Shown here: positions 1 through 7,802 of the stretch, piece by piece
Layout of the letters: every line of letters starts with the position of its first letter
Numbering within the stretch: the first letter of the stretch is position 1
NCBI GenBank assembly: GCA_001797815.1
Contig: MGQK01000093.1
Coordinates: forward strand, 3,781-11,582
Source of the DNA: Deltaproteobacteria bacterium RBG_13_61_14
GTDB taxonomy: Bacteria > RBG-13-61-14
Length of the DNA stretch: 7,802 nucleotides
Direction of reading: 5' to 3'
Position numbers and translations under genes: made by a program
Notes under the pieces: generated by a model
The model's input: the letters and a program-made list of their open reading frames with translations, nothing else
The model's database searches: none
What the model was told of the DNA's origin: nothing

Positions 1-143
1 GCCTGCGCCACGACCAGGGGGTGGAAAAGGTCTTCCGCGACGCCAAGCTGCTCCAGATCTTCGAGGGCACCAACCAACTGAACCGGCTCAACATCTTCAA
101 GCATGCTTTTGCCCGGCACCTGCCCGGGGTGGAAGTTTTTTAG
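1..143 (+). CDS. Acyl-CoA dehydrogenase, C-terminal end (5' part outside window)
   Basis: The frame opens at base 3 and gives 46 residues ending in TAG at 141-143. It carries the C-terminal ACAD signature: RDAKLLQIFEGTNQLNR, where the Glu of IFEGT matches the catalytic base of medium-chain acyl-CoA dehydrogenase (Glu376 type). These enzymes are FAD-dependent and oxidise acyl-CoA to trans-2-enoyl-CoA. 44 of the 46 residues match the end of the next gene, so this is a tandem paralogue of it. Bases 1-143 align without gaps to 1492-1634 with ten differences, and bases 6-73 are identical. The next gene starts 9 nt after the stop, so the two are very likely co-transcribed. Only the last tenth or so of the protein is visible; family is secure, substrate unknown. 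Confidence 0.9.
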   Translation, partial: LRHDQGVEKVFRDAKLLQIFEGTNQLNRLNIFKHAFARHLPGVEVF

Positions 144-145
144 GA
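142..145 (+). promoter_or_regulatory. Shine-Dalgarno AGGA overlapping the upstream stop codon
   Basis: The bases AGGA begin inside the TAG stop of the upstream ACAD (141-143) and end 7 nt before the ATG at 153. The ribosome site of the second ACAD therefore lies within the termination site of the first. This suggests translational coupling and supports the ATG at 153 as the start. The match is only four bases, so the site is moderate in strength. Confidence 0.55.
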
Positions 146-152
146 TCGCGCC

Positions 153-1634
153 ATGGCCACTCTGGACCTGGACCGCGACGACCTGTTCAGTTTTGAGGAC
201 AACTTCTTCAGCCTGATGGCTTTGCAGAAGTATGATCCCAAGCTGATCACGCAGACCCGGCAGGCCTGGCAGGAGGAGCGGAAGTTTTTGCGCGAAGTCA
301 TCGCGCCGGTAGCCCTGGCCGAAGACCGCAAGCACGCGGCGGACCCGCATTATATCAGTTGGGACTTGCTGCGGCTGGCTGCCCGGCACGGCCGCCTCTC
401 CAACTTCATCCCCAAGATCATGGGCGGCTCGGGCAAAGGCGCGGGCCTGTCCATGCCCAACTCCGAGGAGATGGCCGCGGTGGACGCCGCCTATTCCGGC
501 ATGCTCGGCGGACACGGCCTGGGCCTGGTGGCCTTGCTGATGACCTTCAACATGAAAGTGGTGCAGCGGGTGGCGCAGAAGATCGTGGAGAACGAGAGCA
601 AGGAAAAGCCGTATGTGATTGACTGCGCGATCACCGAGCCGGCGGCGGGCACCGACGTGGAGGAGATCGAGCTGTATCCCAAGGCCCGGCTCAGCTGCCA
701 GGCCAGGAAGGTGCCGGGCGGGGCCGTGCTCAACGGCCGCAAGGTCTTTATCAGCACCGGCCACATGGCCGCGGACCACGTCATCCTGATGCCTTTTGAC
801 ATCAAAGACGCGGTCAATACCTACGGCTGTTTCCTGGTGCCCACGGATGCGAAGGGCTTTTCCCTGGGCCGCAAGGAGCGCAAGATGGGCCAGCGAGCCG
901 GCCCGGCCAGCGAGCTGATCTTCGAGGACTGTTTCGTGCCCGACGAGAACATCGCCATGTCCGCGCTCGAGTTTTCCGAGCCTAAATACCGGGGCCAGTT
1001 CAAGGCGCTGCTGGAAGGCGTGCTCGGCCTGACCCGGACCGCGGTGGGCGCCATGTCCACCGGCACCGCCCGGGGCGCTTTGGAGCGGGCGCTCGCCCTG
1101 GCCAGGCGGGTCAAGCACAAGGGCCGGACCTTGATCCACCAGCAGTGGGCCCAGGCCCTGCTCACCAACATGTTCATGAACGTGATGATGGCCCGCTCGG
1201 TTTACTTCGAAGCCCAGTTCGCCATCATGACCAACCTGGGCGGCGGAGGGATGTCCGGGGCCATGCCCGGGTTCATGAACAGCGATCTGGTCAGGAAAAT
1301 TTTCCAGAGCCGGGGCGTCCAAAAGATCTTCACCTCGACCTGGCTCCGCAAGAAGATGCTCGACCGGATGATTGACCTGCCGCCGGAGCAGAACGCGCGC
1401 ATCCAATTCATGTCCTCCATGGCCAAGGTGGTCGGCTCGGACATGGCCATGGAGAACTGCCAACTGGCCGTGGAGTTTTTGAGCCAGGCCGGCCTTCGCC
1501 ACGACCAGGGGGTGGAAAAGGTCTTCCGCGACGCCAAGCTGCTCCAGATCTTCGAGGGCACCAATCAACTGAATCGTCTGAACATGTTCAAGCACGCTTT
1601 TGCCCGGCGCCTGCCCGGGGTGGAAGTGTTTTAA
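153..1634 (+). CDS. Acyl-CoA dehydrogenase, long form (493 aa)
   Basis: A flavin enzyme expected to oxidise an acyl-CoA to its 2-enoyl-CoA and pass electrons to ETF. Visible ACAD signatures, in order: TEPAAGTD at residues 161-168 (normal TEPxAGSD, FAD/substrate loop), NGRKVFISTG ending at residue 203, the KMGQRAGPASELIFEDCFVP core of the beta domain, and RDAKLLQIFEGTNQLNR at the C-terminus with Glu468 as the predicted catalytic base. Usual ACADs have about 380 residues. The extra length is an N-terminal extension of roughly 50 residues and a Gly/Met-rich insertion at about residues 360-425 (GGGGMSGAMPGF onward) between C-terminal helices. It sits between a near-identical paralogue and a divergent short ACAD, with gaps of 9 and 15 nt, so it belongs to one operon. 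Function as an ACAD is well supported; chain length or substrate class cannot be read from the sequence. Confidence 0.93.
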   Translation: MATLDLDRDDLFSFEDNFFSLMALQKYDPKLITQTRQAWQEERKFLREVIAPVALAEDRKHAADPHYISWDLLRLAARHGRLSNFIPKIMGGSGKGAGLSMPNSEEMAAVDAAYSGMLGGHGLGLVALLMTFNMKVVQRVAQKIVENESKEKPYVIDCAITEPAAGTDVEEIELYPKARLSCQARKVPGGAVLNGRKVFISTGHMAADHVILMPFDIKDAVNTYGCFLVPTDAKGFSLGRKERKMGQRAGPASELIFEDCFVPDENIAMSALEFSEPKYRGQFKALLEGVLGLTRTAVGAMSTGTARGALERALALARRVKHKGRTLIHQQWAQALLTNMFMNVMMARSVYFEAQFAIMTNLGGGGMSGAMPGFMNSDLVRKIFQSRGVQKIFTSTWLRKKMLDRMIDLPPEQNARIQFMSSMAKVVGSDMAMENCQLAVEFLSQAGLRHDQGVEKVFRDAKLLQIFEGTNQLNRLNMFKHAFARRLPGVEVF

Positions 1635-1649
1635 CCGGAGGAGGAAATC

Positions 1650-2759
1650 ATGAGTTCAGCCAGCCTATCGGACCTGTCGGCCTTCCAGGAACTGGCGACC
1701 CGCTTCGCTAAAAAAGAGCTGGAGCCCAAGGCCATTGACCTGGACGACTATCCCTATGCCGCGTTTAACGACCCGGCGCTCAAAAAGGCCGAGGAAGTGG
1801 GCCTGTTCAAGCTGATGGTCCCGGAAGCGCTGGGCGGTTCCGGCCAGGGCATGGCCGTGCTCTGCCAGATCCTGGAGGAGCTCGCCCGCGCCGATGCCAG
1901 CTTTGCCGCGGTCATCCTGGTCCACACCATGGCCCAGGCGGCCCTGGTCCAGTGGGGGAGTGCCCCGGTGATTGATAAATATCTGCGCTCGCCGCTCCTG
2001 GCTTTCCCGGCCTATGTCCTGCCCACGGACCTGCCCCGGACGGTCAGCGCGGAGAAAAAGGGCGGGGGCTGGGTGCTGGCCGGCAAGCTGGAATACCTGG
2101 CCCTGGCGCCGGTGGCCCAGGCCCTGATCCTGCCCGCGGAAGTGAAGGGGACCAACAAAGTCGCTTTCTTTGTGGTGGATGCCCGGGCCAAAGGCGTGAG
2201 CGTGGGCGAGCCGGTCTTGAGCCTGGGGCTGCGCAACTGCCCGGTGGCGGACGTGGATCTGGCCGGGGTGGAGGTGGGGGCGGAACACCAGCTTTGCCCG
2301 GACGCGGACGCGGTTTATCCGGCGCTGGCCGCAAACTTCCGGCCGGCGGTGGCCGCGCTCTCCGTGGGCGTGGTGGCCGGCTCGTTCGAGACCGCGAAAA
2401 ACTACGCCAAGGAACGCTACCAGGGCGGCCGGATGATTGTCGAATATGACCTGGTCCGGCTGCTCCTCGCCAACCTCGCCGTGGTCCTGGAATCGGGCAA
2501 GGCCCTGGTCATGAGCATGGCCCAAGCCGCCGACCAGAAACGGCCCTGGCCGGTCTCCGACGCCGGGCTGATCCTGCTCTCGGAAGCGGCGAGCCGCGCC
2601 ACCTCCGACGGCGTGCAAGTCCTGGGCGGCTACGGCTACATGCAGGACTACGGCCAGGAGAAACGGATGCGCGACGCCAAACAGATCGAGGGCATCTTCG
2701 GCGCGGCCCCGTTGAAAAGGCTGGAACTGATCGCCGACATCCTCCGGCAGGAGGAATGA
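1650..2759 (+). CDS. Divergent acyl-CoA dehydrogenase-fold protein (369 aa), probably without its own active site
   Basis: A strong Shine-Dalgarno (GGAGGAGGA, 1637-1645) precedes the ATG by 4 nt. Length and the overall helix-strand-helix order fit the ACAD family: VPEALGGSGQG early, then GVQVLGGYGYMQDY and KRMRDAK at residues 321-344. Key residues are missing. The Glu of the IYEGT motif is Phe350 (IFGAAPLKR). The alternative glutamate site of isovaleryl-CoA dehydrogenase appears to be Asn229 (AANFRP). The TEPxAGSD loop and the WITN flavin motif are replaced by unrelated residues (LPTDLPRTVS, LEYLALAP). In known heteromeric ACADs such as mycobacterial ChsE4-ChsE5, one subunit lacks the catalytic Glu and shares the flavin site with its partner. 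I infer that this protein may pair with one of the long ACADs just upstream. It could instead act alone in a non-dehydrogenase role. Confidence 0.85.
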   Translation: MSSASLSDLSAFQELATRFAKKELEPKAIDLDDYPYAAFNDPALKKAEEVGLFKLMVPEALGGSGQGMAVLCQILEELARADASFAAVILVHTMAQAALVQWGSAPVIDKYLRSPLLAFPAYVLPTDLPRTVSAEKKGGGWVLAGKLEYLALAPVAQALILPAEVKGTNKVAFFVVDARAKGVSVGEPVLSLGLRNCPVADVDLAGVEVGAEHQLCPDADAVYPALAANFRPAVAALSVGVVAGSFETAKNYAKERYQGGRMIVEYDLVRLLLANLAVVLESGKALVMSMAQAADQKRPWPVSDAGLILLSEAASRATSDGVQVLGGYGYMQDYGQEKRMRDAKQIEGIFGAAPLKRLELIADILRQEE

Positions 2760-2784
2760 GCGCCTCCGGGGAGGGACGGAGTTC

Positions 2785-2888
2785 GTATTTAGTATTGCGT
2801 ATTACGTATATTGTATGGTGTATTCAGTAATTTATAATTAAAATAAATAATACAGAATACTGAATACAAAATACGGAATACTGAATAC
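2785..2888. repeat. Inverted pair of degenerate 7-nt arrays (GTATTNN x6 / NNAATAC x6)
   Basis: In the 157-nt gap before the ligase gene, six consecutive 7-mers start with GTAT (2785-2826: GTATTTA, GTATTGC, GTATTAC, GTATATT, GTATGGT, GTATTCA). Twenty AT-rich bases follow, then six perfect NNAATAC 7-mers (2847-2888, with NN = AT, AG, TG, AA, GG, TG). NNAATAC is the reverse complement of GTATTNN, so two 42-nt arms face each other and could form an imperfect cruciform or RNA hairpin. The best exact pair is GTATTCAGTA (2820-2829) with TACTGAATAC (2858-2867). The array is non-coding. I know no named element with this form; cyanobacterial short tandem heptamers are the nearest analogy. Confidence 0.85.
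2811..2838 (+). promoter_or_regulatory. Possible sigma70-type promoter inside the heptamer element
   Basis: TTGTAT (2811-2816, four of six matches to TTGACA) and a perfect TATAAT (2833-2838) are separated by 16 nt. The -10 box falls in the AT-rich centre between the two heptamer arms, about 80 nt before the ligase ATG. It would give the ligase its own transcript apart from the ACAD genes. Such boxes arise easily by chance in AT-rich DNA, so support is modest. Confidence 0.35.
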
Positions 2889-2916
2889 GATACACAACGA
2901 CACAGGAGTCTGACCC

Positions 2917-4620
2917 ATGAAAACTTCCACCCTCGGCCTGTCCGTCGCCCGGTCCTTGCTCGCCACCCTGGCCGATGAATACCGCCGCGGCACCTTGGCC
3001 GAAACCTTCCGGCTGACCCGCCGGAGCGGCCGGCCGACTTTTGCCCAGGACCTCAATCACGCCGACCTGCTGGAAGAAAAGGCGAAAAAGAACAAGGATC
3101 GTCCCTTCCTGATCTTCCGGGGCCGGAAGTGGTCCTACGCTCAGATGGACCGCAACGCCAACCGCATGGCCAATTTCCTCCTGGCCCAAGGCGCCGGTCC
3201 GGGCCAGGCGCTCGCCATCTTGATGAAGAACTCGCCGCGCTGGCTGGATGTCTTTTTCGCCACCCAACGCTTGGGGCTATGCGCGGTGCCGGTCAACGTC
3301 GCGCTCCGGGGCGACCAGTTGGCCCACATCTTCAACCATTCCGAGGCCAAGTTCCTTTGCGTGGACCAGGACCTGTTGCCGTTTTACGAAAAAGTCAAAG
3401 ATAAACTGGCTGCCGCGCCCCTCGTGATCGTGAACCCAATGGAAAAATCCGAGGCGCCCATTGCCCAGGGCCGGCTTCTGCTCGACGGCGCCTATCAGCC
3501 GGGAGTCAGCGAGGACAAGCCGGCCGCGGCCGCGCGCGAGGGGGATACCTGCCTGCTTCTTTATACCTCCGGCACCACCGGGCTGCCCAAGGGCGTAGCC
3601 ACCCGCTACGGCCGGACCAACCTCAAGATCATGGGCATCCTCTCCCGGGCCTTGCTCAAGCCCACCGACGTCTACTTTACCTGCCTGCCCCTGTTCCACG
3701 CCAACGCTCTTCTCCTGACCCTGACCAACGCCCTCCACGCCGATTGCCAGGTCGCGCTCTTCGAGAAGTTCAGCGCCAGCCGCTTCTGGGATGAGGTGCG
3801 GGCCTCGGGCGCCACCGTGTTCAACGGCCTGGGCGCGATGATGCCGATCCTGATGAAGCAGCCGGAGAAACCCGCCGACCGCCAGCATAGCGTGCGTTAC
3901 GTGCTAAGCGCGGCCTGCCCGGCCGACATGTGGGAGCCGTTCGAGAAGAGGTTCGGGGTGGAGATCGTGGAGGGTTACGGCGCGGTGGACGGCGGCGGCC
4001 TGATCATCATGAACTGGGGCCAGGCCCCGGTGGGCAGCCTGGGCAAACCCATCGGCGCCAAGTGCCGGCTGGTGGACGAAGAGATGAAGGACGTGCCCCT
4101 GGGCCGGCCGGGCGAGCTGATCGCCTGGATGGGCGACCGGGCCAAGGCCGTGGAGTATTACAAGAACGAGAAGGCCACCTCGGACAAAATCCGGGACGGA
4201 TGGCTCCATACCGGCGACCTGGTTTACGCCGACAAGAAAGGCTACCTCTACTTCGTGGGCCGGAAGACCGAGTCCTTGCGCCGGCGGGGCGAGAACATTT
4301 CCTGCTACGAGGTCGAGCACGCCATCCTCCAGCATCCGGACGCGCTCGAATGCGCGGTTTACGCGGTGCCCTCCGAGCTGGCGGAAGACGACGTCATGGC
4401 CGCGATCGTGCCGGTGGAAGGAAAGACCATTGATCCCAAGCAGATGCTCGCGTTCCTGCATGAGCGCCTGGCCAAGTTCGCCATTCCCCGCTACTTCCGC
4501 TTCCTCAAAGAACTCCCTAAAACCGAGACCCAGCGCGTGATCAAACTGGTCCTGGAACGAGAGGGCGTCACACCGGACACGATTGATATGGAGCCGGGAG
4601 GCAAAAAGCAAAGCACATGA
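2917..4620 (+). CDS. AMP-forming acyl-CoA synthetase (ANL superfamily, 567 aa)
   Basis: Expected to activate a carboxylic acid with ATP and CoA to an acyl-CoA, which could feed the ACADs upstream. AGGAG (2904-2908) lies 8 nt before the ATG. ANL motifs in order: ATP loop YTSGTTGLPKG (216-226), PLFHAN (258-263), EGYGAVDGGG (352-361), DGWLHTGD (427-434), and GRKTESLRRRGENIS (448-462), the hinge segment. The N-terminal part (DRPFLIFRGRKWSY, then a GDQLAHIFNHSEAKF stretch) looks like the carnitine-CoA ligase / fatty-acid transport protein branch, so a CaiC- or FadD-like substrate is plausible but not shown. Two oddities: the usual YGxTE reads YGAVD (Asp358 for Glu), and the C-terminal catalytic Lys of the TGK motif is Arg540 (PKTETQRVIK). 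No signal peptide or membrane segment is evident. It lies 157 nt after the ACADs, so it may have its own promoter. Confidence 0.93.
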   Translation: MKTSTLGLSVARSLLATLADEYRRGTLAETFRLTRRSGRPTFAQDLNHADLLEEKAKKNKDRPFLIFRGRKWSYAQMDRNANRMANFLLAQGAGPGQALAILMKNSPRWLDVFFATQRLGLCAVPVNVALRGDQLAHIFNHSEAKFLCVDQDLLPFYEKVKDKLAAAPLVIVNPMEKSEAPIAQGRLLLDGAYQPGVSEDKPAAAAREGDTCLLLYTSGTTGLPKGVATRYGRTNLKIMGILSRALLKPTDVYFTCLPLFHANALLLTLTNALHADCQVALFEKFSASRFWDEVRASGATVFNGLGAMMPILMKQPEKPADRQHSVRYVLSAACPADMWEPFEKRFGVEIVEGYGAVDGGGLIIMNWGQAPVGSLGKPIGAKCRLVDEEMKDVPLGRPGELIAWMGDRAKAVEYYKNEKATSDKIRDGWLHTGDLVYADKKGYLYFVGRKTESLRRRGENISCYEVEHAILQHPDALECAVYAVPSELAEDDVMAAIVPVEGKTIDPKQMLAFLHERLAKFAIPRYFRFLKELPKTETQRVIKLVLEREGVTPDTIDMEPGGKKQST

Positions 4621-4792
4621 AGAGGCCTTAGGCTTCAGGCTTTAGGCCTCAGAAAGAAAGAGATTATCCGCAGATTACGCCCCTCGGTCCGCCTTCGGTC
4701 CCGAGTGCTCAGGCCGAGGGGAGCGCTCGGGGTCGAGGACAGATTTTCTTGTTCTGAAAACTAAAGCCCAAAGCCTAATGTCTAATGCCTCT
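4621..4792. repeat. Palindromic element with inverted 7-nt arrays (GGCNTNA x4), copy A
   Basis: Directly after the ligase stop, AGA is followed by four 7-mers: GGCCTTA, GGCTTCA, GGCTTTA, GGCCTCA (4624-4651). The far end has four 7-mers in the complementary sense, TAAAGCC, CAAAGCC, TAATGTC, TAATGCC (4762-4789), then TCT. Arms pair unit by unit (about 6, 4, 6 and 5 matches of 7). Next inside, a purine-rich tract (AGAAAGAAAG, from 4651) faces a pyrimidine-rich tract (ATTTTCTTGTTCT, 4743-4755), and the GC-rich centre has its own hairpins. It separates convergent genes and may also act as a bidirectional terminator, though no clean U-tract terminator is visible. Confidence 0.8.
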
Positions 4793-4845
4793 TCTTCCCC
4801 GTCCACTGCTGATTATGTTTTATGTTTAGATCTGACCCCGATCTT
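4656..4845. repeat. 190-bp direct repeat, copy A
   Basis: Bases 4656-4845 recur at 5124-5313 with about nine mismatches and no gaps (constant offset 468). The longest identical stretch runs from 4666 for about 90 bases through the GC-rich core. Differences cluster in the heptamer arm (4756-4790). The copy ends inside the 3' part of the 73-aa gene on the - strand and contains its last ten codons and stop. It also holds TTATGTT twice in tandem (4813-4826), another 7-nt period. Confidence 0.92.
4680..4731. other. GC-rich core with two interleaved stems
   Basis: CCCCTCGG (4680-4687) can pair with CCGAGGGG (4714-4721). CCCGAGTGCTC (4700-4710) can pair with GAGCGCTCGGG (4721-4731) with one G-T type mismatch. 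The stems interleave and share base 4721, so they are alternative folds or a pseudoknot. The same core is fully conserved in copy B (5148-5199). Its role is unknown; termination is possible. Confidence 0.55.
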
Positions 4846-5034
4846 CGCCAGTTCGCGCCTGATCTCGGCATAGGGCCGAGAAGGCTCCGGCCGCCGGGTC
4901 TCGATCAGCAGGACATCTTGCTCGTCTTCGCTGAGCGCTCGGCTCCGGAGCAGGCGGCCCCAGAGCTTCCGCCGCTCCGAAGGCTTGAGCGAAATGATTA
5001 TCTGGGTCAACCCCTCCAGCATCTGGTCGGTCAT
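4813..5034 (-). CDS. Small hypothetical protein (73 aa), possibly antitoxin-like
   Basis: I do not recognise the family. The start is well supported: on the - strand GAGGAG (5044-5049) sits 9 nt before the ATG. The protein is charged and looks mainly helical. It opens with MTDQMLEGLTQIIISLKPSE, then RRKLWGRLLRSRALSEDEQD and a basic C-terminus. Short proteins with a pattern like 'LKPSER..LWGRLL..LSEDEQD' are often annotated as addiction-module or antitoxin-like, but no toxin gene follows. The next gene downstream is the convergent ligase. It is on the same strand as the KAP-LRR gene, 344 nt after it. The last ten residues (KIGVRSKHKT) and stop are encoded by the 190-bp repeat, so the original C-terminus may have been replaced. 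No transmembrane segment is visible. Confidence 0.7.
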   Translation of the reverse strand: MTDQMLEGLTQIIISLKPSERRKLWGRLLRSRALSEDEQDVLLIETRRPEPSRPYAEIRRELAKIGVRSKHKT

Positions 5035-5108
5035 TTTTTCAATCTCCTCGGTTTGAACTTAGCATAAACCAAAGCCGGACGGAAAGCCAGCAAAAATAGT
5101 TGCGGATA

Positions 5109-5260
5109 GGCTTGAGGCATTTTGAAAGAGAACATCCGCAGATTACGCCCCTCGGTCCGCCTTCGGTCCCGAGTGCTCAGGCCGAGGGGAGCGCTCGGGG
5201 TCGAGGACAGATTTTCTTGTTCAGAAGCCTAAAGCCTCAAGCCTAAGGTCTAATGCCTCT
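5109..5260. repeat. Inverted 7-nt array element, copy B (left arm eroded)
   Basis: The left arm keeps two 7-mers (GGCTTGA 5109-5115, GGCATTT 5116-5122). The right arm has five (AGAAGCC, TAAAGCC, TCAAGCC, TAAGGTC, TAATGCC, 5223-5257) followed by TCT, as in copy A. The 7-nt register is kept although individual units differ from copy A, so the array changes by whole-unit or in-register substitution while the core stays constant. Confidence 0.75.
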
Positions 5261-5313
5261 TCTTCCCTGTCCACTGCTGATTATGTTTTATGTTTAGATC
5301 TGACCCCGATCTT
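5124..5313. repeat. 190-bp direct repeat, copy B
   Basis: Second copy of 4656-4845. It ends at 5313, where homology stops sharply: copy A continues into the 73-aa gene, copy B into unrelated sequence. It therefore carries the same ten-codon tail and stop (5281-5313, - strand) without the rest of the gene. It lies between the KAP-LRR gene and the 73-aa gene. Confidence 0.92.
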
Positions 5314-5378
5314 AAGGTTGCCTGCAGACAGGATTGGAATTAATTACTTCCGTTAATAACAAACCCAAAGCTCTAGAT

Positions 5379-7763
5379 TTACAAAATCTCAACAGGTGTT
5401 GAATCGATTCTTAAATTTGGGAGAACTTGTTGAAGCTCATCAACTTTCTCCTGATCAACATTTGTATTTCTTAGAGAAAGTTTTTTCAGGCTAGTCAGCC
5501 CCTTTAGTGAGGAGAGGTCGGAAACTTGAGTTACATTGAGATTGAGCTCTTTGAGGCTGATAAGCTCCTTTAGCGGGGAAATGTCGCTAACCTGAGTTCC
5601 CGTGAGATCGAGCTTTTTTAGGCTAGTCAACCCCTTTAGAGGGGAAAGATCAGTCAATGCAATGGAGTACAAAGTAAGAATTTGCAAACTTTTAAGCCCT
5701 CTTAAAGGGGAGAGGTCGGTAACTTTCGTCTTGCCAAGATTAAGCTCCTGCAAATTGGCTAGTCCTTTAAGCGGAGAGAGGTCGGCAACTTTTGTCCTAC
5801 TCAAATTAAGATGTTGCAGGCTGGTGAGGCCTTGGAGAGGAGAGATGTCGAAAACCGTCGTAATGTTAACAGAGAGTTCTTGGAGATTGTTCAGTCCTTG
5901 GAGGGGAGAGAGGTCGGCAACTTTGGTATTCCAGAGACTAAGAATTTTCAGGCTTGTCAGCTCTTTCAGGGGAGAAATGTCAGAAACGTTAGTATTCCAA
6001 AGAGCGAGATATTTCAGACTACTCAGACTCTTTAGGGGGGAGAGGTCACTTACCTTAGTATCATAGAGACTCAAATATTCGAGCCTGGTTAGCTCTTGGA
6101 GAGGAGAGAGGTCGGTAATGTTTGTATCGCTTAGATCAAGAATTTGTAAGCTGCTTAATACCTTTAAATGTGGAAGGTCTGATATGTCAGTGCCACTTAA
6201 ATCAAGGTTTTTAAGATTCATATATTCTTCTAGCGTGAGTTCTTCAGAGGGCTTTTCTAGTGTTCTGGCCACGGCTTTGGCGATAACTGGAGGCATGGCC
6301 GGAGGAGGGGGGGCCGGCTCAGGCTTGGCGACAGTCAGAGCCGCGGTGTGACTTGCCACTTCTCTAGAGAATTCGATGTGCATCAATTCCCAAAGGTAGG
6401 GGCCCTGAACCAGGTCGGACAATTGTTTTCGACCCAACTTCATCCAGGTTTCATAGAAAGCCTGATAAGGAGGATGCACTTCTGCTAATCCTTCTTCTTC
6501 AGTTGCTTCATCCTCCACACTTTTCAAGGTCTTATCAACCATTGGCACCGGCGGAGGTTTTATCTCAGGATGCTCTTTGACAATCTTTGACCATTGGTTA
6601 AAAAAATCCTGGCCTTCCTGTTTTCCCACCCAGACGCCGGGGACTTCGTGGAAAGAGTCCAGAACCTTCATGAGCAGGAACACCTGGACGCCTTGGGCAA
6701 AGCGGGTCATTTCATTCGCGCCTGGAATCTGCATGGCGGAAGCTCCGTGGATCAGGGCGCTGTTGAGGAGCCGCTTGACCTCGCGGGGATTGTGGGCCGA
6801 GTATCTGCGGAGGATCTGGTCCAGAATGTTGCGGTGGTCTTCGGAAAGTTTGCTGTCCCAATACCCTTCCTCGGTAAGCTTATTCAGTTCAGAAATCTGC
6901 TTTTCGTAGTATTCGTTGACCTGCTTTTCGCTGGGGGTGATGTTGATCTCCACCTGGAACATCTTGTCCAGGTATTTTTTGGCCTTGATCTCCTTGACGC
7001 CGTGTTCCAGGTAATGCTTCTTAATGAAATCGTCCACCACGGTCCGATCCAGACCAAAGACAAAGGCGAGGTTGGGCATGCTGAGGTAGAGCTTGAATGC
7101 TTCCAGGACTTCCAAGGCCACTTTCGGCAGGCAGCGGTCAAGATCGTCCACAAAAACAACCATGCGCTTTTTTCCGTCTTTGCCTAGAGTATCCTCCAGC
7201 CACTTTTTCAAGGTTGACTCGAACTCATTGAGATAGGCTTTTTCCGGATGGGCCGTCTTGGTGAATTCTTCGCCGATTTCCCGCAAAGTTGAAAAACTAT
7301 ATTCCGCCTCAACGCCGGTTCCAGAGGTTCCGGCTTTGGCTTTTAGCTTGAGCCCGGCCAGGGCATGGAGGAAGCCGCGCCCCAGAAACCCGCTAAACTG
7401 TTTGGCGGCTGTAATCAGTTGGCGTTCATCAATGTTCTCGATCTTGGTGCTTTCGATGATGACCTCCGCGATCAGGCCCCGCCAGACGTCCTCGCGTTCC
7501 GAGTATTTCCAGGGATCGAACCATACCGGCCGGACCAGGACTTTGTCTTTGGCTTCTCCTTCCTCGTTCCATTTCTTGAGCATACTTTGGAGCACGCGCA
7601 TGGCCGTGGTTTTCCCGGTTCCCCAGTCGCCGTAGATGGCAATGGCCAGAGGGGTCTTGGTATTGGGGTGGCGGAGGATATCATAGACCGGCCCGAGCTT
7701 GGCGAAGAGCTCGAATTGTTCGTCCTGGTAGGCTTCGACGGCCGTGTCGCTGAGCACGGTCAT
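5379..7763 (-). CDS. KAP-family P-loop NTPase with C-terminal leucine-rich repeats (794 aa; N-terminus may extend past window)
   Basis: Residues 1-340 form a KAP NTPase: Walker A GDWGTGKT (45-52), a conserved WFDPWKYSE (81-89), Walker B VVFVDDLDRC (202-211) with the DDLDR form typical of KAP proteins, and the distal NPREVKRLLN motif (325-334). Membrane-bound KAPs have transmembrane helices between Walker A and B; here residues 122-145 are only weakly hydrophobic, so the protein is likely cytosolic. A helical middle part and a Pro-rich linker (PEPAPPPPAMPP, 481-492) lead to twelve 22-residue LRRs (517-780) of the LxxLxLxxTxVxDLSPLxxLxS type, like internalin/SDS22. KAP proteins include F-plasmid PifA (phage exclusion) and animal Kidins220. 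NTPase plus LRR suggests a ligand-sensing switch, possibly in defence. The ATG at 7763 has no clear ribosome site, and the frame upstream stays open to base 7802 with Pro/Ala/Thr-rich codons, so the true start may lie outside. Confidence 0.9.
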   Translation of the reverse strand: MTVLSDTAVEAYQDEQFELFAKLGPVYDILRHPNTKTPLAIAIYGDWGTGKTTAMRVLQSMLKKWNEEGEAKDKVLVRPVWFDPWKYSEREDVWRGLIAEVIIESTKIENIDERQLITAAKQFSGFLGRGFLHALAGLKLKAKAGTSGTGVEAEYSFSTLREIGEEFTKTAHPEKAYLNEFESTLKKWLEDTLGKDGKKRMVVFVDDLDRCLPKVALEVLEAFKLYLSMPNLAFVFGLDRTVVDDFIKKHYLEHGVKEIKAKKYLDKMFQVEINITPSEKQVNEYYEKQISELNKLTEEGYWDSKLSEDHRNILDQILRRYSAHNPREVKRLLNSALIHGASAMQIPGANEMTRFAQGVQVFLLMKVLDSFHEVPGVWVGKQEGQDFFNQWSKIVKEHPEIKPPPVPMVDKTLKSVEDEATEEEGLAEVHPPYQAFYETWMKLGRKQLSDLVQGPYLWELMHIEFSREVASHTAALTVAKPEPAPPPPAMPPVIAKAVARTLEKPSEELTLEEYMNLKNLDLSGTDISDLPHLKVLSSLQILDLSDTNITDLSPLQELTRLEYLSLYDTKVSDLSPLKSLSSLKYLALWNTNVSDISPLKELTSLKILSLWNTKVADLSPLQGLNNLQELSVNITTVFDISPLQGLTSLQHLNLSRTKVADLSPLKGLANLQELNLGKTKVTDLSPLRGLKSLQILTLYSIALTDLSPLKGLTSLKKLDLTGTQVSDISPLKELISLKELNLNVTQVSDLSSLKGLTSLKKLSLRNTNVDQEKVDELQQVLPNLRIDSTPVEIL
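5424..6215 (-). repeat. Twelve 66-bp leucine-rich repeat units
   Basis: In-frame tandem units of 66 nt encode residues 517-780 of the KAP-LRR protein. All keep the 22-residue register without insertions. The DLSPL or DISPL core recurs in most units. Units 4 and 5 share LWNTxV and are closest to each other, hinting at recent unit duplication. Unit 9 has Ile in place of the usual Thr (YSIAL). This part is clearly more AT-rich than the NTPase part: one 60-nt sample (5641-5700) is 38% GC, against 62% at 7441-7500. Confidence 0.92.
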
Positions 7764-7802
7764 CCGGGGCGGGACCAGAGCGGGGTCTGGAGTTGCGGTT
7801 GT

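Follow-up and report, generated by a model that had tools for sequence, protein, structure and literature searches.

Heptamer arrays and S23 genes, both long unexplained in bacterial genomes, appear to belong to a single family of mobile elements

Why should two facing runs of heptamers, each exactly six units long, lie between two protein genes of a bacterium? The window analysed here (7,802 nt; positions 3,781 to 11,582 of contig MGQK01000093.1, assembly GCA_001797815.1) comes from Deltaproteobacteria bacterium RBG_13_61_14, and coordinates below are positions within it. Our analysis suggests that heptamer arrays and S23 genes belong together in one family of mobile elements, and that the hairpin in the window is probably a gene-less (non-autonomous, MITE-like) member of this widespread family of small elements that encode a four-helix-bundle protein. 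Full members carry one PF05635/TIGR02436 (S23/IVP, "23S rRNA intervening sequence protein") gene between two inverted degenerate heptamer arrays, and this architecture recurs within the source genome and across many bacterial families. With an interior of 20 nt and no four-helix-bundle gene in it, the window copy could belong to this family only as a relative that lacks the gene.

The hairpin and its neighbours

The features of the window that bear on this question are the following.

1650 to 2759, plus strand: upstream neighbour, an acyl-CoA-dehydrogenase-like ORF, a host gene outside the element (ORF; tblastn relatives; named from sequence)
2785 to 2826, plus strand: left (G/T-rich) arm, six heptamers GTATTNN (sequence read; TRF arrays)
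2827 to 2846, no strand: AT-rich loop of 20 nt between the arms (sequence read)
2847 to 2888, minus strand: right (A/C-rich) arm, six NNAATAC, which is GTATTNN on the minus strand (inverted repeat; RNA fold)
2917 to 4620, plus strand: downstream neighbour, an AMP-dependent acyl-CoA ligase-like ORF, a host gene (ORF; relatives 49-65% identical)
4621 to 4652, plus strand: second element, left arm, AGGCYTN heptamers (L040:8403-8427)
4757 to 4793, minus strand: second element, right arm, AAGCCTN-type heptamers (L040:8546-8570)
5106 to 5120, plus strand: third element, short left arm TAGGCTTGAGGCATT (L040:8887-8901)
5225 to 5258, minus strand: third element, right arm AAGCCTA AAGCCTC AAGCCTA AGGTCTA ATGCCT

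The left arm reads GTATTTA GTATTGC GTATTAC GTATATT GTATGGT GTATTCA and the right arm ATAATAC AGAATAC TGAATAC AAAATAC GGAATAC TGAATAC. The first-pass annotation had described six GTATTNN units facing six NNAATAC units, in strict 7-nt register and with two free bases per unit. Six units per arm and the 20-nt loop are indeed present, and the register holds, with a lag-7 self-match of 0.68 and 0.72 in the two arms as opposed to about 0.1-0.4 at lags other than multiples of 7. However, the GTATT core is exact in four of the six left units and altered in two, whereas the AATAC core is exact in all six right units, and the free bases, although variable, are biased: among the 30 GTATTNN units of the source genome, the first is C or T in 24 and the second is C in 19.

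The same annotation held that the free positions often do not pair. Across 33 two-arm elements of the source genome, 50 of 128 variable positions pair, compared with 42.3 ± 4.4 after permutation of the units (p = 0.05). As this is only slightly above expectation, the arms share a common motif and are not exact complements, and a simple perfect hairpin was rejected on the same ground. Nevertheless, the stem in the window folds far beyond shuffled sequence as RNA (z = -7.25 and -6.84 for the two strands). The arms are inverted with the G-rich arm first, the G+T fraction being 0.69 on the left and 0.33 on the right.

The hairpin sits snugly in its gap, 25 nt after the upstream stop and 28 nt before the downstream ATG, between two protein genes and not in rRNA. 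It has no signs of an intrinsic terminator, since the stem is AT-rich and no T-run follows 2888 on the plus strand or precedes 2785 on the minus strand. The kinship of its genes indicates that the host is not a cyanobacterium. The two genes are not adjacent in the five relatives examined, so these offer no empty site.

Two further elements lie downstream. The second (4621-4793) and third (5106-5258) are almost identical in interior and right flank and unlike in their heptamer arms: they differ at 6 of 40 sites in the right arm, 2 of 93 in the interior and 1 of 52 in the outer flank. Elsewhere in the window, two tandem acyl-CoA-dehydrogenase-like genes have near-identical 3′ ends (1-137 and 1494-1634), and a 794-amino-acid ORF on the minus strand (5379-7763) has an N-terminal part resembling a P-loop ATPase (GDWGTGKTT) and C-terminal leucine-rich repeats with a DNA period of 66 bp.

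Period-7 arrays in the source genome and elsewhere

The source genome, which is 95% complete and comprises 4.74 Mb on 132 contigs, contains nine matches to 3.7 copies of GTATTNN, at four places, and none to the reversed pattern; both arms are present at three of these places and the fourth (C21) has a degenerate left arm. In a 1.37-Mb sample of this genome we found 111 period-7 arrays (score at least 12) compared with 0 in second-order Markov shuffles, so that neither of the outcomes by which the first-pass annotation would have been refuted, an absence of other arrays or a frequency equal to that of shuffled sequence, was observed. The other periods raised in the sample are multiples of 3 (coding), 14 and 21, and, weakly, 8, 9 and 10. 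When only non-coding DNA is considered, period 7 yields 78 arrays, and no period outside the multiples of 7 yields more than 12. The array families are many (TTAGGCN, GATTTTN, GTTSRCN, GAAGGGT, GTATKTN, GTGSACR, GTGTCAN, CTGGTTY and others), and within each, one to three phases of the unit vary while the remaining phases are nearly fixed. Two paralogous intergenic stretches with a common flank (L041:255 and L048:2444) carry a GATTTTN and a GTATGTN array, respectively, at the same place.

An inverted partner lies within 150 bp (score 18) for 42 of 102 non-coding arrays, compared with 2 for direct partners and 3 for random places; roughly half of all arrays stand alone. Of 33 two-arm elements, 32 begin with the G/T-rich arm and one, a spurious pair, ties; none is reversed. 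The first-pass annotation had asked whether arms are invariably inverted and matched in the number of their units; the answer is yes for orientation and no for unit number. Borders are fixed per family, TTAGGCN elements running AGGC...GCCT and GATTTTN elements ATTTT...AAAAT.

The number of units is nearly constant. The median array length is 31 nt in two-arm arrays of the source genome, in arrays of a distant genome (G278, described below) and in arrays flanking PF05635 genes, and the mode is five unit-starts in all three sets (29 of 43, 18 of 21 and 32 of 62, respectively). Since detection requires a minimum of 15-17 nt, the modal length lies well above the threshold. The window arms, with six units and 42 nt, exceed this commonest arm of five units and 31 nt.

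Beyond the source genome, 3.6 copies of GATTTTN are present in 15 of 290 genomes, a panel that represents 223 families. Elements of G278 (L163-L172) have identical 31-nt arms, ATTTTGG x4 + ATT, with the G-arm first each time, around interiors of about 80-410 bp that are unrelated to each other; a MITE with a common interior was rejected for this reason. One of these interiors (L167) is a gene that by eye encodes a candidate four-helix-bundle protein (S23), although the profile built for this analysis did not recover it. For two G278 array sites, the matching intergenic sites in the congener G290 are without arrays. As the DNA around both compared sites is fully turned over, the exact insertion borders cannot be read there. 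In other genomes, arrays lie in frame within TrmD-, Asd-, Dus-, MurB- and RlmB-like genes (named from sequence); such arrays at L123, L124, L127, L130, L140, L177 and L179 add peptides, for example KSKIKNQKSKIK or KSKIQNPKSKI.

S23 genes between heptamer arms

If arrays are parts of elements, what do complete elements encode? Eight PF05635 genes are present in the source genome and six have heptamer arms, each with another heptamer (GGTTYCT, CGTAGGT, TTAGGCN, GTATGTN, GAAGGGT and GATTTTA; the right arm of the GTATGTN gene, L194, is masked by N). Of 52 PF05635 loci, drawn from many bacterial families, 31 are enclosed by matching inverted arms, compared with 2 of 292 control ORFs, all from the source genome; the corresponding counts for an array on both sides are 32 of 52 and 4 of 292, and at 9 of the 52 loci the array is absent from both sides. 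The G-rich arm comes first at 28 of 30 loci. Six cyanobacterial plasmid copies (Pseudanabaena, two Calothrix, two Nostoc and Geminocystis), annotated as "S23 ribosomal protein" or "four helix bundle protein," are all armed. The Pseudanabaena gene (L242) lies near cas genes, a setting that PMC3936711 also describes for PF05635.

Three further observations tie arrays to these genes. First, 56 of the 102 scattered arrays of the source genome match the heptamers of its own six armed PF05635 genes, compared with a mean of 16 and a maximum of 29 for 200 sets of six heptamers taken from other genomes. Second, the identity between proteins rises with the similarity between their heptamers (Mantel rho 0.25, p 0.001, n = 31). 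Third, PF05635 is encoded in 32 of 35 array-bearing genomes and 83 of the 255 remaining genomes (p 1.5e-11), where array-bearing means a match to any of four patterns, two of them intended as reversed controls. One of these controls is another real heptamer family, and all 21 of its genomes have PF05635; for the second, PF05635 is present in one of three genomes. Three array-bearing genomes lack PF05635.

No PF05635 gene with exact GTATTNN arms was found, the closest being the GTATGTN gene L194 (similarity 4.5-4.85 of 7); the GTATTNN family's own partner gene is missing, masked or lost. Variants of the usual arrangement include a four-helix-bundle gene of the genome G262 (L256) with period-8 arms, GGTGAAGA / TTCACCAC, and a PF05635-like domain in the source genome (L197, G000:C73) that has no heptamer arms and seems to form part of a longer fusion protein in which cyclic-nucleotide-binding-like repeats occur. 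The latter is possibly a domesticated copy or an ORF joined across masked bases.

Copies of one element can be compared directly in G262, where L254 and L255 lie 217 kb apart on one chromosome, both adjoining CRISPR-like repeats. These two copies of a four-helix-bundle element differ at 10 of 62 sites in the arms and 4 of 429 in interior and flanks (p 3.5e-7), an approximately 20-fold higher divergence of the arms than of the interior. Unlike these, the arms of G278 are nearly uniform.

Mechanism, alternatives and known systems

How might such elements move? The first-pass annotation had hinted at a protein that reads a 7-nt unit, and this hint fits best, since such arrays lie on either side of genes for a ring-forming four-helix-bundle protein and vary along with its sequence. 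The two relatives with solved structures, 2gsc and 2rld, contain five chains each, and Xcc0516 is described as a homopentamer in PMC4990558. From the five-unit arms and these five-chain relatives, we infer that each subunit of a pentameric protein may hold one 7-nt unit; the protein would thus bind an arm with one unit per subunit. The putative substrate is RNA, or single-stranded or cruciform DNA. In Coxiella, the intervening sequence (IVS) of the 23S rRNA codes for S23p; its ends are complementary, GACAGAT heptamers stand in tandem ahead of the ORF, and RNase III cuts within the stem (PMC4990558). This published case supports the link independently and suggests RNA as the recognised form. 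Once bound, the protein would single out the hairpin to be copied or to be inserted between genes, and gene-less hairpins would be carried along in trans. The element contains no recombinase, and the enzyme that cuts and joins is probably supplied by the host.

Our more specific proposal is tentative. It is possible that the elements have neither a transposase nor a reverse transcriptase of their own, that a pentameric ring reads approximately five units per arm and mobilises the gene and gene-less hairpins in trans, and that divergence between copies goes along with partial rewriting of their arms. The flanks of 22 elements contain no target-site duplication (match length 1.82 compared with 1.80 expected). 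Left flanks are purine-rich (72%) and right flanks pyrimidine-rich (63%), compared with about 52% and 50% in control gaps. Insertion at hairpin tips was rejected, as flank complementarity is not above that of shuffled pairs. A telomere-like addition of G/T on both sides of a break, suggested by the orientation rule, was dropped because the arms border genes of a family that has a heptamer of its own. The absence of a PF00078 (RVT_1) reverse transcriptase from the source genome, which is 95% complete, argues against a route like that of diversity-generating retroelements (DGRs), despite the kinship of PF05635 with Avd, and this route was rejected; A-specific mutation as in DGRs does not fit either, because the core A's are invariant.

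Could the arrays instead be fixed regulatory hairpins, such as terminators, RNase III sites or mRNA-stability sites, with the four-helix genes merely using the same structure? The stems are stable on both strands, the elements fit closely into the gaps between genes (a median of 25 nt to either neighbour), and the hairpins of cyanobacterial STRRs have been suggested to influence transcript stability or termination (PMC2670836). However, 5 of 31 elements lie between divergent genes and the overall mix of contexts is close to background, a T-run is absent, arrays occur within coding genes of other genomes and are missing at matching sites of a congener, and the heptamer, although it varies by locus, corresponds to those of the genome's own four-helix genes. 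We therefore regard fixed hairpins as unlikely, although they are the strongest of the alternatives.

Less probable still is that arrays are pre-existing landing sites for four-helix elements, with array and gene being separate things. Such a relationship would agree with the existence of solo arrays and with gene-less arrays being far more numerous than genes, but insertion into a single array would give direct half-arrays and not inverted arms with the G-rich arm first. Moreover, protein sequence and heptamer track each other across genomes, and the arms accompany the gene in the named cyanobacterial copies and in the Coxiella IVS.

Finally, neutral replication slippage with hairpin-primed repair, making and expanding heptamers with selection and proteins irrelevant, is disfavoured and in our estimate very improbable: tandem repeats can come from slippage, and near-identical copies, both L254/L255 and the second and third window elements (right arm 6 of 40, 3 of 145 elsewhere), do differ strongly in their arms and not in interior or flanks, but period 7 alone is raised (plus a small period-8 class) with no spread of periods, orientation is uniform, and the arrays are associated with a single protein family. 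Unit-wise slippage, which had also been proposed from the sequence of this locus, is unsupported as the main cause because variation is confined to fixed phases, unit number is nearly constant at five, and every array family has a matching protein.

In our preferred reading, that of a mobile element family, the evidence makes heptamer repeats and S23 proteins, as they appear to be, two parts of one system. A testable code follows, namely which protein variant reads which heptamer, as does a stoichiometric prediction of five units for five subunits, and the system may explain how peptides are inserted in frame and how intergenic DNA turns over in many phyla. If transposase-less elements with a ring protein are real, much of the heptamer periodicity between bacterial genes would be attributable to them.

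Both parts have been described separately. S23/IVS proteins are presented as of unknown function in PMC4990558 and PMC3936711, the former stating that no function has been known since 1993. Although the first-pass annotation knew of no named element of this form, heptamer arrays, both single and paired, appear in the literature as intergenic repeats without an explanation, among them the cyanobacterial STRRs and those of the SPADE survey (PMC6344855); none of the papers searched connects them with S23 genes. In prokaryotic intergenic DNA, heptamers are reported to outnumber tandem repeats of every other unit length, with "no clear clue" as to function (PMC6344855). A text search of the literature for the repeat sequences returned primers and chance matches only. 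Heptamer repeats joined to S23 proteins were not found in open-access full texts; priority is uncertain, as subscription papers were outside the scope of the search.

Of the known systems, 23S rRNA IVSs are the closest, with the same protein family, a gene inside a stem of complementary ends, sporadic distribution and suspected mobility. They differ in sitting in rRNA helices, whereas the heptamer-armed elements lie between protein genes and the window copy is gene-less, and heptamer arms have not been recognised as their defining ends. Cyanobacterial STRRs, the TAACTGA repeats of Beggiatoaceae and the SPADE repeats are likewise degenerate 7-bp intergenic units that often form hairpins (PMC2670836, PMC4679880, PMC6344855), and the window hairpin agrees with the STRR-type description of degenerate 7-bp tandem units that are intergenic and form hairpins. 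However, such repeats are reported mostly as direct, and the passages searched describe no pairing, orientation rule, five-unit length or link to S23 genes.

The Avd protein of DGRs is a distant relative of PF05635 (NF033474 E 2e-6 to 3e-6, far below cut-off), a homology noted in PMC10053308. DGRs differ in using a reverse transcriptase, and the source genome is without an RVT_1 match. REPs and REPINs are likewise short, non-autonomous palindromes between genes, and their movement is attributed to a protein, RAYT, that genomes encode in few copies. REPs do not consist of heptamers, however, and RAYT is a Y1 transposase rather than a four-helix-bundle protein. Lastly, Omega-type RHH repressors bind unspaced heptads in direct and inverted arrays; there too a protein reads 7-bp units, although with another fold and on a double-stranded operator.
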